DNA of 64,000 bases, taken from assembly GCF_013280595.1 (NCBI RefSeq), contig NZ_JAAATY010000043.1, positions 1-64,000 on the forward strand. Direction: 5' to 3'. This DNA is from Kibdelosporangium persicum. GTDB lineage: Bacteria > Actinomycetota > Actinomycetes > Mycobacteriales > Pseudonocardiaceae. The notes under the pieces were generated by a model that had not been told where the DNA came from, did no database searches, and saw nothing but the letters and a program-made list of their open reading frames with translations. Numbering within the stretch: position 1 is the first letter of the stretch; every line of letters begins with the position of its first letter. The position numbers were made by a program, and so were the translations under genes. This document shows positions 1 through 64,000 of this stretch, piece after piece.

Positions 1-19
1 GGGGTGCCTTGGTGGGTGG

Positions 20-1402
20 TCAATGCTGGAGTGGGGGTGGGGAGTGTGCCCGGTCGAACAGCAGTAGCCAGGCGTTGCGGTGGGGCCAGTGGGTGGGCAG
101 GCGCAGGGTGGTGCGGCGTGCTTGGCGGGTGAGTTGGGCGGCCACGGTGATCAGGGTGCGGCGCAGGGTGGTGGTGTGGGCGCGGGCGAAGCGTCCGGTG
201 GCCAGGCAGCCGGTGGCGCGCAGGAGGTTGTGGGTGATGGTGGCCAGGATCAGCCAGGCGGCGTTGGCGATGAAGGCGTGTGACGGGAAGTGGGTCAGGG
301 TGCTGGTGGCGAGTTGGCCCAGGACGTGTTCGATGCTGCCGGCTCGTTGGCGGTGGCAGGCCTCGGCTTGGGTCTTTTCGAGTGGGGAGTTGGTGAGGAT
401 GGCGTGGTAGCGGTAAGCGGGGAATAGTGGTTGTTGGTCGGTGTGCGGGGTGGTGATGGGCACGCGGCGCACGATCAGCCGGAGGGTGGCTGGTCCGGTG
501 GGGTGCCGGGTGATGTTGGTGAGAACGGTCAGGCTGGTCTCGGCGATCTCGGCGTGGGTGATCAGCTGCCCGGTGTCCTGGTCGCGGATGGGGGTGGCGA
601 AGGTGACCGGTTGCCAGTGTGGTTCGGGGATGTCGTGGATGGCGGCGGTGACGTTGCCGCTGTGGCGTGCGGTGATGGAAAACCATGCGCCGGCCGTGAT
701 CACCTCGGTGATGACCTCGCCGTTGAAGAACGCCGAGTCCATGCGTACCAGGATGGGGCCGGTCGCGCCGCAGGCTCGGGCGGTGGTCAGCGAGCGGCGC
801 AGCAGGCTGGCGGCGTTGCGGGCGGAGTGGGCGTTGCCGCCGCGTAGCCGGCTGTCGAGGATCACCGGAGCGGCCAGCGGGGTGCCCAGCGTGATGAGTT
901 GGTAGTCCAGGCCGAACAGGTTCTTGTGCCCGTACGCGGCACCTTGTTTCTTGCTGTGCACCTGCTGGGTTTTGGAATCCATGTCCACAAAGGCCAGCTG
1001 ATCGACGCCGGGCAGCAGCGGGGTCTGGGCGGCCAGCCTGACCAGCACCCCGTGAGCCACGTGCTGCAACTGGGTCAGGTGACCGATGCCGAAATACCGC
1101 AGGAAGCTGCCCAGCGTGGACGGTGCCCTGATACCGTCGAACAGCAGCGGCAGCCCGCCATGGCGGATCACGTCCAGATCGTCGATCGAGTCCGCGCCAC
1201 AGACCATGCCCGCCACGATCGACGCGATCTTCGCGCCGGCGTTGGCGCCGATCGAGCCACCCAGCCGGACATGCCTATCGGCCAGCTCAGACAGGCCCGC
1301 ATCCTGCGCTAATCGCATCGCCGGCACCAGCCCGGCCTGCGACACCAACGTCGGATGGTCGAACCTCGCGTCAATCCCACCACGGGTATGCGATGCTTTC
1401 AC
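20..1402 (-). CDS. IS1380 family transposase
   Basis: 460-residue transposase of the IS1380 (DDE) family, which cuts and re-inserts the element. Visible family features are an N-terminal helical region, a central block with FVDMDSKTQQVHSKKQGAAYG, then HKNLFGLDYQL, LILVRMDSAFF-like and LATSTLTHFPSHAFIANAAW segments typical of this family; the acidic residues in FVDMD and VRMDSAFF are likely catalytic. Length is normal for the family and there is no frameshift, so it may be active. The start is GTG, preceded by GAGGG about 10 nt upstream, which lies inside an inverted repeat that could hide it. GC and codon use resemble the host. Confidence 0.9.
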   Translation of the reverse strand: MKASHTRGGIDARFDHPTLVSQAGLVPAMRLAQDAGLSELADRHVRLGGSIGANAGAKIASIVAGMVCGADSIDDLDVIRHGGLPLLFDGIRAPSTLGSFLRYFGIGHLTQLQHVAHGVLVRLAAQTPLLPGVDQLAFVDMDSKTQQVHSKKQGAAYGHKNLFGLDYQLITLGTPLAAPVILDSRLRGGNAHSARNAASLLRRSLTTARACGATGPILVRMDSAFFNGEVITEVITAGAWFSITARHSGNVTAAIHDIPEPHWQPVTFATPIRDQDTGQLITHAEIAETSLTVLTNITRHPTGPATLRLIVRRVPITTPHTDQQPLFPAYRYHAILTNSPLEKTQAEACHRQRAGSIEHVLGQLATSTLTHFPSHAFIANAAWLILATITHNLLRATGCLATGRFARAHTTTLRRTLITVAAQLTRQARRTTLRLPTHWPHRNAWLLLFDRAHSPPPLQH

Positions 1403-1406
1403 TTAA

Positions 1407-1474
1407 CAGGTGCCCTCTTCTGTGATGGCTTGTTCCCTAGACAAGAACAATCATCCCAGCTCAGAGGGCACCTG
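1407..1474 (-). promoter_or_regulatory. Inverted repeat able to sequester the transposase ribosome-binding site
   Basis: CAGGTGCCCTCT (1407-1418) and AGAGGGCACCTG (1463-1474) form a perfect 12-bp stem. A smaller CTTGT/ACAAG stem lies in the 44-nt loop. On the transposase mRNA the second arm contains the GAGGG Shine-Dalgarno sequence just before the GTG start, so a transcript reading in from outside would fold the site away. This resembles the known protection of IS10 and IS50 against read-through, but here it is inferred only from sequence. Confidence 0.55.
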
Positions 1475-1518
1475 CCCGTCTACGACATACCCACCACCAA
1501 CACATTCACCGGTGGATC

Positions 1519-1550
1519 AGGGTTAGAACGCCGATAAACACTCACGAGGG
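1519..1550. repeat. Truncated copy of a dispersed hairpin repeat
   Basis: This 32-bp stretch matches 31 of 32 bases of the reverse complement of 47813-47844, which is one arm plus the loop of a perfect 18-bp terminator hairpin. Here the second arm is missing: only ATC remains before the AGGGTTAG loop sequence. The loss is next to the IS1380 element. Confidence 0.6.
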
Positions 1551-1687
1551 GTGAGCTGCGGCGACGAGGGCAACTTCCCGTGTCTCTTCGGGCAATGCCC
1601 GAAAGCGAAGCAACCCGGCCACGAACGGGGCGTCCTACGAGCAAAGAAGAAAACGCGCCAGCCGTGACCGAAAGCAGGGGATGACCG

Positions 1688-2245
1688 ATGTTTCCGCAAT
1701 CACTCCAAAAATTCCGCGCGGCCGTTCTGCTGTCGGCGGGAGCTGTTCTGACCGGAGCTTTGCTGACCGGATGCACGCAGTCGTCGAACACCGCGAGCAG
1801 TCCGCCACCGGCTTCCACGGCTGCCACGCCCACCGCTGCCACGCCCACCTCTACGACGCCCACCTCTACGGCGGCATCGCCGGGCAGTTCCACGGCGACC
1901 GCTTCGCCGCAGCGTGTCGCCACTCCGGGCAGCACTCAGGCACAAGCGCAGCAGAGGCAGGCCGGAAGGAACAAGCCGCCGGGGCCGGGGAAGCCGGGTC
2001 AGTTGTGTACGAATTTGTACGACTATGCGGATGATTCGCGGCCGAATGTCGAAATCAACTCGATTGGTGCGTCCACCGGGACTTGTCCGCCGGTCCAGCG
2101 GGCCGGTGGGAATACGCCGCCGGGGCCGGGGAAGCCGGGTCAGTTGTGTACGAATTTGTACGACTATGCGGATGATTCGCGGCCGAATGTCGAAATCAAC
2201 TCGATTGGTGCGTCCACCGGAACCTGCCCGCCGGTCCAGCGCTGA
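1688..2245 (+). CDS. Lipoprotein with two near-identical 47-residue repeats
   Basis: 185-residue exported lipoprotein of unknown function. Residues 1-29 are a lipoprotein signal with lipobox LLTGC; a Ser/Thr/Pro-rich low-complexity linker follows (about residues 30-90), then two tandem repeats (about 92-138 and 139-185), each with one pair of cysteines (QLCTNLYDYADD and TGTCPPVQR) that probably form a disulfide. The start ATG has AGGGG seven bases upstream. The repeat domain is not one I recognise. The linker suggests that the repeats stand away from the membrane in the cell wall. Confidence 0.8.
   Translation: MFPQSLQKFRAAVLLSAGAVLTGALLTGCTQSSNTASSPPPASTAATPTAATPTSTTPTSTAASPGSSTATASPQRVATPGSTQAQAQQRQAGRNKPPGPGKPGQLCTNLYDYADDSRPNVEINSIGASTGTCPPVQRAGGNTPPGPGKPGQLCTNLYDYADDSRPNVEINSIGASTGTCPPVQR
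1960..2241 (+). repeat. In-frame tandem duplication, 2 x 141 bp
   Basis: Units 1960-2100 and 2101-2241 are identical except for a few bases at the unit start and in GGGACTTGTCCG versus GGAACCTGCCCG. Most of the 141 bp is unchanged at synonymous positions, so the duplication is recent or kept uniform by recombination. It adds exactly 47 residues to the lipoprotein. Confidence 0.9.
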
Positions 2246-2279
2246 GTGTGCGACAGGTTTTCAGGACCGCTTCGGCGGG

Positions 2280-3143
2280 TCAGAGCTGCGAGGCGGTCCG
2301 CACCAGCCCGGCCAGCACGCGGGAACGGCTGTGCGCGGGCCAAGCGATGTGGGTGGTGACCACGGGGGCGTCGCTCAGGGGGACGGCGGCATGCTCGTCC
2401 CACAGCCACGTGCGGGCGGACTCCGGGTAGACCGCCATGGTGCGGCCGAGGGCGATCAGGTGGGCCAGCTGCGTCTGGTCGTGGATCTCGGGTCCCGGGC
2501 CGGGCGGGTAGGTGTCGTGGCTGGGCCAGCGGGCCAGCGGGAGATCGGGCACGTCCGCGATCTCGGCCAGGGACAACGACTTGCGCGCGGCCAGGGGGTG
2601 TCTCGCGGGCAGGATCGCCACCTGCCCCTCCGTCATCAGTTCGACGCTGTCGAACCCGGCGAGGGAGTTGAACGGCGCGTGCATGAGCGCCACGTCGGCG
2701 CGACCGTCGCGCAGCATCGCTTCCTGTTCGCACATGCCGCTGGGCAGGACTTCGATCTCGGCGGCGCCGGGCTCGGCCGCGTAGGCGTCGAGGAGCTTGT
2801 TCAGCAGCTCGTGGAACGCGCCCGCCTTCACCGCCAGCACCAACCGGTCGCGGGACTCGCCCGGACTGCCGGCGCCGCCGGCGCGACGGGTGCGGCGGAC
2901 CGCGGCGGTGGTCGCGTCGAGAGCCGCGCGGCCCTCCTGCAGCAGGATTTCCCCGGCGCCGGTCAGCGACACGCCGCGGCGATTGCGCTCCAGCAGGGTG
3001 ACGCCGAGGCGGCGTTCGAGCTGCTGGATCGCCCGGGACAGCGGGGGCTGGGCGATGCCGAGGCGTTCGGCTGCCCGGCCGAAGTGCAGTTCGTCGGCGA
3101 CCGCGATGAAGTATCGCAACTCGCGGGTCTCCAAGGTGTCCAC
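2280..3143 (-). CDS. LysR family transcriptional regulator
   Basis: About 287-residue LysR-type regulator. Residues 1-60 are the winged helix-turn-helix (RELRYFIAVADELHFGRAAERLGIAQPPLSRAIQQLERRLG), followed by a periplasmic-binding-protein-like effector domain. The GTG at 3143 is chosen because the conserved ETRELRYF start follows directly. It is divergent from an aldo/keto reductase 97 bp away, the usual arrangement in which a LysR protein controls the facing gene and itself. The effector is unknown. Confidence 0.85.
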   Translation of the reverse strand: MDTLETRELRYFIAVADELHFGRAAERLGIAQPPLSRAIQQLERRLGVTLLERNRRGVSLTGAGEILLQEGRAALDATTAAVRRTRRAGGAGSPGESRDRLVLAVKAGAFHELLNKLLDAYAAEPGAAEIEVLPSGMCEQEAMLRDGRADVALMHAPFNSLAGFDSVELMTEGQVAILPARHPLAARKSLSLAEIADVPDLPLARWPSHDTYPPGPGPEIHDQTQLAHLIALGRTMAVYPESARTWLWDEHAAVPLSDAPVVTTHIAWPAHSRSRVLAGLVRTASQL

Positions 3144-3240
3144 GCCACAGCAGCCTACCTCGCTGTAATACCTCGCGAGTATCACAGGCCACCGGATTGA
3201 TGTTGGTCGCCTCGCCCGTCCGCCAGCGAAGATCGACGGC
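3144..3240. promoter_or_regulatory. Divergent LysR/aldo-keto reductase control region
   Basis: Contains ATACCTCGCGAGTAT (3168-3182), an almost perfect inverted repeat around CTCGCGAG with a T...A spacing compatible with a LysR T-N11-A box. It lies between the two start codons and is the best operator candidate. Confidence 0.5.
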
Positions 3241-4137
3241 ATGAGCACTGACGCACCCGCTGTTTCCCTGCCCGGTGGCACCTGGTCGATGGGCGATCTG
3301 ACCGTCACCCGGTTCGGCTACGGCGCCATGCAGTTGGCGGGCCCCGGGGTCATGGGCCCGCCTGCCGACCGTGACGGCGCGATTGCCGTGCTGCGCAAGG
3401 CCGTCGACCTTGGCATCACCCACATCGACACGTCCGGCGCCTACGGCCCGCGAGTCACCAACGAGCTGATCCGCGAGGCACTGCATCCCTATCCCGAATC
3501 GCTGCACATCGTGACCAAGGTCGGCGCGCGGCGCGACGAGCAGGGTGGCTGGCCCCCGGCCCGGCGGCCCGCGGATCTGCGCCACGCGGTCCACGAGAAC
3601 TTGGAAACCCTCGGCCTCGACCGGCTCGACCTGGTCAACCTCCGGCTCGGTGACGCTCAGGGCACGCAGCCCGGCTCGCTCGCCGAGGCGTTCGGCACCC
3701 TGGTCGAGCTGCAACAAGAGGGCTTGATCCGGCACCTCGGCGTTTCCAACGCCACCACGGACCAGGTCGCCGAAGCCCAGGCGATCGCACCGATCGTGTG
3801 CGTGCAGAACATGTACAACCTCGCCCACCGGCATGACGATCGGCTGATCGACGAGCTCGCCGGCAAGGGCATCGCCTACGTGCCCTTCTTCCCGCTTGGT
3901 GGTTTCAGCCCGTTGCAGTCCAGGGTGCTGTCGGCTGTCGCGGCACGGCTGGGCACCACACCGATGTCGGTCGCCCTTTCCTGGCTGCTGCGGCGATCGC
4001 CGAACATCCTGCTCATCCCCGGCACCTCGTCGGTGGCGCACCTGACCGAGAACGTCGCGGGCGCGGGCACCCGGCTCTCCGATGACGACCTGGCCGAACT
4101 GGACAAGATCGGCTCCGGGCATCGTGCTGCCGGGTGA
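3241..4137 (+). CDS. Aldo/keto reductase (pyridoxal reductase PdxI/YdbC-like)
   Basis: 298-residue NADPH-dependent oxidoreductase with the aldo/keto reductase barrel. The conserved Asp and Tyr are in HIDTSGAYG (about residues 61-69) and the Lys in IVTKVG (about 90). The position normally holding the catalytic His reads LDLVNLRLGD, i.e. Asn, as in the PdxI/YdbC subgroup. The C-terminal LLIPGTSSVAHLTENV matches the NADP-binding end of the family. A physiological substrate cannot be stated; pyridoxal is only the subgroup precedent. Probably controlled by the facing LysR protein. Confidence 0.8.
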   Translation: MSTDAPAVSLPGGTWSMGDLTVTRFGYGAMQLAGPGVMGPPADRDGAIAVLRKAVDLGITHIDTSGAYGPRVTNELIREALHPYPESLHIVTKVGARRDEQGGWPPARRPADLRHAVHENLETLGLDRLDLVNLRLGDAQGTQPGSLAEAFGTLVELQQEGLIRHLGVSNATTDQVAEAQAIAPIVCVQNMYNLAHRHDDRLIDELAGKGIAYVPFFPLGGFSPLQSRVLSAVAARLGTTPMSVALSWLLRRSPNILLIPGTSSVAHLTENVAGAGTRLSDDDLAELDKIGSGHRAAG

Positions 4138-4190
4138 CCTGCGGTCCCAAGGCATTCTCGGGCCCGTTCCCTACGGCAGGCAGGGAAGTC

Positions 4191-5072
4191 TCAGGGCTGG
4201 ATGTTCGCCAAGTCCGCGATGAGGCTGGGGTGCGTGGGCCGCCAGCCGAGAACCTCGCGGGTGTGGGTGCTGGAAGCCGGCTGGTCGGTGGCGAAGATCG
4301 GCCCGAACGGGCCGAAGCTCTCCTCCGGCACAGTCTCGACCGGCAGGCCGAGGCGTCGGCCGATCACCGTCGCGATGTCACGAACCGCGTCGCCTTCGTC
4401 GGCCACGCCGTGCCAGGCCGTCCCGGCCGGTGCCGACTCGAGTGCCAGCCGGAACAGCACCGCCGCGTCGAGCGCGTGCACGGCCGGCCAGCGTTGGGTG
4501 CCGTCGCCGGGGTAGCCGACCACGCCGGTGCGGCGCGCGTGATCGGTCAACAGACCGGCGAATCCGCCCTTGCCTTGGTTGTGAACCGTACGCGGCATGC
4601 GCACAGCCGTAGCGCGAACACCTTGGGAAGCCAGATCCAGCAGTGCATTGACCGAACGGCTGCGACCGGCGACCGGTCCGTCGGTCGGCAGTGGATCGGC
4701 CTCGGTGGACGCACGGCCTGGCGCCCAAGGTGTGCCGGAGACGGTGACGATCGGACGATCGCTGCCGACAAGCTCCTCACCCAGCGCGGCCATGGCGGCG
4801 CTCTCCTCGACGATCGACCGGGCCAGCGCCTCCGCGGTGCTGTAGTCGCTGCCGAAGGCCAGGCTGATCACGCCGTCCGATTGCGCGGCACCAGCCCGCA
4901 GGACGTCGAGATCGGCCAGCTGTCCGCGCAGCACCTGGGCTCCGGCGTCCGTAAGGGCCTGCGCGGACTTGTCCGAGCGGGCCAGCGCGAGAACGGTGTG
5001 ACCGTTGGCGAGCAGTTCGGCGACGACGGCCGAGCCAATGGTGCCGGTACCACCGGTGACAAAAACGTGCAC
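4191..5072 (-). CDS. NAD(P)-dependent SDR family oxidoreductase (atypical, NmrA-like)
   Basis: 293-residue Rossmann-fold protein of the extended/atypical short-chain dehydrogenase group. The dinucleotide motif TGGTGTIG is at residues 6-13. There is no clear YxxxK pair; the region around NALLDLASQGVRATAVRMPRTVH resembles atypical SDRs. The GTG start has AGGAGAG four bases upstream. It faces the TetR gene across two operator-like palindromes and is probably its target. The substrate is unknown. Confidence 0.8.
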   Translation of the reverse strand: MHVFVTGGTGTIGSAVVAELLANGHTVLALARSDKSAQALTDAGAQVLRGQLADLDVLRAGAAQSDGVISLAFGSDYSTAEALARSIVEESAAMAALGEELVGSDRPIVTVSGTPWAPGRASTEADPLPTDGPVAGRSRSVNALLDLASQGVRATAVRMPRTVHNQGKGGFAGLLTDHARRTGVVGYPGDGTQRWPAVHALDAAVLFRLALESAPAGTAWHGVADEGDAVRDIATVIGRRLGLPVETVPEESFGPFGPIFATDQPASSTHTREVLGWRPTHPSLIADLANIQP

Positions 5073-5084
5073 AGGACTCTCCTA

Positions 5085-5140
5085 GTGATGCGACCTTTGT
5101 CCCATCACTCTACAGGCTGACGGGACCTTTGTCCCATCAC
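5085..5140. promoter_or_regulatory. Two tandem TetR-type operators
   Basis: Two 24-bp imperfect palindromes at 5085-5108 and 5117-5140 share the half-site GTCCCATCAC, the CTTT centre and the left half GTGATG(C)GAC / CTGACGGGAC. Their 32-bp spacing is about three helical turns. They fill the space between the SDR start (5072) and the TetR start (5154). TATGAT at 5142-5147 is a plausible -10 box that would put transcription at the TetR ATG (leaderless mRNA). Confidence 0.75.
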
Positions 5141-5153
5141 CTATGATGAGGTC

Positions 5154-5732
5154 ATGGCCCGATGGCAACCGGAGACGACCCACCGACTCATCGTCGCGGC
5201 CGTCGACCTGTTCACCGAGCAGGGCTACGACGCCACCACGGTGGCGCAGATCGCCGAGCGCGCCGGCGTCACCAAGAGCACCTTCTTCCGGCACTTCTCC
5301 GACAAGCGCGAGATATTGGTGGCCGGTCAGGAGACCCTGAGCCGGTTGCTCACCGAAGGGATCGCCGAGGCGCCCGCCGACGCCACCCCGCTCGATGCGG
5401 TCGCGGCCGGTCTCGAACGCGCATCCAGCGCCATGGGGCCGACGAACCGTGCACTCGGCCCCCGTCTGAAGGCAGCCGTGGCCGCCAGCGCCGAGCTTCA
5501 GGAGCGCGACGCCCTCAAGACCGTCGGCCTCGCTGCTGCCATGACCGCCGCGCTGATCGCCCGCGGCGTCCCCGACCCGACCGCCCATCTCGCGGCGGAG
5601 ATGGGCGTCCTTGCCTTCAAGCGGGGGTACGCCCAGTGGTCCGAAGCCGATCGTGATGACACTAAAGACTTCGCGCATCATGCGCTGGCCGCGTTGCAGG
5701 ATCTGCGCACGGCGACGGCATCGCTGGGTTGA
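5154..5732 (+). CDS. TetR/AcrR family transcriptional regulator
   Basis: 192-residue repressor. Residues 8-55 form the TetR helix-turn-helix (LIVAAVDLFTEQGYDATTVAQIAERAGVTKSTFFRHFSDKREIL), followed by an all-helical ligand/dimerisation domain. There is no convincing Shine-Dalgarno at the usual distance, but a TATGAT hexamer ends seven bases before the ATG, so a leaderless transcript is likely. It probably represses itself and the divergent SDR gene through the two palindromes between them. The ligand is unknown. Confidence 0.88.
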   Translation: MARWQPETTHRLIVAAVDLFTEQGYDATTVAQIAERAGVTKSTFFRHFSDKREILVAGQETLSRLLTEGIAEAPADATPLDAVAAGLERASSAMGPTNRALGPRLKAAVAASAELQERDALKTVGLAAAMTAALIARGVPDPTAHLAAEMGVLAFKRGYAQWSEADRDDTKDFAHHALAALQDLRTATASLG

Positions 5733-5786
5733 TCCACGGCGTGCCTGTCAGCCCGCCACGGTCAGCCGGTCAGCGAGGTTCGGAGG

Positions 5787-6311
5787 TCAGGGCGTCCACG
5801 GCACGTTCTCGGAGCCGTTCAACAGCACTGTGAAGACCCCCTTGGCGCCGGTGCGGAAGCCCACCGACAAGGCGTATCCGATGGCGGCGTCGGCGGGTTG
5901 CGAGTCGTCGCGCTCGGCCAGCCAGTGCACGGTGAACTTACCGTCGTCATCCATGTGGAACGAGGCGATCGTGGCGCCATTCCGCCTGAGCTGCGTGGCG
6001 TCATCGTCGTCCGGCGTGAACTCGTAGCGTGTTCCGGCGAGAGTCAGCTCGACTCGGTGCGAGCGACGAGTCAGTTTTCCTGGCCCAGGTCGCAACTCGG
6101 CCTCGACGCCGTCGACCGACATGGTCAAGTGGTCGGCGTTCCTGGAGCCGATCGGCACGAACTTGTTCAGCTCCGCATCCGGAGAACGCCGCAGGACGAC
6201 CGTGGGAACCTGCTTCCCGGAGACCTCGACCACGCCCTGCTCGGCGTTGGTGCGGATCGTCAGTTCGTCGTAGTACGCGTCGTCGACAGTGCGGGTGCTG
6301 GTGAAGTGCAT
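5787..6311 (-). CDS. Hypothetical protein, 174 aa
   Basis: Soluble protein without signal peptide or membrane segment, and without a motif I recognise. It is rich in beta-forming segments (VEVSGKQVPTVVLRRS, HRVELTLAGTRYEFTPDDDD) with an acidic patch. The ATG at 6311 is preceded by GAGTAGG and gives the start MHFTSTRTV; the longer reading frame upstream has poor composition. Same strand as the unknown 391-residue gene and the EAR gene, but separated by 290 bp, so probably a separate unit. Confidence 0.65.
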   Translation of the reverse strand: MHFTSTRTVDDAYYDELTIRTNAEQGVVEVSGKQVPTVVLRRSPDAELNKFVPIGSRNADHLTMSVDGVEAELRPGPGKLTRRSHRVELTLAGTRYEFTPDDDDATQLRRNGATIASFHMDDDGKFTVHWLAERDDSQPADAAIGYALSVGFRTGAKGVFTVLLNGSENVPWTP

Positions 6312-6601
6312 GCCTACTCGCTTTCTTGATCGGTTTTCGCGCCTACGGGTTGCCGGTCTGCGGCGTTCATCCGTGGCGCTGACATGTCGATCAAGAATAT
6401 GGCCACCCCTCGCCGGCCACCGGCTCCGAGAACGCCTCCGGCACACTCTCGCCGATCTCCCCGGCGTGCCCGCACGAGCCGGTCACCTTGCGCGAACTCG
6501 CCCTGGCCACAGACTGCCGGAAAAGGGGGTGTCGCAACAACTCCGCGAGCGACACCCACCGCTCGTCCGACGATCCCCGACCGCTCCGGCGCGGGCAAGT
6601 G
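6312..6601. other. Intergenic stretch, nothing recognised
   Basis: 290 bp between the 174-residue and 391-residue genes. No open frame with natural composition, no RNA and no strong hairpin was seen. It should contain the promoter of the downstream minus-strand gene. Confidence 0.4.
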
Positions 6602-7777
6602 CTACCTCCGCGCCCCGACCGGGTAGGTGGTGTAGGTGAACCCCGGAAGATCGACGAGTTCGGGCCGGTTTCCGTTGGCGCTCAACTGGTCGAGCACGAA
6701 CTGCATGCCGGCGGTCGCGAGCTGTGCGGCCGGATCCTCCATGACGTAGCGAAGCCGGGTCACGATGGCGCGTTTGTCGTGGACTGACCGGACGACCGGC
6801 ATGGCGTTGACCACTTCGGTGTCGTCGTCGACCACGGGCGCCGGATCGATCCTCTTCTCGAAGGCCGGGTAGTCCGGCCACATCAGACGGCTCATCTCCA
6901 CCGAAGACAGGGAGCTGTACCAGATCCTGCGGTACAGCGCCTCGGCCCGGGCGCAGGCCTCGCTGTCGGCGAGCTCCTCGAGTTCGACGGTCGGCGCGAA
7001 CGGGGCGATGATCAGCCGCGCCGGGTCGAGCTTCCGGTCCGACGCTTCGTACAGCAGCGGGCACACGTTGTTGGTCTGCCAGGTCAGGCCGGCGCTCAAG
7101 CGCCCGGCACGACCGGCGACGATCACCATCAGCTGAGCCCAGTCGATGGGCTGCTCGTGCAGCCACTTCAAGGTCCGGTGAACCGAATCCAGTGCCGAGA
7201 GGGCGAACGTCGCCGCCATCATGTCGTTGAACGGCACGGGGACCGCGTTCGGTCCGTCGCCTTCGAGCAGGTTCGTGCGCAGGTACTCGAAGTCCAGCAG
7301 CTCCGGGTCCTTGATCGCGCGTTCCAGGTAGTCCGCGGTGGTCGCACAGGTGTAGTCGACGAGATCGGTGATCTTCTCCTCGTGCCCACGCCACGCGGTG
7401 ACCGCGACCTCGTCACGCCAGTACGAGACGGAGTTGAAATCCTGGACGACGCGGCACTGCGCGATGAGCTCCCTGGCGTCGGCCTTGCAGCCGCGGTCGC
7501 CGAGTTCCCGCAGCCGGGCCAAGTAAGGGATCGCGAGGCCGAGGTGGGAGACCGCGGTGATCTCGAAGAATCCCCGGGTGCCCTTTCTGAAGTCGACGGT
7601 CGCGGGTGGGCGGCCACCGCCCGGGAACAGCACCAGGTCGGTGCCCGTCGCCACCAGCAGCGGTGTGTCGGAGTGGGCCGCCCCCAGTTGCCGCTGCAGT
7701 TTCTGGCCGATGCTGTCCGGAGCGGAGGTGAACAGCTCGAACAGCCGCATGAAGTGCGAGTTGGGCTGGTATCGCAT
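6602..7777 (-). CDS. Uncharacterised 391-aa protein, partner of the EAR propeller gene
   Basis: I do not recognise the family. The protein is soluble, with no signal peptide. It starts with a short beta-rich region (TPLLVATGTDLVLFPGGG, RGFFEITAVSHLGLAIPYLARL) and continues as a mostly alpha-helical protein with many aromatic and acidic residues; the HLGLAIPYL and RVVQDFNSVSYWRDEV stretches are the most distinctive. ATG at 7777 has AGGGAGAAA upstream. It lies 24 bp downstream of the EAR-repeat gene on the same strand, so the two are almost certainly cotranscribed and probably act together. Confidence 0.75.
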   Translation of the reverse strand: MRYQPNSHFMRLFELFTSAPDSIGQKLQRQLGAAHSDTPLLVATGTDLVLFPGGGRPPATVDFRKGTRGFFEITAVSHLGLAIPYLARLRELGDRGCKADARELIAQCRVVQDFNSVSYWRDEVAVTAWRGHEEKITDLVDYTCATTADYLERAIKDPELLDFEYLRTNLLEGDGPNAVPVPFNDMMAATFALSALDSVHRTLKWLHEQPIDWAQLMVIVAGRAGRLSAGLTWQTNNVCPLLYEASDRKLDPARLIIAPFAPTVELEELADSEACARAEALYRRIWYSSLSSVEMSRLMWPDYPAFEKRIDPAPVVDDDTEVVNAMPVVRSVHDKRAIVTRLRYVMEDPAAQLATAGMQFVLDQLSANGNRPELVDLPGFTYTTYPVGARR

Positions 7778-7801
7778 CGAATTTCTCCCTGTCGGTGCAG
7801 G

Positions 7802-8926
7802 TCAGGCGTGGTCGAATGAGACTTCGTAGACGATGCTGTCCTGACGGAACCGCACGTCCGGGGTGAGGCTGTTGGCGACGACCAGGAAGCTGCGGCCGTC
7901 GGCCTCGAAGAAGCTCGCGTCGGTTCCGCCGAAAGTGGGGAACTCCTCGACCACTTCGAACTTGCCGTGGTCCCACCTGTACAGCTGCGACATCAGATCG
8001 GTCTTGGCGACAGGGGGTTTTCCCTGGATGAAGCAGACACGGACGAGGAACAGGTCGTCGCCGTGCCGGAAGAGTTCGAACTCCCGGCCGCCGGGGCCGC
8101 CGAGTGACTGGTGGGGCTCGAAGAGCTCACCGTTCCAGTGGTAGAGCGTCGAATCGCCGTTGATGCACGCGAAGGCCAGCCACTCCCCGCCGTCCTGCGA
8201 GAAGTGCAGGAAACTCCGGCCGAAACGTTCGCCGAACGTCTGGTACGGCATGAAGGAGTTCCCGTCCCAGCGGTAGACGACACTGGGCGAGACCTGGTCG
8301 GCGTAGCCCAGGAAATGGTGTCCGTCGACGCGGAAGTAGGCCCAGTTGTAACCCCAGCGCCCGCCCAGGACCTGGAACTCCTGCCACCGTCCGTCGACGC
8401 GCTCGAAGATGACCGAACGTCCGTGGCCCCGCGGTGTGAGGCCAGGCATGGTCAGACCCTGGGCCAGTGCCAGGAATTCGCGGTCGTCGATCGAGAAGTG
8501 GTGCCACTGCTTGGCGCCGAAGGTGGGCAGTGTCTCGTCGACGATCCACTTCCCGTCCTCCTCGCGGTAGATGAGCGAGTCGACGTCGGTTTCGTAAGGG
8601 CCCTTTCCGGTTCGGAGGTTCGCGAAGGCCAGGTAGGTCGTTCCGCCACTGCGGAAGCTCAACGCGTCCTCTCCGCTCGGGGAGGGCAGGCGGTCGCGCT
8701 CGACGAACTGTCCCCCTTCCCAGTGGTAGAGCAGGGCGTCCACGTCGGCGTTGCCGCCGTTCATGTTGGGGGGCTGGCCAGGCACATCCTCGGCCAGTTG
8801 GGGGACGACGAGATGCAGCCTGTCGCCGACGCGGAAGACGTGCACGCTACGAGCGCCGGACGTGGCAAGACGCTGGTGGACCGACAGCATCTTCGCCGTC
8901 GAGGGACTCGGATCGGTGGTCGGCAC
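7802..8926 (-). CDS. EAR/EPTP-repeat seven-bladed beta-propeller protein
   Basis: 374-residue protein built from seven repeats of about 45-50 residues. Each has an aromatic/acidic strand pattern, for example SVVYRWDGNSFMPYQTF, STLYHWNGELFEPHQSL and SQLYRWDHGKFEVVEEF, alternating with FLHFSQDGGEWLAFA-type strands. This matches the EAR (epitempin/EPTP) repeats known from LGI1 and TSPEAR, predicted to fold as a seven-bladed propeller; the last SIVYEVSF strand would close the ring. No signal peptide, so it is cytoplasmic. GTG start with AGGAG six bases upstream. First gene of a two-gene operon. A binding-scaffold role is inferred from the fold. Confidence 0.82.
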   Translation of the reverse strand: MPTTDPSPSTAKMLSVHQRLATSGARSVHVFRVGDRLHLVVPQLAEDVPGQPPNMNGGNADVDALLYHWEGGQFVERDRLPSPSGEDALSFRSGGTTYLAFANLRTGKGPYETDVDSLIYREEDGKWIVDETLPTFGAKQWHHFSIDDREFLALAQGLTMPGLTPRGHGRSVIFERVDGRWQEFQVLGGRWGYNWAYFRVDGHHFLGYADQVSPSVVYRWDGNSFMPYQTFGERFGRSFLHFSQDGGEWLAFACINGDSTLYHWNGELFEPHQSLGGPGGREFELFRHGDDLFLVRVCFIQGKPPVAKTDLMSQLYRWDHGKFEVVEEFPTFGGTDASFFEADGRSFLVVANSLTPDVRFRQDSIVYEVSFDHA

Positions 8927-8935
8927 GGAAGCTCC

Positions 8936-8990
8936 TTAACTACGTTAAATTGACATCCGCAAGCCTGGCTTAACTTAGATAAGTTGTCAA
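8936..8990 (-). promoter_or_regulatory. Promoter/operator region of the EAR operon
   Basis: Two AT-rich palindromes stand out in otherwise GC-rich DNA: TTAACTACGTTAA (8936-8948, just upstream of the Shine-Dalgarno) and AACTTAGATAAGTT (8972-8985). A minus-strand TTGACA at 8985-8990 abuts the second palindrome; no good -10 box was found at 16-18 bp. The layout suggests repression, with the regulator unknown. Confidence 0.5.
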
Positions 8991-9210
8991 CCGTGCCGAA
9001 GGGGCTTACGCGCTGGGCGAGCACGCACGGCTCGTCAGGGCTTCGCGATGACGGTGATCAGTTGTCCTGGTCAATAGCACTGAACCCCGCCGTCACACGT
9101 CGGTCCACGGCGGGCCGATGTGTGACGGCGGGGTTCAGGCTTTGGCGAGTGTTCGGGTGGGGCTTCGGGGATGTTGCGGAGAGCGGCGCGGACTCGGGCG
9201 GGTTGGCCGG

Positions 9211-9600
9211 TCAGCTTCGGGAGGTGGTGCTGGTGATCAGCGTCCGGTAGTGGTCGATCTTGCTGTCCAGCGCGTCCAGGCAGTCGGCGAGGTCGGTGAT
9301 TCGGCGGCGCACGGTGTCCCGGTGGCGGCTCAGCAGTTCCAGGCGGGCTGGTGTGGTCACGTCGCCGGCCCGGCGCAGTTCGGCGAACTTCCGCATGTCC
9401 CGAATGGGCATGCCGGTGACGCGCAGGCGGGTCAGGAAGCCGAGCCAGGCCAGGTCGGCGTCCCGGAAGCGGCGGCGGCCGTCCGGGCCGCGGTCGACCG
9501 GATCGAGCAGGCCGATCCGTTCGTAGTACCGCAACGTGTGTGCGGTCAGCCCGGTCAGCTCTGCCGTCTCCGCGATGGACCGCGTGCTTGTGTCGTTCAT
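9211..9600 (-). CDS. MerR family transcriptional regulator
   Basis: 129-residue MerR-type regulator. The N-terminal winged helix reads SIAETAELTGLTAHTLRYYERIGLLDPVDRGPDGRRRFRDADL, followed by a coiled-coil dimer helix and a short C-terminal tail without a cysteine metal site, so it senses something other than a thiophilic metal. It lies 34 bp downstream of the carboxymuconolactone decarboxylase-like gene on the same strand and is probably cotranscribed with it. Confidence 0.88.
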   Translation of the reverse strand: MNDTSTRSIAETAELTGLTAHTLRYYERIGLLDPVDRGPDGRRRFRDADLAWLGFLTRLRVTGMPIRDMRKFAELRRAGDVTTPARLELLSRHRDTVRRRITDLADCLDALDSKIDHYRTLITSTTSRS

Positions 9601-9634
9601 GCCATGACCGTAGGTGTCGCAAGCCGTTCCGGGG

Positions 9635-10525
9635 TCAATGCGGCCGTTCCTCGAACACTTCCCTGGCCACGGTGATGGCGTTGAGCACCCGGGGGAAACC
9701 GACGTAGGACACGACGTGGATGAGGGCTTCGATCACCTGGGCGCGGCTCAGCCCGACGTTGAGTGCCGCGGCCAGATGCACCCGAAGCTGGGGTGCGGTG
9801 TCCCCGAAGGCGGTCAGCGCGCCGACGGTCACCAACTGCCGCCGCGGCGGGCTCAGCCACGGCCGGTAGTAGATGTCGCCGAACGCGAACTCGACGATGT
9901 AGCGGCCGAGGTCCGGGGCGATGTCCCGCAGCGACCCGATCACGTCCAGCCCGTGCTGCCCGTCGATCTCCACCAGCTTCTCCTCGCCGCGTTCGTAGCG
10001 GTCGCGCTGGTCGGTCTGCACGGGCGGTTCGAAGGTGATCCCGCGCTCGGTGAAGACCTCCCTTGCGACGGTCACCGCGTTGAGTGCCCTGGGAAAACCC
10101 ATGAACGGAACAATCTGGAACAGCGCCTCCATGATCTCCACGGGGCGCACGCCCACCCGCAACGCCGCGTCGAGGTGAAAGTTGAGCTGCGGCGCGGTGT
10201 CGCCCTGCGCGGCCAGGGCCCCGATGGTCAGCAGTTGTCGCTCCTGGGCGTCCAGTCCCCGCCGGGGGTAGATGTCGCCGAACGCGAACTCGACGATGTA
10301 GCGGCCGAGGTCCGGGGCGATGTCCCGCAGCGACTCGATGACCTCGGGGCCGCGCTCACCGGAGATCCGGCGCAGGACCGCCATGCCACGGGCGTAACGG
10401 TCGGTCTCTGCCGACGCCGGCGCCGCCGCTCCCACCGTGGCACCGAGAGCACCGGCGCCGACAAGCACACCCTTGGTCAGGATGGTCCGGCGGTTGGCGG
10501 TCGGACTGCGATCTGAGTTCGTCAT
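9635..10525 (-). CDS. Tandem carboxymuconolactone decarboxylase-like protein with Tat-type signal
   Basis: 296 residues. The N terminus carries a twin-arginine-type signal (RRTILTKGVLVGAGALGATVGAAAPASA). Two copies of the alkylhydroperoxidase/carboxymuconolactone decarboxylase fold follow, at about residues 50-165 and 175-290; each contains SLRDIAPDLGRYIVEFAFGD, and RVGVRPVEIMEAL or NVGLSRAQVIEAL. No CxxC redox pair is present, so a peroxidase activity of the AhpD kind is unlikely. ATG at 10525 is chosen because the upstream extension is the tail of a broken NUDIX gene. First gene before the MerR gene. Confidence 0.8.
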   Translation of the reverse strand: MTNSDRSPTANRRTILTKGVLVGAGALGATVGAAAPASAETDRYARGMAVLRRISGERGPEVIESLRDIAPDLGRYIVEFAFGDIYPRRGLDAQERQLLTIGALAAQGDTAPQLNFHLDAALRVGVRPVEIMEALFQIVPFMGFPRALNAVTVAREVFTERGITFEPPVQTDQRDRYERGEEKLVEIDGQHGLDVIGSLRDIAPDLGRYIVEFAFGDIYYRPWLSPPRRQLVTVGALTAFGDTAPQLRVHLAAALNVGLSRAQVIEALIHVVSYVGFPRVLNAITVAREVFEERPH

Positions 10526-10589
10526 GCCGACGACGGTATGAATTAGAGCGCGCTCGAACGCAAGCACGAGTTCGTCGCACGAGGCGACC

Positions 10590-10850
10590 TCACGAATTGG
10601 CGCAGGTGCTGCGTGGGGAGCCGTGGCAGCGGCAGTTTCCTCAAAAGCTTCGCGCACAGCGGCTTCGCCACCTGATTCGCCGGATTCGACTTCACCAGCT
10701 GGGAACTGCCAGGAGATGCCGCCGCCATCGTCACCAGGTCGGCAGACCTCTTTGGACTACGACCGCTATGGCGATGCGTAGCGCTGACGGTTCATCGGCC
10801 ACAGTGGACGAGTGGTCACCGCGGAGCCGGGTGACCGGGCCTGCACGGCG
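10590..10850 (-). pseudogene. NUDIX hydrolase gene remnant
   Basis: On the minus strand the sequence encodes ALRIAIAVVV, then after an in-frame stop and a deletion, DDGGGISWQFPAGEVESGESGG and EAAVREAFEET, i.e. most of a NUDIX box. The first part is very close to the HTH-NUDIX gene at 20493-21155 (TCGTCCACTGTGGCC and CTACGCATCGCCATAGC are shared); the second part matches the NUDIX gene at 20084-20500. It lacks start and C terminus and is broken at about 10740, so it is not functional. Confidence 0.8.
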
Positions 10851-10981
10851 TTCGACGCGGAGGTATGCAAGCGGCGCGATGTCGCGTCGCGGTGTGCAAT
10901 CGGCTCGCACACCGATGCGCCGGACGCGCCGCCTGCTGTCAGGCCATCGTCCTCGGGCTCCGACGGCTTGACGTACAGCCC

Positions 10982-11326
10982 CTACTGACGGTCGATGACC
11001 ACGTCCTCTTCGGAGATGACTCGCCCGAACGTCGACAGGTCGATGAAATTCTCGTGATCCGGGTCGACGATCCTCAGGAAGTTGTCACTGAAGAACAGGG
11101 CTTCGAGGTCGGCCATGGTGTCGAACCAAGCTTCGACCACCGAGTCGTATACCGGTTCGGGGTACCGGGGCGCCGGAATCGGGTACGACACGACGAACCG
11201 GCGGATGTACTGGTTCGCTTCCGGAATGGACATGAGCAGCGGACGATGGATGTTCTGCTGGTAGTGCTTGAACTCGTCGTGCGTCATGCCTTCGCGACGC
11301 TTCAGCGTGATGATCATCTTGATCAC
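10982..11326 (-). CDS. EthD-family dimeric alpha/beta-barrel protein
   Basis: 114-residue protein with the ferredoxin-like EthD pattern: IKMIITLKRREGMTHDEFKHYQQNIHRPLL at the N terminus and ADLEALFFSDNFLRIVDPDHENFIDLSTF at the C terminus. Family members act on or bind small aromatic or ether substrates and polyketide intermediates as dimers. GTG start with AGGAAA eight bases upstream. It lies 93 bp downstream of the MFS transporter gene on the same strand, suggesting joint expression. Confidence 0.78.
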   Translation of the reverse strand: MIKMIITLKRREGMTHDEFKHYQQNIHRPLLMSIPEANQYIRRFVVSYPIPAPRYPEPVYDSVVEAWFDTMADLEALFFSDNFLRIVDPDHENFIDLSTFGRVISEEDVVIDRQ

Positions 11327-11419
11327 GGTTGATGTTTCCTTTGCTGGTTGGGGAGTTCCTGGGCGGGAATGTGATCGGGCCTGCCCTGATCGAACCCGCG
11401 CCCGACGGTGGAGACTTGG

Positions 11420-12844
11420 TCAATCGAGCGTCTCCGTCCTGTGCTGTCCGCCCCGGGCGAGGGTGCTGGAGCCGTGCGGCCCGCTGCGGAGCCGCCGCGC
11501 GAGAACCCAGAACAGCACGGTGGTGACCACCTGTATGCCGAGAGCGACCGCGAAGGCGTGTTCCCAGCCGAGCATGGGGACGAGGGCTCCGAAGACCCCG
11601 CCGATGGTGGCGATGCCGAGCCCCAGTGAGGCCTGTTGCGCCGTCGTGAACAGACCCCCGGCCAGGCCCGCGACTCGATGGGGCACCGCTGCCATGACCG
11701 TCCCGACGAGGGGGCCGTACTGGCTTGCCTGCGCCGCACCGAGGAGCACGCCGAGCACTTGGAAGCAGCCGATCCAGATCGCGGCGCCCTTGCCCTGGGT
11801 GAACCACGACGTCAGGCCGAGCAGTACCAGACCGACGGTCAGCAGTCCTGCGGCCAGCTCCATCGTGCGGTCGCCGAATCGCGCGGTGATGCGCGGCATA
11901 CGAAGCCCGGCGACGACGAAGGTTCCCGCGAACGCGGTCAGTGCGAGCCCGGACTGGACCGGCGTCAACCCAAGGCCGACCTGGGTGAGCATCGAGTACT
12001 CGTAGCTGAACGCGCCGTAGCCGGCGAAGAGCAGCACGGCCATCAGCAGGCCGAGCCGAAGCGTGGGCAGCCGCAGGCTGGAGGGTGCGACGAGAACCGG
12101 ACGTCCCGCAAGCTCGCGCCGGCCCTGGCCGAGCCAGAAGCCGTACAACCCGAGGCAGCCCAGTACCACCAGCGTCGGTGTCCACCACGTCCAGCCCGTT
12201 GCCGGGCCGAGCGACAGCCCGGCGACCAGGGCCAGGAGCGAAACACCCACCCCGAGCGCGCCGCCGAGGTCGGGCCGTTCGGTGCTGTTCGGCGGATGGA
12301 CATGCAGCCGGTGCGCGCCCAGCAACGCCACCGCACTGGGGATCGCGGAGGTCAGGACGGCTCCTCGCCATCCTGCGAAGGGGAGGCCGAGCCCCATGAC
12401 GAGGCCGCCGACGACCTGGCCCGCCACGGTCCCAACCCCCGAACTCGCGGTGAACGCCGCGAGTCCCCGTGCCTGGGCAGGCGCGCCGCCCGAGGTCTGG
12501 ATGATCGCCAGCGTCTGGGGCATCACGATCGCCGAGGCGGCACCCTGCAGGAGGCGGGCGGCGACCAGCCACCAGAGACTGGGAGCCGCAGCGGCCAGCG
12601 CCGACGTCAGCGCGAGCGCAAGAAGCCCGATGCGCAGCAGCCGCCGGCGGCCATACCGGTCGCCGAGGCGCCCCGCGAGGATCAGCCCGGCCGCGAACGA
12701 CACCGCGAAAGCGGCGAGCACGAGCGCGACTTCGCCACGACCGGCGTTTAGTTCCGGTCCGAGGCGCGGGGCGGTCACGTTACCGACGCTGAACGTGTAC
12801 GTAGCACCGAATGCCGCGATGAAGACCGGCCAAGTCCGTTGCAC
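11420..12844 (-). CDS. MFS transporter, drug/H+ antiporter type
   Basis: 474-residue membrane protein with about 14 hydrophobic segments. The loop 2-3 motif GRLGDRYGRRRLL and the motif-C-like region in TASSGVGTVAGQVVGG indicate an exporter of the DHA2 kind. The GTG at 12844 directly precedes the first membrane segment (WPVFIAAFGATYTFSVGNV). It faces an XRE-type regulator 101 bp away, the classic layout of an efflux pump and its regulator. The substrate is unknown. Confidence 0.83.
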   Translation of the reverse strand: MQRTWPVFIAAFGATYTFSVGNVTAPRLGPELNAGRGEVALVLAAFAVSFAAGLILAGRLGDRYGRRRLLRIGLLALALTSALAAAAPSLWWLVAARLLQGAASAIVMPQTLAIIQTSGGAPAQARGLAAFTASSGVGTVAGQVVGGLVMGLGLPFAGWRGAVLTSAIPSAVALLGAHRLHVHPPNSTERPDLGGALGVGVSLLALVAGLSLGPATGWTWWTPTLVVLGCLGLYGFWLGQGRRELAGRPVLVAPSSLRLPTLRLGLLMAVLLFAGYGAFSYEYSMLTQVGLGLTPVQSGLALTAFAGTFVVAGLRMPRITARFGDRTMELAAGLLTVGLVLLGLTSWFTQGKGAAIWIGCFQVLGVLLGAAQASQYGPLVGTVMAAVPHRVAGLAGGLFTTAQQASLGLGIATIGGVFGALVPMLGWEHAFAVALGIQVVTTVLFWVLARRLRSGPHGSSTLARGGQHRTETLD

Positions 12845-12932
12845 GCACTCACGTTGCGCGGCTGGCGGACAACGACCCAGAGTGCCGTGATGCTGGTGCT
12901 CGGACCACCAGCGTGATCTTGTCTCGCTGTGA

Positions 12933-12942
12933 AACGATCGTT
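12933..12942. promoter_or_regulatory. Palindromic operator candidate for the XRE/MFS pair
   Basis: AACGATCGTT is a perfect 10-bp palindrome between the divergent starts, three bases before the ATG at 12946. It is a plausible autoregulatory site for the XRE-type protein; inferred from position and symmetry only. Confidence 0.4.
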
Positions 12943-12945
12943 GCC

Positions 12946-13827
12946 ATGGCGGACGTACGTTCTCGCGAACTCGGCGCGTACCTGCGCGCACGGCGTGACA
13001 GGCTCTCGCCCGCGGACGTGGGTCTGCCCGTTGGCGGCAGCCGGCGTCGGGTGAAGGGACTGCGCCGCGAGGAGGTCGCAGTTCTCGCGAACGTCGGGTC
13101 CACCTGGTACACGTGGCTTGAGCAAGGACGTGACGTCCAGCCCAGCGTGGAGGTGCTGGCCGCGATCGCGGACGCGTTGCGGCTCTCAAGCGACGAGCGG
13201 CGGCACCTGTTCCTCCTAGGCGGACACCCCGGCGCAGAACAACCCTCAAGCCCCGACAGGGCAAGTGGCCGGTTGCAGGCGCTGCTGGACAGCCTCTCTC
13301 CGCAGCCCGCGGTGGTGATGAATCCCTGGTTCGAGCCCTTGGCCTACAACGCGTCGTTCCGGTTCATGATCGACGACCTGGAGGCGTTGCCGGCGGCCGA
13401 CCGCAACTGCGCCTACCTGCATTTCACGCACCCCGACTGGATCGCCGGACATTCCGACCACGAACAGGAGTGCGCAGCCGTCGTGGCCAAACTGCGGGCG
13501 TACTACGGCGAGTCGGTCACGGATCCGGCGTGGACGCCGTTGCTCGATCGGCTCCGCGAGGAGTCACCGCTGTTCGTGCGCCTGTGGGACCAGGCGGACG
13601 TGTCCACCGAACCTGAACGAGTGAAGCGCATCCGGTCACTGCACGTCGGCAGCCTGTACGTGCGCGCCATCACCATGCTGGTCGAGGAGAACCCGCGCAC
13701 CCGTGTCGTCGTGTACCAACCGGCGGATCGCACGACCCAGGAACGGCTCGAAGAGCTCGCCAACCGCATCGCCCGCGGCGCCGTCGACGGCCCGGCGAGT
13801 GTGCGGCAGTTGCGTCCGGCAACATGA
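12946..13827 (+). CDS. XRE family regulator with MmyB-like ligand domain
   Basis: 293-residue regulator. Residues 5-80 are an XRE helix-turn-helix (ELGAYLRARRDRLSPADVGLP to RREEVAVLANVGSTWYTWLEQGRDVQPSVEVLAAIADAL). The rest matches the MmyB-like PAS-fold ligand domain (VVMNPWFEPLAYNASFRFMI), which in this family binds fatty-acid-like ligands. ATG at 12946 is preferred over an ATG 33 bp upstream because it begins at the conserved region. Probably regulates the divergent MFS/EthD genes. Confidence 0.82.
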   Translation: MADVRSRELGAYLRARRDRLSPADVGLPVGGSRRRVKGLRREEVAVLANVGSTWYTWLEQGRDVQPSVEVLAAIADALRLSSDERRHLFLLGGHPGAEQPSSPDRASGRLQALLDSLSPQPAVVMNPWFEPLAYNASFRFMIDDLEALPAADRNCAYLHFTHPDWIAGHSDHEQECAAVVAKLRAYYGESVTDPAWTPLLDRLREESPLFVRLWDQADVSTEPERVKRIRSLHVGSLYVRAITMLVEENPRTRVVVYQPADRTTQERLEELANRIARGAVDGPASVRQLRPAT

Positions 13828-13926
13828 CGACGCTGACCGACGAACGCGCGACATCGGGCTGTCCGACAAGGACGAGCCGAGGTCGTCTCCTCGCCGGTCA
13901 GCGTTTCCACGACGGCCGTGTCCGGG

Positions 13927-14583
13927 TCACCGTCCCGCCTGCGGCTCCGACCGTCCCGTCGCCCAGGCCCAGGCGGCGATGCCGACCCGGTTGGCGACCC
14001 CCAGCTTGCGTTGCACGTTCGCGAGGTGGTTCTTCACGGTCCCGGCGCTGATGAACAGCTCCGCGGCGATCTCGGCGTTGGTGCGGCCCTCGGCGACCAG
14101 GCGCACGACCTCCAGTTCCCGTTCGCTCAGGGGATCGCGTTCCGGCGGGGGAGGGACGGCGGGGATCATCCGCTTGAGCAGCCGGACGGTGATCTGCGGG
14201 CTGATGAGGGTGTCCCCGGCCACCGCCGCGCGGACCGCCTCGATCAGCAGCGTCGGTCCCGAGCGCTTCAGCAGGTAGCCGCAGGCCCCGTCGCGCAGGG
14301 CGGTGTGGACGTACTCGTCGAGGTCGAAGGTGGTGACGACGATGACGCGCAGGGGGTCGGGGACGCCTGGGCCGGCCAGCTTCCTGGTGAGCTCCAACCC
14401 GTCCAGGCCGGGCATGCGGATGTCGGCGAGCACCACGTCGGGCTTGAGGTGCCGGGCCTGGGCGAGGGCGCTCTCGCCGTTCGCGGCCTCGGCCACCACG
14501 GTGAAGTCGGGTTGGGCGTCGAGGACCATCCGGAAGGCGGCGCGGATGCCTTCCTGGTCGTCGGCGATCAGGATGCGGATCAT
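13927..14583 (-). CDS. NarL/FixJ-type response regulator
   Basis: 218-residue two-component response regulator. Receiver domain about 1-120 with phospho-acceptor Asp in [11 protein letters not shown] (about residue 54) and the Lys in YLLKRSG. LuxR-type DNA-binding domain about 150-210 ([44 protein letters not shown]). It begins in the ATGA overlap with the histidine kinase stop, so the two are translationally coupled. Confidence 0.92.
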
Positions 14584-15713
14584 CGGCCGTCCAAGGGGAT
14601 GTGTGCGGACAGGACCCAGCCGCGGGGTTCCCGCGGACCGGCGGTGAGCGTGCCGCGCAGGGATTCCACGCGCTCGGTGAGACCGGTCAGGCCGAGGCCC
14701 GCGTGCGTCCGGTCACTCGGTCGGGCATCCCCGTCGCCATCGTCCGCGACGGTGACGTGCAGGACGCGGTCGTCCACCGCGACCGTGACGTCCACAGAGG
14801 ACGCCGAGGGCGCGTGGCGGCGAACGTTGGTGAGGGCCTCCACGACGATGCGGTAGGCGACGGCGGCGGCCTCGCGCGGGACCTCGGCTGGCGTCGCGTC
14901 GAGCCGGACGTGCACGCCGCCCTGGGAGAAGCGCGAGACCAGCTCGGGCAGATCGGAGAGGACGCCAACGGGCGCGCGGGCCGCCCCGCCCGGGTCGCGG
15001 AGCATGTGGACGGTGCGGTCCATCGACGCCAGGGCGCGTAGCCCCGCGGTCTCGATGCGCCCGAAGGTCTCGGCGACCCGGGGGTCGTCACCGGCCAGGA
15101 CCATGCGGGCCGCCTGGGCCTGGGCGACGATCTCGCTCACGTCGTGGGCGACGAAGTCGTGCAGGTCCGAGGCCAGGTCCAGGCGCTGGGTGTGGCGGGC
15201 CTCGGCGACGGCCCGGTCCCGCAGCTCGTCCATGTGCCGCGGGTACCAGGCGACCAGACCGGCGACGACGCCCGGGACCAGCCAGATGAGGCTCCCGGCG
15301 ACCGCCTCCACGATCGCACCGGGCGGCAGGTACCGCTGCACGGTCAGGGCCAGTGCGAGCACGGCGGCCCCGCCGCCGGTCAACGCGGCGCGTGGCGGCG
15401 ACCAGCGGAACGCCAGGTACACGTGGACGGCCAGGAGGGCCGATTCGAGCAGGACCCACAGGCCCTGGCCCTCGTTCGACGCGCCCGGCCGCACGACGAG
15501 GTAGATCGTGGTGACGGTGATGGAGAGGAGGGCGGCGGCTCCGGCCATCCACGGCAGAGCGGCCCGCGCCCGGGGCCAGAGGGCGAGCAGGACGGCTAGT
15601 TCGAGGCAGAGCGCGACCGGCGTGACGACGTCGATGAGCGGGGCCGGGACCAGCAGCGTCCCCATACCGAGGGCGAGCACGCCGCCCGCGGCGACCGCAC
15701 GGCGGAGGTGCAT
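14580..15713 (-). CDS. Sensor histidine kinase (HisKA_3 type)
   Basis: 377-residue membrane kinase. About five or six N-terminal membrane segments are followed by the dimerisation/phospho-acceptor helix with [17 protein letters not shown] (His about residue 195) and a HATPase domain ([26 protein letters not shown]). Partner of the overlapping NarL regulator. ATG at 15713 begins the first membrane segment; the upstream open frame has poor composition. The signal is unknown. Confidence 0.9.
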
Positions 15714-15801
15714 GATCACAAGCCTAGGCGGCGGCCGCGGAAGCCCGCGATGTGCCGAATTGCCTATCGACGCCGGCGAGGCGTCCGGGGATGCGCCGGT
15801 C

Positions 15802-15813
15802 GGCACATGTGCC
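15802..15813. promoter_or_regulatory. Palindrome in the kinase/membrane-protein divergent region
   Basis: GGCACATGTGCC is a perfect 12-bp palindrome 30 bp before the ATG of the facing membrane protein; a TGTGCCGA/TCGGCACA pair (about 15756 and 15800) surrounds it. A binding site for the coupled NarL-type regulator is plausible. Confidence 0.4.
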
Positions 15814-15842
15814 TCCACGCTCCTGTTCACCAGGCTGTGGAT

Positions 15843-16838
15843 ATGCGGAAGAACATCGAATACCTCACCGCGGGTTTCTCGTTCCTGTACGGCTTCGCGG
15901 GCCTGTTCTGGGCCCTCACCGGCAGGGCCTACCCCTTCGGCGTCGGTGATCCCATCATGGTCGACGCGGGAACCGACGCGATCCACGCGAACCTGCTGGG
16001 GCTGTCGACACCCGAGGCGGCCGGGCCGATCATCGCGGTTCTGGGCTTCCTCGGCGGGGTCGTCGCCCTGCTGATGGCGCGTGGCGTCGGCCTAGGCAGG
16101 TGGCGGTACGCCCTGATGGTCCCGGCCTGGATCTACGCCGTCGGTCTGATGTTCGTGATCCAGGACTACCGCCCGCTCACCATCGTCGCTTACGCGCCGA
16201 TCCTGGCGGTCAGCAAGACCTTCTTCGACTTCCCGCGGAACGCCGGATGGGGGGAGCTGATCCAGTGGCCGGGTGCGAACCTGACACTGCTGCTGCTCGC
16301 CGGGATCGGGTGGGCGCTGACCGCGCTGCGGTACGGCCGCCGCAGCGGCGAGCCGGACCTCGTCCGCTTCGGCAAACCCGCCGTGGTCGTCGCCGTCGTC
16401 GTCCCGCTTATCTACTGCGCGACCCGGTGGGCGTGGGCGCTCGGCTGGAGCCTGGGCCTGGAGGAGCAGATGTACCGCGAGGGCCTGGAGAGCGGCCTCT
16501 GGCTGGCCGGGGCGGCCCTCGCCAGCCTCGGGGCGGTCGGCGCGCTGTTGACCGTCGGTCTCGTGCGGCCCTGGGGCGAGCGCTTCCCGCGCTGGATGAT
16601 CGGCCTGGCCGGCAAGCGCGTGCCCGTCAACCTCGCGGTGGTCCCGGCGACGATCGTGGCGATCCTCGTGACGTCGGCCGGCGTGATGTACATCCGCCTC
16701 GCCTTCGGGACCGGCGTCGAGGGCAAGTGGGTGACCAACATGCCCGAAACCCTCTGGCCGCTCTGGGGCCTGGGACTGTTCGTGGCCGCACTGGCCTACC
16801 GCCAACGGCGGCTCACCGCGGAGAAGACCGCTCAGTAG
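15843..16838 (+). CDS. Polytopic membrane protein of unknown function
   Basis: 331 residues with about eight hydrophobic segments and no recognised domain. Arg/Lys-rich loops alternate with segments such as LTLLLLAGIGWALTAL and PAVVVAVVVPLIYC. It faces a two-component system across a shared promoter, which suggests it is a target or a partner in sensing. The ATG at 15843 is used; upstream in-frame ATGs would overlap the control region. Confidence 0.7.
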   Translation: MRKNIEYLTAGFSFLYGFAGLFWALTGRAYPFGVGDPIMVDAGTDAIHANLLGLSTPEAAGPIIAVLGFLGGVVALLMARGVGLGRWRYALMVPAWIYAVGLMFVIQDYRPLTIVAYAPILAVSKTFFDFPRNAGWGELIQWPGANLTLLLLAGIGWALTALRYGRRSGEPDLVRFGKPAVVVAVVVPLIYCATRWAWALGWSLGLEEQMYREGLESGLWLAGAALASLGAVGALLTVGLVRPWGERFPRWMIGLAGKRVPVNLAVVPATIVAILVTSAGVMYIRLAFGTGVEGKWVTNMPETLWPLWGLGLFVAALAYRQRRLTAEKTAQ

Positions 16839-16993
16839 TCGGTGGACTGTTGTGGATTTCGGCGGCCCGCTCAGTACCCGTGCCTCGTACCGGTTTCACG
16901 CCCGCACCCTTCCGTTGTCCCGATAGTCGTCGCCTGGAACGTATTCGGAACGGACAGCCGGATTCGGCCGGTCTCGGCCGGAGAACACGTTAG

Positions 16994-17029
16994 CGGCCCC
17001 CTACCGGCGTTTCCGCTGGTAGGGGGCCG
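16994..17029 (-). terminator. Hairpin next to the left att site
   Basis: CGGCCCCCTACC (16994-17005) and GGTAGGGGGCCG (17018-17029) form a perfect 12-bp stem with a 12-nt loop. Read on the minus strand it follows the tRNA-Arg 3' remnant in the left att copy, so it was probably the tRNA terminator before the element integrated. Confidence 0.6.
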
Positions 17030-17030
17030 T

Positions 17031-17083
17031 TTCGCCCGGTGAAAGACGAGTGCCCCCGGCAGGAATCGAACCTGCGACACACG
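17031..17083. repeat. Left attachment site (tRNA 3'-end remnant)
   Basis: Identical over 53 bp to 29512-29564. Similarity continues with TTTAGGAA after a one-base gap, then stops. From 17052 it corresponds to the T arm and acceptor end of tRNA-Arg. Reading onward on the minus strand gives no acceptable D arm, so it is a remnant rather than a second tRNA. Confidence 0.85.
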
Positions 17084-17323
17084 TTTAGGAATGCGTGTTT
17101 CTGCTACACTGACCGTCTCTACCTGGGCATTCGTGACACGTCAGCTCGCACCACGGTCGCCAGAGCCGCGGTTGGTCCCCAGTTCGCGCCACGACCCGCA
17201 CCACGCCACTGTCCCGAACTTCTACATGGGGGTCGCGTCATGCGAGAGCGTGAGAGGCGTCACAATAGTCAGAGCCCTTCATTTTGATCATGACGATACG
17301 CCTTCGATCGGAGATGCGACCAG

Positions 17324-19114
17324 GTGGCGACAAAGCCCACTTCAGCTATACCCAACGAAGTCCTGCTACTAACGACTCGCCTGAGTCAGCGCAAAGCGAC
17401 CACTTACCCGGAAATATCAAACGAAGACTATTTTCTTATCAGTTCTATCGACACCGTACTGCGGTCGCGGAACTTGTCTAGTCGCCAGATCGAAGACGGC
17501 ATTGTAGAAGGTGCTGACGACGGAGGAATTGATGCAGTATATGTATTTGTCGACGGCCGCCTGGTAGAGGATCCGTCGGATATCGTTGTCAGTGATTCGC
17601 CCCAGATTGAGCTTGAAGTAATTCAAGCGAAATTGGAAAGCGGTTTCAAGGAAGTCGCTATCCAGAAACTCCTCGATCATCTTCCACTTCTATTGCAACT
17701 TGACCCGAAGACCGACCTTGCGAAAGAGTTCAATGCTCGCGTAAGGGAACGATTCGAGTCTTTTCGGGCTGTCTACCTTGCTGCCGCCGATCGGATGCCT
17801 GAGCTAGTTGTTTCCGTTAGGTATGCGACCAAGGCGGCTGATCCGCCAAATGATAAAGTGAAAGCGAAGGTGGGCCGTCTTCGAACTGTCATAGGAAACG
17901 AGTTTCCAAACGCAACAGTCGACGTCGATCTAGTCGGCGCGGCAGCTTTGAACGCCTTGGCGCGTGAGCGGAAATCCTCCACTTTGACGCTGCGTCTTTC
18001 GGAAAGCCCCATGTCGCCAGAGAAGGGTGGTCTCATTTGCCTTGTCAGCCTTTCTGATTACTTCGATTTCATTACTGACGAGGAACGTCGGCTTCGAGAC
18101 GCGATCTTTGAAGAGAATGTGCGAGACTATGAAGGCTACACCGTTGTAAATAGAGGGATATCTGATTCGCTCCGGCAAGGTGACGCCGCTAATGCTGACT
18201 TCTGGTGGCTAAACAATGGTGTGACGGTTATTGGCAAGAGACTGCAGCCGTCTGGCAAGCGACTCGACATCGAGGATCCGCAGATTGTGAATGGACTGCA
18301 GACCTCTCGGACTATCTATCAGTACTTTCACAATCTAACTCGGCAAAGCAAAGCTAGCTCGGCTGCTGCGCAAGAAGGGAAGGTTCGTCAACTTCTGGTC
18401 CGAGTTATCGAGACACAGGACGACACGGTGGCCTCTCAGATTATCAAGGCAACCAACAGTCAGAATCTAGTTTCGGCTGCGAATCTGCGCTCCGCCGAAC
18501 CTTTTCAACGTGATATAGAGGAATATTTTCAGCGGCACAACCTCTATTACGAGCGTAAGAAGAATCACTACAAAAACCTTGGAAAACCTCGGGCTGACAT
18601 AGTCGAAGTTCTCGAACTTGCTCAGGCCGTAGGGTCGATCTTGCTCCAGCAACCTAACACTGCTCGGGGCATGCCTTCATCGCTTGTGCGCGGAAAATTG
18701 TACGAACGCGTGTTTAGCGACAAGACTCCGTTGGATGCCTATTATAATTGTTTGCAAGTAGTGAGAATGGTTGATAGCTATCTATCGCGACTGGGCGTCG
18801 CAAGCGGTCGACATGATAGGTCGAATATTCGATTTCACCTTGCGCGTGCGGCAGCTGCTTTTGCGCTCACCTCGTCAAGGCCTAGGGCGCAAGCTTTGGC
18901 TAAGATCGATCTGAGTGTGTTTGATGACACATTCTTGAAGAAGGTTCAAGACTGGGTAATTACAGCCCGCGAGGCTGCGGCAAAGGCGGTGGGCACAAGC
19001 GACACCAGCGTCCTAGCGAAGAGTGTTGAGTGGGCGAACGAAATTAATCGCAGGCTGAGTCGCTATACAGATAAAGGTCGTTGGCCGAAGCAAATTTCTG
19101 TCAGTTCGAAGTGA
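17324..19114 (+). CDS. AIPR-family phage-resistance protein with nuclease-like N terminus
   Basis: 596 residues. The AIPR (abortive infection phage resistance) signature is clear: WWLNNGVTVIG (about 294-304) and PQIVNGLQT (about 319-327), followed by the family's helical C terminus. Upstream, GGIDAVYVFVDG (67-78) and ELEVIQAK (96-103) have the D...ExK layout of a PD-(D/E)xK nuclease core. GTG start with GGAGA nine bases upstream. Its GC, visibly close to 50 percent, and codon use are unlike the chromosome and the transfer genes, indicating separate acquisition. A phage-defence role is inferred from the family. Confidence 0.88.
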   Translation: MATKPTSAIPNEVLLLTTRLSQRKATTYPEISNEDYFLISSIDTVLRSRNLSSRQIEDGIVEGADDGGIDAVYVFVDGRLVEDPSDIVVSDSPQIELEVIQAKLESGFKEVAIQKLLDHLPLLLQLDPKTDLAKEFNARVRERFESFRAVYLAAADRMPELVVSVRYATKAADPPNDKVKAKVGRLRTVIGNEFPNATVDVDLVGAAALNALARERKSSTLTLRLSESPMSPEKGGLICLVSLSDYFDFITDEERRLRDAIFEENVRDYEGYTVVNRGISDSLRQGDAANADFWWLNNGVTVIGKRLQPSGKRLDIEDPQIVNGLQTSRTIYQYFHNLTRQSKASSAAAQEGKVRQLLVRVIETQDDTVASQIIKATNSQNLVSAANLRSAEPFQRDIEEYFQRHNLYYERKKNHYKNLGKPRADIVEVLELAQAVGSILLQQPNTARGMPSSLVRGKLYERVFSDKTPLDAYYNCLQVVRMVDSYLSRLGVASGRHDRSNIRFHLARAAAAFALTSSRPRAQALAKIDLSVFDDTFLKKVQDWVITAREAAAKAVGTSDTSVLAKSVEWANEINRRLSRYTDKGRWPKQISVSSK

Positions 19115-19175
19115 AGTATACCTTGTGTAATCGGGAGCTAGCTCCTCTAGACGGTTACTAGAAAGAGGAACACGC

Positions 19176-19685
19176 ATGGATGATTCGACGTCCTTGGGGG
19201 TAGAGCGTACGCTCGTCCTACTAAAGCCTGACGCTGTTGCTCGCGGGCTCGTGGGACGAATCACTACGCGGTTTGAGGACGCTGCGTTGAAGATCGTTGG
19301 TGTGAAGATGGCGCACCTTGACGCCGACTTCACTCGAAAGCACTACTTCGATCTTGAGGAACGTCTCGGAGCGGAGGTCTACAACACGACGGCGAAGTTC
19401 ATGCAGAGTGGGCCGGTGATCGCCCTGGTTCTGCAAGGTGTGGACGCTGTAGCGAAGGTTCGTCAGGTCATAGGAGTTACGTATCCGAACCTTGCGACTC
19501 CGGGAACCGTGAGAGGTGACTTTGCGCATCAGACCAAAGCATCGTCGGAAGCCAGCGGCAAAGCGGTCATGAACCTCGTACACGCGTCCGGTAACTCGGA
19601 CGAGGCAAATTACGAGGTTGATTTGTGGTTCGGTGAAGGTGAGCTCTTCGAGTATGAGACACTCGTGGAGAAGTTCGCTTACTGA
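19176..19685 (+). CDS. Nucleoside diphosphate kinase-like protein
   Basis: 169-residue NDK-fold protein. Features are TLVLLKPDAVARGLVGRI at the N terminus, SGPVIALVLQG, and the active-site region NLVHASGNSDEA with the phospho-accepting His. It is about 30 residues longer than typical bacterial NDK, with extra sequence around GDFAHQTKASSEASGKAVM and at the C terminus. GC is intermediate. It lies 61 bp after the AIPR gene and 28 bp before a small gene on the same strand, so it belongs to the cargo module and is probably not the housekeeping ndk. Confidence 0.82.
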   Translation: MDDSTSLGVERTLVLLKPDAVARGLVGRITTRFEDAALKIVGVKMAHLDADFTRKHYFDLEERLGAEVYNTTAKFMQSGPVIALVLQGVDAVAKVRQVIGVTYPNLATPGTVRGDFAHQTKASSEASGKAVMNLVHASGNSDEANYEVDLWFGEGELFEYETLVEKFAY

Positions 19686-19713
19686 CCTCAAACACGATAT
19701 GTGAGTCGATTGC

Positions 19714-20037
19714 ATGAGCAGCCGACCTGTGTCACTCGAAGAGCTAGAAGCAACATTCGAGCGTGAGTTACTCACGGACAAGCGAGCGGCTGCGGAGACT
19801 GCCTATGCATTGGCGTGTCGACATAGGACGGAGTACGACGGCAGTGGTCAGCATCCGTTCAAGGTCGCCAAGGAATGGGCGGTTCGTGCGATCAAGATTC
19901 TCGACGAACTACCGGCGGAGCACATAGACCAGGTGACCAGTACACGCATGTCGGTCGGTGGAGTCGATTTACCGGAGCTGCTGCACTCCGGTGTAGTACG
20001 TGAGCGACTGGCCGATCTGTTGCAGTCGGACTGGTAG
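19714..20037 (+). CDS. Hypothetical protein, 107 aa, cargo module
   Basis: Small soluble, mostly helical acidic protein with no recognised domain (SLEELEATFERELLTDKRAAAETAYALACRH; FKVAKEWAVRAIKILDELP). ATG start; no strong Shine-Dalgarno. It is the last gene before a terminator shared with the convergent NUDIX operon, so it completes the AIPR-NDK unit. The function cannot be stated. Confidence 0.65.
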   Translation: MSSRPVSLEELEATFERELLTDKRAAAETAYALACRHRTEYDGSGQHPFKVAKEWAVRAIKILDELPAEHIDQVTSTRMSVGGVDLPELLHSGVVRERLADLLQSDW

Positions 20038-20046
20038 ACGCGGAAC

Positions 20047-20072
20047 AGCCCCGGCGGGTTCAGGCCGGGGCT
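20047..20072. terminator. Bidirectional terminator
   Basis: AGCCCCGGC (20047-20055) pairs perfectly with GCCGGGGCT (20064-20072) and is followed by TTTG. It lies between the 107-residue gene and the convergent NUDIX gene and can serve both. Confidence 0.75.
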
Positions 20073-20083
20073 TTGCGCTTCCC

Positions 20084-20500
20084 TTAAGCCGTAAGGACTT
20101 CATCGAGATATTGCTGGACGGGCTCGTAGAACGGGTACGGGACATACTCGGTCAGTTGGTCGCGCTTGACCCAAGCGAGTTCGACGAGCTCTTCGTCGTC
20201 CTTCACGTGCGCATCGCCTGAGACGACGCTGCACGCGACGTAGACCATCGTGCGACCGGTCGCCGGATGGACACGTTCGCCAAGGACCTTGTCGGCAGAG
20301 ACAGTCAGGCCGGTTTCCTCGAAGGCTTCGCGTACAGCGGCTTCGCTGCCTGATTCGCCGGATTCGACTTCACCCGCTGGGAACTGCCAGGAGAGACTGC
20401 CTTCCTTGACCCGCCGCCGGACGAGCAGCAATGTTCCACTCTTGACGATAACCGCCGCTGCGATCGCGGGACGCGGACTGTCAGGAGTCGCTTCACTCAC
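20084..20500 (-). CDS. NUDIX hydrolase
   Basis: 138-residue pyrophosphohydrolase. The NUDIX box begins at GEVESGESGSEAAVREAFEE and continues TGL, with all metal-binding Glu positions kept. Substrates of the family are nucleoside diphosphates linked to another group; the actual one is unknown. ATG at 20500 overlaps the stop of the upstream HTH-NUDIX gene by 8 nt, so the two are coupled. Part of the element's accessory set. Confidence 0.87.
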   Translation of the reverse strand: MSEATPDSPRPAIAAAVIVKSGTLLLVRRRVKEGSLSWQFPAGEVESGESGSEAAVREAFEETGLTVSADKVLGERVHPATGRTMVYVACSVVSGDAHVKDDEELVELAWVKRDQLTEYVPYPFYEPVQQYLDEVLTA

Positions 20501-21155
20501 TGGGGACCTCCAAGGCTTCTAGAACCGGCGGAAAGATTCGATCGGCTGGAATGAAGCGGATCAGATTCTCTTTGTCGATCCACGTGACGCTAACATTCTC
20601 AACCACGTCCTTGTTCTCTGCCTCTCCCGACAGATACTCGCAGAGCACGTACTCACATAGGACGTTCGTGACGGGGTGCACCCGGTTCCCCAGGTGACGG
20701 ACGACTGCGCAGTGGACACCGGTCTCCGCAAGGGTTTCGCGAACTGCCACAGTGTCCGGACGGACGCCTGGCTTGATCATCCCGGCCGGGAACTGCCACG
20801 AGATGCCGCCGCCATCGTCGCCACGTCGGCAGACGATGAGGACTTCAGTGTCTTTGACCACGACGGCTATGGCGATGCGTAGCGCTTGTGGCTCACCGGC
20901 CACAGTGGACGAGTGGCCATCGTAGTCACCGAGAAGTCGCGCGAACCGGGCCTGCGCGGCCTCCGATGCGCGATCAAGTGCGGTGTCCAGGAGCTGCTGC
21001 ATGTCGGACCTGGGGATCAGGTCTGGCTTCTGGTGCCACGTGGCCACGGTTCGAGGAGCGACACCCAGATGAGCAGCGAAAGCGTCGTTCGATAGCCGCA
21101 ATGCTGCCTGGAGGACGCACGCGGTCCGGCCATTCCATTCGTCTACCGAGGCCAC
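20493..21155 (-). CDS. XRE-type HTH plus NUDIX domain protein
   Basis: About 220 residues. The N-terminal third is a helix-turn-helix region (LQAALRLSNDAFAAHLGVAPRTVATWHQKPDLIP). The C-terminal NUDIX domain has GMIKPGVRPDTVAVRETLAE then TGV, a complete box. The GTG at 21155 has AGGGGG eight bases upstream; earlier in-frame starts lack a ribosome-binding site. It may be a ligand-controlled regulator using the NUDIX domain as sensor or an enzyme recruited to DNA; the sequence does not decide. Paralogue of the gene at 27143-27853. Confidence 0.82.
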   Translation of the reverse strand: MASVDEWNGRTACVLQAALRLSNDAFAAHLGVAPRTVATWHQKPDLIPRSDMQQLLDTALDRASEAAQARFARLLGDYDGHSSTVAGEPQALRIAIAVVVKDTEVLIVCRRGDDGGGISWQFPAGMIKPGVRPDTVAVRETLAETGVHCAVVRHLGNRVHPVTNVLCEYVLCEYLSGEAENKDVVENVSVTWIDKENLIRFIPADRIFPPVLEALEVPSE

Positions 21156-21301
21156 CGATGGCACCCCCTGAATCGGGGAAGTGCATCGGAACTGCACTGC
21201 TGATGCACTGGTTGTGCACTGTTGATGCATGGTTTGCGTAGCGGGATCGAAGTTGACTGTTCGACATGAAACGCAGTCATTCCGCCCCCTCCGCGGACGA
21301 A

Positions 21302-21688
21302 CTATTTCCGATTTTGTCGGACGTAGTCGACCACTGTCGCCAGATCGGTTTGTATTTCAGTGAGCCGATCAGTGACCTCGCTCAACCGCTCTTCGAGCGC
21401 GTCCATGCGGGACCACATGGTGTCTCCGTCGTCGCTGACAGGTTCGCTGAGTTCGGGCGGCCGCCGACCGGCCACAACGGCCGCCAGGTGCTGGGGATGC
21501 CAGCCAAGGGCCAGGGACAGCGCTTCAAGCGTCCGAGCGCTACGACGCCGTTCAACGACGTGGTGCTGGAGTTCGCGGACGATGGCTTGCGATACATGCG
21601 ACCGTTTGGCCAGCTCGCGCTGCTGCCATCCGAGTTCGCTCACGCGATCGTTGATGGCCTTCGCGACTGCCGCCCAATCTTCGGACAC
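21302..21688 (-). CDS. XRE-family repressor of the element
   Basis: 128-residue protein. The helix-turn-helix reads LGWQQRELAKRSHVSQAIVRELQHHVVERRRSARTLEALSLALGW (about residues 18-62). A C-terminal coiled coil follows (MDALEERLSEVTDRLTEIQTDLATVVDYV), likely for oligomerisation. GTG at 21688 has GGAGG five bases upstream. It is divergent from the Xis-like gene, the position expected for the regulator that keeps the element integrated. Confidence 0.75.
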   Translation of the reverse strand: MSEDWAAVAKAINDRVSELGWQQRELAKRSHVSQAIVRELQHHVVERRRSARTLEALSLALGWHPQHLAAVVAGRRPPELSEPVSDDGDTMWSRMDALEERLSEVTDRLTEIQTDLATVVDYVRQNRK

Positions 21689-21796
21689 ATATTCCTCCGC
21701 GCTCCGCCTGCCAACCGAGATTAGCGCGTCTATGTGATTTGAGTGTTCGTTGCCCCCGCTTGTGGCGGCGCGGCCGGGCCATTGCGTGCCAATCGA

Positions 21797-21813
21797 TGTT
21801 GAAATTAACAACA
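21797..21813. promoter_or_regulatory. Operator candidate between repressor and Xis-like gene
   Basis: TGTTGAAATTAACAACA is an AT-rich inverted repeat (TGTTG...CAACA) 44 bp before the Xis-like start, in a 168-bp divergent control region. It is the most symmetrical site there and a likely target of the XRE protein. Confidence 0.45.
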
Positions 21814-21856
21814 CGTTGGCGAAATCAATCAAACTTCTCCCGATGGGAATTCTTCA

Positions 21857-22135
21857 ATGAGTACAGCTATGCCCAACGCCGGTCCTCCGGCGTTCTACAC
21901 GGTCCGTGAAGCGGCGCGGATGCTCCGCGTCGGCGCGGCCACGCTCTACCGCGCGATCAGGGAGGACGCGTTTCCTGCCGTTCGCCTGCGGACCCGGTAC
22001 GTCATCCCGGCGGTGGCCATTGAGCGGCTGCTCGCGGAGGCGGCGGAGTCGGGCGGTTGCGTCGATGTGGCGCAGATGGCGGCCGAACGTCGCGCGGCGC
22101 GGGAGTTCGAGCAGCGAAACGGGGGCGCGCAGTAA
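21857..22135 (+). CDS. Excisionase-like helix-turn-helix protein
   Basis: 92-residue protein with a MerR/Xis-type winged helix (FYTVREAARMLRVGAATLYRAIREDAFPAVRLRTRYVIPAVAIERLL). Such proteins bend att DNA and steer the integrase toward excision; here it heads the transfer operon rather than lying beside int. ATG start. Its TAA overlaps the next start by one base (TAATG), opening a chain of coupled genes through traB. Confidence 0.8.
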   Translation: MSTAMPNAGPPAFYTVREAARMLRVGAATLYRAIREDAFPAVRLRTRYVIPAVAIERLLAEAAESGGCVDVAQMAAERRAAREFEQRNGGAQ

Positions 22136-22503
22136 TGACCCCAGATGATCGCAAGCGGTTGGCGGAGATTGCCGCTCGCCTGGATCGGCTGCGGAATGTC
22201 CCGACGGACGCGCTTGCCGACATTGTCCGGTCGCATGGCTTGTGCATGTGGGCCTGGGCCGACGATGACCCGGCGGACGTGTTGACCGGTTTCGACACTC
22301 CAGACCGTGAGTTGGCGGCGCGGTACTGCGCGGGGTGCCCGGTTCAGGACGAGTGCCTGGAGTGGGAGCTGCGCCTGCACGGATGGGACACGGTGGGGAT
22401 TTGGGGTGCGTTGCCGGAAGACGACCGGCGGGCGCTCTACCCGCTGTGGCGGGCACGTGGTGACCGTCCCGGCGAACACCCTGATGGGAGTGAGTCGACA
22501 TGA
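22135..22503 (+). CDS. WhiB-like iron-sulfur regulator
   Basis: 122 residues. Four cysteines in the Wbl arrangement (one in HGLCMWAW, then CAGCPVQDEC) would hold an iron-sulfur cluster. The signature turn GIWGALPEDDRRAL follows in place of the usual G[VI]WGG. Wbl proteins are actinobacterial sigma-factor partners or redox-sensing regulators. It is embedded between the Xis-like gene and the Spd-like genes with start/stop overlaps on both sides, so it is an integral part of the transfer operon. Confidence 0.85.
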   Translation: MTPDDRKRLAEIAARLDRLRNVPTDALADIVRSHGLCMWAWADDDPADVLTGFDTPDRELAARYCAGCPVQDECLEWELRLHGWDTVGIWGALPEDDRRALYPLWRARGDRPGEHPDGSEST

Positions 22504-22832
22504 CGATCAGCCTTACGCCGCACCAGGTTCTCGCTGGTGTCGGGATCTTGCTCGCGTTGTTCCTGGTTTGGCGAGTTGGTGCGAAGAGGGCGCGGGCGGC
22601 TGTTGAGGCGGCGCGGGCCGGTGCGCGGCTGGTGTCGTTGGCTGGTCGGGTGGCGTTCACTGCCGCGTTGTTGGTGGGTGTGCAGTGGCTGGTGATCACG
22701 CATCCGGGCAACCTGACGTTGCTTCTGGTGGTGCTCGCGGTGCCGGATCTGCTCGCCGGGTACGTCCTGACCAAGGCGCTGACCGTGTCCACCATGGATG
22801 GACACCGGCGAAGCGGCGGTGAGCGACGATGA
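22500..22832 (+). CDS. Small membrane protein of the transfer operon
   Basis: 110 residues with hydrophobic segments near the N terminus (HQVLAGVGILLALFLVW) and in the middle (FTAALLVGVQWLVI, LTLLLVVLAVPDLLAGYVL). Overlaps both neighbours by ATGA. No domain is recognised; position suggests a Spd-type spread protein acting with TraB between hyphal compartments. Confidence 0.68.
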   Translation: MTISLTPHQVLAGVGILLALFLVWRVGAKRARAAVEAARAGARLVSLAGRVAFTAALLVGVQWLVITHPGNLTLLLVVLAVPDLLAGYVLTKALTVSTMDGHRRSGGERR

Positions 22833-23698
22833 GCACGAAACATGTTGCGCAGCAACAGGGATCGGAAAGGCTGGTCGCCTTCGGGCGGCCAGCCGGCCGA
22901 TCTGGCAACCGTGCCGAAAGACTGGCGCGGGACGCGGCCGAAGCGGCGGAGTTGCGCGCGTACCAGACGCATCCGGATGTGGTCGCGTTGCGTGTGGAGC
23001 AGGTCCGGGCGCAAGTGGACCGGTTGTGCTGGGCGGGGATCATGCTCGGTCTGGCGTTCACGATGACCAATGTTCAGCAGTTCGCCGCCGCTGGAGCGGC
23101 CGCTTGGTCCTTGCCGTGGCTGGCCGCGTGGGTGCTCGATCCGACAGTGTCTCTGGTGTTGCTGGCGATTCTGCGGGCGGAGCAGGTCACCGCGCGGTAC
23201 CAGGTCAGTACGGGAGTGTGGGTGCGGCGCGCGAAGTGGTTCACGCTTGCCGCCACGTACGTGATGAATACGTGGTCGTCTTATGTGGCCGGGTCGCTGT
23301 CGGGGATCGTGTTGCATTCGGTGCCGCCGCTGGTGGTGTTCGTCGCGGCGGAGGCGATCACCGATCTGCGGGACAAGCTCACCGAGGCGGTCACGGCGGC
23401 GTTCACCAACGCAGCGGTCGTGAACACGCCACCCGAACCGCAGCCTGTTCACGAGCCTAGTGCCGACAAGCCGCCTGCGACCCGTCAACCGGCCGCACGT
23501 CGGCGCAAGTTGTTCGATGACTACTTGACGGAAGCTCGCGCCGCGTGGCAGCCCGGCGTGGTGGTCACCCCGGCATGGGTTCGTCAGGTCACCACGTGCT
23601 CGCGTGGTCTGTCGTCGCGGTTGGCGGCTGCGCTGGTGTCCGAACTGGAGTCGCCTGCTGACTCTGGTGAGACACCGGAAAGCGAGGCACCGCAATGA
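22829..23698 (+). CDS. Spd/DUF2637-like membrane protein
   Basis: 289 residues. A charged N-terminal helix precedes a cluster of three or four membrane segments (LCWAGIMLGLAFTMTNV, SLPWLAAWVLDPTVSLVLLAIL, LVVFVAAEAI). A Pro-rich linker leads to a small C-terminal domain (RKLFDDYLTEARAAWQPGVVVTPAW) that looks like a DNA-binding helix bundle. The membrane part resembles DUF2637/spread proteins that usually precede the FtsK-like translocase in AICEs. Coupled to traB by ATGA. Confidence 0.7.
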   Translation: MSTKHVAQQQGSERLVAFGRPAGRSGNRAERLARDAAEAAELRAYQTHPDVVALRVEQVRAQVDRLCWAGIMLGLAFTMTNVQQFAAAGAAAWSLPWLAAWVLDPTVSLVLLAILRAEQVTARYQVSTGVWVRRAKWFTLAATYVMNTWSSYVAGSLSGIVLHSVPPLVVFVAAEAITDLRDKLTEAVTAAFTNAAVVNTPPEPQPVHEPSADKPPATRQPAARRRKLFDDYLTEARAAWQPGVVVTPAWVRQVTTCSRGLSSRLAAALVSELESPADSGETPESEAPQ

Positions 23699-25917
23699 CA
23701 CTCGACCATGAGTCACGTGATCTCGTGCACACCGACGTTCACGACGTGGTGCATGTCGGTCCGGTGTACGACGCGGAACTGGTGGACGGTGGCGCTCCAA
23801 CGGGTGTTCTCCGGCCGCCGTTGCGGCACCGGCTGGCGTCGTGGTGGCAGCGTTCACCGCGCGTGCCACGCGCGTTCAAGTCCCGCGCGCAGGCCGTTCA
23901 GGCACTCAAGCACGCCGTGGTGGCCGTGCTGCGGTCCCCGTTCCGGTTCTTGAGCGCGGTGGCGCGTGGCGTGGTGGTCGTGGTCCGGGCGTGGCGTCGG
24001 TGGGTCACCGTGCGGGACTACCGCACGGCGGCCGAAGAGGCGGCCAAGCTGGCGGACAAGTTCACGGACATCCGTGCGTTGACGCTGTTCCGCTGGAAGG
24101 TCACCACCGCCGTCACGGTCGCTGCGGTCGTCGTAATGCTGGTGGCTGACGTGCTTTACGGAGCGCGAGCGCTGTGGATCACCGGTCTGGCCGGTGCGGT
24201 CACGTTGGCGATCGCGGGACGGCGTAAGGACGGCAGTCCGGGACGTAAAGCCGCGTTGGCCGGGCCGCGCACGCTGACGTGGACGATGGACCCTCAAGTC
24301 CTCGTGGACGCATTCCGGGACGCGAAGCTGATCGGCAAGGACGAAACCCTGCGGCTGGTCGAGCGCGCCACCCGCTCCGGTGACGGGTGGGCGATGACCG
24401 TGGATCTCCCGGCCACCCGCAAAGCCGCCGACGTGATCAAACACCGCGAAGCACTCGCGTCCGCGCTCGCCGTGGACGAAGTGCAGCTCATCGTGGAACG
24501 CGTGCGCGGCGCGGGTGGTCATGCCGGGCGGGTGGCGATGTGGGTAGCCGACTCCGACCCGTACGCCAAGGACTCGCCGCCGACACCACTGCTGCGGGTC
24601 GAGTCGTGGGACGCGTGGCGGCCGGTGCCGTTCGGCCTTGATCCCCGCGACCGGCGGATTGATCTGCCGCTGGTGTGGACCTCGCTGCTGATCGGTGCGC
24701 TACCGAGGCATGGCAAGACTATGGCGGAACGGTTGGCCGCCGCCGGATTGATCCTCGACCCGCACGCGCGGTTGTATGTGGCGGATTTCAAGGGCGGCAA
24801 GGACTGGAAGGCGTGCGAGCAGTGCGCGCACCGGTTCTTCTCCGGCGACGACACCGACCACGTCCTGATGTTCAAGGCGTGGCTGGAATCGCTCGTAGTC
24901 GACGTGCAAGGCCGGTACGCGCGGATGCAACAGTTGGACGACCAGATCTGCCCGGAATCGAAGATCACCCCAGCGATCAGCCGCGACTCTAGTGTGGACA
25001 TGCCGGTCACCGCGGTCATCATCGACGAAGCCCATATCCCGTTGGAAGACACGACAACCGTAGAAGTCGATGGAAAGAAGGTGAAACTGGGCGACTACAT
25101 CGGAGACCTGTTGACATGGTTGGTGCGCAAGGGCCCGGCGGCGGGCATCGTGGTCATCGCAGCCACCCAGCGGCCGGACTCGAACACCATCCCGTCACGG
25201 CTGCGGGCGGTTCTGGGCTCGCGGTTCGCGCTGCGGGTGATGGACTGGCGGGACTCCAACATCATCCTCGGCGAGCAGATGAACACCCGAGGTTATGACG
25301 CCTCCACTCTGCTCGCTTCCCACAAGGGTGTCGGGATTCTCCGGCCGGACGGCGAAACCAGCCAAGGCGACGTGTTGGCGATGACGCTGCGCACCTACTA
25401 CATGTCCAACCACGACTGGCAGACCATCTGCCAACGCGGCCGGGCACTACGCGAAGCCGCCGGAACATTGACCGGGCACGCCGCCGGACACGACACCGCA
25501 CTGGAGCTGGACCACGCTGCTGTGGTCAAGGCCATCGGCAGCAGCACAGGCGACGAAGCCGACATGATGGTGGGCTTGGCTGAGCCGCTCGCGTCCGTTG
25601 TGGCGTATCTCGGCGACGACATCGACAGCCGGGCGTTTGTGCCCACGGCCGAGCTGATCGACGCGTTAGGAGTGGAGCCGACCGCATTCGGTCGGCAGAT
25701 GGCCGAGCTGGGATGCGGCTCGCGACGCGAGCGCATCCCGGCCGATGACGGGACGGTCCGCCAAGTGCGCGGGTACTTCACGGCCGACATCCGCGCCGCC
25801 GCCCGCAACGATGGCGCGACCGACGGTGCCGAGCGAACCCGTCACAGGGCACGGGACAACCCGTCACAGCGGACCGAACCTGTCCCATCCGCCGTGACGG
25901 GTAGAAAGCCCCGTTGA
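23695..25917 (+). CDS. FtsK/SpoIIIE-like conjugative DNA translocase (TraB type)
   Basis: 740 residues. Two membrane segments around residues 134-174 anchor a cytoplasmic motor. Walker A is GALPRHGKT (334-342), Walker B VIIDEAH (about 441-447), and VVIAATQRPDSNTIP is the conserved region after it. The last about 100 residues (VVAYLGDDIDSRAFVPTAELIDAL to MAELGC) look like the winged-helix domain with which TraB reads 8-bp clt repeats. In Streptomyces this single protein moves double-stranded DNA between mycelia. Seven copies of a 9-bp repeat begin within its 3' end. Confidence 0.9.
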   Translation: MTLDHESRDLVHTDVHDVVHVGPVYDAELVDGGAPTGVLRPPLRHRLASWWQRSPRVPRAFKSRAQAVQALKHAVVAVLRSPFRFLSAVARGVVVVVRAWRRWVTVRDYRTAAEEAAKLADKFTDIRALTLFRWKVTTAVTVAAVVVMLVADVLYGARALWITGLAGAVTLAIAGRRKDGSPGRKAALAGPRTLTWTMDPQVLVDAFRDAKLIGKDETLRLVERATRSGDGWAMTVDLPATRKAADVIKHREALASALAVDEVQLIVERVRGAGGHAGRVAMWVADSDPYAKDSPPTPLLRVESWDAWRPVPFGLDPRDRRIDLPLVWTSLLIGALPRHGKTMAERLAAAGLILDPHARLYVADFKGGKDWKACEQCAHRFFSGDDTDHVLMFKAWLESLVVDVQGRYARMQQLDDQICPESKITPAISRDSSVDMPVTAVIIDEAHIPLEDTTTVEVDGKKVKLGDYIGDLLTWLVRKGPAAGIVVIAATQRPDSNTIPSRLRAVLGSRFALRVMDWRDSNIILGEQMNTRGYDASTLLASHKGVGILRPDGETSQGDVLAMTLRTYYMSNHDWQTICQRGRALREAAGTLTGHAAGHDTALELDHAAVVKAIGSSTGDEADMMVGLAEPLASVVAYLGDDIDSRAFVPTAELIDALGVEPTAFGRQMAELGCGSRRERIPADDGTVRQVRGYFTADIRAAARNDGATDGAERTRHRARDNPSQRTEPVPSAVTGRKPR

Positions 25918-25979
25918 ACTGGAAAAACAACGACGTGACGGGTGTGACGGGTCGCTGCATGACCCGTCACACCCGTCAC
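25837..25979. promoter_or_regulatory. Putative clt transfer locus: seven GTGACGGGT repeats
   Basis: The 9-mer GTGACGGGT occurs at 25894, 25935 and 25944, and its complement ACCCGTCAC at 25837, 25859, 25962 and 25971, seven exact copies in 143 bp. The first three are inside the 3' end of traB. The last four form a perfect 19-bp inverted repeat (25935-25953 with 25961-25979, 7-nt loop), which may also end the traB transcript. Short repeats next to traB are the hallmark of clt sites recognised by TraB. Confidence 0.72.
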
Positions 25980-26000
25980 TGTCTCCCCTACGGAGCGCGT

Positions 26001-26489
26001 TTAAAGCCGCACCAGTGTGAAGGTGGCCGATTCCGTATCCCTGCCGCAGCTGTAGAGCATGTGCCACGCCAGGTGCCCCGGCCCGTGCCGCGCGCGTGCC
26101 CGACGCTCACGTTTGATGCCAACAGCGCGGTTCGGCATCGCGGCTATCTCACGAGGGATGTCGGCGAACACCGCGAAGCCAAAAGCGAGGATGTCCGTCC
26201 GCAGATCCTCGTCAAGATCCTCAGCGAGACCGATCGTCCCGCGCACTGCGTCCGACGAGTCAAACCCGACACCAACCGCGCCACCAAGGCCCTCAGCGAC
26301 CGTTGCGGATACCTCGAAGACATCCACCCCACTGTCCGCAGCGAGCGCGACCATCCTGAGGTATGGCGTTGCCGCGCGCAGCGGACCGTCGCTCGGATAA
26401 TCCGCGTCGAGGTACCTACGTCGCAACTCAACACCGCAGACATAGCACAGCTTCGCGCGTGCGTGAGTCGACGTCCGATTCCTGGCCAT
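26001..26489 (-). CDS. Hypothetical protein, 162 aa
   Basis: Unrecognised soluble protein with an N-terminal KLCYVCGVELRRR segment that could be half of a zinc site, then a helical acidic domain (RMVALAADSGVDVFEVSATVAEGLGG) and a basic tail (KRERRARARHGPGH). ATG at 26489 has AGGGA nine bases upstream. Convergent to traB and 17 bp downstream of the next minus-strand gene, probably one operon. It occupies the place where AICEs often carry replication genes, but shows no Rep or primase motif. Confidence 0.6.
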   Translation of the reverse strand: MARNRTSTHARAKLCYVCGVELRRRYLDADYPSDGPLRAATPYLRMVALAADSGVDVFEVSATVAEGLGGAVGVGFDSSDAVRGTIGLAEDLDEDLRTDILAFGFAVFADIPREIAAMPNRAVGIKRERRARARHGPGHLAWHMLYSCGRDTESATFTLVRL

Positions 26490-26506
26490 CACCAACCATC
26501 CCTGCG

Positions 26507-26878
26507 CTAGTCCTCAATGGGCGGTGGACTGGACTTCGCGGAATCAGGCCACACCAATCGGGCACTGACACTTCCCCGGACGCGGAAGTGCGGCAGAACC
26601 AGATCAGGCCGTGAGACCACGAACTGCTTGCGACCATCCACACTCACCGCGTAGGCGCCCTTCTCGAACGCCATCCCCCACGCCACGCACATCGCGTCCA
26701 CCCGCTCGCCGTACTCAGCCACAACGGCGAACAACCGAGGCGCATCATTGGCTACGACCTCCGCCACGAGCGCGGCGAACTCCTCCTCACCACACAGCGG
26801 CGGCTCGCCGCCAGGGTCAGGGATACCTATCTCCAGAACTTTGTGGGTCTCGTCGGTCTGCCCGGTTGCGATTCGCAA
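26507..26878 (-). CDS. Hypothetical protein, 123 aa
   Basis: Unrecognised soluble alpha/beta protein (EEEFAALVAEVVANDAPRLF, AYAVSVDGRKQFVVSRPDLVLPHFRV). It starts at TTG, supported by AAGGAG seven bases upstream and by the absence of another start. First gene of a two-gene minus-strand unit. No function can be assigned. Confidence 0.6.
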   Translation of the reverse strand: MRIATGQTDETHKVLEIGIPDPGGEPPLCGEEEFAALVAEVVANDAPRLFAVVAEYGERVDAMCVAWGMAFEKGAYAVSVDGRKQFVVSRPDLVLPHFRVRGSVSARLVWPDSAKSSPPPIED

Positions 26879-26913
26879 AGCCGAACTCCTTCAGTTGGGA
26901 TGTCCACTGGAGA

Positions 26914-26957
26914 CCGTGACCGGAACCAGGGTGAGCGGTGCCTGGTTCCGGCCACGG
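26914..26957. other. 17-bp hairpin in the intergenic region before the TTG gene
   Basis: CCGTGACCGGAACCAGG (26914-26930) pairs with CCTGGTTCCGGCCACGG (26941-26957) with one G-T mismatch and a 10-nt loop. It lies between divergent genes, where a terminator is not expected, so a regulatory or origin role is possible. The rest of 26958-27142 holds only the promoter region of the HTH-NUDIX gene. Confidence 0.5.
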
Positions 26958-27142
26958 CGTAGCCCGGCGGGGATGGCACGAAGGAAGAATCATCGCCGCC
27001 GGGTAGCCTGTGGAACTGGTTAATATCGGTCATGTAAGACTGAAATCAGTATCGAGAGTTTCGGACTCACGAGGAAACGACGTGCCCACGCCGTGCGGAC
27101 GACTTGGGCACGACATATCGAGAGCTTCGGGAGGGCTGACGG

Positions 27143-27853
27143 ATGCCAGAGGGTGTCGGCGCTACGGGACCACTGCGGACTGTGCTGGAACAGCGGATCA
27201 GAGAACGTAGGCAGACGTTCGAAGAGTTCGCAGAGTATGCCGAGACCTTCGCTCGCGAGCACGACGAACCAGGCACGCTGAGTCATCGTCACGTGCAACG
27301 GCTTGTGGCTGGTCGAATGTCGGCGGAAAGTCTGCGACCTGCTACCGTGCGCCTGCTCGAAAGAATCTTCGAAACTGGTATCGATGAACTTCTTTCGGCG
27401 CCGCATGAGGTTTCGGGGAATCCTCAGTTTCAACTCTCGTATGCACTCAGAGTCGCGGTCGCTGTCGTTGTGAGGGACTCCAAGGTGCTCGTAGTGTGCA
27501 GGAGAGGCGACGACGGCAACGGGATTTCATGGCAGTTTCCGGCGGGGATAGTCAAGCCGGGAATGTCGGCGGAGACCGTTGCGATCAGGGAGACTCTAGG
27601 GGAAACCGGCGTGCACTGCTCAGTGGCGCGAAAACTTGGTAGCCGCGTACATCCCGTCACCAACGTCGTATGCGAGTACATTCTGTGTGACTATCTGACG
27701 GGTGATGCGCAGAACGTGGATGTTGTTGAGAACGTTGGTGTGGCCTGGATTGACAGGGATCAGTTGGGCCGTTTCATACCAGCTGATCAGGTATACCCGC
27801 CTGTGCTCGAAGCGCTACGCCTTACGTCCCTACTCGCTTCGAGTGCAAGCTGA
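27143..27853 (+). CDS. XRE-type HTH plus NUDIX domain protein (second paralogue)
   Basis: 236 residues. The N-terminal helix-turn-helix region is LRTVLEQRIRERRQTFEEFAEYA to SHRHVQRLVAGRMSAESLRPATVRLLERIF. The NUDIX domain has GIVKPGMSAETVAIRETLGE then TGV; the 40 residues before and after are closely similar to the gene at 20493-21155 (CRRGDDG.GISWQFPAG, NRVHPVTNV-like stretches). The ATG lies after a GGAGG box. The end overlaps the convergent integrase gene by 32 bp, an unusual arrangement that may couple their expression through antisense transcription. Confidence 0.82.
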   Translation: MPEGVGATGPLRTVLEQRIRERRQTFEEFAEYAETFAREHDEPGTLSHRHVQRLVAGRMSAESLRPATVRLLERIFETGIDELLSAPHEVSGNPQFQLSYALRVAVAVVVRDSKVLVVCRRGDDGNGISWQFPAGIVKPGMSAETVAIRETLGETGVHCSVARKLGSRVHPVTNVVCEYILCDYLTGDAQNVDVVENVGVAWIDRDQLGRFIPADQVYPPVLEALRLTSLLASSAS

Positions 27854-29393
27854 CCACTTCAGCCACTGTTGGACCGGACTTCGAGCGATCGGCGACGACC
27901 GCGCGTTTCCCACGGCTGACCGACACCAGGCCAGCCGTCTTTAGCTCTGCCACCGCGCGCTGCGCAGTTCCGAACGCGACGTGGTAGCGCTTGGCCAGAT
28001 CTGCGACTGTCGGCAATGGTGCGCCGATGGGTAGGGCACCGCAGTCGATCGCGCCGCGCAGATCGGCGGCAATCTTCTGATATGGGTTGTCCTTGGTAGA
28101 TTCCGTAGTAGACATAGGGGTGCCGGATTCGTCAATGACGACCGGTGGGCGTGGCATGCGGCCGGAAATGGTGCCCGCCGCTCGTTGGTCCGCTTCCGAC
28201 ACCCATGCCGAGTAAACCCGCAGCGTGGTCGATCCTCCGCCGCCATGACCCAGCCGACCAGCGACTGTGCGCACGTCCACACCGGCCGAAATGAGCTCGG
28301 TCGCGGAGTAGTGGCGTAGTTCGTGGATGTTCATGTCCCAGCCGAGCTTTTCGCACATCCGCCGGTAGCGCTGAGAGACTGTGTCAGGCTTCAGCCAGCT
28401 GTTGTGATCAATGTCGGGTGAGAACACTCGTCCGTGTGCCTTGATCGCCCGGGCGAATTCGGCGGCTTTGGTTTCGCACTGGTGCTTGTAGGCGCGGAGC
28501 AGGGAAACGGTCTCGGTGTCCAGAGTGATCCGCCGCTGTTGGTGCGTTTTGGTGGGTTTCTCCCAAGTATCGGCGCCGTCCTGAGCGATGCTTGTACGGA
28601 TCGAAAGGACACCGTTGTCGAGATCAAGTAGATCCCAGCGAAGCGCGCAGAGCTCTCCTCGTCGTGCTCCTGTCGTCATGGCGACCCAGACCAGCATTCC
28701 CCAGCTGAGATCCTTGAAAGCCTCGTTGACGATTGCGGCTGCTTGCTCCGGTGTGGGTGGGTGAGGATCGGGCTTGACGGCACTTGGTGTCTTTGCTTGG
28801 TCAAGCGGATTGACGGTGATCCATCCCCAGCGGACGGCGCGCTGCAGTGCCCCGCTCAGTATCCAGTGGATCTGTCGCATGGAGGATGTCGCAAGGCCCT
28901 TGCAGGTGTGGTTCTTGCATTTGTCGTTGCACTCGTGCGGGTTCTTGGTCCGGTGTTCGATGAACTTCCGTCCGCCACACCGAGCACGGCACTTGCGCAG
29001 GACTGCGTAGAACGAGTCGAAGGCTTCGCCGTTCAGCTTGCCCACTTGAAGCTTGCCGAGTACCGGACGTATGTGGTTGCGGATGTAGCCTTCGTAGGAT
29101 TTCCGCGTGGTCACGTCGACGTCGAGGAGCTCCAGATAGCGGTCCATGAGTTGGTTCACGGTCGCCTTGGTACGTGGAGTGCGTTGCTCGTCGACTCGAT
29201 TGAGCAGCTTCGTCCGAACCTTCTCGGCTTCTTTTTCAGCGTGCGGACCCGGCGGAACGGTTTCGCTGACGTAGTGCCGTCGACCTGTCAGTGGGTCGTT
29301 ACCGGCGTAGACCTTCACCCGGAGGGAGCCGCTCGGGAGCGTCTCGATCTCGCCGCGTGTGCGCCGTCTGGGCGCTGCCTTCGACGTGCCCAT
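27822..29393 (-). CDS. int: Tyrosine integrase fused to a C-terminal GntR-type winged helix
   Basis: About 523 residues. An N-terminal arm/SAM-like DNA-binding domain includes a Cys/His-rich insertion (ARCGGRKFIEHRTKNPHECND). The catalytic domain has Arg in GARRGELCALRW (about 240), HELRHYSATEL (about 356), GRLGHGGGG (about 383) and the nucleophile in LRVYSAW (about 392). After residue 430 a complete GntR helix-turn-helix follows (YQKIAADLRGAIDCGALPIG, PLPTVADLAKRYHVAFGTAQ). The ATG at 29393 lacks a Shine-Dalgarno but follows TACACT, suggesting a leaderless message. It adjoins the right att site as expected. Confidence 0.9.
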   Translation of the reverse strand: MGTSKAAPRRRTRGEIETLPSGSLRVKVYAGNDPLTGRRHYVSETVPPGPHAEKEAEKVRTKLLNRVDEQRTPRTKATVNQLMDRYLELLDVDVTTRKSYEGYIRNHIRPVLGKLQVGKLNGEAFDSFYAVLRKCRARCGGRKFIEHRTKNPHECNDKCKNHTCKGLATSSMRQIHWILSGALQRAVRWGWITVNPLDQAKTPSAVKPDPHPPTPEQAAAIVNEAFKDLSWGMLVWVAMTTGARRGELCALRWDLLDLDNGVLSIRTSIAQDGADTWEKPTKTHQQRRITLDTETVSLLRAYKHQCETKAAEFARAIKAHGRVFSPDIDHNSWLKPDTVSQRYRRMCEKLGWDMNIHELRHYSATELISAGVDVRTVAGRLGHGGGGSTTLRVYSAWVSEADQRAAGTISGRMPRPPVVIDESGTPMSTTESTKDNPYQKIAADLRGAIDCGALPIGAPLPTVADLAKRYHVAFGTAQRAVAELKTAGLVSVSRGKRAVVADRSKSGPTVAEVVSLHSKRVGT

Positions 29394-29472
29394 GGGGCGA
29401 GTGTAGACCCGGTTCGCACCATGGGTAGCCCCATGAAGACGGAGAGTGATCAACTCGGTGATCGGGATAGAC

Positions 29473-29510
29473 AACGGCTCCTGACCTGTTTGCACTGGTC
29501 AGGAGCCGTT
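29473..29510. terminator. Element-supplied hairpin downstream of tRNA-Arg
   Basis: AACGGCTCCTGACC (29473-29486) and GGTCAGGAGCCGTT (29497-29510) form a perfect 14-bp stem with a 10-nt loop. It lies one base inside the right att repeat, directly downstream of the tRNA on the minus strand, replacing the chromosomal hairpin now left at 16994-17029. Confidence 0.65.
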
Positions 29511-29511
29511 C

Positions 29512-29564
29512 TTCGCCCGGTGAAAGACGAGTGCCCCCGGCAGGAATCGAACCTGCGACACACG
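29512..29564. repeat. Right attachment site
   Basis: Exact 53-bp match to 17031-17083; covers the T arm, acceptor 3' side and about 20 bp downstream of tRNA-Arg. Integration here keeps the tRNA intact. Confidence 0.88.
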
Positions 29565-29604
29565 GTTTAGGAAACCGTTGCTCTATCCCCTGAGCTACGA
29601 GGGC
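29532..29604 (-). tRNA. tRNA-Arg (anticodon CCT)
   Basis: 73-nt cloverleaf: acceptor GCCCTCG/CGGGGGC (with a wobble pair), D arm GCTC...GAGC, anticodon loop TTCCTAA with CCT, and T loop in GGTTCGATTCC. CCA is not encoded. It serves as the integration site of the element. Confidence 0.93.
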
Positions 29605-29663
29605 TGGTGCTGGGCCACCGCAGTGGTCCAGCACCAGATTAGCCTGTCCGGTCCAGCGGGTTG

Positions 29664-32600
29664 TCAGTGGGCGTGGACCTCCAGCTCGTAGAGGCTGTAG
29701 CCCCAGTTCGTGCCGCGCTGGACGCCGACGAAGCGGACATACCGGGCGTCAACCGGCGGGAATGTCACAGTGTCGACGCCGCCGTCACCTGCGGTCGTCG
29801 AGTAGACGGACCGCCACGAACTGCCGTCAGCCGAGGTCTCCAGGCGGTACGACTTGCCGTACGCGGCCTCCCAGCGCAGGACTGCCCGGGAAACTGGTTG
29901 GACCAAGCCCAGGTCGACGGTGAGGGACTGGTTGTCGGACCAGTCGCTGGCCCAGCGGGTACGCAGGTCACCGTCGACCGCGTGGCGGGCGGGCGACGGG
30001 TACGCGCCGGTCTCGGCGCTGGTGGCCGAGGCCGCCCGGCCGAGGGCCAGGTTCGCGATGTTGTCGCCGCGGCGCGCCGGGAACTCCACCACTTGCTGGA
30101 AGGTTGGGCGGTTCTGCCAGGTGATCTTGTCGTGGGTGATGCCGCCGAGCGGGTTGTGGATGATGCTGTCCGCGCACCACTGGTCGCCCGCCGCGCAGCT
30201 CGAGTCGCCGGGGTAGACCTGGTTCGCCGGTGCGGCGATCGCCTGGTCCAGGGTGGTCAGCAGGACCTGGCGGCAACCGGACACGGTGCCGCCGCCGCAG
30301 TACTTCTGGGACAGCGGGCTTGCGACCTGGTCGCCCAGCACCGAGCGGACGTCCTTCTGCACGTAACCCCACCAGCCTTGCTGGAACGACGAGCCCTTGT
30401 GCGGCTGGCCGCTGTGGAAGTCGGGCTGTCCGTTTTGGAAGCCGGACGGGGATTCGTTGATTCCCATCACACTCACGAGGGCGTTGTACGTCGTGTCGCC
30501 GAGACCGGGCTGGAACTGGGCCCGCACCAGCAGCGGCCACCACGCGTCGAGGATCTTGATCGCGTCGGCGTGCGCGTACTTGTGGCTTCCCTGAGCCGTC
30601 TCCTTGCGGAGGGAACCGCTGGCCATCCACGTCTTCAACGACGCCACGGCCTGGGCGAGCCGAGCGTCACCCACGGGCTGGCTTTCCAGCACACGCACCA
30701 GATAGGGCAGTACGCGTTCGGCCCGCAGGTCCGCCAGGCCTGCTTCGGCCATGGCCTGGGTCAGGCTGACGCGGGTGACCTTCTTGCCGCCGGAGATCAG
30801 GGCACGTACCCGTGAGTCGAGCAGGTCACCACGGTGGACCGAGCTCTTGTCGTAGCCGGCGTTGGCGTAGTCCTTGGCTTGCCCGTTGTTCCAGGAGATG
30901 AAGTAGTCCTGGTTGACCGCCTGCGGGTGCTGCTCGAACGGTGTGTACGCCGCGGTGTTCGTCGCCGGATCCCAGCCGTTCCATTCATAGGCCTGCTGTG
31001 CGAGAACAGGCATGTTCGGGTCGACATTCGCCTTGCGCGAAGGGTTGGCGCCCGAGTTGAAGTACGCCGTGTCCCGCGAGTCCACATAGAACCAGTTGAA
31101 GGTGTAGTTCACGTGCGACGCCGCCCGCTGGAAGTCCTGCGCGGACTTGATCACGTCCGGGTCGTTGAACGCCTGGAAGCCGATGATCGAGTCGATCTCG
31201 TGCTGGTACGTCGACCGCAAACTCGCGTACGCCACCGGTTTGCCGCCGACGGTCGCGCGGTGCGTGATCGGGCCGTAAGCCGTGCGGAAGCTGACCAGGC
31301 GGTACGAACCCTCCGGCGTGCCGTCGGCGATCGTCGGCTTCCAGGCGTTCTTGCGCTCGATGGTCTCGATCGGCGTGCACTGACCGCGGAACAGGTAATG
31401 CGTCGAGTCCTTTGCCGGCGGTTTGCCGGTCGGGTCGCACAGCTCCACCGCGTACGTGTCGATGATGTCCTGTGCCGAGGTCGTCGCGCTCCACGAGTAG
31501 TCCTGGCCGCGGCCCAGCAACACGTAGAAGCTGATCCCGGCGAACGAGGCGCCGCGCGCACTGATGCCCGGGCCTTGGAGTTCCTGCAAAATCAGCAGCT
31601 GTGGCGCGAAATACCCGGTCTGCGGCCCGAAGACCGCGATCGGGTTGCCGCTTTCCGTGTGCTGCCCCGAAACCACGAGAGCGTTCGACATGCCGTGCTT
31701 CTCACTCACCAGATCACCTGGCAGCACACCGGAGTTGAAGATGCCACGGGCGGGTTCGAGCTCGGCGGGCGCGGGAACCGGGACGGTGGAAGCGGAAGCA
31801 GAGCCCGCGGACCCGGTCGGGTCGAACACCAGCTGCTGTCGCGTCACCGAACCCTTGTCGGGCAACGCGAGGCCGGCGGGGTTCGCCGGAGCTTGGCCGT
31901 ACGGGAAGCTCTGGCCATTGTGGAGGGTGTTGACCGTCTCCGGGTCGTTCTGCGACCGGAACGCCTGCCACGCCTTCTCACCTTCCACGGCACCGTAACG
32001 CTCGTGGAACGCCATGCGGGCGATCGCGGACTGCACCTCACCGCCGCCGCCACCGCCGAACTGCGCGCCCACCACGGTCGCCAGGATCACCAGGTCGGGC
32101 AGGGTGAACGGGTCGATCCTGCCCGCGTTGGTGATCGAGTCGATGTGCCCGGTCAGCACGTACTCGCCCGGGAAGTACCGGCCGCTGTGTGCCTGCTGGA
32201 TGTAGAGGTTGACGCCGTCGACGTACGCACGCGCGTCCGCCAGCGCCTTGGCGCCCTGCGGGCTGGAGGCCGCCGCCCGGTCGATCTGCGCCTGCAGTTC
32301 CGCCTCGTTGTACGGGGCCGACCTGAAGAAGTCCTGCTCGAGCTGACGGTTGGACGGTGCGCCGCCCGCGAACGGTGTCAACTGGCCACGTCCCACCCGC
32401 CGGAACAGGTCCATCAGCCACAGCCGGTCCTGCGCGGCCGCGTATCCGGCGCCGAACATGGTGCCCGCCCTGGTCGTGCCGGTGATGTGCGGCAGGCCCA
32501 GCTTCTTGTCACGCACGATCGTCACGTCCGCGCGCGGCTTGGTCGTGCTCTCCACTTGGTCCGCCGGGACCCCGAATGAGGAGTCGTTGAAGAACTGACC

Positions 32601-32888
32601 GATTTTCTCGGTCGTGAGCGTGCTGTAACCGGACGCGAGGGTGTCGTACTTGCCCAGTTGATCAGCCGAGTGCGCCGGCCGGGTGCCCAGCACCCGGTGC
32701 GCCAGGATGTCGGCCAGTGTCGCGTTGCCGTTGGCCCCTGGCGGCAGCACGTCCCCGCACTGGCCGAGGCAGAAGTCGATGGGAGCCGCCGCCACCTGCG
32801 GTTCCGCCGCTCCGGACGGCGCCGCGGCGACGAGTCCGGTGGCGGTGGCGAGAGCGGACAAGGCGGCGAGCAGGCGTCCACGCATCAT
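29664..32888 (-). CDS. Secreted penicillin-acylase-family enzyme with C-terminal discoidin domain
   Basis: 1074 residues. A Sec signal peptide (LLAALSALATATGLVAAAPSGAA) is followed by a long Ntn-hydrolase of the penicillin G/acyl-homoserine-lactone acylase family. The self-cleavage nucleophile Ser is in KHGMSNALVVSG near residue 402. The last about 130 residues are an F5/8 type C (discoidin) module (NIANLALGRAASATSAETGAYPSP to YSLYELEV), giving carbohydrate or surface binding. ATG at 32888 has GAGAGGAG seven bases upstream. Substrate unknown; amide-bond hydrolysis of acylated small molecules is the family role. Confidence 0.87.
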   Translation of the reverse strand: MMRGRLLAALSALATATGLVAAAPSGAAEPQVAAAPIDFCLGQCGDVLPPGANGNATLADILAHRVLGTRPAHSADQLGKYDTLASGYSTLTTEKIGQFFNDSSFGVPADQVESTTKPRADVTIVRDKKLGLPHITGTTRAGTMFGAGYAAAQDRLWLMDLFRRVGRGQLTPFAGGAPSNRQLEQDFFRSAPYNEAELQAQIDRAAASSPQGAKALADARAYVDGVNLYIQQAHSGRYFPGEYVLTGHIDSITNAGRIDPFTLPDLVILATVVGAQFGGGGGGEVQSAIARMAFHERYGAVEGEKAWQAFRSQNDPETVNTLHNGQSFPYGQAPANPAGLALPDKGSVTRQQLVFDPTGSAGSASASTVPVPAPAELEPARGIFNSGVLPGDLVSEKHGMSNALVVSGQHTESGNPIAVFGPQTGYFAPQLLILQELQGPGISARGASFAGISFYVLLGRGQDYSWSATTSAQDIIDTYAVELCDPTGKPPAKDSTHYLFRGQCTPIETIERKNAWKPTIADGTPEGSYRLVSFRTAYGPITHRATVGGKPVAYASLRSTYQHEIDSIIGFQAFNDPDVIKSAQDFQRAASHVNYTFNWFYVDSRDTAYFNSGANPSRKANVDPNMPVLAQQAYEWNGWDPATNTAAYTPFEQHPQAVNQDYFISWNNGQAKDYANAGYDKSSVHRGDLLDSRVRALISGGKKVTRVSLTQAMAEAGLADLRAERVLPYLVRVLESQPVGDARLAQAVASLKTWMASGSLRKETAQGSHKYAHADAIKILDAWWPLLVRAQFQPGLGDTTYNALVSVMGINESPSGFQNGQPDFHSGQPHKGSSFQQGWWGYVQKDVRSVLGDQVASPLSQKYCGGGTVSGCRQVLLTTLDQAIAAPANQVYPGDSSCAAGDQWCADSIIHNPLGGITHDKITWQNRPTFQQVVEFPARRGDNIANLALGRAASATSAETGAYPSPARHAVDGDLRTRWASDWSDNQSLTVDLGLVQPVSRAVLRWEAAYGKSYRLETSADGSSWRSVYSTTAGDGGVDTVTFPPVDARYVRFVGVQRGTNWGYSLYELEVHAH

Positions 32889-33113
32889 TGCAGGGCTCCT
32901 CTCAGGGCGTGACCCACGCCACGTTACCTCTGAGTAGCAATATCGCGAAAGAGCCTCACGTTTAACGGACCGCAACGGGCTACGATCACTCAGTAGACAA
33001 CTGTGACCCGTTAGGGATTGACCTTCAGCCTATTGGGTGAGAAAAAGGGCCATTGGACTCCAGTCTGGCCGAGGGAACCGGCTCGACTGGACCCGACCGG
33101 GGAGGCGCCAAAG

Positions 33114-33761
33114 GTGATCAAGGTGATGCTCGCGGACGACGAGGACCTCGTTCGTTCGGGACTTCGGACGATCCTGACCAGCGCGGGGGACATCGAGGTG
33201 GTCGCCGAGGCCGATGACGGTCTGCACGTGGCCGACCTCGCCAGGCAGCACCGGCCACACGTGGCCCTGCTCGACATCCGGATGCGGTCGGCGGACGGCC
33301 TGTTCGCGCTGCGCCGGCTGCGTGCCCTGCCGGAACCCCCGAAGGTCGCCATGCTCACCACGTTCGACGTGGACGAGTACGTCACGGAAGCCCTGCGCAT
33401 CGGCGCGAGCGGCTTCCTGCTCAAGGACACCGAGCCGGCCGTGCTGATACGCGCGGTCCGGGACCTGGCGGCCGGCGGCGCGGTGCTCGACCCGGGTGTC
33501 GCCGCCCGGGTGCTCTCGCAGGTCGCGGACGGTGAACGCGCCGCGGAGCCGGCCCGGCGGCTGCTGGCGTCGCTGTCCGAGCGTGAGCGGGAAGTCGTCG
33601 GCCTGATCGGCCAGGGCCTGTCCAACGCCGAGATCGGTAGCGCGTTACACCTGTCCGAGGCGACCGTCAAGGGGTACGTCTCCGCGGTGCTCGGCAAGAT
33701 CGGCGCGGTCAACCGGGTTCAGGCCGCGCTGGTGGCCTACCGCGGCGGGCTCATCGCCTGA
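33114..33761 (+). CDS. NarL-type response regulator (no adjacent kinase)
   Basis: 215 residues. The receiver has an acidic pocket (VMLADDEDLVR), acceptor Asp in VALLDIRMRSADG (about 53) and Lys in FLLKDTEP. LuxR-type domain: LSEREREVVGLIGQGLSNAEIGSALHLSEATVKGYVSAVLGKIG. GTG at 33114 with GGGGAGG eight bases upstream. No kinase gene is adjacent; its last 25 bp overlap the convergent GGDEF gene. Confidence 0.88.
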   Translation: MIKVMLADDEDLVRSGLRTILTSAGDIEVVAEADDGLHVADLARQHRPHVALLDIRMRSADGLFALRRLRALPEPPKVAMLTTFDVDEYVTEALRIGASGFLLKDTEPAVLIRAVRDLAAGGAVLDPGVAARVLSQVADGERAAEPARRLLASLSEREREVVGLIGQGLSNAEIGSALHLSEATVKGYVSAVLGKIGAVNRVQAALVAYRGGLIA

Positions 33762-35245
33762 TTCAGGTCCGGCCATTCGACACGGTTGCGGCCGTTTCGT
33801 TTCGCCAGGTACAGCGCGGTGTCCGCGGCGGCGAAGAGGTGTTCGAGGCTGCCGCGGCCACTGGCCACCCCGATGCTCACGGTCGGCCGCCGTGCCGCGC
33901 CGAGCCGTGAGCGCCAGTCGTGCGCGTCCACCGACGCCCTGATCCGTTCCGCCACGACCAAGCCGAGCCGGCCTTCGCCGACCAGCAGGACGATGAACTC
34001 GTCGCCGGCCCAGCGCGCGACGAGGTCGTTCGCCCGGCATTCGCCGCGCAGCAGCTCGGCGATCTCCCGCAGCGCGCTGTCGCCGACCGCGTGCCCGGCG
34101 TCGTCGTTGATCTCCTTGAACCAGTCGACGTCGATCACGATCAGCCACGGCGTCGCGCCGGTCGCCGCCGCGTGCGCCAGGACTTCGGGCGCGGTGCGTT
34201 CCAGCCCGAGCCGGTTGGTCAGGCCGGTCAACGGATCGCGCACCGCCGCTTCCTGCGCCGCGGTGGCCAGGCGCTGCGCCTGGATGGCGAAACGTCGTTG
34301 TTCCAGTGCTTGGCCGAGGCCTTCCTGCATGGTCGCCATCGCCGCGGTACGGGCGTTGACGTTGCACCGCAGCGCGGCCGCCTCTCCGGCGGAGTCGTCG
34401 AGCCGTGCGCAGATGTCCGCGAGGTCCGCGGAGAACCGTTGCAGCAGCGAGATGTCATTGATCATCTCCGCCTGCGCGACCGCGTCGCTCGCGTGCGTCC
34501 GCGCTTCCACGAGCCGGTCCTGCTGGCTGCGCACTCTGGACAGCACCCAGTTGCCGACGCCGATGCTCCACCGGTCGCCGTCGGACAGTCCCGCGTCGAG
34601 CGTCGCCTGCCCGGCTTTCTCGCCGTCGCTCAACTCTCCGCATCCGACCAGCGCCGCGCCGTACGCGGCGAGCAGCGTCCGCCGGGTCCGGGCGGTGGCT
34701 TGCAGTGTCAGGCCCTCGGCCAGGACACTGCGCGACTCGGTGAACATGGGCAGCGCCTCGGCGGGCGGCCGGTCCATCGCCTCGAAGTTGAGCGTCCCGC
34801 CGAGCCGTTGCAACGCGACGGCCAGTTCGAACGAGTCACCGCTCTGGCGTGCCGTCTTGACGGCCTGGCGCAGCATCGGCAGTGCGGCTCGCATGTGGCC
34901 GATGCCGTTGAGCAGGTAGCCGAGCAGGCCGATCGCGGCGGCGGCGCGGGAACCGGACGGCGCCTCGCTGTCGATGTCGGTCCAGCCCTCGGCGGCCAGT
35001 TCGAGCGCGAGCGGGATCTGGCGCAGCCGCCACGCGATGACCGCCCGTCCGGTCAGGATCGCGGCCCGTGACCACGTGTCCACGTCGGTGGGCATGACCT
35101 CGAGGGACTTCTCGAAACGGGCGGTCGCCTCCGCGTGCCGGTCAGTGTTCAGTAACAGGCGGATCTCCTGGATCTCCTGGAGAATCTCGCCAGCCTTGTC
35201 CTGCTCGTCGTGGTCCAACCCGGCCTCGGCAACCTGTAGCCCCAT
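33737..35245 (-). CDS. TPR-like protein with C-terminal GGDEF domain
   Basis: About 502 residues, soluble. The first 320 residues are helical repeats of tetratricopeptide type (AEATARFEKSLEVMPTDVDTWSRAAILTG etc.). The C-terminal GGDEF domain carries RWAGDEFIVLL, i.e. AGDEF for GGDEF, a substitution compatible with activity, and a RAND (RxxD) inhibitory site five residues upstream. Predicted diguanylate cyclase making c-di-GMP in response to a signal received by the TPR part. ATG at 35245 chosen as the start nearest the conserved region. Confidence 0.83.
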   Translation of the reverse strand: MGLQVAEAGLDHDEQDKAGEILQEIQEIRLLLNTDRHAEATARFEKSLEVMPTDVDTWSRAAILTGRAVIAWRLRQIPLALELAAEGWTDIDSEAPSGSRAAAAIGLLGYLLNGIGHMRAALPMLRQAVKTARQSGDSFELAVALQRLGGTLNFEAMDRPPAEALPMFTESRSVLAEGLTLQATARTRRTLLAAYGAALVGCGELSDGEKAGQATLDAGLSDGDRWSIGVGNWVLSRVRSQQDRLVEARTHASDAVAQAEMINDISLLQRFSADLADICARLDDSAGEAAALRCNVNARTAAMATMQEGLGQALEQRRFAIQAQRLATAAQEAAVRDPLTGLTNRLGLERTAPEVLAHAAATGATPWLIVIDVDWFKEINDDAGHAVGDSALREIAELLRGECRANDLVARWAGDEFIVLLVGEGRLGLVVAERIRASVDAHDWRSRLGAARRPTVSIGVASGRGSLEHLFAAADTALYLAKRNGRNRVEWPDLNQAMSPPR

Positions 35246-35570
35246 CGCACGCACCCCGACGCGAGGTTACCCGGGTAAGCCGTGCGATCGGCACCGTCAC
35301 GGCCCATTGGGCTTGATCTATAACTCTTTCGGACTAACGCCGGCGCGGCGACGGGGCCAATGGCGAGGCCGTCTCCGGGGTGTTTCTGATTGCGGTGGCA
35401 ACCTCCGGCTGCTGGCGGGGTGTCCGGACGGTCGCCCGGCTTGGCCGGAACTTGCCACGGTCTTCAGAGGAATTTCCGTGCCGGGGCGGGGTTCTTCCCA
35501 TCTACTGTGGACAAGCCCGCGTGCGGCAGGAGATTTTCGCGTGGCGCGTTCCTATGCCGAGGTCGCGACC
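35246..35570. other. Intergenic region, no gene recognised
   Basis: 325 bp between the GGDEF start and the rpmG stop. It should hold the GGDEF promoter. GAGGTCGCGACCTC (35559-35572), a perfect palindrome touching the rpmG stop, may terminate the rpmB-rpmG message. No rpsN or rpsR homologue follows rpmG. Confidence 0.45.
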
Positions 35571-35735
35571 TCACCGCTCCTCGCGGAATTCGACATGCCG
35601 TCGGGCGACCGGGTCGTACTTGCGCAGCACCATCCGATCCGGATCGTTGCGGCGGTTCTTGCGGGTCACATACGTGTAACCGGTGCCCGCGGTGGACCTG
35701 AGCTTCACGATCGGCCGGACCTCGTTGCGGGCCAT
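35571..35735 (-). CDS. rpmG: 50S ribosomal protein L33, zinc-independent form
   Basis: 54-residue L33 ([19 protein letters not shown], then [23 protein letters not shown]). It has no cysteine at all, so it is the C-minus form that replaces the zinc-binding L33 when zinc is scarce. The ATG shares one base with the rpmB stop (TGATG), so the two are coupled. Expected to be repressed by Zur through the box at 35981-36001. Confidence 0.92.
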
Positions 35736-35971
35736 CAGACACGCACCCCCTTGCGACGCAGTTCGGCGACCACGGCCTCGATGCCCTTGCGGTCGATCGT
35801 CCTGATGCCTTTGGTGGACACCGTGAGGGTGATGGTGCGTCCCTCGGACGGCAGCCAGTAGCGACGCCGTTGCACGTTCGGGTCCCAGCGCCGCTTGGAT
35901 CGCTTGTGTGAGTGCGAAACCCGGTTGCCGAAGCCCGGCCTGCGCCCGGTGAGCTGGCAGATCGCCGACAT
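35735..35971 (-). CDS. rpmB: 50S ribosomal protein L28, zinc-independent form
   Basis: 78-residue L28 ([35 protein letters not shown]). Only one cysteine is present, not the zinc ribbon pairs. ATG with AGGAGG four bases upstream. First gene of the Zur-controlled alternative ribosomal protein operon; it would spare zinc by substituting for the normal L28. Confidence 0.93.
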
Positions 35972-35980
35972 CCGTCCTCC

Positions 35981-36001
35981 TGAAAATGACAGTCGTTTTC
36001 A
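35981..36001. promoter_or_regulatory. Zur box
   Basis: Half-sites TGAAAATGAC and GTCGTTTTCA around one central A form a 21-bp palindrome with a single mismatch. It closely follows the actinobacterial Zur operator (TGaaAATGat...TCATTTTCA type). It lies between rpmB (starts 35971) and the COG0523 gene (starts 36037), so it can repress both. TAAGAT at 36004-36009 is a possible -10 box for the plus-strand gene. Confidence 0.88.
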
Positions 36002-36036
36002 GTTAAGATAGCATGCCGCCGGGAGAAGGGAGCGTC

Positions 36037-37164
36037 ATGTCACGGGTCGGACTGGTCATCGTCGCCGGACTGCCGAGACGGCAGGCGTCGGCTGTCGCCA
36101 CGAGACTGATGCACGCCGCGCCGGGCAGCGTTGTCGTGCACCACGATCTGCGCGATATCGCCCAGGGTTTCGTTGTGCGCAGGCAAAAGTCGGCGGCACG
36201 CGAGGAGGTGACCCGGCTGGAACTGGCCCATGGTTGCGTCTCCTGCACCCTGCGGGAGGACTTGCTGCCGTTGCTGGCGAAACTGGCCGAATCGGACGGT
36301 GTGCACCGGGTGATCGTCCACCTTGATCCGACCATCGAGCCGGAACCGGTCTGCTGGGCGATCCGCGCGCTGCCGGTCTGGGTGACCGGTGTGGTCACCG
36401 TTGTCGACATGACGACCTGGCTGGCCGACGCCACCGGCGACGAGGAACTGGCCGAGCGCGGATTCGGTGTGGCCGAGGGGGATGACCGGACGGTCGCGCA
36501 GGTCGCCGTCGGTCAGGCGGAGTTCGCCGACGCGATCGTGCTCACCGGAGCCGGCGCCGACGCGTGGACCGACGCTCGTACGTCGGCTGTGCTGCAACGA
36601 ATCGCGCCGCTGGCGAAGAAGGTCGCGTTCACGGACGCGGTGCACGCGTTGCGTGACCTGCCAGAGGAAGCGCGGCGTGGCAGAGTGGACCGCTGGTTCG
36701 ATCCGCTCCTGCACGGACAACCGCCGCTGGAATCCGACTGCGGGGTGTCGTTGACGGTCTTCACCGAACGGCGCCCGTTCCACCCGCACCGGCTGCACGA
36801 CGCGATCGGCGTGCTGCTGGAAGGCGTTGTCCGTGTCCGCGGCCGATTCTGGCTCGCCAGCCAGCCGGACGTGGCACTGTGGTTCGAATCCGCGGGCGGT
36901 GCGTTGCGGATCGGCCAGGGCGGACCATGGCTGGCCACAATGGACGATTGGTCCGCGGAGTGCCCGCAGCGGACCGTCAAGGCATCACTGGAGTGGCACC
37001 CCAGGTTCGGTGATCGGGTGCAGGAGCTGACGATCGTCGCGCACCAGGCGCATCCGGACGAGCTCACGGCCGCGCTGCACGCGGCACTGCTGAGCGACGA
37101 GGAACTGGCCGAAGGCGAGGAAGCCTGGCTGCGCTACCCGGATCCCCTTGTGGCTATTGAGTAG
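36037..37164 (+). CDS. COG0523 (CobW/ZigA-like) zinc-homeostasis protein lacking a normal Walker A
   Basis: 375 residues. The region reads like mycobacterial Rv0106: GCVSCTLREDLLPLLAKL (metal-binding CxxC form of the CxCC motif), VVTVVDMTTWL, VGQAEFADAIVLT and a C-terminal RRPFHPHRLHDAI plus LWFESAGGALRIG domain. The expected GKT Walker A is replaced by GLPRRQAS near the N terminus, so GTP binding is doubtful. ATG at 36037 has GAAGGGAG upstream. The Zur box before it indicates induction under zinc starvation; a role in zinc delivery is inferred. Confidence 0.87.
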   Translation: MSRVGLVIVAGLPRRQASAVATRLMHAAPGSVVVHHDLRDIAQGFVVRRQKSAAREEVTRLELAHGCVSCTLREDLLPLLAKLAESDGVHRVIVHLDPTIEPEPVCWAIRALPVWVTGVVTVVDMTTWLADATGDEELAERGFGVAEGDDRTVAQVAVGQAEFADAIVLTGAGADAWTDARTSAVLQRIAPLAKKVAFTDAVHALRDLPEEARRGRVDRWFDPLLHGQPPLESDCGVSLTVFTERRPFHPHRLHDAIGVLLEGVVRVRGRFWLASQPDVALWFESAGGALRIGQGGPWLATMDDWSAECPQRTVKASLEWHPRFGDRVQELTIVAHQAHPDELTAALHAALLSDEELAEGEEAWLRYPDPLVAIE

Positions 37165-37798
37165 TCCCGTCCGGTGACGGGCGCCATTGCGGGAACGGGC
37201 GGTCCATGCTCCAGGTTCCGTTGTCCAGCGTGAGGATGCGTGGTTCGACCTGGTTCGGATTGGACAGTGACTCGAACAGGTCGATGCTCCACGAGAACAC
37301 CCGGCGGCAGAGCAAGCGCATGGTCAGTCCGTGCGTCACCAGCAGCACGGTCGTCGGGTGCTCGGGGTCCTCCTTCATCCGGTCCTTGAGTTCGGCGAGG
37401 AACGCGGCCACCCGGTCGTCCACGTCCGCACCGGATTCACCGTGCGCCAGCCGGTAGAAGAAGTGCCCGAACTCGTGCCGCTTGAGCTTCTGGATCTCCT
37501 GCTCCACCGGGTCCTGCAGGTTTCCCCAGTCCTGTTCCCGTAACCGCGGTTCGGCGACGACCCGGGTGACCATGTCGTCGATCGCGAGCAGCCGCAGCGT
37601 TCGCTGGGTTCGCACGTAAGGACTGACATAAACCGCCACCGGCCCGGTGCCGAGCAGCTCGCGCACGACCGGGCCGGCCGCACGAGCCTGCTCCTCACCC
37701 TTCGCGGTCAGGGGCAACGCGTGGTCGGGAATACGGCAGTACGCGAGCTCGTCGACGTTGCCGAGGCTCTCGGCGTGCCGCAACAGGATGATCCGCAC
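37154..37798 (-). CDS. Histidine phosphatase family protein
   Basis: 214 residues. Phosphoglycerate-mutase-like fold: LLRHAESLGN holds the phospho-accepting His (residue 8), YVSPYVRTQRT the phosphate-binding Arg, and LLVTHGLTMRLL the second His. GTG start. The end overlaps the COG0523 gene by 11 bp in convergent orientation. Substrate not predictable. Confidence 0.88.
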   Translation of the reverse strand: MRIILLRHAESLGNVDELAYCRIPDHALPLTAKGEEQARAAGPVVRELLGTGPVAVYVSPYVRTQRTLRLLAIDDMVTRVVAEPRLREQDWGNLQDPVEQEIQKLKRHEFGHFFYRLAHGESGADVDDRVAAFLAELKDRMKEDPEHPTTVLLVTHGLTMRLLCRRVFSWSIDLFESLSNPNQVEPRILTLDNGTWSMDRPFPQWRPSPDGTTQ

Positions 37799-37813
37799 CC
37801 CTTCATCGTGCCG

Positions 37814-38800
37814 TCATCGCCCATGGCGCGACCTGGTGAGGAGGGTCACGGTCGACGCGTCACCGACGACGGCCCGGTCGATCGACCGCGGCACGTCCCG
37901 CTTGTGCGTACCGGTCCGCGCACCGAGAACCTTGCTGATCTCGTTGGCCACACCGACCATCCCGGACTTGAACGGGTGATACTGGATAGCTTCGGAAATG
38001 TCGCTGTCCTTGCCCTGGATCCACGCGTCCTGCCCGGCGCACGCGTCGTGGCCGAGCGAAGCCGGGTACATGTCGACGAACGTCGTGTTCCCGTCGGCTT
38101 CGGCGGCGCTCTTCAGCGCGCTGTTCAACGCCTGTTCGACCTCGTCCAGCCAGCGCAGGTCGCCGTCGGCGAACGGCAGCACGTCCGGGCAGGTGCCGGT
38201 CGGCGGCGCGATCCGCGGATAGCCGACGAGCAGGACCTTGGCGTCCGGGGACCGTTCGTGCACGCCCGCTAGCACCGCGCGGACGCGTTCACCGGTCTTG
38301 GTCACCTTCTGCTTCATCGTGTCCTCGCCGCCCGCCGTGTAGAACGTGCGGCACGGCGAACCGGCCGGGTCCAGGGCCTGGAGGGCCGGGCACATGGTGG
38401 TCAGGTCGCTGAACACGTCGAAGTCGTTGCCGCCGATGCCGATCGTGACCAGGTCGGTGTCCGTGCGCAGGAAACTGAACTGCGGCGGGTTGCCACCGAA
38501 CGGCAGCAAAGGCAAGGGCGGCTGCGCCTTGAGCATGTGTTTGGTTTCCGCGCCGCTGCAGCTGGCGTCGGTGTACGACCGCAGCCCGAGGTTGTCGGCC
38601 AGCAGCGCCGGGTAGTTGTTGGTCGAGGTCAAGCACATGAGCCGGTCCAGCCTCGGCGACGGGATGCCTGGTCCGGCGGTGTAGGAGTCGCCGAGCGCGA
38701 CGTACTTCTCGAACGCGCGGGCTTCGGGGGCGGCTGTCGCGGCCGGGGCCACCAGCACGGAGGCGACCAGGACCGCCATGGTCACGCGGAGTGTGCTCAC
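37814..38800 (-). CDS. Secreted SGNH/GDSL esterase-lipase
   Basis: 328 residues. Signal peptide MAVLVASVLVAPAATAAPEA; mature enzyme opens with YVALGDSYTAGPG (nucleophile Ser), then oxyanion Asn in IGIGGNDFDVF and a C-terminal DxxH replaced by IQYHPFKSG, the catalytic His region. Streptomyces-type secreted lipase of normal length with paired cysteines. GTG at 38800 with GGAG seven bases upstream. Lies 13 bp after the phosphatase gene start on the same strand but probably has its own promoter. Confidence 0.87.
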   Translation of the reverse strand: MSTLRVTMAVLVASVLVAPAATAAPEARAFEKYVALGDSYTAGPGIPSPRLDRLMCLTSTNNYPALLADNLGLRSYTDASCSGAETKHMLKAQPPLPLLPFGGNPPQFSFLRTDTDLVTIGIGGNDFDVFSDLTTMCPALQALDPAGSPCRTFYTAGGEDTMKQKVTKTGERVRAVLAGVHERSPDAKVLLVGYPRIAPPTGTCPDVLPFADGDLRWLDEVEQALNSALKSAAEADGNTTFVDMYPASLGHDACAGQDAWIQGKDSDISEAIQYHPFKSGMVGVANEISKVLGARTGTHKRDVPRSIDRAVVGDASTVTLLTRSRHGR

Positions 38801-38874
38801 GGTCACACTCCAGCACCGGATGTAGTGTTTGTCCAGGTCAGTCGCCCGGTCGAAGCTATTTAGACTCTCGTGTC

Positions 38875-39486
38875 GTGCTCTTGGTAGTTCTCGACCTCGT
38901 CGGTATCGCGGTGTTCGCCGTTTCGGGTGCACTCGCTGGAGTGAGGGCGCGGCTGGACGCTTTCGGCGTGGCCGTGCTGGGCGTGACCACCGCGCTCGGC
39001 GGTGGCATCATCCGCGACGTGCTGCTGGGCGTCCACCCGCCGGCCACCCTGCGGGACTGGCGCTACCTGCTCGTGCCGATCGTCACGTCGCTTGTGGTGT
39101 TCTGGATGCACCCGGCGTTCGCCAAGCTACGGCGAGGCGTGTTGCTCGCGGACGCCGTCGGGTTGGGACTGTTCACCGTGTCGGGGACCGCGACCGCGCT
39201 CGCGCACGGAGTACCGCCGTACACCGCGTGCCTGATCGGGATGACCACGGGCATCGGCGGCGGCGCCCTTCGTGACGTGCTGCTTCGCGAGATCCCGATG
39301 GTGCTGCGCAAGGAGATCTACGCCCTCGCGGCGTTGGCCGGCGGCGTGGTGGTGGTTCTCGGCGCACGGTTCGACATGCCGGCCGTCCCGACGGCCGTCG
39401 TGGGCGCTGCCCTAATCGTGACCATCCGGTTGATCGCGCTCTGGCGCAGGTGGAACGCGCCGATCGCGCGAGGTATTGGCACCTGA
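38875..39486 (+). CDS. Trimeric intracellular cation (TRIC) channel family protein
   Basis: 203 residues with seven membrane segments and the duplicated glycine-rich signature: GVTTALGGGIIRDVLLG and GMTTGIGGGALRDVLLR. Homologues are K+-permeable trimeric channels. GTG at 38875 has no Shine-Dalgarno, but TAGACT (38861-38866) sits eight bases before it, suggesting a leaderless message. Confidence 0.88.
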   Translation: MLLVVLDLVGIAVFAVSGALAGVRARLDAFGVAVLGVTTALGGGIIRDVLLGVHPPATLRDWRYLLVPIVTSLVVFWMHPAFAKLRRGVLLADAVGLGLFTVSGTATALAHGVPPYTACLIGMTTGIGGGALRDVLLREIPMVLRKEIYALAALAGGVVVVLGARFDMPAVPTAVVGAALIVTIRLIALWRRWNAPIARGIGT

Positions 39487-39495
39487 TCAGTGCTT

Positions 39496-39512
39496 TCTCA
39501 GGCATATCTCAG
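39496..39512 (+). promoter_or_regulatory. MprA-type box upstream of the response regulator
   Basis: TCTCAG (39496-39501) and TCTCAG (39507-39512) are direct repeats 11 bp apart, within TTTCTCAGGCATATCTCAG. The same pair with the same spacing precedes the PepD-like protease gene. In mycobacteria MprA binds similar direct repeats at mprA and pepD. Confidence 0.7.
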
Positions 39513-39534
39513 TCCGACCAGACACACTGGCCGC

Positions 39535-40233
39535 ATGCGCATACTCGTAGTGGACGACGACAGGGCTGTACGTGAGTCCCTTCGGCGGTCGCTGCAGTTC
39601 AACGGATACCAGGTGGAGACGGCGAGCGACGGCCAGCAGGCACTCGACACGATCAAAGGCGGCGACCGGCCCGACGCGATGGTGCTCGACGTGATGATGC
39701 CCCGGCTGGACGGCCTCGAAGTCTGCCGCCAGCTCCGCGGTACCGGTGACGACCTGCCGATCCTCGTGCTGACCGCGCGGGATCTGGTGTCCGACCGGGT
39801 GGCCGGTCTTGACGCGGGGGCGGACGACTACCTGCCGAAGCCCTTCGCGCTGGAGGAACTGCTCGCCCGGCTGCGCGCGTTGTTGCGGCGCACCCAGGCC
39901 GACGCGGTCGCGGCCGAGAAGCAGGAGCCGTCGCTGCGGTTCGCCGACCTCGAACTGGACCCCGGGACCAGGGAGGTCCGCCGCGGCGACCGGTCGATGA
40001 GCTTGACCCGTACCGAGTTCTCCCTGCTGGAGCTGCTGCTGACGCACCCGAAGCAGGTGCTCACGCGCAGCCGCATCCTGGAAGAGGTCTGGGGTTACGA
40101 CTTCCCGACCTCCGGCAACGCGCTGGAGGTCTACATCGGCTACCTGCGGCGCAAGACCGAGGCGGCCGGTGAACCGCGGTTGATCCACACGGTCAGGGGC
40201 GTCGGATACGTGTTGCGGGAGACGCCACCGTGA
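39535..40233 (+). CDS. mprA: OmpR-type response regulator, MprA-like
   Basis: 232 residues. Receiver with [10 protein letters not shown], acceptor Asp in [13 protein letters not shown] and Lys in [23 protein letters not shown]-terminal winged helix ending in [25 protein letters not shown]. Sequence style, partner kinase and promoter box point to the envelope-stress regulator MprA. ATG at 39535; GTGA overlap with the kinase gene. Confidence 0.86.
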
Positions 40234-41633
40234 TCTTCGCGCCGCACGAACCGAGGCGCCGGCAACGCATATCGCTGAGAAGTCGAGTCACCCTCCTGGC
40301 CGCCATCTGTGTGGCCGGGGCGGTCGCGCTTGTCTCGTTCGGCGCGTACCTGACCGTCCAGCAGAACCTCTACGACCAGGTCGACCAGAACCTGCGGGAC
40401 CGGGCCACCAACGCGCTGAACGCGCCGAGCCTGGACTTCGGCGACACCAACCAGACCACGGTCGACGCCCTGGTGCAGGCGTTGAGCGACGTGAAGTTCA
40501 CGATCATCGACGCGTCCGGCAGGCAGCTGATCAAGCCACCGGGCATGTTGCCGTCGTACGGTGCCGAGGAACGCTCGGTCGCGGCGGGTGTGCGCGAGGA
40601 ACACTTCCGCACGGATCCGCGGTCCGACAGCCGGGTGTTCTCGATCCGGATCGCCGTCGGCGACCGGCCCGCGGCCCTGGTCGTCGCGCAACGTCTCCAG
40701 CCGACCAAACAACTGTTGAACGACTTGGCTTTGGTGCTGGTGCTGATCAGTGGCGCCGGGGTCGTCGTGGCGGCGCTCGCCGGAACGGCCGTCGCCAGAA
40801 CCGGTCTGCGGCCGGTGGAGCGGCTCACCCGGGCGACCGAACGTGTTGCCAGAACAGGTGATCTGCGGCCGATCCAGGTGAGCGGAGACGACGAGCTCGC
40901 CCGGCTGACGCACAGCTTCAACACCATGCTCGGCGCGGTGTCGGATGCTCGTGACCGCCAGCGCAGTCTGGTTGCGGACGCCGGGCACGAGTTGCGGACC
41001 CCGCTGACTTCCTTGCGTACCAACCTGGAACTGCTGATGGCCTCCGAGGCGCCCGGTGCGCCCACACTGTCCGATGAGGACAAAGCCGAGATCCAGGACG
41101 ACCTGCGCGGCCAGCTCGACGAGCTGACCACGCTGATCGGCGACCTCGTCGAGCTGGCCAGGGAAGAAGGCACGCAGGCGGTATGGGAACCCGTCGAGCT
41201 GGTCGAGGTCGTCGAGCAGGCGCTCGACCGGGCACGACGGCGGGCCGGGGAGATCCAGTTCGACGTCTCCCTGCAGCCGTGGCGGTTGATCGGTGACGCG
41301 GGCACGCTGGAACGGGCGGTGCTGAACCTGCTGGACAACGCGGTGAAGTTCAGCCCGCCGGACGGGATCGTCCGGGTGCGGCTGGGATCCGCGGGCGACG
41401 GGTTCGCCGTGCTCGAAGTGGCCGACCAGGGGCCGGGCATCGCCGACGAGGACCTGCCGCGCGTGTTCGACCGCTTCTACCGTTCGCAGGAAGCACGGAC
41501 GTTGCCCGGTTCCGGGCTCGGCCTGGCGATCGTGCAACAGGCCGCGTTGCGGCACGGCGGCGAGGTGCTCGCCGGCCGGTCGCCGGAGGGCGGCGCGCTG
41601 TTCAGCTTGCGGCTGCCGGGTATGCCGGGGTGA
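40230..41633 (+). CDS. mprB: Sensor histidine kinase, MprB-like
   Basis: 467 residues. Membrane segments at about 25-45 and 170-190 flank an extracytoplasmic sensor domain. HAMP linker; phospho-acceptor His in [23 protein letters not shown] (about 256); HATPase motifs [21 protein letters not shown] and GSGLGLAIV. In mycobacteria MprB senses envelope stress and misfolded exported proteins together with PepD; here pepD lies 12 kb away with the same promoter box. Confidence 0.87.
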
Positions 41634-41652
41634 GCGACTAGTCTCCTGCGGC

Positions 41653-43260
41653 ATGGTGGTCGACGCGATCGAGGCGAAGCTCGACGAGATCGAGAAGTGG
41701 GCGGCGGGCAGGCCGGTCAACCGGGACGAACTACGGCTGATGCTGGAGCTCGCCCGTGACCACCTCGGGCACCGGACGCCGGGCGCGTTCGAGTCCGGTG
41801 ACCTGGACGAGCTTCTGCTGGATATTTATCCGCAGCGGGTGGAGATCCCGACCGAGTTCGACGCGGCGATGATCGTCGAGTCCGCGCGCGACCTGGTGGA
41901 CTTCATCGAGGAGACCACGGAGACGACCGGCGAGCTGCTGACCGAGCTGGAAGACGTGGTGCCGGAGTTCATCGAGATCGTCCGGGAGAACGCGCCGGCC
42001 GGCCACGGGCTGGCCGAGATGCTCGAGGAACTCGGGTTGCCGGCGGACCGGCTGCCCGGCGTGCGGCTGCCGTCGGCGGACGAACTGCTTGCCGCCGCGA
42101 AGCGAAGCAAGCTGATGGCCAAGGCGCACGAGCTCGCCGCGTGGGCAGGCGACGGCAAACCGATCGACGACGAGGACGAGCTGACCGAGCAGGCCGTGGC
42201 GGAGGCCGCCGCGGCGCTCGGCGTCGAGGATCCGCTCGACCTGAGGGTGCTGGCGGACCTGGCCGAGTTCGCCGGGTTCGCCACGACCCAGTCCGGTGTG
42301 TTCGCGCGGCTCGACAGCGGTTTCGATCAATGGCCGGACGGCGAGCACGTCGCGGACATCTGGCAGGCCGGGTTCATCTCGGCCCTCGGCTTCGCCCTCG
42401 ACCGCGCGGCCGACTTCCGCGGCTCGGCCATCGACTTCGGGGACGTCCCGGCGAACCTGCTGATCATTTTGTTCCTGGCGCGGGACGTCGGCATGCCGCG
42501 GGCCGAGATCAGCGAGCTGATCCACGAGCTGACCGAGGACGAGTGGCCCGGCTACGTCGAACAACACGGTGATCCGGCGGACTTCCTGATCCGGGTGATG
42601 ACCGAGCTCGGCGCCTTCGAGCAGGCCGACGAGAACGTCAGGTACACGCCGCTCGCGCTGAGCGCTGTGCGGGAGCACTTCGAGCACAACGGGGTCGAGG
42701 TTCCGTTGCTGCCGCCCGCGGCCGAGATGACGGCCGCGGACCTGGCCGCGCTCTCGGTGGGCCTCAGCGGACCGCAGATGGCCGCCGAGCAGGACGCGTG
42801 GCTGTCGTCGCGTGAACCGGCGTCGGCCGCGCGGGAACTCCTCGCTGTCGCGGCGGATGGGCCGGCGCGGGTCCGGGTCTGGGCCACTGGCGTGGTGACC
42901 GAGCTCGACGTGCCGGAGGTCTGGCGTTCCGTGCAGGACGTCGACACGTTGCGGCCGTACGCCAAGTACGCGCTCGGCGAGACCGATTTGGAGCTGGCCG
43001 AGCTCGGGTGGATCACCCTCGACGGGCTGACGTTGTTCGTCGAGGCGGACGACCAGGGCGTGCCCGACATCGGGCAGGTCGTGGCGCCGTTGTTGCCCGC
43101 CGGGAACGAGGTGGAACTCCTCGACGCCATGTGGCGGCTGCCGCACCCGGACGTGATCGCGGCCCTGACGCTGCTGGGCAAGTACCACCCGGACAAGGCG
43201 GTGGCCAAGCACGCCCGCAAGGTGGCGCACAAGGCCACCACACTTCACTCGCGAGGGTGA
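41653..43260 (+). CDS. Uncharacterised acidic helical protein, 535 aa
   Basis: Soluble, strongly acidic, mostly alpha-helical protein without recognised domain, signal or membrane segment. Stretches such as LLTELEDVVPEFIEIVRENAPAGHG and VPANLLIILFLARDVGMPRAEISELIHELTEDEWPGY suggest a repeat-type helical scaffold. It begins 20 bp after the MprB-like gene and may be cotranscribed, although TAGTCT at 41640 could also be a -10 box for a leaderless message. Confidence 0.75.
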   Translation: MVVDAIEAKLDEIEKWAAGRPVNRDELRLMLELARDHLGHRTPGAFESGDLDELLLDIYPQRVEIPTEFDAAMIVESARDLVDFIEETTETTGELLTELEDVVPEFIEIVRENAPAGHGLAEMLEELGLPADRLPGVRLPSADELLAAAKRSKLMAKAHELAAWAGDGKPIDDEDELTEQAVAEAAAALGVEDPLDLRVLADLAEFAGFATTQSGVFARLDSGFDQWPDGEHVADIWQAGFISALGFALDRAADFRGSAIDFGDVPANLLIILFLARDVGMPRAEISELIHELTEDEWPGYVEQHGDPADFLIRVMTELGAFEQADENVRYTPLALSAVREHFEHNGVEVPLLPPAAEMTAADLAALSVGLSGPQMAAEQDAWLSSREPASAARELLAVAADGPARVRVWATGVVTELDVPEVWRSVQDVDTLRPYAKYALGETDLELAELGWITLDGLTLFVEADDQGVPDIGQVVAPLLPAGNEVELLDAMWRLPHPDVIAALTLLGKYHPDKAVAKHARKVAHKATTLHSRG

Positions 43261-43374
43261 TCCGGCCAGGTCCAGCGGCCGGACAGCGGGCCGGGCGGCG
43301 AAACCGCGGCGATTTCTGTCGGTGGCCGGGTGCAGGATGGCCCGCGTCACACCGAAACGCCTTGGGGAGCGAAT

Positions 43375-44334
43375 ATGGCACCAGCGATCCTCGCGGAAGG
43401 CCTGGTCAAACGCTACGGCTCGATCGTCGCGCTGGACGGGCTGGACCTGGAGGTGGCAGAAGGCACCGTGATGGCCCTGCTCGGCCCCAACGGGGCGGGC
43501 AAGACAACGGCCGTACGGGTCTTCACGACACTGTTACCGCCGGACGGCGGTAAGGCGACCGTCGCCGGGCTCGACGTCGTCGCCGACGCCCGTGCGTTAC
43601 GCCGGGAGATCGGAGTCTCCGGGCAGTACGCGGCCGTCGACGAATACCTGACCGGCTTCGAGAACCTCGACATGGTCGGGCGGCTCTACCACCTGGGCGC
43701 CCGGCGAAGCCGCGAGCGGGCACGTGAACTGCTGGAGTCCTTCGACCTGGTCGAGGCGGGCGACCGGCCGGTGAAGGGCTACTCCGGCGGTATGCGGCGC
43801 CGCCTGGACCTGGCCGGAGCGCTTGTCGGCAGCGGCAAGGTGCTCTTCCTCGACGAGCCGACCACCGGCCTGGACCCGCGCGCCCGGTTCGGCCTGTGGG
43901 ACGTGGTCGAGGACCTGGTGCGGGGCGGCACGACACTGCTGCTGACCACGCAGTACATGGAGGAGGCCGAACGTCTCGCCGACCGGATCGCGGTGATCGA
44001 CCACGGCAAGGTGATCGCGCTGGGAACGGCGGACGAGTTGAAGGACCAGGTCGGCGGCGAACGAGTCGAACTCGTCCTGGCCGACGCGAACGACCTGGAG
44101 ACCGCGCGGAGCGCACTGCTCCCGATCGCGGTCGGCGAGATCCAGACCGACCGGGGCAGCCGGCGGATCACCGTGCCGGTGACGGGTGGTTCGGCCGTGC
44201 TCGTGGACGCGCTCGGCAGGTTGTCCGAGCTGTCGGTGAAAGTGCAGGACGTCGGCCTGCGACGGCCGACGCTCGACGACGTGTTCCTCGCACTGACCGG
44301 TCATGAGGCCGAGGTCGAGGAGGAGGGCAAGTGA
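43375..44334 (+). CDS. ABC transporter ATP-binding protein, DrrA type
   Basis: 319-residue ATPase of the daunorubicin-resistance exporter class. Walker A GPNGAGKT, signature YSGGMRRRLDLAGALVG, Walker B VLFLDEPTTGLDPRAR and H-loop region TTQYMEEAERLADRI. The C-terminal extension with RRPTLDDVFLALTGH is typical of DrrA. ATG at 43375 with GGGGAG upstream. Forms an exporter with the permease encoded after a short coupled ORF. Substrate unknown. Confidence 0.92.
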   Translation: MAPAILAEGLVKRYGSIVALDGLDLEVAEGTVMALLGPNGAGKTTAVRVFTTLLPPDGGKATVAGLDVVADARALRREIGVSGQYAAVDEYLTGFENLDMVGRLYHLGARRSRERARELLESFDLVEAGDRPVKGYSGGMRRRLDLAGALVGSGKVLFLDEPTTGLDPRARFGLWDVVEDLVRGGTTLLLTTQYMEEAERLADRIAVIDHGKVIALGTADELKDQVGGERVELVLADANDLETARSALLPIAVGEIQTDRGSRRITVPVTGGSAVLVDALGRLSELSVKVQDVGLRRPTLDDVFLALTGHEAEVEEEGK

Positions 44335-44471
44335 ACGAGCCGGTAGTGGTCGATGTCGTGCCCGGCAGTGAACTCGCTGTTCGTGACGCTCGGGGGGAGT
44401 GGCTCGTGCTCCCGGTCGGCGGTCCTCGTGGCCCGGTGGCCGCGATCTTCGGTGCGGAGGAGGGGAAATGA
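44331..44471 (+). CDS. 46-aa protein translationally coupled between DrrA- and DrrB-type genes
   Basis: A GTG at 44331 overlaps the DrrA-type stop (GTGA) and its TGA overlaps the DrrB-type start (ATGA, 44468-44471). AGGAGGG stands five bases before the GTG. The product (VNEPVVVDVVPGSELAVRDA, then RGEWLVLPVGGPRGPVAAIF, then GAEEGK) is short, soluble and acidic, with no recognised domain. The perfect fit between two genes with a strong ribosome-binding site supports translation; a role in coupling ATPase and permease synthesis or in the transporter is inferred. Confidence 0.65.
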   Translation: MNEPVVVDVVPGSELAVRDARGEWLVLPVGGPRGPVAAIFGAEEGK

Positions 44472-45271
44472 GCACGATCGCGCTGGCCTTCAGCGATGGC
44501 ATGACCATCGCGCGACGGAACCTGATCAAGATCAAGCGGGTCCCGGACCTGCTGGTGTTCACCCTGCTGTCGCCGATCATGTTCGTGCTGCTGTTCGCGT
44601 ACGTGTTCGGCAGCTCGATCGCGATTCCCGGAGTGTCCTACCGGGAGTTCCTGATGGCCGGGATCTTCGTGCAGACCGCCGTCTTCGGCGCGACGTGGAC
44701 CGGACTGGGGCTGGCCGAGGACATCCAGAAGGGCATCATCGACCGGTTCCGCTCGCTGCCGATGGCGCGGTCGGCCGTGTTGATCGGGCGCACCACGAGC
44801 GATGTCGTGAACAACGTGATCAGCCTCGTGGTCATGTCGGTCACCGGCCTGCTGGTCGGCTGGCGCGTGCACACGTCCTTGCCGGAAGCGTTGGCAGGCT
44901 TCGCTTTGCTGCTGCTCTTCGCGTACGCGCTGTCGTGGATGATGGCCGTGATCGGCCTGTGGATCCGCAGTCCCGAGGTGTTCAACAACGCCAGCTTCAT
45001 GGTGATCTTCCCGTTGACGTTCATCGCCAACACCTTCGTCCCGTCGAACAACCTGCCGGGCCCCTTGAAGGTGATAGCCGAGTGGAACCCGGTCTCCGCC
45101 ATCACCCAGGCGGCCCGCGACCTGTTCGGCAACACCCACCCCGAGTTACCCGCCCCCGACGCCTGGCCCCTGCAGCACCCCGTCCTCGCCTCCCTCGCCT
45201 GGACGGCGATCATCCTGCTGATCTTCGTGCCCTTCGCCATCAACCGCTACCGAAAGGCGGTGAGCAGATAG
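44468..45271 (+). CDS. ABC transporter permease, DrrB type (ABC-2)
   Basis: 267 residues with six membrane segments. The N-terminal cytoplasmic amphipathic region SDGMTIARRNLIKIKRVPDLLVF and the ABC-2 motif region PLTFIANTFVPSNNLPGPLKVIAEWNPVSAITQAARDLF are typical of DrrB. ATG with GGAGGGGAA upstream. Partner of the DrrA-type ATPase. Confidence 0.9.
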   Translation: MSTIALAFSDGMTIARRNLIKIKRVPDLLVFTLLSPIMFVLLFAYVFGSSIAIPGVSYREFLMAGIFVQTAVFGATWTGLGLAEDIQKGIIDRFRSLPMARSAVLIGRTTSDVVNNVISLVVMSVTGLLVGWRVHTSLPEALAGFALLLLFAYALSWMMAVIGLWIRSPEVFNNASFMVIFPLTFIANTFVPSNNLPGPLKVIAEWNPVSAITQAARDLFGNTHPELPAPDAWPLQHPVLASLAWTAIILLIFVPFAINRYRKAVSR

Positions 45272-45290
45272 GCCGCGCGATGCCGGCCTA
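45269..45290. terminator. Shared terminator of convergent genes
   Basis: TAGGCCG (45269-45275) and CGGCCTA (45284-45290) form a 7-bp stem that includes the DrrB-type stop and the stop of the convergent gene. Weak, without a T run. Confidence 0.4.
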
Positions 45291-46742
45291 GCACCAGTCG
45301 CGAGGCGGTAGCTTGGACGTGTCAGGTTTGCGGTCACGATAAGTACGTTCGACGAAGGCCAGGAACCGGTCCACGTCATGGACGTTCGAAGCGAGCCCGA
45401 GCGACACGCGAATCGCGCCCGCGGTGGGCATTCCGAGGAACCGGATGTAGTCGTCCGCCGTCATCGCGGGGCTGTCGCCCAGCTCGCGCAGCAAGCGTGG
45501 ATCGAGGCCGAACGCGTTCTCACCCGCGCCCGGGTTGCAGAAACATCCGGTACGCAACGAGATCCCGGCCTGAGCGCTTTCGGTCGCCACCAGCCGTTCG
45601 TCGACCAGGTCGCCGTCCGGAGTGAGCAGGTTGAACGCGATCGTGCCGCCACGGGCATGAGTGGAGCCGGGACCGTAGAGGCGGACCATCGGTTCGCCGT
45701 TGGTGTGGCGTAAGGACGTGGCCTGGTCGAGGAACCAGCCGGTGAGGCACCGCACCCGGCGGCCGATGTTCGGCACGCCGATGCCGGCCACCCAGTCGAG
45801 ACCGGCTTCGACGTCCGGGATGGCGAGGAAGTTCACCGTGCCGTCCTCGAACGCGGTCTCGGCGGGCGCCATGGTGTGCCAGTCGCCTTGCACGCTCGCG
45901 GCCCGGATCGTGCCGCCGGCGAACCATGGCCGCTGCAACTCGGCAAGGGCGTCCCGGCGGGCGACGAGCACACCGACCCCGGTCGGGTAGCCGAAAACCT
46001 TGTACCAGCTGGCGATCACGAACTGCGGCCGGACCACACTGAGATCGAGCACGTTCGTCGGCAGGAACGCGGCGCAGTCCAGCAGGACGTCGTAGCCCTG
46101 GTCCTGTGCCATCCCGACCCAGTCGAGGGAGTGCTGTACGCCGGTGAAGTTGCTCTGTGCCGGGTAGGCGAACAGTCCCTGACCGCGAGCGAGGGCCATG
46201 CGTACCGATTCCCGTGGCACGCGTAGTTCAGGTGGGACCGAAGCGATGTACTCAGTGCGAGCGTGCCGTCGCCGAGCGAACTCGCGCAAACCGACGATGG
46301 AGCTGTGGTTGTCGAACGTCAACAGGAGTCGTCGCTTGCGGGAGAACGGATACGCTTCGCCGACCATGCGCGCGGCCGCGGTCGCGTTAGCGGTGAAGAT
46401 GACGACGTAATCGTCCGGGGCCGCGTTGAAATGCCGCAGTACGCGCGCCCGCGCGCTTTCCACCAGCTCGGTCGAGGCCCGTGAACTCGGGTTCACCGAG
46501 TGCGGGTTGCCGAACACGTTGCCGCGCAGGCGATTCACGTGTGTTCGCCACTGGCTGATGGCGGCCAGACCCGCGCCGGTGTAGTCCAGGTAGACGTGGT
46601 CTTGCTCGTCGAGGTACGCGTACTCGCTGGCGCGTAGATCGTCCAGCACACGTGTTCCCGCGTATTCGGGGTAGTCGATCAGAAACGCCGCCGGTTCGTC
46701 GTACAGGCGGCTCGAAGGGGGTTCCCGACTGGTGGTCACCAC
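45288..46742 (-). CDS. Class-V aminotransferase-fold PLP enzyme (MOSC/Moco-sulfurase-like)
   Basis: 484 residues. PLP-fold type I of the NifS/Moco-sulfurase group: YLDYTGAGLAAIS near the N terminus, cofactor Asp in VLLDCAAFLPTN, Schiff-base Lys in ASWYKVFGYPTGVG, and LRTGCFCNPGAGE with the persulfide-carrying cysteine loop. Length and N-terminal sequence resemble molybdenum-cofactor sulfurase N domains; no C-terminal MOSC domain is present. GTG start at 46742 or 46739. The window also has a Moco oxidoreductase and mog, but these are 10-15 kb away. Confidence 0.78.
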   Translation of the reverse strand: MVTTSREPPSSRLYDEPAAFLIDYPEYAGTRVLDDLRASEYAYLDEQDHVYLDYTGAGLAAISQWRTHVNRLRGNVFGNPHSVNPSSRASTELVESARARVLRHFNAAPDDYVVIFTANATAAARMVGEAYPFSRKRRLLLTFDNHSSIVGLREFARRRHARTEYIASVPPELRVPRESVRMALARGQGLFAYPAQSNFTGVQHSLDWVGMAQDQGYDVLLDCAAFLPTNVLDLSVVRPQFVIASWYKVFGYPTGVGVLVARRDALAELQRPWFAGGTIRAASVQGDWHTMAPAETAFEDGTVNFLAIPDVEAGLDWVAGIGVPNIGRRVRCLTGWFLDQATSLRHTNGEPMVRLYGPGSTHARGGTIAFNLLTPDGDLVDERLVATESAQAGISLRTGCFCNPGAGENAFGLDPRLLRELGDSPAMTADDYIRFLGMPTAGAIRVSLGLASNVHDVDRFLAFVERTYRDRKPDTSKLPPRDWC

Positions 46743-46912
46743 TCCATGTCAACGCGTGACCTCCATGGCGAGCAATGGAAATCGGGAATACGGCAAGAAA
46801 TGGTCACCCGGGTGCCGCGGGTGACGTGACCGTACGGCCTGTGAGCACGGTCGAAACTAAATCGACAGGTTGTTCTAACCCAATTCCCAGCCGGGGTCCT
46901 TAGCGTGGATTC

Positions 46913-47821
46913 GTGTCCCCCTTGGGTCGAAGATCCCTCCTTGGCGGCTGCCTGGTGGCCGCGATCGTGCTGGTGGCGCCTGCCTCGGCGACGTCGGTTA
47001 CCCCGGCCGGCCCCGCAAGCGCCGACCTGGCGTCGCCGCTGGTCACGGTCGGGCCGTCACCCGAACCAGAGCCGTCAAGGGAAGCGCTCGCGCAGGCACC
47101 GCAGGCGACGAACTACGCCGCCGCGATGGTCGGCGCGGCGCATGCGGCCGTACCCAAGGGGGTCACCTTCGGTGTGTCCGTGTTGGACTTACGGACCGGG
47201 CAACTCGCGGTCACCGGGACGGAACAGTTCTACTCGGCCTCGCTCAGCAAACTGATGCTCGTCGTGGACATGATCGACCGTGGCGTCGAAATCACCCCGG
47301 CGGTCCACGATTTGATCACGCGCGCTCTCGGACCCAGTGACGACGAGGCGATGAACGTCCTGTGGGTCAAGTTCGACGGAGCCGACGCGATGACCCGCGT
47401 GGCCGACTCGCTCGGCATGGCCGCCACCGCGACCGCCGACGACCGCAGCCAGTGGGGCGAGGTCAAGGTCTCGCCCGCCGGGTATGCCCGGCTGTACCAG
47501 CACATCATGACCGAAATGGACCCCGCTGACCGCGACGTCATCGTGACCGCGCTCAGCGGCGCACCGCCTGCCGCGGCGGACGGGTTCAACCAGTCCTACG
47601 GCCTGCTCGACGCGGCCCCCAAGGCATTCGCCAAGCAGGGCTGGATGTACTACGGCAACCAGCTTTACCTGCACAGCGCGGGTGTTGTCGCCAACGGCAG
47701 CGACCGGTACGTGGTCGTGCTCATGACGAGCCAGGCATCGTCGTCCGGAGTGGCCCGCGCCAACGTGTCCGCGATCGCCGCGGCCGTCATGGGCGCGATG
47801 CCCGCCACCTCCCCCTCGTGA
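46913..47821 (+). CDS. Secreted serine hydrolase, class A beta-lactamase fold
   Basis: 302 residues. Signal peptide (RRSLLGGCLVAAIVLVAPASA), Pro/Ser-rich linker, then a beta-lactamase-like domain: nucleophile in FYSASLSKLMLV (SxxK), SDDEAMN in the place of SDN. No clear KTG triad is seen, so beta-lactam hydrolysis is uncertain; a cell-wall role is possible. GTG at 46913 without a good Shine-Dalgarno. Its stop codon lies inside the downstream terminator stem. Confidence 0.75.
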   Translation: MSPLGRRSLLGGCLVAAIVLVAPASATSVTPAGPASADLASPLVTVGPSPEPEPSREALAQAPQATNYAAAMVGAAHAAVPKGVTFGVSVLDLRTGQLAVTGTEQFYSASLSKLMLVVDMIDRGVEITPAVHDLITRALGPSDDEAMNVLWVKFDGADAMTRVADSLGMAATATADDRSQWGEVKVSPAGYARLYQHIMTEMDPADRDVIVTALSGAPPAAADGFNQSYGLLDAAPKAFAKQGWMYYGNQLYLHSAGVVANGSDRYVVVLMTSQASSSGVARANVSAIAAAVMGAMPATSPS

Positions 47822-47862
47822 GTGTTTATCGGTGTTCTAACCCTGATAAACACTCACGAGGG
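47813..47862. terminator. Perfect 18-bp bidirectional terminator, dispersed repeat
   Basis: CCCTCGTGAGTGTTTATC (47813-47830) and GATAAACACTCACGAGGG (47845-47862) with a 14-nt loop. It separates the beta-lactamase-fold gene from the convergent sugar permease gene. One arm plus loop recurs at 1519-1550 with 31 of 32 identities. Confidence 0.85.
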
Positions 47863-47885
47863 TTGGGTCCCTGGCCGCACGGATG

Positions 47886-48809
47886 TCAGCCCTTCGTCGA
47901 ACCCAGGGTCAGACCGCCGACGAACTGCCGTTGCAGCGCGAAAAACACCACCAGGCAGGGGATCGCGACCAGTAGCGAACCCGCGGCGAGCAGGTTGTAG
48001 TCGGTGAAGAACTGCCCACGCAGGTTCGACAGCGCCGACGTGATCGGCATCTTGTCCCCGGTCTGGATCAACACGATCGCCCAGAAGAAGTCGTTGTAGA
48101 TCCAGGTGAACTCGAGCGTGGCCAACGCGCCGAGCGCCGGGCGGCACAGCGGCAGGATGACCTGCCAGTACTGCCGCAGGACCCCGGCTCCGTCCACCCT
48201 GGCGGCCTCGGTCAGCTCGTTCGGGATGGTCTTCATGTAGTTGCTCAGCACGAACGTGCAGAACCCGATCTGGAACGCGATGTGGATCAGGATCAGCCCG
48301 AGCTGGGTGTCCAGCAGGGTCTCCTTGTAGTTGATCCACTCCGGCACCGGGATCAGCCGGAACAACCGGTACAGCGGCGTGATGATGACCTGCTGCGGCA
48401 ACAGGTTGCCCGCCGTGAACAGCATCAGCAGCGCGAGGTTGAACCTGAAGCTGAACCGGGTCACGCCGAACGCCACGAACGAGCTGAACAGCAGCGTGAC
48501 GATCACCGCCGGGATGGTGATGACCAGCGTGTTCCAGAAGTAGTTCGGCAGGTCGGCGGTCTCCCACGCCTTGCCGAAGTTGCTCAGCGTCAGCTCGGAG
48601 GGCAGCGAGAAGTAACCGTTGGCCGCAGTGTCCTCATAGGTCCGCAGCGACGCGAAAACCGTCCACAGCAACGGAGCCAGCCAGACGAGGCACACTGCGA
48701 TCAGGAACGTGTGCAGCGCGATCCGGCTGGCACGCAGCCGCGCGGTCTTCTTCTCCCGCTCGCCGGCGCCCGGGGTGTTCACGGGCGGCCGGTCCAAGGT
48801 CGTGGTCAC
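47886..48809 (-). CDS. Sugar ABC transporter permease, MalG type
   Basis: 307 residues with six membrane segments and the EAA loop TEAARVDGAGVLRQYWQVILPLCRPALG. GTG at 48809 with GGGAGGAA upstream; GTGA overlap with the first permease. Third gene of the importer operon; no ATPase gene is present, as is usual for actinobacterial sugar importers that share MsiK. Confidence 0.9.
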   Translation of the reverse strand: MTTTLDRPPVNTPGAGEREKKTARLRASRIALHTFLIAVCLVWLAPLLWTVFASLRTYEDTAANGYFSLPSELTLSNFGKAWETADLPNYFWNTLVITIPAVIVTLLFSSFVAFGVTRFSFRFNLALLMLFTAGNLLPQQVIITPLYRLFRLIPVPEWINYKETLLDTQLGLILIHIAFQIGFCTFVLSNYMKTIPNELTEAARVDGAGVLRQYWQVILPLCRPALGALATLEFTWIYNDFFWAIVLIQTGDKMPITSALSNLRGQFFTDYNLLAAGSLLVAIPCLVVFFALQRQFVGGLTLGSTKG

Positions 48810-49756
48810 GTTCGTTCCTCCCGACGGAACACCTGGACCAGGTAGGTGATGATGAAGCCGAGCGAGATGACCAGCAGGATCACCGCGAGCGCCGAGCCCC
48901 AGCCGATCCGGCTGGACTCGCCGATGATGTTGTCGGTGATCAGCACGGAGACCAGTTCGAGCCCGTTGCGGCCGCGGTTGATCGCGTAGACGATGTCGAA
49001 CGCGCGCAGCCCTTCGATCACGGTGATCACCAGCACGATCACGTTGATCGGCTTGAGCACCGGGAAGGTGACCTTCCAGAACGTCTGCCAGCCGTTGGCG
49101 CCGTCGAGCGCCGCGGCCTCCTTGAGCGACGGGTCGAACGACTTCAACCCGGCCAGGTACAACAACATCACGTACCCGGTGTGCTTCCACCCCGCGGCTA
49201 TCAGCACCGCGTAGATGTTGATGTCCGAGTCACCGAGCCAGTCGACCGGGCTCGACTGGGCGATCCCGAGCACGTTGTTGACGAGGCCGAGGTTCGGCTC
49301 GTACATCAGCTGCCAGATGAAGCCGACCATGGCCAGCGCCAGCACCACCGGCAGGTACAGGACCGACTGGTAGATCCTGGTGAACTTCAGCTGCCGGTCC
49401 AGCAGCACCGCCAGCAGCAGGCCGAAGCTGGTCGGCAGCAGGATCAGGAACGCCAGCCAGATCAGGTTGTGCTGGACCGCGGGCCAGAACCGCGGGTACG
49501 CGGTGAAGATGTCGACGTAGTTGCGCGTGCCGACGAACGTGATCTGGTCGAGGTCGCCGATGCCGTCCCACGACGTGAACGACAGCAGCACGGACGACAA
49601 CGTCGGCACCCACACCAGCGCCACGTGCAGCAGCGTGGGGACGCCGACCATGAGCAGCAGCACGATCCGGTCGGTCCCGGACAGCGCCGTGGCCCGGCGC
49701 CGCCCCTTGCGTGCGGGCGGCGTCGGGTCCGTGCGGGATGTCTGCAGAACGGTCAT
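48806..49756 (-). CDS. Sugar ABC transporter permease, MalF type
   Basis: 316 residues, six membrane segments, EAA loop KEAAALDGANGWQTFWKVTFPVLKP. ATG shares a base with the binding-protein stop (TAATG). Forms the membrane pore with the MalG-type protein. Confidence 0.9.
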   Translation of the reverse strand: MTVLQTSRTDPTPPARKGRRRATALSGTDRIVLLLMVGVPTLLHVALVWVPTLSSVLLSFTSWDGIGDLDQITFVGTRNYVDIFTAYPRFWPAVQHNLIWLAFLILLPTSFGLLLAVLLDRQLKFTRIYQSVLYLPVVLALAMVGFIWQLMYEPNLGLVNNVLGIAQSSPVDWLGDSDINIYAVLIAAGWKHTGYVMLLYLAGLKSFDPSLKEAAALDGANGWQTFWKVTFPVLKPINVIVLVITVIEGLRAFDIVYAINRGRNGLELVSVLITDNIIGESSRIGWGSALAVILLVISLGFIITYLVQVFRREERT

Positions 49757-51060
49757 TACTTCTGGAAGTACTGCTTGGCCTGGTCGGCGATCTTGCGGAC
49801 GAGACCGTCGATGTCGTTGGGGTTCTTGATGAAGTCGTTCACGCTGTTGATCGCGACCTCACTGGCGAAGCCCGGGTCGGTGTCGCGGTCGAGGAACTGC
49901 GTGATGTGCTTGGCCTCGTTGACGAACTGCACGCACTTCTGCTGGAGCTTGTTGTACGAGGCGGAGTCCGCCTTGTTGCTCGCCGCGATGCTCGTCGGGT
50001 CCGACTTGAGGTACGTCTGCTGGGCCTGCGCGGTGGAGATGTAGGTCAGCAGCTTGTCGGCGTTGGCCTTGTCGCGCGGCTTGACCGCCTGGCAGAAGCC
50101 GTCGATCGGGGCCTCGATGGTGTCCTGGCCGTGCGCCGCGTCGATCTGCGGGAACGCGAAGAAGTCCAGGTCGTCGAGCTTGCCGCCGGCGCTGAACTGC
50201 TGGCCGATCTGCTGCGAGCCGATCACCATCATCCCGGCCTCGCCCTTGAGCACCGACTGCGCGGCCTCCTGCCAGTCCCGGCCGAGCGAGTTGGGCTGGT
50301 AGAACTCCATCAGCCGCTTCCAGTTGTCGAAGGTGGCGCGCACCTTCGGGCCCGCCCAGTCCTCCTTGCCGGCCATCAGGTCGACGTGGAACTGGTAGCC
50401 GTTGGTCCGGAAGTTGAGCTGGTCGAACGTGCCCAGCTGCGGCCAGCCGTTCTTCTGGCCCGCGGCCAGCGGGACGATGTTGTCCGCCTTCATCTTGGTG
50501 GACAGCGCGATGAACTCGTCGAACGTCTTCGGCACGGTGTAGCCGCGCTGCTGGAAGATGCTCGGCCGGTAGAACACCGCCCACGGGTAGGAGTAGAACG
50601 GCACGAAGTACTGCTTGCCGTCGTCGCCGGTCGACGCTTCCTTCTGGGCCGGCGTGTAGTTGCCCTCCAGCGACTTCCACAGCTCGGAGATGTCGCCGAC
50701 CAGCTGCTTGGACGCGAAGAACCGCAGCCGGAACCCGGCGAACCACGACCACACGTCGTCCGCGCCGGCCTGCAGGTACGAGTTGATCTGCTGCTGGAAC
50801 GCCTCGTGGTCCTTGGTGTTGATGTTGACCTGGACGCCCTGGGACTGCGTGAAGGCCTTGATGACCTCGTCGAGCGCGCCCTTGGGCACCGCGTCGGAGT
50901 AGTTCGAGCCGAGGCTGACGGTCCCGGTTCCGCCGCCACCGCCACCGGAGGACCCGGAGTCACCACAGGCGGCCAGACCGGGGACGGCCGCGAGACCCAT
51001 GGTGGCGAACAGGCCCTTCATGGCCGTCCGGCGCCCGATCATCGCATCGATGCGGTTCAT
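49756..51060 (-). CDS. Sugar-binding lipoprotein of ABC importer
   Basis: 434 residues. Tat/lipoprotein signal RRTAMKGLFATMGLAAVPGLAAC with lipobox LAAC, glycine-rich linker, then a family-1 extracellular solute-binding protein. ATG at 51060 with GGAG six bases upstream. Heads the importer operon. The facing galT gene suggests galactose or a galactoside as substrate, an inference from context. Confidence 0.88.
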   Translation of the reverse strand: MNRIDAMIGRRTAMKGLFATMGLAAVPGLAACGDSGSSGGGGGGTGTVSLGSNYSDAVPKGALDEVIKAFTQSQGVQVNINTKDHEAFQQQINSYLQAGADDVWSWFAGFRLRFFASKQLVGDISELWKSLEGNYTPAQKEASTGDDGKQYFVPFYSYPWAVFYRPSIFQQRGYTVPKTFDEFIALSTKMKADNIVPLAAGQKNGWPQLGTFDQLNFRTNGYQFHVDLMAGKEDWAGPKVRATFDNWKRLMEFYQPNSLGRDWQEAAQSVLKGEAGMMVIGSQQIGQQFSAGGKLDDLDFFAFPQIDAAHGQDTIEAPIDGFCQAVKPRDKANADKLLTYISTAQAQQTYLKSDPTSIAASNKADSASYNKLQQKCVQFVNEAKHITQFLDRDTDPGFASEVAINSVNDFIKNPNDIDGLVRKIADQAKQYFQK

Positions 51061-51087
51061 ATGTCGCTCCAAACCCCACGGACTCAA

Positions 51088-51130
51088 ACAAGAGTGCTCA
51101 CAATCTTGTAGCGGTCACACGTCCTGTCAA
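51088..51130 (-). promoter_or_regulatory. Importer promoter with overlapping operator
   Basis: On the minus strand TTGACA (51125-51130) and CAAGAT (51103-51108) are separated by 16 bp. The -10 box lies inside an inverted repeat ACAAGA (51088-51093)...TCTTGT (51104-51109). A repressor bound there would block the promoter; the facing DeoR-type protein is the obvious candidate. The remaining 51131-51348 holds nothing else recognised. Confidence 0.6.
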
Positions 51131-51348
51131 GCCCCGTTACGGACCTGTTAACCCGGTCGGATGACCCTGGGGCGAGTAGAATAGGAGGTGGAGCTGGGCT
51201 TAATCGATACGACGTGACCCGCTCGTCGGGCGGCACATCGAACAGATTCGCCCGGACTGGATGTTTGAGTATGTTGTGTTGTCGCCTATGCTCACCGCGA
51301 GTGCGGTCGTCGTGACGGGCGACAGGCATGGGCTGGAAGGGGTATGCG

Positions 51349-52161
51349 GTGCTCGCGCGGCAGCGGCAGGCGATGATCCTCGAAGAAGTCAAGAAGACCG
51401 GTGCGGTCCGGGTCAGCGACCTGGTCGACCGGCTCGGCGTGTCGGACATGACCGTGCGCCGTGACCTCGAGGTTCTGTCCCGCCGCGGCCTGGTCGAGAA
51501 GGTGTACGGCGGAGCGACCGCGGTCGTCGGCCGCAGCACCGACGAACCGGGGTTCGAGGCCAAGTCCGTCCAGCAGCTGCCGCAGAAGGAAGCGATCTCC
51601 GCGCTCGCCGCGACGCTGGTCAAACCCGGCACCGCGATCGGGCTGTCCGCGGGCACGACGACGTGGACTTTCGCCCGTTATCTCGACGACGTGCCCGAGC
51701 TGACCGTGGTCACGAACTCGATCCAGGTCGCCGACGTCCTACAGCGGACCGGCCGTTCGGACAGGACAGTCGTGCTGACCGGTGGCGTCCGCACGCCGTC
51801 GGACGCCTTGGTGGGTCCGGTTGCCGTGCACACGTTGAGGTCGTTGCATTTGGACATGGTGTTCCTCGGTGTGCACGGGATGGCGGCAGGGCCTGGCTAC
51901 ACGACGCCGAACCTGAACGAGAGCGAGACCAACCGCGCTCTCGTGGAGGCGGGCGGCCGTCTGGTCGTGCTGGCCGATCACACGAAGTGGGGAACGGTCG
52001 GGATTTCCACCATCGCGGACCTCGAGGACGCCGATGTGCTGGTCACCGACGACGGGTTGAGCGAGGAAGGCCGGGAGTTCCTGGCCGAACGCGTCGGCGA
52101 GCTGATGATCGCCGACGTGGACGAGGATGGGATGTCCACCACCGGAGGGGAAACCGCGTGA
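51349..52161 (+). CDS. DeoR/GlpR family repressor
   Basis: 270 residues. DeoR helix-turn-helix at about 5-55 (RQAMILEEVKKTGAVRVSDLVDRLGVSDMTVRRDLEVLSRRGLVEKVYGGA), then the sugar-phosphate sensor domain (GLSAGTTTWTFARYL, VVTNSIQVADVL, DHTKWG). GTG at 51349 with GGAAGGGG six bases upstream. GTGA overlap with galT. Likely senses a galactose-pathway phosphate and controls both the importer and galT. Confidence 0.88.
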   Translation: MLARQRQAMILEEVKKTGAVRVSDLVDRLGVSDMTVRRDLEVLSRRGLVEKVYGGATAVVGRSTDEPGFEAKSVQQLPQKEAISALAATLVKPGTAIGLSAGTTTWTFARYLDDVPELTVVTNSIQVADVLQRTGRSDRTVVLTGGVRTPSDALVGPVAVHTLRSLHLDMVFLGVHGMAAGPGYTTPNLNESETNRALVEAGGRLVVLADHTKWGTVGISTIADLEDADVLVTDDGLSEEGREFLAERVGELMIADVDEDGMSTTGGETA

Positions 52162-53249
52162 GGCGCACCGTGACCCGGCTGGCCGATGGCCGGGAGATCG
52201 TGTATTTCGACGACACGCCGGACGCGCCGGCCCGGACCGCGGCCGACACCCGGGATCTGCCGCCGTTCCACCCGAGCTCGGAGATCCGGCGCGATCCGCT
52301 GACCGACGAGTGGGTGGCGATGGCCACGCACCGGCAGACGCGGACGTACAGGCCGCCGGTCGAGACGTGCCCGCTGTGCCCGAGCGCGCCGGGACGGCCG
52401 ACCGAGATCCCCGAGTCGAGCTACGACGTGGTGGTCTTCGAGAACCGTTTCCCATCGTTCTCGCACACCAACGGGGACGGCCACGGTTTGTCCATTGTGG
52501 ATGGCATGGAGATGGTCCCGCGCGCGCCGGGCGACGGCCGCTGCGAGGTCGTGTGCTTCACCTCCGACCACAACAGCTCGTTCGGTGAACTGAGCGTGCC
52601 CCGGATTCGTACGGTCGTGGACGTGTGGGCCGACCGCACCGAGGCGATGTCCGCCCTGCCGTACGTGGCGCAGGTCTTCCCGTTCGAGAACCGGGGCGAG
52701 GAGATCGGCGTGACGCTGAGCCACCCGCACGGCCAGATCTACGGGTACCCGTTCATCACCCCGCGCACCGAGCGCATGCTCGAGGTCGCTTCGTCTTATC
52801 TGGACAAACACGGCCGTCCGGTGATGGGGGACGTGCTGGCCGCCGAACGTGCCGCGGGCACCCGCGTGGTCGAGGCGTCCGAGTACTGGACGGCGTTCGT
52901 GCCCGCCGCCGCGCGGTGGCCGGTCGAGGTGCACGTGGTGCCGCATCGGCAGGTCCCGGACCTGCCCGCGTTGACCTCCGCCGAGCGTGACGACTTCGCG
53001 GACCTGTACTCCCGTGTGCTCAAGCACCTGGACTCGCTGTACGACCGTCCGCTTCCTTATATAGCAGCCTGGCACCAGGCGCCGGTGCGCGAAGGCCGTG
53101 ACCTGGCGTGGCTGCACCTGGAGGTGTTCTCCGTCCTGCGGACCAAGGACAAGCTGAAGTACCTGGCCGGGTCGGAGTCCGGAATGGCCGTGTGGATCAA
53201 CGACGTGACCCCGGAGGCCGTGGCCGAGCGCCTGCGCAGTGCTGGGTGA
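52158..53249 (+). CDS. galT: Galactose-1-phosphate uridylyltransferase
   Basis: 363-residue Leloir-pathway enzyme that transfers UMP from UDP-glucose to galactose-1-phosphate. Active-site SHPHGQIYGYPF (about 187-198, His-Pro-His), zinc pair CPLC (71-74) and the late ELHVVPHR-like stretch VEVHVVPHRQVPD. GTG start with GGAGGGG seven bases upstream. Coupled to the DeoR gene. The usual neighbour galK is absent from the window; the next gene is the protease. Confidence 0.92.
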   Translation: MRRTVTRLADGREIVYFDDTPDAPARTAADTRDLPPFHPSSEIRRDPLTDEWVAMATHRQTRTYRPPVETCPLCPSAPGRPTEIPESSYDVVVFENRFPSFSHTNGDGHGLSIVDGMEMVPRAPGDGRCEVVCFTSDHNSSFGELSVPRIRTVVDVWADRTEAMSALPYVAQVFPFENRGEEIGVTLSHPHGQIYGYPFITPRTERMLEVASSYLDKHGRPVMGDVLAAERAAGTRVVEASEYWTAFVPAAARWPVEVHVVPHRQVPDLPALTSAERDDFADLYSRVLKHLDSLYDRPLPYIAAWHQAPVREGRDLAWLHLEVFSVLRTKDKLKYLAGSESGMAVWINDVTPEAVAERLRSAG

Positions 53250-53291
53250 GAACCGGGCCGGCCGAGATTCTGCGGGCAAGTCCTAGGTTCG

Positions 53292-53308
53292 TCTCAGGCG
53301 GTTCTCAG
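53292..53308 (+). promoter_or_regulatory. MprA-type box upstream of pepD
   Basis: TCTCAG at 53292-53297 and 53303-53308, direct repeats 11 bp apart exactly as upstream of mprA (39496-39512). About 24 bp before the ATG. Suggests control of the protease by the MprAB-like system. Confidence 0.7.
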
Positions 53309-53331
53309 GAGTTGACGGCAAGCTAAGCGTC

Positions 53332-54753
53332 ATGACCGAGAACACCCCCGGCCCGCAGGAGCCGCCGCGGCAGGACCCGCAGGACGCGTACTGGCGTCCG
53401 CAGGAGCCTGCCCGGCAGGACCAGGCTCAGCAGGCGGATGCCCAGGATGCGGAGCATTCACAGTGGCAGCCTCAGCAGGAGGCGACGCGGGAGATTCCGC
53501 AGGAGGAATCGCGCACGACCGCGCAGTCCGACCCGTGGGTGGCGCACCAGCAGCCCACGCAGGAACAGCAGCAGGTGCTGTTCGGTTCGGCGGTGTCCGG
53601 CCAGGGTCAGCCCGGTGTGTACGTGCCGCCGAGCTCGACGCAGACGTACCCGACGCCGCCACCGCTGGGTCAAGCATCGCCGCCACGACGCGCCAGCGGC
53701 CTCGTCGCCGGGGTCGCGGTGCTGGCGCTGCTCACCGGTGGCGGCGCGGGTGCTCTCGGTGGCTACCTGGTCGCCGAGAACAACGCCGCCACGGCGCCGT
53801 CCGCGCTGGACGTGCCGCCGCCGGCCGCGCAGGCGTCGACCAACGCGCCGGACGGCACGATCGAGGCCGTCGCGAACAAGCTCCTGCCGAGCGTGGTGCA
53901 GCTGCGTACCCGCAGCGGTGAGGGCTCCGGCTTCGTGATCAGGCAGGACGGCCTGGTCGTGACGAACAACCACGTGATCGAGGAGGCCGCGAACGGCGGC
54001 ACGCTGAAGGTCGTCTTCCAGGACGGGCAGATCGCGGACGCTTCGGTCGTCGGCCGTGACCCGTCCTCGGACCTCGCGGTCGTGCAGGCCAAGGGGGCCT
54101 CCGGCAAGACCCCGGTCGTGCTCGGCCGCTCCGACGATCTCAAGGTCGGCCAGGCTGTGGTGGCGATCGGCTCGCCGTTCGAGCTGTCCGGCACGGTGAC
54201 GTCCGGGATCGTCAGCTCGCTGCACCGCCCGACCAGGGCAGGCGGCGACGACGGCTCTGAAGCGACGGTGATGGACGCGATTCAGACCGACGCCGCGATC
54301 AACCCGGGCAACTCCGGCGGTCCGCTGGTGAACATGGCCGGGCAGGTCGTCGGCATCAACTCGGCGATCTACAGCCCGGGCAGCTCCTCCCGCCAGCAGG
54401 GCGGTTCGGTCGGCATCGGCTTCGCCATCCCGATCGATCAGGCCCGCCGCACGGCGGACGAGATCGTCAAGACCGGCAAGGCCACGCAGACCGTGCTTGG
54501 CGTGTCCGTGCAGACGGACCCGAACGGCGGCGCCCGCGTGAACGAAGTGACGCCAGGCGGCGCCGCGGCGGCGGCCGGCATCGCCGCGGGCGACGTGGTG
54601 ACCAAGCTGAACGACCGCCGCATCGACACCTCCGACGCGCTCGTCGCGGCGGTCCGGTCCTTGGCGCCGGGCGACAAGGTGACGCTGACCATCGGCAACG
54701 GCACCAAGACGGTGACCGCCACGTTGGGCGGCCAGCCGGTGCCGATCAACTAG
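53332..54753 (+). CDS. pepD: HtrA-type serine protease with PDZ domain, PepD-like
   Basis: 473 residues. A Gln/Pro-rich cytoplasmic N terminus (1-120), one membrane segment (about 122-147), then an extracytoplasmic trypsin-like domain: His in VTNNHVIEE (about 214), Asp in PSSDLAVVQ (about 246), Ser in NPGNSGGPL (about 327), and a PDZ domain (about 385-465). Architecture equals mycobacterial PepD/HtrA2, which degrades misfolded envelope proteins and belongs to the MprAB regulon. The TCTCAG box supports the same link here. Confidence 0.9.
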   Translation: MTENTPGPQEPPRQDPQDAYWRPQEPARQDQAQQADAQDAEHSQWQPQQEATREIPQEESRTTAQSDPWVAHQQPTQEQQQVLFGSAVSGQGQPGVYVPPSSTQTYPTPPPLGQASPPRRASGLVAGVAVLALLTGGGAGALGGYLVAENNAATAPSALDVPPPAAQASTNAPDGTIEAVANKLLPSVVQLRTRSGEGSGFVIRQDGLVVTNNHVIEEAANGGTLKVVFQDGQIADASVVGRDPSSDLAVVQAKGASGKTPVVLGRSDDLKVGQAVVAIGSPFELSGTVTSGIVSSLHRPTRAGGDDGSEATVMDAIQTDAAINPGNSGGPLVNMAGQVVGINSAIYSPGSSSRQQGGSVGIGFAIPIDQARRTADEIVKTGKATQTVLGVSVQTDPNGGARVNEVTPGGAAAAAGIAAGDVVTKLNDRRIDTSDALVAAVRSLAPGDKVTLTIGNGTKTVTATLGGQPVPIN

Positions 54754-54757
54754 AACG

Positions 54758-54780
54758 CTCGGTCGTTTCAGGCGACCGAG
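54758..54780 (+). terminator. pepD terminator
   Basis: CTCGGTCG (54758-54765) and CGACCGAG (54773-54780) form an 8-bp stem starting five bases after the TAG. Confidence 0.6.
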
Positions 54781-55070
54781 ACCAGCTCTCCTCGCAGGTC
54801 CCGGCTTGGGCAGGGCAAGCCCGGGCCTCGCGGGGAGGGACAACTCCGGCCCAGTCGGGTGGGCCGGAACGCCGATTCTCTCGGGGAGATCGGCCCCGGC
54901 TCGCTGCCCCCGAGCCGGCACATGCCGAGCCGCACACGACGGATTTCCCCTCGTCCGTCGTCGTGCGGCTCCGGCATGTCCACCACTCCTGCACCCCGTG
55001 TCCACCACTCCTGCACCCCGTGTCCACCACTCCTGCACCCCGAGATGTACTTTCCGGCACCCCGAGATGC
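54781..55070. other. Hairpin- and repeat-rich convergent intergenic region
   Basis: Between pepD and the convergent membrane-protein gene. It contains a perfect 9-bp stem (TCCGGCCCA/TGGGCCGGA, 54845-54868), a long imperfect stem (54921-54943 with 54954-54978, about 23 bp) and the 22-bp tandem repeats listed separately. No reading frame here looks coding. Confidence 0.6.
54977..55042. repeat. Three exact 22-bp tandem repeats
   Basis: Units 54977-54998, 54999-55020 and 55021-55042 are identical (TGTCCACCACTCCTGCAC followed by CCCG) and head to tail without spacers. A related GCACCCCGAGATG motif follows twice (about 55034-55072). Possibly a variable-number tandem repeat. Confidence 0.9.
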
Positions 55071-55463
55071 CTACTCAGGGCCCGCGCCGGTCGCTGCCCG
55101 GCGGCGCATCCGTCGGCCGAGGAACGCGGCCAGGACCACCAGCCACACGACACCGATGCTGATCGCCAGGTCAAGCCAGTAGTTCCGGTCGTGCAGACCC
55201 GGGTTGACCGGCACCTGTGGTTGCCAGACCAAGGGAACCGCGATCAGCACCAGCACCCCGGAGACCACGGCGCCGGTTTTGACCGGGCCCTTCAGCACCA
55301 AGCCCACCAGACCCACGACCGGAGCCAGCGCGAAGTCGTGCAGGATCGGCCCGGCCACGAACCACGCGCCGAACTCGACGATCTGCGGCACCTGAATCGC
55401 CAGCAGAGCTCCCCACACGATCATCACGAGCCCGGCCGCGCCGAGCAGAAGCCGTGTCCTCAC
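55071..55463 (-). CDS. Small membrane protein, last gene of the Moco oxidoreductase operon
   Basis: 130 residues with four membrane segments and no recognised domain; a basic tail (GRRMRRR) ends the protein. GTG at 55463 overlaps the oxidoreductase stop (GTGA). Its place behind a cytochrome b-like/Moco fusion suggests a membrane partner in that redox system. Confidence 0.7.
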   Translation of the reverse strand: MRTRLLLGAAGLVMIVWGALLAIQVPQIVEFGAWFVAGPILHDFALAPVVGLVGLVLKGPVKTGAVVSGVLVLIAVPLVWQPQVPVNPGLHDRNYWLDLAISIGVVWLVVLAAFLGRRMRRRAATGAGPE

Positions 55464-56524
55464 AGCACCTCCAGCCGGTTGACCCATTTGGTCTGCAGCA
55501 CGCCCGGCCGATTCGGGGCGATGATCCGGCACGGATACCCGTGATCCAGGTCCAGGACTTCACCGTTGCAGCGCAAAGCCAGCAATGTCAGCGGATCGCG
55601 AGTGTGCGCACCGGGCAACACGCTCGTCCGGTACAACCCGTTCTGTTCCATCGAATGCACCTTCACGGACACACCAGGGCCGGCACCGGCGGCCGCCAGC
55701 AGGTCCACCACCGGCACACCGGTCCAGCTCGCCGACTGACTCCACCCCTCGACACAGGCGATCGGCAGGTCGGCAGTGGTCTGCCGCATCGCGGTCAACT
55801 CGGCCAGCGTGAACCGCTTCCCCGCCACGTCCAGCGTCCACGACGGGTCCCGGACGACACCGGCCGCGACGGCCGTCCGGTTCACTGGAACGCCCTGTGG
55901 GGCCTTGTTCGACCGCCACGCCAGCACGGACACATCACGCAGGAAAGGCACTGTCACACCGGCAGTCGCGACGACCGCCGCGCCGGAAGCGAGCCACGTC
56001 GTCCTCAGGAAAGCCCGGCGTGACGCATCCGGCAGCGGATCGCGCTGGAGCGCGCGGCGGATGATCGGCAGTTTGACGCCGATGTGCACCAGAATCGATC
56101 CCACGGCGACCCAGGCGACCGCGTAATGGGCGTCCGGGAAGTAGAAGCTCCACAGGTAGTTCTGGCCGACGTTGAGGATGCCCGTCACCAGCTCGAAGAA
56201 CGCCGCCCCGGACAACACCAGGATCGAGCCGCGTTCCAGCGCGTGCGGCAACGACTTGATCAGCGGACGTTCGAACAGCTTCGGGTAGACCGACCACAGT
56301 TTGGCCAGCAGCAAGGGGATGGCCGCGACACCGGAGACGACGTGCAGGCCCTGCGTGACCCGGTAGAGGTTGACGGGCCGGGACGGCCAGAAGAACCACG
56401 ACGGCGGGTGCTGGATGGCGTGGCTGACCAGCCCGGTGACGAAGCAGACCAGGAAGGCGATCCCGAGCCAGAGCCCGATCCGTGACGTGGCTTTCTCGTG
56501 ATGAGCCGTACTGGTGAACTTCAT
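55460..56524 (-). CDS. Cytochrome b-like membrane domain fused to sulfite-oxidase-type Moco domain
   Basis: 354 residues. The first about 160 residues hold four membrane segments with histidines placed like a cytochrome b561-type haem domain (HAIQHPPSWFFWP, QGLHVVSG, SLPHALERG, LVHIGVKLPI). Then RRAFLRTTWLASGAAVV and a molybdopterin domain of the sulfite oxidase family with the Mo-ligand Cys in LPIACVEGWSQSASWTGV and NGLYRTSVLPGAH. Predicted to pass electrons from an extracytoplasmic Moco site through haem to the membrane. ATG overlaps the methyltransferase stop. Confidence 0.82.
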   Translation of the reverse strand: MKFTSTAHHEKATSRIGLWLGIAFLVCFVTGLVSHAIQHPPSWFFWPSRPVNLYRVTQGLHVVSGVAAIPLLLAKLWSVYPKLFERPLIKSLPHALERGSILVLSGAAFFELVTGILNVGQNYLWSFYFPDAHYAVAWVAVGSILVHIGVKLPIIRRALQRDPLPDASRRAFLRTTWLASGAAVVATAGVTVPFLRDVSVLAWRSNKAPQGVPVNRTAVAAGVVRDPSWTLDVAGKRFTLAELTAMRQTTADLPIACVEGWSQSASWTGVPVVDLLAAAGAGPGVSVKVHSMEQNGLYRTSVLPGAHTRDPLTLLALRCNGEVLDLDHGYPCRIIAPNRPGVLQTKWVNRLEVL

Positions 56525-57123
56525 CGCGGCACCAGCTCCGTGAACCACCGGTCGCCGCCTTCGGCTATCCAGCGCGGCCGGAAACCAGCGGCACCAGCCG
56601 TTTCGTCAACGGCGTCCGCGCCCAGCCATGCCCACGGCAACCACGTGCCCGAGCCGTTCACCCGGACCTGCTGGCGGCGAAGTCCCGTCCCCGGCGGGTC
56701 GATTTCGACGAAAACCTTGCCGTCGCGGGAAAGCAGCCGTCGAATCCGGTTGAGCAGCCGGACCGGATCGCCGCCGATACCGATGTTCCCGTCGGCCAGA
56801 AGTACGCTGTGCCACCGCCCTTCACCAGGCAACGGGTCAAACACGTTCCGCCGCAGCGCGATCGCGCCGCGCGCGAGCGTGAGCCGGACCGCCACAGGGG
56901 AGACGTCCACCCCGAGCACGGGAACTCCACGGCTGGTCAGTGCGCTTGCCAGCCTGCCTGGGCCGCAGCCGACGTCCAATGTCGGTCCCGCGCAGTGGGC
57001 GAGCAGCATCTCGTCGCTCGGTTGAGTGGCGAGCCACTGCTGTACCGGCAACGTGATCCGTTCGCCGGACGCCAGCTCGAGCCAGCATTCGGCGCTCTTC
57101 AGCGCGACGTCGAAGTCGGTCAC
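56521..57123 (-). CDS. Class I SAM-dependent methyltransferase
   Basis: About 200 residues. SAM-binding motif I is TLDVGCGPGRLASAL (about 48-62), followed by VLGVDVSPVAV and VLLADGNIGIGGDPVRLL. GTG at 57123 in a GTGA overlap with the DUF2064 gene. Substrate unknown; cotranscribed with GT2, DUF2064 and Moco enzyme genes. Confidence 0.85.
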   Translation of the reverse strand: MTDFDVALKSAECWLELASGERITLPVQQWLATQPSDEMLLAHCAGPTLDVGCGPGRLASALTSRGVPVLGVDVSPVAVRLTLARGAIALRRNVFDPLPGEGRWHSVLLADGNIGIGGDPVRLLNRIRRLLSRDGKVFVEIDPPGTGLRRQQVRVNGSGTWLPWAWLGADAVDETAGAAGFRPRWIAEGGDRWFTELVPR

Positions 57124-57752
57124 CGGGCACCCACCGTCATCGCGAACCGGCCGTTGGTCTGGCTCGCCACTCTGGTCGCGTCCGCCATTGTGTCCACATC
57201 GGACAGTACGGGCAGGTGGCCGATCCTGAGGTGGCTCAGCGCGGACCACGTCAGCTCTCCGGTGTCCGGCTGGGACATCGGCACGTCCCGCAACACGGCC
57301 GCCTGACGCGGGTCGCGCAGCCCGAGCGCCCACCAACCACCGTCCGAGGCTTGCCCCAGCACGGCGTCCAGCTCGTGCAGGCGTTCAAGGGCACTCATCA
57401 GCAGCGCGGGGGTGACTTGTGGCGTGTCCATCCCGATCTGCACGACCGGCCCGAGATCCGCGACGTCCGCGTGCGCGTTCGCGAGCCGTTCGCCGAACGT
57501 ATCTCCGCGTTGCGGAATGACTGTCGTCCGGCGCAACGTCCGGGTCAGCTCATAGCGTCTGGCTGCGTGGCGCAGATCGCCCGTGAACGCGACAACCGGT
57601 GTGACGTGGGGGACCGCCAGCACCGCGTCGAGCGTGTCCAGCAGCGACGCGGCCGCGATGTCCGCGGCCTCGGCGGGAGTCGCGGGCGGGCAGAGGCGTG
57701 TCTTGGCCAGGCCCGCGACCGGCGACTTGGCGACCACGAGCAGGCACGTCAT
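57120..57752 (-). CDS. DUF2064 (TIGR04282-like) nucleotidyl/glycosyltransferase-fold protein
   Basis: 210 residues. GT-A fold: LLVVAKSPVAGLAKTRLCPP at the N terminus, QRGDTFGERLANAHADV, and VVQIGMDTPQVTPALL with the D-x-P-Q motif of DUF2064; GQASDGGWWALGL follows. Members occur next to GT2 enzymes, including in arsenosugar pathways, but the reaction is not established. ATGA overlap with the GT2 gene. Confidence 0.82.
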   Translation of the reverse strand: MTCLLVVAKSPVAGLAKTRLCPPATPAEAADIAAASLLDTLDAVLAVPHVTPVVAFTGDLRHAARRYELTRTLRRTTVIPQRGDTFGERLANAHADVADLGPVVQIGMDTPQVTPALLMSALERLHELDAVLGQASDGGWWALGLRDPRQAAVLRDVPMSQPDTGELTWSALSHLRIGHLPVLSDVDTMADATRVASQTNGRFAMTVGAR

Positions 57753-58399
57753 CGCAACACTCCCGCCATGTCCCGGACCGCGCGCAGCGTGCCCTTGACC
57801 GAACCTGAGACCTTGGACTTGGTCCCGGCCGCTCGTGCGCGGTAGACCACGTCGTGCTCAACCACCCGCCAGCCGCTCTGATGGGCTCGTAGCAACAGTT
57901 CCAGCGGATAGCCAAAGGCGCGATCCTCGATGCCGAGCGCGAGCAGATCCGCCCTCCTGGCCACGCGCATCGCGGCGATATCCGTGACCTGTAGGCCTTT
58001 CCTGCGGAGCAGAGCCGCGAGGACGGCGTTGCCTGCTCGGGCGTGCCACGGCCAGACGGCACGGCTCACGGGGACCCGGCGTGCGACGGCCATGTCCGCG
58101 CCCGCGCGGACGCTTTCGACCAGCTTCGGCAGATCGCGCGGGTCGAGCGACGCGTCCGCGTCCATGAAACACACCAGGTCGGAAGTGGCGTGTTCAAGTC
58201 CTGTGTGGACGGCAGCGCCGTAGCCGCGGCGCGGTTCGCCGACCACCTTGGCGCCGAGGCTCGCGGCGATCTCCGGCGAGCCGTCCGAAGATCCGTTGTC
58301 CACCACAATCGCTTGGTACCCGGCGGGTAGCGCGCCGAGCACTGACGGCAGTGCCGCGGCCTCGTCGAGGCAGGGCAGCACCACATCGATCATGTCCAT
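57749..58399 (-). CDS. Family 2 glycosyltransferase
   Basis: 216 residues. GT2 core: DVVLPCLDEAAALP, VVDNGSSDGSPEIA, VCFMDADASLDPRDL (DxD), ARRVPVSRAVWPW and FGYPLELLLRAHQSGW. No membrane segment. First gene of the five-gene overlapping operon; may act on a polyprenyl phosphate like dolichol-phosphate mannosyltransferase relatives. Confidence 0.86.
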   Translation of the reverse strand: MDMIDVVLPCLDEAAALPSVLGALPAGYQAIVVDNGSSDGSPEIAASLGAKVVGEPRRGYGAAVHTGLEHATSDLVCFMDADASLDPRDLPKLVESVRAGADMAVARRVPVSRAVWPWHARAGNAVLAALLRRKGLQVTDIAAMRVARRADLLALGIEDRAFGYPLELLLRAHQSGWRVVEHDVVYRARAAGTKSKVSGSVKGTLRAVRDMAGVLR

Positions 58400-58485
58400 G
58401 ACAGGGAGTCAAGTCCATCATGGATACTCGTGGACCTGGTGCGGCTCTTACCGATTTGTGACGGCTGACTACTTCTTACGGAGTT

Positions 58486-59823
58486 GTGACGGCCCTGGTC
58501 GCGCAGTGGCCGGACGGTCCGGAGAGGACTACGGTTCGGCCCGTGTCCCGCGCTGTCAAGATACGCGGCGATGTGGTCGCGCTCGTCCTCCTGGCCGCCG
58601 CCATCGCCGTCGGCTTCGGTTTCGGCATCCGGTTGTCGGGCAGCAGGCACTTCCCCGGCGCGCCGGGCACGTTCGGTGAATGGCCGGTGCTCGGCGAATG
58701 GTCGCCGCATGTCGGAATCGGCACGCCACTGGCGATCCTCGTCGCGATCGCCGTCGTCACGTGGGGACCCGCGCTGGCCGTCCGCCTGCCTTGGCGTAGG
58801 GCCCTGCTGCTCGGTTATGTGACCAGCGTCGCCTGGATCCTTTCGCTCGCGTTGATCGACGGCTGGCAGCGCGGCGTCGCCGGGCAGCTCACCAGCCAGG
58901 ACGAGTACCTCAGCGCGGTCCCGGGGATCACCGGCATCGGCGGGTTCCTGCGGACGTTCTCCTCGCGAATCCTCGATTTCCAGCCGGATTCCCTGATCAC
59001 CCACGTCGCCGGGCATCCGCCGGGCGCCACGCTGGTCTTCGTGTGGCTGGACCGACTGGGCCTGTCCGGTGGCGGCTGGGCCGCGGTCGTGTGTGTGCTG
59101 GCCGGCGCCCTCACCACCGTGGCTGTGCCTGTTGCTGTTGCGGCGTTGGGCAAGCCTGAGCTGGCGCGCGCGACGCTGCCGTTCATCGTGTTGTTCCCCG
59201 GAGCGGTGTGGCTGGGTGTCTCCGCCGACGCTCTGTTCGCGGGCGTCACGGCGTCCGGGATCGCTCTGCTCGCGCTGCGGACGAGGCTGTCTGCCCTGGT
59301 CGGCGGGCTGCTGCTGGGCTTCGGCGCGTTTTTGTCGTACGGCCTTGTTTTAATCGGTGTGGTGGCGCTGGTGGTGTGCGCGGTGACCCGGAGCTGGCGG
59401 ACTCTGGGGCTCGGCGTGCTGGCCGCCTGTGCGGTCGTGGGGGCGTTCGCGTGGGCGGGGTTCTGGTGGTTCGACGGCTATCACCTGGTCGTCGAGCGGT
59501 ACTACCAGGGCATCGCGAACGATCGGCCGTACTGGTACTGGGTGTGGGCGAACTTGGCGTGCCTCGCGCTGGTGATCGGGCCCGCGGTGGTCGCCGGGCT
59601 GCCGCGCGCCTGGCGGTTCCCGTTGGTCGCGGCCGCGATCGTGGCCGTGCTGATGGCGGACGTGTCCGGCCTGTCCAAGTCCGAGGTCGAGCGGATCTGG
59701 CTGCCGTTCGCCGTCTGGCTGGTGCCCGCCGCCGGCTTCCTGACCGGCCGAAGACGATGGTGGCTGGTGGCGCAGGCGGTCACCGCGCTTATGGTGAACC
59801 ACTTGCTGCTGACGAACTGGTGA
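58486..59823 (+). CDS. Polytopic membrane protein, possible glycosyltransferase-C type
   Basis: About 426-445 residues with roughly ten to twelve membrane segments and few motifs; the loop LDFQPDSLITHVAGHPPGATLVFVWLDRLG after the third segment resembles extracytoplasmic loops of GT-C mannosyltransferases, without a firm match. Start uncertain: GTG at 58486 or 58543. Faces the GT2 operon and precedes a two-component system by 5 bp, so it probably belongs to the same process. Confidence 0.72.
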   Translation: MTALVAQWPDGPERTTVRPVSRAVKIRGDVVALVLLAAAIAVGFGFGIRLSGSRHFPGAPGTFGEWPVLGEWSPHVGIGTPLAILVAIAVVTWGPALAVRLPWRRALLLGYVTSVAWILSLALIDGWQRGVAGQLTSQDEYLSAVPGITGIGGFLRTFSSRILDFQPDSLITHVAGHPPGATLVFVWLDRLGLSGGGWAAVVCVLAGALTTVAVPVAVAALGKPELARATLPFIVLFPGAVWLGVSADALFAGVTASGIALLALRTRLSALVGGLLLGFGAFLSYGLVLIGVVALVVCAVTRSWRTLGLGVLAACAVVGAFAWAGFWWFDGYHLVVERYYQGIANDRPYWYWVWANLACLALVIGPAVVAGLPRAWRFPLVAAAIVAVLMADVSGLSKSEVERIWLPFAVWLVPAAGFLTGRRRWWLVAQAVTALMVNHLLLTNW

Positions 59824-59828
59824 GGACG

Positions 59829-60521
59829 ATGAGCGAACAGGGCCACGTGCTGGTGGTGGACGACGACGAGACGGTCCGTGACGTCGTCCGGCGGTACCTC
59901 GAGCTGGCCGGGTACGAAGTGACCGTCGCGGGCGACGGCGAGCGGGCGCTCGAACTGGTGGCCCAGTCGGAACCCGATCTCATCGTGCTCGACCTGATGC
60001 TGCCGGGCATCGACGGCCTGGAGGTGTGCCGGCGCATCCGGCAACGCAGCGCCGTGCCGATCGTCATGCTCACCGCACTGGGCGATGAGGAGAACCGGAT
60101 CGCCGGCCTGCAGCTCGGCGCCGACGACTACGTCAGCAAACCGTTCAGCCCCAGGGAGTTGGCGTTGCGGGTGGGGTCGGTGCTGCGGCGTGCCCGTGCC
60201 GTGCCCGCCACGCCGAACCACCAGGTGGTCAGCGACGGAGACCTGACCCTGGAGGTCGGCGCGCGCAAGGCCGTGCTGCGTGGTGCCGAGCTGTCCCTGA
60301 CCACCAGGGAGTTCGACCTGCTGATGTTCCTGATGAACAACGCGGGCACCGCGTTCTCGCGTGCCGAGCTGCTGGCCAAGGTGTGGGGCTGGGACTTCGG
60401 CGATCAGTCCACTGTGACCGTCCACGTGCGACGGTTGCGGGAGAAGATCGAGGCCGAACCGGCCAAACCGGTCCGGATCGCGACCGTGTGGGGAGTGGGT
60501 TATCGCTATGACCGCGCCTAG
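59829..60521 (+). CDS. OmpR-type response regulator
   Basis: 230 residues. [21 protein letters not shown], acceptor Asp in [16 protein letters not shown], Lys in [16 protein letters not shown], winged helix ending [11 protein letters not shown]. Overlaps the kinase gene by 14 bp. Confidence 0.92.
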
Positions 60522-61572
60522 CGTGATCGACCCGTCGGAGCCGTTGGGCGCGATGGTCGAGCACGCGCTGCACATCCTGCCGTTCGCGCTCGCGTTCACC
60601 GTGCCGGTCACCGCCATCGGCGTTCTCCTGCTGTACATGCTGCGCAAGGGACGGCTCGCGACCAACCTGACAGTCCTCGTGCTGATCCCGGTCGCGGCCG
60701 TCGTGGTCGGTGTACTGGGCGTCAGCGGGTTCATGTTCAACACGACCCTCACCACGATGCTGCTGGTGTGCCTGTTGGTGGTGGTCGTGACGCTGCCCGC
60801 GGCGATCCTCCTCGGGCGCATGATCGCGGCACGCAGCGTGTGGGAACGGGAGGCACGTGACCGTGAACGCGCGGCCGAGGCGTCCCGGCGCGAACTCGTG
60901 GCCTGGATCAGTCACGACCTGCGCACGCCGCTCGCCGGAATCCAGGCGATGGCCGAGGCCTTAGCTGACGGCGTAGTGGCCGAGCCACGGGAGATCGCCG
61001 AGTACGCCAACCGGATCGGCGGCGAGACCCGCAGGCTGTCCGGCATGGTCGACGACCTGTTCGAGCTGTCCAGGATCACCGCGGGCGCACTGGAGCTGAC
61101 CCTGTCCAAGGTGGCTCTGCAGGATGTCGTCAGCGACGCTCTGGCCGGTCAGCAGTCCGTCGCGGATCGCAAGAAGGTGCGCCTGGTGGCCAACGCCCAG
61201 GCCTGGCCGGTCGTGCTCGGCAGCGACCCGGAGCTGGCCCGGGTCGTGCGCAACCTCGTGTCGAACGCGATCCGCCACACGCCGCCGGACGGCACGGTGG
61301 CCGTGCAGCTGGGTGTGGACGGCTCGAACGCGATCCTCGCCGTGGACGACTCCTGCGGCGGCATCCCGGAACAGGAGCTCAGCCGCGTTTTCGAGGTCGC
61401 CTTCCGCGGCAGCTCGGCCCGCACACCGGCGCCACGCGGTGACGAGCCGATCGGCGCCGGATTAGGCCTGGCGATAGCGAAAGGCCTGGTGGAGGCGCAC
61501 CGGGGCCGGATCACCGCGCACAACCTCGGCCCCGGTTGCCGCTTCGAGGTACGCCTGCCGTTGGCCGTCTAG
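60508..61572 (+). CDS. Sensor histidine kinase
   Basis: 354 residues. Two or three N-terminal membrane segments, acceptor His in [23 protein letters not shown] (about 136), HATPase motifs [23 protein letters not shown] and [18 protein letters not shown]. The D of the N-G box is normal. Its TAG stop lies in the CTAG where the MITE-like element inserted. Confidence 0.92.
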
Positions 61573-61757
61573 GCCGTGTTTCAAATGCCCGATCGCGATA
61601 GCCGGGCCGGATGCGGCCCCTGACGCCACCGCGGGACCGCCCAAAGACAACCAGTATTCGCGGCGATCCCGCGGCGACGCCAGGAACCGCCCCACCGAGC
61701 CGATTCCGGCCTCCGGCCGGGGCAGACTCTCATCGACCGGGACATTCGAAACACGAC
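61573..61757. mobile_element. 185-bp MITE-like element flanked by CTAG
   Basis: Imperfect terminal inverted repeats GGCCGTGTTTCAAATGCCC (61573) and, on the other strand from 61757, GGTCGTGTTTCGAATGTCC differ at 3 of 19 positions, all transitions. Both ends are bordered by CTAG (61569-61572 and 61758-61761), a likely 4-bp target duplication of the IS5 type (YTAR). No transposase frame is present inside. Confidence 0.78.
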
Positions 61758-61913
61758 CTAGCCGTGGTGCGGCGGCTTGTTGCGCAAGTACCAGTCGTCG
61801 TCCCGCTGCTCGGGCTCTGGCTCGCGCTCGTCCTTGGTCGTGTCCGGCAGGACGTCGCCGAAGACCTCGTCGATCTTGCGGCGGCGTTCCTCGGGGGTCA
61901 GTTCCCGTCCCAC
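61758..61913 (-). CDS. Small conserved-looking protein downstream of mog
   Basis: 51 residues, from GTG at 61913 (GGGGAG eight bases upstream) to a TAG at 61758-61760 (MGRELTPEERRRKIDEVFGD to the C terminus RNKPPHHG). Charged, soluble. Overlaps the end of mog by 16 nt. A short protein with a PPHHG end after mog/moaB recurs in actinobacteria as far as I recall; function unknown. Confidence 0.65.
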   Translation of the reverse strand: MGRELTPEERRRKIDEVFGDVLPDTTKDEREPEPEQRDDDWYLRNKPPHHG

Positions 61914-62398
61914 CCGGACAGCTCCCCGATCACGTACGGGACCAGCGACGACAACGTGGCCATGCCGTCGCGGACCGCGGCGCGCGAACCCGCCAGGTTC
62001 ACCACCAGCGTGCTGCCCGAGACACCGACCAGGCCACGCGAGATACCGGCGTCCACCGCGCCCGCGGCCAGACCGGACGACCTCAGTGCCTCGGCGATGC
62101 CGGGAATCCGCTTGTCCAGCACGCCCTGGGTGGCGTCCGGCGTGACGTCACGCGGCAGCAGACCCGTGCCACCGACGGTGACGACGAGGTCGACGCCGCC
62201 GATCACGGCGGTGTTCAACGCGTTGCGGATGTCCACGACCTCGCCGGCGACGGCCACCGTCCCGTCGACGATGAAACCGGCCTCCTCCAGCAGTTCGGTC
62301 ACGAGCGGACCCGGTGAGTCCTCGTTCTCACCGTGCGCGATCCGGTCGTCGACGACGACAATGAGAGCCCTGCCCAGCCGCTGCGCGCTGCGTTCCAT
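61898..62398 (-). CDS. mog: Molybdopterin adenylyltransferase-like protein (MogA/MoaB)
   Basis: 166 residues. ALIVVVDDRIAHGENEDSPGPLVTELLEEAGF, then VVTVGGTGLLPRDVTPDAT, the signature of MogA/MoaB, and SGSTLVVNLAGSRAAVRDGM. Makes adenylated molybdopterin, which would feed the Moco oxidoreductase encoded 5 kb upstream. ATG at 62398; the sequence before it has poor composition. Confidence 0.88.
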   Translation of the reverse strand: MERSAQRLGRALIVVVDDRIAHGENEDSPGPLVTELLEEAGFIVDGTVAVAGEVVDIRNALNTAVIGGVDLVVTVGGTGLLPRDVTPDATQGVLDKRIPGIAEALRSSGLAAGAVDAGISRGLVGVSGSTLVVNLAGSRAAVRDGMATLSSLVPYVIGELSGWDGN

Positions 62399-62491
62399 GG
62401 GCCTAAAGATATCCGTATCGAGATCTGTCCGTTCTATGACGTCTCGCCCGCGAGGGCTGTGACGGGGTGATAACGGCCATAGCGTTGCCCT

Positions 62492-63523
62492 ATGCGCGTA
62501 CTGCTCACCGGTGGGGCCGGGTTCGTCGGGTCCCACATCGCCGATCTGCTGACCGGACGCGGCCACGAGGTCGTGGTGCTGGACAACTTGTTGCCACAGG
62601 CTCATTCAGGCGTTCCAGAGTGGACGTCGGAGCTGGTCCGTGGCGACGTGCAGGACATGGAGCTGGTGACCCGGCTGCTGCGTGGTGTCGACGCCGTGTG
62701 CCATCAGGCAGCCGTGGTCGGCCATGGGCTTGATCCGTCGGACGCGCCGCTTTACGTGCGTAACAACGATCACGGCACCGCGGTCCTGCTCGCCGCGATG
62801 CATGCCGCGGGAGTCGACAAGCTTGTCCTGGCTTCGTCGATGGTCGTCTACGGCGAGGGCCGGTACGTCTGTGCCTCGCATGGCGACGTCCGGCCTGGCC
62901 CCCGGCTCGCCGCGGACCTCGGTGCGGGCCGGTATGAACCCGCTTGCCCGCTATGTGGTGATTCGCTTGCCTGGGCGCTGATCGACGAGGACGCGCCGCT
63001 CGATCCACGTAGTACATACGCGGCCACCAAGGTCGCTCAGGAGCACCTCGCGTCGGCGTGGGCGCGGCAAGCTGGCGGGAACGTATGGGCGTTGCGGTAC
63101 CACAACGTGTACGGGCCTCGTATGCCTCGTGACACGCCGTACGCCGGTGTGGCCTCGTTGTTCCGTTCGGCCCTGCAGCGCGGCGAGGCACCGACGGTGC
63201 TGGAGGACGGCCTGCAGCGCCGGGACTTCGTGCACGTTCACGACGTGGCCATGGCCAACGTCCTGGCGTTGGAGACATCGGTTTCCGGCTTCGTCCCGAT
63301 CAACGTGTGCTCCGGCTCGCCGCACACCGTCGGCGAACTGGCCACCGAACTCGCTTCGGCCTACGGCGGCCCGATGCCTCGGATCGTCGGCGGCGCGCGG
63401 TCCGGCGACGTCCGGCATGTCGTCGCTTCCCCTGTCCGCGCCCGCGTGGTCCTGGGTTACGAGGCTCAGGTCGGCTTCGCCGAGGGCGTGAAGGCGTTCG
63501 CAACCGATCCGCTGCGCGCTTGA
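62492..63523 (+). CDS. NAD-dependent sugar-nucleotide epimerase/dehydratase
   Basis: 343 residues. Extended SDR: LLTGGAGFVGSHIADLL, catalytic STYAATK (YxxxK), NVYGPRMPRDTPYAGVASLF and QRRDFVHVHDVAMAN. A CPLCG-containing insertion (about 148-154) is unusual and could be a metal site or loop. Substrate probably a UDP- or dTDP-sugar. Divergent from mog by 93 bp; may supply a sugar for the nearby GT2 enzyme. Confidence 0.85.
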   Translation: MRVLLTGGAGFVGSHIADLLTGRGHEVVVLDNLLPQAHSGVPEWTSELVRGDVQDMELVTRLLRGVDAVCHQAAVVGHGLDPSDAPLYVRNNDHGTAVLLAAMHAAGVDKLVLASSMVVYGEGRYVCASHGDVRPGPRLAADLGAGRYEPACPLCGDSLAWALIDEDAPLDPRSTYAATKVAQEHLASAWARQAGGNVWALRYHNVYGPRMPRDTPYAGVASLFRSALQRGEAPTVLEDGLQRRDFVHVHDVAMANVLALETSVSGFVPINVCSGSPHTVGELATELASAYGGPMPRIVGGARSGDVRHVVASPVRARVVLGYEAQVGFAEGVKAFATDPLRA

Positions 63524-63614
63524 CTTCCGCCCGGCCCGGGACACCGCTGACACCTGCGTTCCCGCTCACACCCTTGGTGGCCCTGTCAAATCGTCAACCG
63601 CGTTTTCGGCCGAG

Positions 63615-63640
63615 TTATCCACAGCGGCCACTTGTCCACA
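63615..63640. promoter_or_regulatory. Pair of DnaA-box-like sites
   Basis: TTATCCACA (63615-63623) matches the classic DnaA box and TTGTCCACA (63632-63640) the actinobacterial form, in the same orientation 17 bp apart. A third TTGTCCACA is at 63868-63876 inside the next gene. Confidence 0.45.
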
Positions 63641-63693
63641 GGCGTGACCCGTCGATCCTGTCCCGGAGCGTGCCCGCCTGAGACCGTGAAGAC

Positions 63694-64000
63694 ATGAAAC
63701 GTCTGCTCCTCGCTCTCCGCACCACAGGCTGGGTCCGCACGGTCGCCATCCGGCGGCTCGTCGCGGCCGCACTCCTCGCGCTCGCCGCGTTCCTGGCGTT
63801 CCGTCCCCACCACACATCAGAGGCGCCCATGCTCGTCGCCGCACACGACCTCGCAGCAGGCCTGACATTGTCCACATCGGATCTCCGGCTCGTCAGAGCG
63901 CCGCCCGGCCTGGTGCCCCGAGCCGCACTGACCGATCTGTCCGCCGCAGCCGGTCAGGTTCTGGCCGCAGGCGCGTCGGCCGGCGAGCCGATCACTTCGG
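63694..64000 (+). CDS. SAF-domain membrane protein, truncated by the window end
   Basis: The first 102 residues are visible: a basic N terminus with a membrane segment (RRLVAAALLALAAFLAF), then the SAF fold (MLVAAHDLAAGLTLSTSDLR, LVPRAALTDLSAAAGQVLAA, GASAGEPITS). Similar to CpaB/RcpC-like pilus or Flp assembly proteins. ATG at 63694. Confidence 0.8.
   Translation, partial: MKRLLLALRTTGWVRTVAIRRLVAAALLALAAFLAFRPHHTSEAPMLVAAHDLAAGLTLSTSDLRLVRAPPGLVPRAALTDLSAAAGQVLAAGASAGEPITS

Follow-up and report, generated by a model that had tools for sequence, protein, structure and literature searches.

The clt of the Streptomyces theta plasmid pWTY27, as described in an excerpt of PMC3583192, is approximately 175 bp long, comprises 16 bp within traA and 159 bp after it, and is bound by TraA, an FtsK-like Tra protein. 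According to the same excerpt, the clt of pJV1 has nine 9-bp repeats, and TraB of pSVH1 reads 8-bp repeats by its helix 3. The excerpt of PMC9513070 remarks that a clt motif has not been described even in the case of pSAM2, the archetype.

We consider a cluster of the 9-bp word GTGACGGGT, found at the 3' end of traB in an integrated element of Kibdelosporangium persicum, to be probably the clt of this element, i.e., the site where TraB is loaded. Similarly to the clt of pWTY27, the cluster reaches into the 3' end of its tra gene and is built of short direct and inverted repeats, but the pWTY27 repeats are TGACACC and CCCGCCC instead of GTGACGGGT, and their carrier is a plasmid and not an integrated element (PMC3583192, excerpt). 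Binding by the Tra protein is described for pWTY27, whereas for the window cluster we infer binding by TraB, as well as loading of the hexamer and a role in transfer. The cluster also resembles the 8- and 9-bp repeats that, in the excerpts of PMC3583192 and PMC4170104, are recognised by TraB (pSVH1) or required for transfer (pJV1); however, the repeat word of pJV1 is CCGCACA[C/G][C/G], and pIJ101 differs in having 5-bp repeats and a clt near korB.

The integrated element and its repeat cluster

The window, i.e., the whole 64-kb stretch of DNA that was analysed, contains an element of 12.5 kb bounded by 56-nt direct repeats (98% identical), the right one of which lies in a tRNA-Arg(CCT) gene. 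Its main features are the following:

17031-17086, left attachment repeat, 56 nt long and matching 29512-29567 in direct orientation at 98% identity
22057-22503, + strand, WhiB-like gene (PF02467, 5.1e-10)
22829-23698, + strand, gene directly upstream of traB, probable membrane protein (phrog_25954, unknown function, 7.4e-9)
23695-25917, + strand, traB, FtsK/SpoIIIE-like translocase of 740 aa (phrog_1358, 1.7e-24)
25570-25812, + strand, TraB winged-helix domain, residues 626-706 (AlphaFold2 model)
25678-25707, + strand, predicted recognition helix, residues 662-671, PTAFGRQMAE with Gly666 (third helix of the model)
26001-26495, - strand, gene convergent with traB
27143-27853, + strand, NUDIX protein of 236 aa (PF00293, 2.5e-15)
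27822-29495, - strand, tyrosine integrase with a C-terminal GntR domain (PF00589, 4e-20; PF00392, 1.1e-11)
29512-29567, right attachment repeat, 98% identical to the left one and overlapping the tRNA-Arg gene
29531-29604, - strand, tRNA-Arg(CCT)

The gene upstream of traB (22829-23698) probably encodes a membrane protein, putatively of the Spd kind. The remaining products of the element include NUDIX proteins, an XRE-like protein, a nucleoside diphosphate kinase and an AIPR protein. The AIPR-family gene (17324-19114) adjoins the left attachment site, matches AbiU of PADLOC with 3.9e-166 and is probable phage-defence cargo. The assignment of TraB to the FtsK type is based on phrog_1358 and on the FtsK chains 2iuu, 2iut and 2ius, matched at E values of 0.004-0.009; the NCBI model NF041214 (plasmid_TraB) was matched with 2.1e-5, which is far under the cut-off of the model, and there was no Pfam match.

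Attachment repeats at a tRNA gene, an integrase and a single FtsK-like Tra protein are traits that the element shares with AICEs as portrayed in the excerpt of PMC3218068, but, unlike in AICEs, no replication module was found in it by Pfam. At E <= 0.001, no Pfam family of a replication initiator (RepSA, RepAM, Prim-Pol) was detected in the element and eight related loci; the search covered 80 proteins, namely 13 from the window and 67 of the 88 from the related loci, the TraB rows and all L098 and L025 rows being left out, and gave 24 families in all. To our knowledge, the pSAM2-type RepSA has no Pfam model, so the absence of a replication initiator from the element is not certain. A primase-helicase gene beside the repeats was found in the element by neither Pfam nor PHROG.

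The cluster itself is composed as follows:

25837-25845, - strand, repeat copy 1, GTGACGGGT, exact, within the traB frame
25859-25867, - strand, repeat copy 2, GTGACGGGT, exact, within the traB frame
25878-25886, - strand, degenerate copy, ACCTGTCCC on the + strand
25894-25902, + strand, repeat copy 3, GTGACGGGT, exact, within the traB frame
25917-25928, + strand, weak match to a second sequence element that lies between the copies in related loci, AACTGGAAAAAC, failing the strict pattern
25935-25943, + strand, repeat copy 4, GTGACGGGT, exact
25944-25952, + strand, repeat copy 5, GTGACGGGT, exact, head to tail with copy 4
25962-25970, - strand, repeat copy 6, GTGACGGGT, exact
25971-25979, - strand, repeat copy 7, GTGACGGGT, exact, head to tail with copy 6
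25935-25979, no strand, perfect inverted repeat with 19-bp arms around a 7-nt loop, resembling a terminator on the minus strand as well

Recounting at 25837-25979 confirmed the seven exact 9-mers in 143 bp (three forward and four reverse copies) that had been reported in a sequence-only reading of the window, and the perfect 19-bp inverted repeat ascribed there to four of the copies was recovered as well, with arms at 25935-25953 and 25961-25979 that are 100% complementary over 19 nt and enclose a 7-nt loop. The degenerate copy ACCTGTCCC is identical to the consensus of the repeats at a related locus (L085). The placement of the cluster at the end of traB needed refinement. The traB frame of the window continues across the first copies as far as 25917, leaving three exact copies inside the annotated frame, and the frame of locus L098 behaves alike; in most of the 53 cluster-bearing relatives described below, the first copy starts at the traB stop or slightly 3' of it, and the cluster is therefore intergenic.

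Two further exact copies of GTGACGGGT are present in the window, at 24380 (inside traB) and at 44179; the total of nine copies compares with 1.4 expected and was reached in none of 100 shuffles. The whole genome (10.35 Mb) has 135 copies (68 + 67), and the reversed pattern used as a control has 89 (42 + 47). As single copies the 9-mer is thus weakly common, which by the sequence-only reading would count against a clt, but its clusters are not: pairs separated by 0-20 bp are confined to this cluster genome-wide, and the control pattern gives none. Under a simple Poisson model based on the genome density, the probability of at least seven copies in 143 bp is ~1e-23, and the seven-copy cluster is far beyond chance.

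Repeat clusters at related traB loci

TraB relatives were found in 112 of 200 related genomes. The genome-wide scan kept 80 of 95 loci, and 110 traB loci were reduced to 97 with distinct C-termini. A cluster was called when at least five cores C[CT]GTC[ACT]C were present within -200 to +500 of the traB stop, a threshold chosen after the data had been seen, and 53 of the 97 distinct loci had one. Their repeat words are mostly GTGACGGGT, with the variants GGGACGGGT, GTGACGGC, GAGACGGGT and GGGACAGGT, and across 384 sites the core is G-n-GAC-[GA]-G with little conserved flanks. When the 191 bp around the window cluster were compared with plasmid and phage DNA, no relevant similarity was seen.

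The layout of the copies is partly fixed. The left group stands at the stop codon and is followed by a forward copy ~14 bp on, by a forward pair ~42 bp further and, after ~20 bp, by a reverse pair. The strict layout, '<' 12-17 '>' 38-46 '>' and then '<', is met in 27/53 loci as opposed to 0.7% of random placements, and the copy order '>><<' occurs in 33 of the 53. The 42-bp gap has a second element, A[CGA]C[AT]GNGN[ACG]AA[CT], at 30 of the 53 loci, and at the same place in the other 44 loci it is absent; the pattern, which was derived from the same loci, also matched 113 of 5300 random windows. An AT-rich unwinding stretch was not apparent in this gap, with an unremarkable mean AT of 0.40 vs 0.35 for the loci.

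In the 200 related genomes, the exact tandem 18-mer occurs at 17 loci, 11 of which are, by hand comparison, the 3' end of a traB like that of the window (P0001); among the rest are a primase gene (L154), clusters linked to integrases (L155, L158) and three two-copy occurrences in other settings. A wider pair pattern gave 69 matches in 35 of the 200 genomes and 14 control matches, implying that part of the 69 is background. Clusters of 6-11 copies were also seen beside integrase or recombinase genes (L155:2315-2446, L156:723-865 and L158:7651-8063; gene assignment by Pfam for L155 and L158, by eye for L156). No TraB match was obtained in the 3-kb loci around these clusters (L139 and L140; L158 only that far); these sites may be remnants, or may belong to elements relying on a borrowed TraB. 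At L162:1259-1276 (G187:C110), a tandem 18-mer lies just 5' of an 833-aa frame, the start of which resembles, by eye, a lysine/arginine/alanine-rich FtsK N-terminus.

For the 44 loci without the 9-mer cluster, scans of 8-mers gave no convincing repeat cluster of another kind, and a clt was not found. The palindrome TGAAATCA is located within -100 to +200 of the traB stop in 38 of these 44 loci and in none of the 53 repeat-bearing ones. It was considered as the clt of the repeat-lacking loci, a reading that was dropped as unproven: in the window it stands before the NUDIX gene, and in L151 it precedes several genes, including the serine recombinase gene after traB, so that an operator is more likely. 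L151 (G000:C45:30000-46000), a further element in this genome, encodes a TraB 70% identical to that of the window and lacks GTGACGGGT throughout its 16 kb. Its traB is immediately followed by a large serine recombinase gene, the check for which covered L151. The palindrome CTGAAATCAG (or TGATTTCAGC) lies before element genes at 27040-27049 of the window and at 6163, 9871, 13923 and 14179 of L151, and is a candidate operator common to both elements.

Site type and the winged helix of TraB

In the AlphaFold2 model, TraB residues ~630-699 (41-110 of the model) form a winged helix with a pLDDT of ~94-97 and the element order H-E-H-H-E-E. Foldseek against the PDB gave no match at E <= 0.001, and the matches obtained were generic winged helices. 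As modelled, this C-terminal domain could read the repeats.

The site type tracks the winged-helix segment more than the rest of TraB. Trees covered 93 of the 97 distinct loci, and on the tree of residues 626-705 the site type changes four times, as compared with 9-18 times on nine other 80-residue segments; the overlapping segment 581-660 gives nine changes. On the tree of TraB before residue 600 there are 11 changes, or 13 under a stricter label, at least nine of them forced by well-supported branches. The pattern fits a winged-helix domain and a site that move as a unit. However, the two are neighbours on the DNA, and linkage alone could transmit them together, so binding is not proven thereby. 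Homologues of at least one of four window genes, often those of the NUDIX and integrase genes, are near 45 of the 53 repeat-bearing loci, and none of the 38 loci with the TGAAATCA palindrome has any of the four, some loci being short; site type therefore also goes with the element backbone.

At single positions, Gly666 is present in all 53 repeat-bearing TraB proteins, whereas the 44 repeat-lacking ones have Ala (31), Ser (3) or Gly (9), with one truncated. In a phylogeny-aware test with six independent pairs on well-supported branches, Gly666 went the same way 3.3 times on average and never the opposite way, which is not significant in a sign test (median p 0.25). Gln675 accompanies the position-2 variant GGGACGGGT in 5 of 10 cases vs 0 of 43 (Fisher 8.8e-5, 0.018 when corrected for the number of tests), but it changed once on the tree, and the association is not significant once phylogeny is counted.

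The reading of the cluster as clt draws on its position 3' of traB, as in pWTY27, on its being unique in the genome, on its recurrence at 53 of the 97 related loci and on the tracking of the winged helix by site type; on these sequence comparisons, the clt proposed in the sequence-only reading is supported. The divergent and convergent copies would seat or orient the TraB hexamer on the excised circle, and the circle would then be pumped into the recipient as double-stranded DNA.

The word beside phage primase genes and alternative readings

The tandem 18-mer is also present in 55 viral contigs, and clusters of GTGACGGGT lie in or after phage primase-helicase genes (L154 and L164-L218). The 61 proteins near the viral 18-mers, taken from 53 of the 55 contigs (L166 and L208 left out), include 24 that match DUF5906, 13 that match D5_N and six that match collagen repeats, in which the word is a coding accident; several contigs are near-copies, so that these counts are not independent. 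In one primase family, sampled as 80 of at least 600 loci, at least three GTGACGG were found within -60 to +400 of the gene end in 35 loci (22 of 52 distinct C-termini), as against 0 of 1600 random windows; the remaining 45 loci are below three, some of them with variant words. L154:7355-7664 (G188:C42) has 11 copies of GTGACGGGT inside a primase-polymerase frame. GTGACGGGT has the appearance of an iteron word that is widespread among replication modules of the DUF5906 type. The main rival to a clt is a replication origin, the repeats being iterons for an initiator acting in trans, encoded elsewhere (for example on a phage residing in the host or on a different element) or missed by Pfam. The viral contigs, the primase family and L154 speak for it. 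Against it, Pfam finds no replication protein in the element or the eight related loci, site type tracks the winged helix of TraB, and the layout of the traB clusters is found in 0 of the 55 viral contigs, a weak comparison since 36 of them have just 2-3 copies. We regard an origin as rather unlikely.

The other two alternatives concern transcription. The hairpin of the inverted repeat (-47 kcal/mol, z -6.7) lies between the convergent traB and 26001-26495 genes, its minus-strand stem is followed by GTCGTTGTTT and it was the sole terminator-like site found, which would suit a terminator with the remaining copies incidental. Yet 0.9 sites of this kind are to be expected by chance in the scan, three exact copies stand outside the hairpin, and the order '>><<' is limited to 33 of the 53 relatives, whereas the 9-mer unit recurs; a terminator as the whole explanation is thus very improbable, and termination may well be an added function of the inverted repeat. 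Least probable of all, with hardly any chance in our estimate, is a role of the repeats as operators bound by one of the element's own regulators: XRE, WhiB and GntR-domain proteins are indeed encoded, and the NUDIX protein might be considered too, but the cluster is located between gene 3' ends and not ahead of a gene, and the different palindrome CTGAAATCAG before the NUDIX gene and several L151 genes is the better operator candidate.

The DUF5906/D5-type primase-helicase genes resemble traB in that the 9-bp word, frequently in head-to-tail copies, comes immediately behind the part of the gene encoding a winged helix, in which helix positions 4-5 are F/W-G or F-S; they differ in encoding a replication protein and not a translocase and in the layout of the copies, and binding by the primase is likewise putative. 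The C-terminal domain of one such primase is likewise predicted to be a winged helix; its helix positions 4-5 are Phe-Ser, those of TraB Phe-Gly. Foldseek of its model against the PDB gave no match at E <= 0.001, the RFX DNA-binding domain ranking first (E 0.015). Homology of the two winged helices was not upheld by profile comparison (repeat-bearing TraB set, score 19.3 and probability 8.5%; repeat-lacking set, 6.8 and 0.2%), leaving a likeness only. That the unrelated TraB and DUF5906 primase-helicases read one word through look-alike winged helices is a doubtful proposal. If it were true, the clt could double as the origin used by the primase of a resident phage, the apparent lack of a replication gene in the elements would then be explained, and TraB could load on and move phage origins and the traB-less integrase-linked clusters (L155, L156, L158). 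The shared word, if functional, would link conjugation with phage replication, a link of which no description was found.

The new points are the repeat word itself, how widely and in which layout it occurs in integrated elements, the way it is linked to the winged helix, and the fact that phage replication genes share it. Judged by titles and the starts of abstracts among the papers listed, which is not proof of absence, the repeat word was not found in the literature; this agrees with the sequence-only reading, which called the repeat new, but the word is not private to TraB, as phage primase genes share it. Should the cluster be the clt, it would define the clt at sequence level for an entire group of integrated elements in Pseudonocardiaceae and their relatives, and dozens of natural pairs of site and domain would make TraB specificity, cross-mobilisation from element to element and chromosome transfer directly testable.
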